Positions 1 to 8,138 of a stretch of 8,138 nt of DNA are shown piece by piece. How positions within the stretch are numbered: position 1 is the stretch's first letter; the number at the start of each line of letters is the position of its first letter. The notes below the pieces were generated by a model. That model saw nothing but the letters and a program-made list of their open reading frames with translations. It was not told the origin of the DNA and did not search any database. A program made the translations under genes and the position numbers. The DNA is from Oscillospiraceae bacterium. GTDB taxonomy: Bacteria; Bacillota_A; Clostridia; Oscillospirales; Oscillospiraceae. The stretch spans positions 1 through 8,138 of the forward strand of contig SVLG01000074.1 in NCBI GenBank assembly GCA_015068055.1. Direction: 5' to 3'.

Positions 1-234
1 ACTGCCGCAGCGGCGAAGCTCCTCTTTCAAAAGCCCCACGGCATTGGAAAGCTCATCGCTCCGGAGAGAGTTGGAGCAGACCAGCTCGGAAAAGTAAGGG
101 GAAACGTGGACGGGGGTCATTTTGTTCGGCTTCATCTCCACGAGACGAACCCGAATTCCCCGCTGAGCGAGCTGCCAGGCAGCCTCGGAGCCGGCAAGGC
201 CGGCGCCAACAACCGTTACCTCTCGTTCACTCAT
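1..234 (-). CDS. trmFO: TrmFO, folate- and FAD-dependent tRNA (uracil-54-C5) methyltransferase, N-terminal part
   Basis: Partial gene: only the first 78 codons are inside the window and the rest lies beyond the left edge. TrmFO makes ribothymidine at position 54 of the tRNA T-loop, using methylenetetrahydrofolate as carbon donor and FADH2 as reductant, in the cytoplasm. The translation opens with the FAD-binding Rossmann motif [16 protein letters not shown] (residues 8-23), then RLVEMKP (30-36) and the family signature [10 protein letters not shown] (50-59), followed by [10 protein letters not shown] (64-73). Cys53 sits in that signature; the equivalent cysteine of the Bacillus enzyme is reported to contact the flavin intermediate. 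The [14 protein letters not shown] form separates it from the related MnmG (GidA). The ATG overlaps the topA stop as ATGA, and a GGAGG lies 7 bases upstream inside topA, which suggests translational coupling. Identification is firm; integrity of the rest cannot be judged. Confidence 0.95.
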
Positions 235-2381
235 TCGCTCACCTCCGGGGCGGCCACTTCTTTGTCCGCCTTCTTTTTCCGGTAACCACGCTTGTCTTCC
301 GGCAGGAAGAGAGAGCATTCCTCGTTGATGCAGAAGGGCTTTCTGGCGCCCTTGCCGGAGAGCTTGAACATACTCTTGCCGCACTCGGGACAGTTGTCTT
401 TCACCGGCACATCCCAGGTCATGAAGCCGCAGTCTGCACCCTTTTCGCAGGCATAGTAGGTAAAGCCCTTCTTACTGGTACGCTTGAGAATACGGCTGGC
501 GCACCTGGGACAGTGGCCGGGCATCTCAATGACCAGGGGCTTGGTAAAGTCGCAGTCCGGGAAGCCAGGGCAGGCCAGGAAACGGCCGAAGCGACCGGAC
601 TTGACCACCATGAGCTTGCCGCACTTGTCGCAGACCTCGTCGGTAACTTCATCGGGGATCTTCACCCGCTCCATATTCTCCGCCCTGTCCAGCTCCTCGG
701 CAAAGCCGCCGTAGAAATCCTCCAGAATGCTCTTCCAGGGGGTGTTGCCTTCTTCGACGGTGTCCAGCTTATCCTCCATGCGGGCGGTGAACTTGAGATC
801 CACGATGTCGGGGAAGTAGATCTCCATGACCTTTTCGGTAACGTGTTCGCCCAGCGGCGTGATCTTCAGATACTTGCCGTCCTTGGCAACATACTCTTTG
901 GCGGTGATGTTGCTGATAGTGGGAGCGTAAGTGGAGGGGCGGCCAATGCCCTTTTCCTCCATGGCACGGATGAGAGTGGCCTCCGTATAGCGGGCAGGCG
1001 GCTGGGTGAACTGCTGCTCACGGCTGAGCTTGCGCAGGGAAACGCTCTCGCCCTCCCGGAGGTCGGGCAGCAGCTTCTTCTGCTGTTCTTCCTCCTCGTC
1101 GCCCTTGTCCTCATAGACGGCGGTGTAGCCGGGGAACTTCAGTTCCGAACAGCTGGCCCGGAAACGATGACCCGCGCTCTCTGCCTCCACGGTGACATTG
1201 TCATAAACGGCGTTGGACATCTGGCAGGCGGTGAAGCGGCCCCAGATAAGCCGATAAAGCCGGTACTGCTCCGGCGTAAGATCCTTGCGCACCCGCTCGG
1301 GGGTCAGATTCACGTCGCTGGGACGGATGGCCTCGTGAGCATCCTGAGCACCGGCCTTGGTACGGAAGCTGCGGGGCTTGCCGGGGTAATAGGCCTCGCC
1401 GTAGTGGGAGCGGATGAAACTCGCCGCAGCGGAGAGGGCATCGTCGGAAAGACGGAGGGAGTCCGTACGCATATAGGTGATGAGACCCACGCTGCCCTGC
1501 CCCTCGATCTCCACGCCTTCATAGAGCTGCTGGGCAATGCTCATGGTCCGTCTCGGCGGCATGCCGAGACGGCGGCTGGCCTCCTGCTGGAGGGTAGAGG
1601 TAATGAAGGGGGGCGCGGGGCTGCGCTGGCGTTCACCACGCTTGACGCTGGCAATGCTCCAGGGCGCCTTCTCCACATCGGCGGTAACGGCGTTGACCTC
1701 CGCCTCGTTCTTCAGTTCGCGCTTCTTCTCCCCATCTCCGTGGTAGCGGAGAGTCATGGTGCTTTCGCTGTCCGGGCGGCTGACCCTGGCATCCAGATGC
1801 CAGTACTCCTCCGGCGTAAAGCCGCGGATCTCCCGCTCCCGATCCAGCACCATGCGGATGGCCACGGACTGGACACGGCCAGCGCTGAGACCCCGGCGCA
1901 CCTTGCGCCAGAGCAGAGGCGAGAGCTTGTAACCCACGATACGGTCAAGAACACGACGGGCCTGCTGGGCATCCACCAGATCCTGATCAATGGCTCTGGG
2001 GTTGGCGATGCTCTCCTGCACCACCTTCTTGGTAATCTCGTTGAAGGTGACACGGCGGGCCTTCTCGTCGCTAAGTCCCAGCATCTCCTTGAGATGCCAG
2101 GAAATAGCCTCACCTTCGCGGTCCGGGTCGGTCGCGAGATAGACGACCCCGGCAGCCTTGGCACGCTTTTTGAGATCGGCGATCACGTCCTCCCGGCCTT
2201 TCACCGGGATATAGTCGGGAATAAAGCCCCCTTCGATGTCCACACCCATCTTGCTCTTGGGCAAGTCACGAAGATGACCCATGGAAGCAACGACCTTATA
2301 GCCGCTGCCCAGATATTTTTCAATGGTTCTGGCCTTCGCAGGAGACTCCACGATTACCAGATCAGTCTTTGCCTGTGCCAT
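231..2381 (-). CDS. topA: DNA topoisomerase I (type IA), 716 residues
   Basis: Relaxes negatively supercoiled DNA by cutting and rejoining one strand through a 5'-phosphotyrosine link. An N-terminal TOPRIM domain holds VESPAKA (residues 11-17) and the acidic motif [10 protein letters not shown] (83-92) for Mg2+. The type IA core follows with [11 protein letters not shown] (162-172) and the active site [10 protein letters not shown] (299-308), where Tyr303 is the nucleophile. HEAIRP (349-354) and [10 protein letters not shown] (478-487) are further core motifs. The C-terminus carries three tetracysteine zinc ribbons: Cys584/587/604/610, Cys624/627/645/651 and Cys664/667/684/689, then a short Lys-rich tail. 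Size is normal for Firmicutes. I chose the ATG at 2381 over an in-frame GTG 12 bases upstream because GAGG sits 6 bases before the ATG and the family begins with this residue pattern. It lies 16 bases after dprA and overlaps trmFO by 4 bases, so it is an operon member. Confidence 0.97.
242..246 (-). promoter_or_regulatory. Ribosome binding site of trmFO inside the end of topA
   Basis: A full GGAGG lies within the last codons of topA, 7 bases before the trmFO ATG. It fixes the trmFO start. Because that ATG shares bases with the topA TGA, ribosomes finishing topA could re-initiate directly. Confidence 0.8.
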
Positions 2382-2387
2382 GCAATG

Positions 2388-2391
2388 CCTC
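2388..2391 (-). promoter_or_regulatory. Ribosome binding site that decides the topA start
   Basis: GAGG lies 6 bases upstream of the ATG at 2381, just after the dprA stop codon. The alternative GTG at 2393 overlaps this site and has no properly spaced site of its own, so the ATG is preferred. Confidence 0.6.
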
Positions 2392-2397
2392 ACTTAC

Positions 2398-3543
2398 TTA
2401 TTTAATAGAATACCTCCGGCCGGGCAGAGCCCTCACCAGACCACGGATGCCCAACAGTGTCAGTTCAGCCGCCACCTTGGCGGCACTCTGACCGGAGGCC
2501 GCTATCAATTCGTCCACATGTTTTTCGCCGGTGGCGAGGAGCCGCAGCAGGGCCTTTTGATCCTCGCTGCAGCCTGCCAGGCGGCTTTCCACGTCAATAT
2601 ACGCAATTGTTTCCACTTTGTCAATATTTGTTTGGGATGCCTCATAGGGCTCTGAACGCCGTGCCTGCGCGGATTTCACCGGGTAAATACCGCTGTATTC
2701 CTCAAGAATGTCTGCCCCGCTGCATACGATACGGGCACCTTCCCGAAGCAGATGGTTGCTCCCGGCGCAGTTGGGGTTATCGATATTTCCGGGCACAGCA
2801 AAGATATCGCGGCCCTGTTCCAGAGCAAGCTCCGCCGTAATGAGGGCACCGCTTTTCGCCGGCGCTTCCACAATACAGACACCAGAGGAGAGACCGGAAA
2901 TGATACGGTTTCGCCGTGGAAAATTCATGCCTTCCCTGCCCGGCGGTGTCTCGCTGAGGATGCAGCCGGTAGCGGCCACATCGGCAATGAGGGAGGCATT
3001 CTGCGGCGGATAGTCCACATCGATGGCGCAGCCCAACACACCCACACAGCGTCCCTTTCCCAGAAGCGTTCCCCGGGCGGCGGCCGCGTCCACGCCCAGT
3101 GCCATACCGGTGACCACAGCAGCACCACCGGAAGACAGCTGATAGCCGATGGTCGTGGCAGCCTTGATACCGTAGGGGCTGGCCTTTCTTGTTCCCACCA
3201 CGGCGATGGTGGGCGTCTCATCCAGATATGGGAGCTTGCCACGGATATAGAGTACGGCGGGCGCATCCCGGAGTTCCTTCAGACGGGTTGGGTAATCCGC
3301 GTCCTGCAAAGTAAGAATACGTATATCCTTTTCCTCACATACCCTGAGAATACGTTCCGTCTCCCGGAGATCTTTATCGGCAAGAGCGCTGCGCTCCCGC
3401 TCCGTCAACTCCGTTACTTCTTCGTATGCGGAGGTGAAATACACCTCCATCGGATCACTGTAATGACGCAGCAGCGCCGAAACGGCCCGGGAGGACAGCC
3501 CCGACACGGCTGAGAGCCAAACCCAGTATCGAATCTGCGACAT
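2398..3543 (-). CDS. dprA: DNA-processing protein DprA (Smf), 381 residues
   Basis: DprA binds incoming single-stranded DNA in the cytoplasm and loads RecA on it during natural transformation. The gene is also widespread in bacteria not known to be competent. Layout: an N-terminal helical/HhH-like region (about 1-80); an extended Rossmann fold (about 110-285) with VVGTRKASPYG (115-125), TGMALGVDAAA (145-155), VLGCAIDVDYPPQN (169-182), FPRRNRIISGLS (208-219) and VEAPAKSGALITAELALEQG (225-244); a variable linker (286-325); and a C-terminal winged-helix domain (326-381) of the DML1-like type ending RRYSIK. That full three-part form explains the length, longer than the shorter streptococcal and Bacillus proteins. 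The start is the ATG at 3543, preceded by AGGAG that partly overlaps the TAA of the upstream methyltransferase gene. An in-frame start 60 bases further up would run into that gene and is less likely. No competence genes are in view, so its cellular role here is inferred from family. Confidence 0.96.
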   Translation of the reverse strand: MSQIRYWVWLSAVSGLSSRAVSALLRHYSDPMEVYFTSAYEEVTELTERERSALADKDLRETERILRVCEEKDIRILTLQDADYPTRLKELRDAPAVLYIRGKLPYLDETPTIAVVGTRKASPYGIKAATTIGYQLSSGGAAVVTGMALGVDAAAARGTLLGKGRCVGVLGCAIDVDYPPQNASLIADVAATGCILSETPPGREGMNFPRRNRIISGLSSGVCIVEAPAKSGALITAELALEQGRDIFAVPGNIDNPNCAGSNHLLREGARIVCSGADILEEYSGIYPVKSAQARRSEPYEASQTNIDKVETIAYIDVESRLAGCSEDQKALLRLLATGEKHVDELIAASGQSAAKVAAELTLLGIRGLVRALPGRRYSIK

Positions 3544-3556
3544 ATGTCTTCTCTCC

Positions 3557-4303
3557 TTACCGGCACATCTCCCAGAGAATGACGGAAGCAGCCACGGCAG
3601 CATTCAATGACTCGCTGTTGGGATCCATAGGAATAATCAGGCGCTTATCACAGCGGGAGAGGAGTTCCTCGCTGAGTCCGTTGCCCTCGTTGCCCACAGC
3701 TACGGCTGCTTTCTGCAGCTGCAGCTCCCGGATGTCCACCGCCTCCCGGTGGAGGGCCGCCCCGTACAGGGGCATATTCCAGTTATCCAGCCTCTCGCAA
3801 AGCGCATCCAGACTCCACTCGGCAAAGGGCTGGCGGAAGATGGCACCCATACTGGCCCGGACGCACTTGGGGTTGTAGGGATCGGCGCAGCTGCCGCAAA
3901 GAACCACCAATCCGCTGCGGAAGGCCGCCGCGGTACGCAGCACAGTACCCACGTTGCCGGGGTCCTGCAGGTTCTCCAGCACCAGTACCCGCATCGGTGC
4001 CTCCGTGGGGTCGGCCTCGCGGATGCGTACCGTAAAAAGCGGTCCGGGGCTGTTCTCCATGGGCGAGGCATACTGCAGCAGTTCCTTGGGAGCACTCTGC
4101 TGCTTTACAGAAGCGGACAGCTCCACATCCGGCTCATCACACCAGAGAACACCGGTGATCTCCGCGCCGCACTGGATGGCCTCCCGCAGCAGCTTGCGCC
4201 CGTCGCAGAGGAACTCCCCAGCCTGACGGCGGAAGCCCCGCTCCCGACCAAGGGTGCGAAGGTATTGAATATAGGCATTTTTGCGACTTGTGATATGTTC
4301 CAT
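3557..4303 (-). CDS. SpoU/TrmH-family RNA 2'-O-ribose methyltransferase, 248 residues
   Basis: Uses S-adenosylmethionine to methylate a ribose 2'-OH in rRNA or tRNA; the target base cannot be read from sequence. The N-terminal part (about 1-95) matches the SpoU substrate-binding domain, with the region around GEFLCDGRKLLREAI (29-43). The C-terminal knotted (SPOUT) domain shows all three family motifs: motif 1 LENLQDPGNVGTVLRTAAAF (109-128) with Asn and Arg in place, motif 2 VAVGNEGNGLSEE (201-213), and motif 3 IIPMDPNSESLNAAVAASV (223-241), which forms the cofactor-binding knot. It resembles the group often annotated as RlmB-like or YsgA-like, but no specific symbol is justified. It is the first gene of its unit, 13 bases before dprA, with a promoter about 50 bases upstream. 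The start is the first ATG after an in-frame TAG at 4309-4307, so there is no earlier choice, although the ribosome binding site is badly spaced. Confidence 0.92.
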   Translation of the reverse strand: MEHITSRKNAYIQYLRTLGRERGFRRQAGEFLCDGRKLLREAIQCGAEITGVLWCDEPDVELSASVKQQSAPKELLQYASPMENSPGPLFTVRIREADPTEAPMRVLVLENLQDPGNVGTVLRTAAAFRSGLVVLCGSCADPYNPKCVRASMGAIFRQPFAEWSLDALCERLDNWNMPLYGAALHREAVDIRELQLQKAAVAVGNEGNGLSEELLSRCDKRLIIPMDPNSESLNAAVAASVILWEMCR

Positions 4304-4305
4304 AG

Positions 4306-4321
4306 GCTAAACTTAGCTCCC
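4306..4321 (-). promoter_or_regulatory. Unusual leader: distant GGGAG and small inverted repeat before the methyltransferase start
   Basis: GGGAG at 4321-4317 is the only ribosome-binding-like sequence, but 13 bases separate it from the ATG at 4303. The gap contains an inverted repeat (GCTA/TAGC, 4317-4314 with 4309-4306) that, if folded, would bring the site closer to the start. The folding is inferred; the repeat and spacing are seen. Confidence 0.35.
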
Positions 4322-4351
4322 AGAGGGCAAAAAATACATCCAATTTCTTTT

Positions 4352-4380
4352 GTTTTAATATAGAAGGTAAAAGTTGTCAA
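4352..4380 (-). promoter_or_regulatory. Sigma-70/SigA-type promoter for the methyltransferase-dprA-topA-trmFO unit
   Basis: A perfect -35 box TTGACA (4380-4375) is followed by a 17-base spacer and a -10 box TAAAAC (4357-4352, four of six consensus bases). It lies in an AT-rich gap just after the lysS terminator. It would start transcription near 4345, giving a leader of about 40 bases. No other promoter-like pair of this quality is seen before this four-gene run. Confidence 0.7.
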
Positions 4381-4392
4381 TAGATAAGCCGC

Positions 4393-4429
4393 AAAAAAGC
4401 AGTCTGCTCCGAAGAACAGACTGCTTTTT
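4393..4429 (-). terminator. Rho-independent terminator after lysS, UUCG tetraloop
   Basis: On the minus strand GCAGTCTG (4424-4417) pairs with CAGACTGC (4406-4399). The stem extends inward by TTC/GAG (one wobble) to close a C(UUCG)G tetraloop at 4413-4410. Six T follow (4398-4393), and five A precede the stem and can pair with them. It starts 7 bases after the lysS stop. The A run on the other side means it could also stop transcription arriving from the plus strand. Confidence 0.93.
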
Positions 4430-4436
4430 GCATAAG

Positions 4437-6347
4437 TCAGCAGAGCTTCGCACCGGCGGGGATGCGGTTGCTGACCATGATGAGGTTGAGCTTGGTCTCT
4501 TCGCCGTCCTTATGGGTGGCGGAGATGAGCATGCCGCAGGATTCCAGACCCATCATGGCTCTGGGCGGCAGGTTGGTGATGGCGATGAGGGTCTTGCCCA
4601 CCAGCTCTTCGGGCTCATAGAACTCATGGATGCCGGAGAGGATGGTGCGCTCGGTGCCGCTGCCATCGTCCAGAGTAAACTTCAGCAGCTTCTTGGACTT
4701 CTTCACGGCCTCGCAGGCGAGAACCTTCACGGCGCGGAAATCGCATTTGCAGAAGGTATCGAAGTCCACCAGATCCGAGTAAAGAGGATCCACCGTCACA
4801 TTGGAGAAGTCGATGACTTCTTCCGCCGCGGGAACAGCTTCTTCCTTCTTCTCGGCCTTGGGCATGTCCGTAGGCTTCATCTGCGGGAAGAGCAGAACAT
4901 CACGGATGGAGTCCGAGTCGGTCAGCAGCATGACCATACGGTCAATGCCGAAGCCCAGGCCGCCGGTGGGGGCCATACCATACTCCAGCGCGGTGATATA
5001 ATCGTAGTCCACCTGTGCCTTGCAGGCGGGATCAAGGGCTTTGCGTTCCGCTACCTGACGTTCAAAACGGCCACGCTGGTCAATGGGGTCGTTGAGTTCG
5101 GAGAAGGCGTTGCCAAACTCCGTGGCGTTGATGAAGTACTCAAAGCGTTCGGTAAACTCAGGCTCCGTGGGCTTGCGCTTGGCCAGAGGGCTGATCTCCA
5201 CCGGGTAGTCATAAATAAAGGTGGGCTGGATGAGCTTCTCCTCCACAAAGGCATCGAAGAACTCCGCCAGAATGGCGCCGCGGGTGGGCACCTCGGGCAG
5301 GGCCACATTGTGGGCTTTGGCAGCCGCAATGGCATCCTCGTCGGACTTCCAATCGTAGTAGTCCACGCCGGAATACTTTTTGACCGCCTCAACCATGGTA
5401 AGGCGCTCCCAGTTGCCAAGGTCGATCTGATGGCCCTGATAGGGCACAACCATGGTGCCGCAGACCTTCTGGGCCACGCGCTTCATCATGGACTCCACGA
5501 TGTCCATCATGCCGTGGTAATCGGTATAGGCCTGATAGAGCTCAACGGTGGTGAACTCGGGGTTATGCTTGGTATCCATGCCCTCATTGCGGAAAATGCG
5601 GCCCACCTCATACACGCGATCCATGCCGCCGACAATCAGACGCTTGAGATAGAGCTCTGTCTCGATACGCAGGACCATGTCCATGTTCAGGGTATTGTGG
5701 TGAGTGGTAAAGGGACGGGCCGAAGCACCGATTTCAAAGGGAGTGAGAATGGGGGTGTCTACTTCAAGAAAGCCCAGCTCATCCAGATAGGCACGGACTT
5801 CACGCAGGATCAGGCTGCGCTTGATAAAGGTATCCTTGACCTCGGGGTTGACGATCAGGTCAACATAGCGCTGACGATAGCGCGCTTCCTTATCGGTAAG
5901 GCCGTGGAACTTCTCAGGGAGAGGCAGCAGGGCCTTGGAGAGCAGGGTGTACTCGGTGACGCGGACAGAGATCTCGCCCTTTTCGGTGCGAAACACTTCG
6001 CCCTTCACGCCAACAATATCACCAACATCCACTTTTTTCCAGTTGGCATAGGGTTCGCCCATATCGTCCCGGCGGACGTAGAGCTGGATGCGGCCTTTGG
6101 CATCCTGCAGATCGCAGAAGGAAACCTTGCCCATGCCGCGTTTGGCCATGAGACGACCGGCCAGAGAGACGACCTTGCCCTCCATAGCGTCAAAGTTATC
6201 CTTAATGTCGGCGCTGAAGGCGTCGGCATCATAGCGGGTAACGGTAAAGGGATTCTGGCCCGCCTCCTGCAGAGCGCGAAGCTTTTCCCGGCGTACCTGC
6301 TGCTCGCTGGAATCGGAAACGTTATTTCTCTTTTCTTCCTGCGCCAT
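4437..6347 (-). CDS. lysS: Lysyl-tRNA synthetase, class II, with extra C-terminal tRNA-binding domain (636 residues)
   Basis: Charges tRNA-Lys with lysine using ATP in the cytoplasm. Domains: an N-terminal helix (about 10-35); an OB-fold anticodon-binding domain (about 58-135, KVVSLAGRLMAKRGMGKVSF); and a class II catalytic core (about 150-490). The core has RYRQRYVDLIVNPE (156-169), motif 1 around GFLEVDTPILTP (192-203), ARPFTTHHN (210-218), motif 2 FRNEGMDTKHNPEFT (252-266) and motif 3 GLGFGIDRMVMLLT (463-476). Ordinary bacterial LysRS ends about here at roughly 490-500 residues. This protein continues through an Ala/Glu/Lys-rich linker (about 496-515) into a MetG/EMAP-II-like OB-fold tRNA-binding domain (about 526-636) with LLKFTLDDGSG, FYEPEELVGKT and MMGLESCGMLISA. 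The reading frame is continuous, so it is a true fusion. The start ATG has GGAG 9 bases upstream, 15 bases after greA. No T-box is seen. Confidence 0.97.
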   Translation of the reverse strand: MAQEEKRNNVSDSSEQQVRREKLRALQEAGQNPFTVTRYDADAFSADIKDNFDAMEGKVVSLAGRLMAKRGMGKVSFCDLQDAKGRIQLYVRRDDMGEPYANWKKVDVGDIVGVKGEVFRTEKGEISVRVTEYTLLSKALLPLPEKFHGLTDKEARYRQRYVDLIVNPEVKDTFIKRSLILREVRAYLDELGFLEVDTPILTPFEIGASARPFTTHHNTLNMDMVLRIETELYLKRLIVGGMDRVYEVGRIFRNEGMDTKHNPEFTTVELYQAYTDYHGMMDIVESMMKRVAQKVCGTMVVPYQGHQIDLGNWERLTMVEAVKKYSGVDYYDWKSDEDAIAAAKAHNVALPEVPTRGAILAEFFDAFVEEKLIQPTFIYDYPVEISPLAKRKPTEPEFTERFEYFINATEFGNAFSELNDPIDQRGRFERQVAERKALDPACKAQVDYDYITALEYGMAPTGGLGFGIDRMVMLLTDSDSIRDVLLFPQMKPTDMPKAEKKEEAVPAAEEVIDFSNVTVDPLYSDLVDFDTFCKCDFRAVKVLACEAVKKSKKLLKFTLDDGSGTERTILSGIHEFYEPEELVGKTLIAITNLPPRAMMGLESCGMLISATHKDGEETKLNLIMVSNRIPAGAKLC

Positions 6348-6362
6348 TTTCTTTATCTCCGT

Positions 6363-6836
6363 TCAGTTTTCAATAGATACGATCTCGAAGTGCAGCACAC
6401 CCATGGGAGCCTCCACATCCACCTTGTCGCCGGGGCGATGGTCGATGAGGGCACGGCCAAAGGGAGAGTCATTGGAAATGCGGCCGGTACGGGGGTCCGC
6501 TTCCTGGCTGCCGACGATCTCATAGGTTTCCGTGTAGTCCTCGTCCAGATCACGGACGACGACCTTGCTGCCCAGGGCAACCTTGCCAACGCTCTCGGAC
6601 TTCTCCACGATCTCGGCCTTCTCCACCAGATCCTGCACTTCAGCGATGCGGGAGTAGACCTTGCCCTGCTCGGTCTTGGCCTCATCGTACTCGCTGTTCT
6701 CAGAGAGGTCGCCAAAGGAACGGGCTTCCTTGATCTGCTCCGCCACTTCCTTGGTGCGCACGTTCTGGAGATACTCCAGTTCCTTGGTGAGTTCTTCCAG
6801 ACGCTCACGACTCATTCTGTACTTATTGTCTGCCAT
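6363..6836 (-). CDS. greA: Transcription elongation factor GreA, 157 residues
   Basis: Rescues backtracked RNA polymerase by entering the secondary channel and stimulating cleavage of the 3' end of the RNA. The N-terminal antiparallel coiled coil (about 8-75) carries the acidic tip ARSFGDLSENSEYDEA (38-53), where Asp43 and Glu46 correspond to the residues that position the second Mg2+. The C-terminal FKBP-like domain (about 80-157) has the conserved VGSQEADPRTGRIS (108-121), SPFGRAL (124-130) and GDKVDVEAP (136-144). Length is exactly typical of GreA. I chose the ATG at 6836 over the one at 6845 because AAAGGA lies 9 bases before it but directly touches the upstream ATG. It is the first gene of a two-gene unit with lysS and is driven by a consensus promoter, fitting high constitutive expression. 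Confidence 0.97.
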   Translation of the reverse strand: MADNKYRMSRERLEELTKELEYLQNVRTKEVAEQIKEARSFGDLSENSEYDEAKTEQGKVYSRIAEVQDLVEKAEIVEKSESVGKVALGSKVVVRDLDEDYTETYEIVGSQEADPRTGRISNDSPFGRALIDHRPGDKVDVEAPMGVLHFEIVSIEN

Positions 6837-6845
6837 ATTTACCAT

Positions 6846-6851
6846 TCCTTT
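6846..6851 (-). promoter_or_regulatory. Ribosome binding site that decides the greA start
   Basis: AAAGGA with 9 bases to the ATG at 6836. It abuts the in-frame ATG at 6845 with no spacer, which argues against that earlier start. Confidence 0.7.
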
Positions 6852-6883
6852 CCCGGAATACTGTTTTCAATCAGCAATAACGC

Positions 6884-6912
6884 ATTATACGGAGAAAGTT
6901 CCCCCGTGTCAA
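6884..6912 (-). promoter_or_regulatory. Perfect-consensus sigma-70/SigA promoter for greA-lysS
   Basis: TTGACA (6912-6907), exactly 17 bases, then TATAAT (6889-6884): all twelve consensus bases with ideal spacing. Transcription should start near 6877, leaving a leader of about 40 bases with no recognisable riboswitch. The -35 box begins two bases after the T run of the preceding terminator. Confidence 0.9.
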
Positions 6913-6914
6913 GC

Positions 6915-6951
6915 AAAAAGCCGCGGCGGCCTTGCGCCGCCGCAGATTTTT
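6915..6951 (-). terminator. Rho-independent terminator after the S41-family gene
   Basis: An 8-base-pair all-GC stem, GCGGCGGC (6943-6936) with GCCGCCGC (6930-6923), encloses a 5-base loop and is followed by GGC and five T (6919-6915). Five A on the other side (6951-6947) can pair with the T run and make the element symmetrical, so it may act in both directions. It starts about 6 bases after the stop codon. Confidence 0.93.
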
Positions 6952-6957
6952 ACATTC

Positions 6958-8085
6958 TCAGCCCACAACGTCCTTGGCAGCCTCGAGAATAACGTCCAGA
7001 GAGCTGTCTTCAATGGCCGTGGAACGAATGTCCGGAACCACACCACCCAAAGTCTGCAGATCCTTACGCTCAGAAGTAAGGTAGCTGTACTTGGAAACGC
7101 GTACGGCACTCTTGTCGCTGAGTTCCAGCACCACCTGGTTATGGCCGTTGCCGCTGGTACGCTCTCCAACAATGGTGGCCGCACCAAAGGACTGCATCAC
7201 CGTAGCAAACATCTCTGCTTCATTCTCGGTCTTTGCATTGATGAGTACCACCATGGGCATCTCCAGCTTATCCGATCCAGAAGAATACATGGTTTCCTTA
7301 CCGTTGCGGTCGCGGCAGATGAAAAGGTCACCCTTGCCCACCAGATAATCCAGCACATTCTTGAGTTCCTCCACCCGGCCGCCGGGGTTATCGCGGACGT
7401 CCAGCAGGATGGAACGGGCCCCGTCCTTTTTCAGCGAGTTGACCGCTTCCTTCAGATAGTCAAAGCAGCCCTCCTCAAAGTTCAGGATCTGGACATAACC
7501 GATGACATTATCCTCAATGCGCCATATAACCGGCGGCGAGTAGATAATCTCACACTTGAGCTTCACGCTTCGGGTGCCGCCCTGAGCATTTTGAAGCCCC
7601 AGCGTAAACTCTTCCTCGCCAAAACTCTCCAGATAGCCGATCAGATCCTCCGGGGAGAAGGTGGAAACATCGGTGTTGTTGACGGTGGTGATCATATTGC
7701 CGATTTCGATCTGGGCCATAGCCGCGGGTGAGCCTGCCGCCACAGAAGTCACGGCCAGATAGCCGTACTTGCTGTTGAACTCCGTGCTGATACCAACACC
7801 CACATACTGGTTAGAGGCGTTGAGGAGATGCTTCTGATACTCCTCCGCGTCCATATAGTAGCTCCAATCGTCCTCCAGCGAAGCCACCATAGCCTTCGCA
7901 GAGGCATTTTCAAGGGTTGTTACTTCCACGCTGCTTACGGAATTATCCTCCAGCACGCGGATGATCTCCAGATATTTGTCGGAGGTGGCACCCTTGTCAC
8001 CCAGAAGGAGACAGCAGGCCGCCGTAACCACCGTGCAGGTAAGACACAGCAGCAGTGTCCAAACAAATCTCGGAACTCTGTTCAT
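6958..8085 (-). CDS. Membrane-anchored S41/PDZ protein (CtpA/CtpB-like), probable pseudoprotease, 375 residues
   Basis: Belongs to the carboxy-terminal processing protease family by layout, but its catalytic residues appear lost. Residues 7-28 form one hydrophobic segment, a membrane anchor or uncleaved signal. A cap region (about 60-90, SLEDDWSYYMDAEEY) and a PDZ domain (about 93-165, YVGVGIS, GSPAAMAQIEIGN) follow, then the S41 core (about 185-355) with LLDVRDNPGG (227-236), MVVLINA (278-284), ATIVGERTSGNG (303-314) and LGGVVPDI (346-353). In active members the core has a GSASASE-like segment with the catalytic Ser and, 25 residues on, Lys in FGKG. Here those positions are Asn288 (KTENEAE) and Asn313 (TSGNG); the Gln four residues later (Gln317) remains. 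Codons are AAT and AAC in an intact frame. There is no C-terminal peptidoglycan-binding domain. Start: GAGG 8 bases before the ATG, overlapping the upstream stop. A binding or scaffold role outside the membrane is inferred. Confidence 0.88.
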   Translation of the reverse strand: MNRVPRFVWTLLLCLTCTVVTAACCLLLGDKGATSDKYLEIIRVLEDNSVSSVEVTTLENASAKAMVASLEDDWSYYMDAEEYQKHLLNASNQYVGVGISTEFNSKYGYLAVTSVAAGSPAAMAQIEIGNMITTVNNTDVSTFSPEDLIGYLESFGEEEFTLGLQNAQGGTRSVKLKCEIIYSPPVIWRIEDNVIGYVQILNFEEGCFDYLKEAVNSLKKDGARSILLDVRDNPGGRVEELKNVLDYLVGKGDLFICRDRNGKETMYSSGSDKLEMPMVVLINAKTENEAEMFATVMQSFGAATIVGERTSGNGHNQVVLELSDKSAVRVSKYSYLTSERKDLQTLGGVVPDIRSTAIEDSSLDVILEAAKDVVG

Positions 8086-8095
8086 AGCTTAAACC

Positions 8096-8138
8096 TCAGC
8101 CATTATAAATAGTATAGCCGCTGTAGTAGCTCAGGGGG
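8096..8138 (-). CDS. C-terminal end of an upstream gene, possibly an M23-type murein hydrolase
   Basis: Only 13 codons are visible, read from the right edge to a TGA at 8098-8096: PLSYYSGYTIYNG. The TGA runs into the GAGG ribosome binding site of the S41-family gene 10 bases before its ATG, the same tight spacing used elsewhere in the window, which supports a real co-transcribed gene. The PLSYY start resembles the 'NPLxYL' ending of LytM/M23 peptidoglycan endopeptidases, and M23 genes often precede S41 genes in Clostridia. The family guess rests on five or so residues and on context, so it is weak; the presence of a coding end is more secure. Confidence 0.4.
   Translation of the reverse strand, partial: PLSYYSGYTIYNG

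Follow-up and report, generated by a model that had tools for sequence, protein, structure and literature searches.

The window, i.e., the whole stretch of 8,138 nucleotides that was analysed, carries a pseudoprotease of the CTP (C-terminal processing, S41) family. Its gene immediately follows envC, in an array (ftsE-ftsX-envC-S41) that belongs to Oscillospiraceae-like bacteria. The gene, its domains and its flanking signals are listed below in the order of the minus strand.

8096 to 8138, minus strand: 3' end of envC, with its last 12 residues (LSYYSGYTIYNG) and the stop codon at 8098-8096; the remainder of envC lies beyond the window
6958 to 8085, minus strand: S41/PDZ pseudoprotease gene, ATG start, 375 aa, stop codon at 6960-6958, frame open and intact
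8002 to 8070, minus strand: hydrophobic N-terminal helix, residues 6-28, a helix in the AlphaFold2 model
7540 to 7809, minus strand: PDZ domain, about residues 93-182, from Pfam, the model and HtrA-family PDZ matches over residues 94-181
7024 to 7503, minus strand: S41 protease core, residues 195-354, with the motifs DVRDNPGG (229-236) and GGVVPDI (347-353)
6921 to 6945, minus strand: intrinsic terminator 3' of the S41 gene, stem 6945-6921 followed by a T-rich tail
6884 to 6912, minus strand: likely greA promoter (TTGACA, 17 nt, TATAAT) between the S41 gene and greA-lysS, 12/12 to the sigma-70-type consensus and called by consensus match only

An intact frame with a terminator of its own had been claimed in the preliminary description, and both were borne out by the open 375-aa ORF and by the stem at 6945-6921; the stretch 6905-6957 folds at z = -5.43 relative to shuffles. 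With the terminator and the perfect-consensus greA promoter following the S41 gene, and the envC end preceding it, the gene appears to be cotranscribed with envC and not with greA-lysS. The envC end in the window agrees with the C-terminus ...SGYTIYNG of the EnvC encoded at locus L002:4690-5958. Two further observations concern other genes of the window. The lysyl-tRNA synthetase at 4437-6347 (minus strand) has a C-terminal tRNA_bind domain (PF01588, residues 538-633), the start of which is also present in the LysS of locus L001; the LysS ORF of L002 is merely 496 aa. At 3557-3603 the ORFs of a SpoU methyltransferase and of dprA, as called, overlap by 47 bases.

The S41 core (PF03572) was recognized by Pfam over residues 195-354 with 113.9 bits against a cut-off of 24, and the PDZ domain (PF00595) over residues 93-154 with 28.8 bits against a cut-off of 23.2. 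The PDZ loop glycines G96 and G98 were invariant across 68 aligned proteins. The TIGR00225 (prc) profile gave 169.8 bits, which is below its cut-off of 218.6. The N-terminal helix is probably a membrane anchor, with the remainder of the protein outside the cytoplasm. Within this helix Cys14 and Cys17 (8035-8046), as well as Thr21-Ala22-Ala23 (8017-8025), are invariant in the 19 Asn/Asn sequences described below, which is odd for a plain anchor. The structure prediction proposed in the preliminary description gave an AlphaFold2 model with a pLDDT of 89.7, which matched CtpA and CtpB over 336-343 residues and thus has the three-dimensional fold of S41 proteins; an alignment-free fold was poor (pLDDT 40.4) and was discarded. 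The model lies nearer to CtpB in its active state (4.3 A over 343 residues) than to resting CtpB (7.7 A over 330 residues). An active-state-like model may fit a permanently open holder, and it may also reflect a bias of the prediction.

The catalytic positions of the family fall within two short segments of the core, for which the conservation counts refer to the 19 aligned sequences (rows) of the Asn/Asn subclade.

7219 to 7227, minus strand: E287-N288-E289, kept in 18/19, 19/19 and 19/19 Asn/Asn rows, respectively
7222 to 7224, minus strand: codon of Asn288 at the catalytic Ser position, from alignments
7135 to 7155, minus strand: S311-G-N-G-H315-N-Q317, with S311, G312, G314, H315 and Q317 in 19/19 and N313 in 18/19 Asn/Asn rows
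7147 to 7149, minus strand: codon of Asn313 at the catalytic Lys position, from alignments

That Asn288 and Asn313 replace Ser and Lys with the family spacing of 25 residues had been proposed for positions 7147-7224, which are precisely the Asn313 through Asn288 codons. The proposal holds. Aligned with the Photosystem II D1 protease (1fc6) and P. aeruginosa CtpA (7rpq), N288 falls on the Ser, N313 on the Lys and Q317 on the Gln, with no gap between the two sites, and the 121-protein alignment concurs. The catalytic Ser and the Lys 25 residues on are accordingly both absent, while the triad Gln is present. Alignments and Pfam likewise agree with the claim that Gln317, the PDZ domain and the DVRDNPGG and GGVVPDI motifs are kept. 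Gln stands at the triad position in 55/55 clade rows and in 64/64 active rows, a set that excludes the S41 proteins of L104 (G068), L075 (G081) and L126 (G092), in which Ser and Lys are intact and the triad Gln is Ile. A search of the 121-protein alignment for another Ser/Lys pair at the active site revealed none. Judged by its sequence, the window protein is almost certainly a pseudoenzyme. A sequencing error or a one-off mutation is excluded, because the Asn pair was found in 18 of the 85 clade members among the matches listed, the window's own included; one of these members (95% identity) belongs to a cluster of 12 member sequences from 4 contigs.

Two protein searches over 5.8 billion proteins, from which the best 120 of 257 and the best 120 of 123 matches were taken, gave 165 distinct proteins including the query. 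The clade was defined as 85 proteins among the matches listed (P0001-P0080 and P0122-P0126), all with at least 47% identity to the query; the other listed matches had at most 38%, apart from P0086, whose partial match reached 49%; it appears to be frameshifted and was counted outside the clade. Among the matches listed, the Lys was kept in 0/83 readable clade members and none had both Ser and Lys, i.e., the catalytic residues are lost across orthologues as in a pseudoprotease. The Ser position was occupied by Asn, Cys, Asp or Ala in 72/85 members and by Ser in 13/85. The pairs at the Ser and Lys positions were CN (19), NN (18), SN (13), CS (9), DS (8), CT (7), CV (3), AN (2) and, once each, NA, CH, CD and CL, with two members lacking a residue at the Lys column. 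The 80 S41 proteins outside the clade, again among the matches listed, comprised 75 with SK, the single losses GK and AK, and three that were fragmentary or misaligned. The database name "carboxyl-terminal processing protease" attached to some of the clade proteins is misleading. The few titles and source names given point to Oscillospiraceae metagenome-assembled genomes as the hosts of the clade.

A quick tree was built from 122 rows with the two catalytic columns removed. The rows, which also served for the conservation counts, were drawn from 121 proteins and 67 S41 locus ORFs. Left out were 11 fragments or odd proteins, 39 other proteins (P0120, whose Ser position holds Gly, and 38 judged redundant) and 16 loci (repeats, one fragment at the end of a contig, and L004, L009, L012, L022 and L075, three of these five with Ile at the Gln position); the conservation counts also excluded the dead rows L016, L036 and L047, which fall outside the main clade. 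All 55 sampled members grouped as a single clade (SH-aLRT 100), whose stem is long (1.02 changes per column) and whose inner branches are short. Within it two subclades were resolved, Asn/Asn with 19 rows (SH-aLRT 98) and Cys/x with 36 rows (SH-aLRT 99). The clade is an old one.

The preliminary description regarded the protein as retained and non-enzymatic, and its gene as not decaying. We arrived at the same view from the loss of Lys in all 83 readable members, from low dN/dS and from the constrained segments around the old site in the Asn/Asn subclade. The dN/dS comparison had been suggested earlier; pairwise values from a codon model were 0.042 for the window protein versus L002, 0.096, 0.063 and 0.090 for three Cys/x pairs, and 0.064 for an active pair, all of them rough since dS was saturated (2 to 5 in these pairs, with five other pairs at dS above 25 disregarded). 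Values of about 0.04-0.10 indicate purifying selection, with the reservation of saturated dS. Measured as identity relative to FtsX from the same genome, the dead S41 proteins showed a mean difference of -0.07 (10 pairs) and the active ones -0.06 (120 pairs); for those 11 active pairs whose FtsX identity matches the range of the dead pairs it was -0.08. Four dead pairs crossing both subclades fell at -0.13 to -0.16, i.e., S41 diverged faster in these. Length was at least 375 aa in 78/85 clade members among the matches listed and below 371 aa in 7/85 (P0074-P0080), each of the latter from one contig. At 37 positions the 55 dead rows were at least 93% fixed on a residue that was present in less than half of the 64 active rows.

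The old active site had two different fates. In the Asn/Asn rows, which are related to each other and include the near-copy pairs P0001/P0002 and P0005/L002, segments 286-293 and 310-317 had entropies of 0.14 and 0.16 bits, where the mean is 0.79; by this measure they rank among the lowest 1.5% and 2.1% of 8-residue stretches. The same segments ranked at 33% and 57% in the 36 Cys/x rows. Random pairs of stretches were jointly as low in 0.04% of cases in Asn/Asn and 0.12% in active homologues, against 39% in Cys/x. Position 289 is Ala in 63/64 and Gly in 1/64 active rows, and Glu in 19/19 Asn/Asn rows. Five of the 27 Asn/Asn-specific near-invariant residues lie within these 16 positions (hypergeometric p 0.005, the segments having been picked for the catalytic positions). 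The Cys/x subclade shows drift at the old active site. Its rows most often have Cys where the Ser was, with Ser, Asp and Ala as alternatives, and 31/36 rows no longer have G235. Since low entropy was found in Asn/Asn, as in active homologues, and not in Cys/x, the Asn subclade treats the old site as functional, with new letters, and the Cys/x subclade does not. The old active site of the Asn/Asn proteins has been turned into the near-invariant ENE...SGNGHxQ, a new and strongly conserved site that most likely serves binding; it is possible that the region carries new chemistry.

The surroundings of the gene were compared in 99 genomes of unstated completeness, all relatives of G002. An S41 domain was found in 76/99 genomes and FtsX in 89/99, while 23/99 had no S41 match. 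FtsX, EnvC and S41 occurred together in 58 of the 69 fetched loci having S41, and the usual order in the longer loci was a PucR-type regulator (Pfam HTH_30 and GGDEF_2) ahead of ftsE, then ftsX, envC (one or two copies), S41, greA and lysS. S41 was missing in 7/10 genomes without FtsX and in 16/89 with FtsX (p 0.0012, a value which ignores kinship and genome incompleteness). The shared loci, and the fact that S41 is mostly missing where FtsX is missing, tie S41 to FtsEX-EnvC by position and, loosely, by presence. Its absence from 23/99 relatives means that the protein is not essential to FtsEX-EnvC generally, and ftsEX-envC-greA is kept in several of these. In two genomes without S41 the space between envC and greA holds an ORF of some 250-260 aa that was not matched by Pfam (L042:4688-5443 and L060:3769-4545). 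Exactly one S41 match each was found in the clade carriers G001, G002, G004, G006 and G007, all genomes of unstated completeness; in G009 the clade-type S41 gene is cut by the contig end.

Loci with FtsX, EnvC and S41 were read in 94/99 genomes, with no row from G005, G030, G032, G037 and G065. Three repeated loci, the short L005-L037 (refetched longer) and L004 were omitted from this set, and the tree of active and dead copies omitted S41 ORFs shorter than 340 aa or gapped at a catalytic column, the catalytic columns being removed before tree building. S41 was typed in 68 genomes: 57 had active copies only, nine had dead copies only (G001, G002, G004, G006, G007, G014, G071, G083 and G084), and two (G070 and G094) had a dead copy directly before an active one. 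There were four changes between active and dead in the tree, at least three on well-supported branches; these may run in either direction, and three changes may be one gain and two losses. Placing G014 (Ser to Gly, Lys to Arg) within the clade was not rejected, the tree so constrained even having the better score (AU p 0.904), and in a second tree G014 joins the active G050 weakly. In the tandem pairs L081:5454-7816 (G070) and L080:64-2493 (G094), the first S41 lacks Ser and Lys (Gly/Ile and Asp/Ile, respectively) and the second is intact, so that a dead-before-active arrangement exists in other lineages. Further replacements were seen in FtsEX-linked S41 genes at L106:2222-3496 (Ser to Gly), L117:2033-3451 (Ser to Gly, Lys to Tyr, Gln to Asp) and L118:3847-5145 (Ser to Lys, Lys to Ile).

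EnvC itself was altered in some relatives. HxD in place of HxH was found in 7 of the 95 EnvCs with a readable HxH (G004, G006, G007, G009, G070, G094 and G045), the motif reading being limited to EnvC ORFs longer than 380 aa in the first comparison; the changed His is at what we take to be a zinc-ligand position of M23. In four loci (L038:5800-7101, L039:7142-8404, L040:4955-6289 and L041:4833-6089) it is the second envC of a tandem pair that has the last His of HxH replaced by Asp, and these copies stand directly before a dead S41 (in L041 a truncated one). EnvC with HLD for HLH adjoins the tandem S41 pair in G070 and lies on a different contig from S41 in G094. G045 (L090) has an EnvC with PHLDF and no S41 match in the genome, and the EnvC change thus also arises alone. 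None of the 51 genomes with active S41 only and a readable EnvC had HxD. By raw counts dead S41 and altered EnvC coincide (5/11 vs 0/51, Fisher p 7e-5), with about two origins behind the figure; a strong link between them was rejected, being not significant when corrected for kinship (independent-pairs test, p 1). The only relative with an Asn/Asn protein and its locus read, G002, keeps HxH in both EnvCs, so that the subclade of the window itself gave no example of the EnvC change.

Bacterial division depends centrally on FtsEX and the hydrolases it works with, and cell-wall hydrolases are degraded by some CTP proteases. The conservation of the protein in this group of gut bacteria, after the loss of both cutting residues, suggests that it now works by partner binding. 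The reading we favour, with moderate confidence, is a PDZ/S41 protein anchored in the membrane that binds and does not cut, and that acts on hydrolases of the EnvC type. The N-terminal helix would anchor it in the membrane, and the PDZ domain together with the old substrate cleft would grip the tail of an envelope protein and leave it uncut. Its likeliest partner would be the product of the gene next upstream, an M23 hydrolase or activator of the EnvC type under the control of FtsEX; the protein would then serve cell-wall hydrolysis at division as an adaptor, or restrain it, and would be the natural equivalent of the engineered CtpA-S302A and Prc-K477A. The choice of EnvC is a guess from gene order and from the substrates of active CTPs elsewhere. 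According to the available part of the report, P. aeruginosa CtpA degrades two M23 and two NlpC/P60 cell-wall hydrolases and its dead S302A variant trapped MepM, whereas another M23 protein, PA3787, was not significantly degraded (PMC6050968). The faster divergence of dead pairs across the subclades, the saturated dS, the lack of S41 in 23/99 relatives, the loss of the EnvC link on correction for kinship and the intact HxH of G002 count against this reading.

The conserved site in the Asn/Asn subclade could also be one built anew on the old spot, in which S311, H315 and E287/E289 with N288 and N313 form a catalytic, metal or small-ligand site, e.g., for a peptidoglycan stem peptide. We consider this unlikely. 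The low entropy of both segments in Asn/Asn against their unremarkable ranks in Cys/x, the concentration of subclade-specific residues and the presence of Ser, His and acidic residues are all in its favour, but a structural lock or a peptide-binding role would give the same conservation, and the 19 rows are related, with two near-copy pairs and a known locus only for L002. It is similarly doubtful that E287/E289, N288, S311, N313, H315 and Q317 are a re-invented functional site in an FtsEX-EnvC-linked envelope protein, with the sister subclade as a plain scaffold; if this were true, a protease would have been turned in place into another enzyme or a sensor (a relocated Ser-His-acid catalyst, a metal site or a peptidoglycan-peptide pocket). 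Proteolysis by a non-canonical mechanism, either with a Cys nucleophile in Cys/x or by substrate-assisted catalysis, would be in line with the frequency of Cys at the Ser position there, with Gln317 in every clade row and with the Ser of 13/85 members. Nevertheless, it is very improbable. The Lys is gone in all readable members listed, and in Cys/x the residue at the Ser position varies between Cys, Ser, Asp and Ala. As stated in the accessible portions of the reports, S302A or K327A each abolishes the in vivo activity of P. aeruginosa CtpA and Q331A has a minor effect (PMC11021448); in CtpB, with the triad Ser309-Lys334-Gln338, S309A is inactive yet binds PDZ peptide, and Q338E abolishes activity (PMC3808539). 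In addition, position 289, the oxyanion-hole amide by analogy with Prc Ala453 (PMC6686036, as excerpted), is Glu throughout Asn/Asn, and most Cys/x rows have lost G235.

A slowly fading gene, whose S41 activity has ceased to be needed and which is heading for loss as in the 23 relatives without an S41 match, seems quite unlikely to us. Besides these absences, with ftsEX-envC-greA kept in several, it could appeal to the short P0074-P0080, to P0075-P0077, in which part of a motif is missing from the alignment, and to the frameshift-like P0086, each from one contig where an assembly or gene-calling error is possible. Against it stand the full length of at least 375 aa in 78/85 listed members, the low dN/dS, a divergence like that of active homologues, the short inner branches beyond the long stem and the 37 clade-fixed positions. 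A role as decoy, which the preliminary description had considered, or as regulatory subunit of a second S41 protease that is active in the cell would resemble the arrangement in G070 and G094, where a dead S41 directly precedes an active one. We find it hardly credible for the window protein and disfavour the decoy claim, as no second S41 match was seen in 5/5 relatives (of unstated completeness) with a full-length clade member. The other two roles considered there, scaffold and peptide-binding sensor, stay candidates. CtpB acts in B. subtilis sporulation signalling, and catalysis might have been lost because the organisms no longer sporulate; the missing SpoIVB match in G006 and G084 would suit this. 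However, SpoIVB (PF05580) is present in the other 10 of the 12 genomes whose S41 at this locus is dead or truncated, and in 88/99 genomes overall, and sporulation loss as the cause was disfavoured, with next to no probability left to it.

A lineage with a single CTP found per genome, which is dead and has still been conserved beside FtsEX-EnvC, parts the binding role of these proteases from their cutting role and raises a testable question, namely whether CTP control of M23 hydrolases is partly exerted by holding. Drift in one subclade and new conservation in the other, at one and the same dead site, make a clean natural case of pseudoenzymes gaining functions, in parallel to IRBP in animals.

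In open-licence literature, as represented by listings and the beginnings of abstracts, no description was found of a naturally dead bacterial CTP or of one at an FtsEX locus. Compared with CtpA, CtpB and Prc (S41, PF03572), the window protein lacks the Ser and the Lys, has Glu at position 289, and carries S311 and H315 fixed in its subclade. The same positions are disabled in the engineered dead CTPs, i.e., CtpA-S302A, CtpB-S309A, Prc-K477A, which according to the available text has been seen liganded (PMC6686036), and the H. pylori CtpA triple mutant S300A/K325A/Q329A (PMC12749690, likewise as excerpted). Unlike in these, the change in the window protein is natural, old and fixed, and new residues are conserved around the site in the Asn/Asn subclade. 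In the literature as far as it was accessible, the closest natural case is IRBP of chordates (RBP3), an S41 descendant in which the Ser was lost several times (PMC10450429). It is an animal protein of bacterial origin, carries retinoids and has no FtsEX context; the similarity is one of fold only, and nothing points to retinoid binding by the window protein. EnvC and other LytM activators are, in the available part of the source, inactive hydrolase folds controlling other hydrolases (PMC8416486). There it is the M23 fold that is inactive, whereas here it is the S41 protease encoded beside EnvC that is dead.
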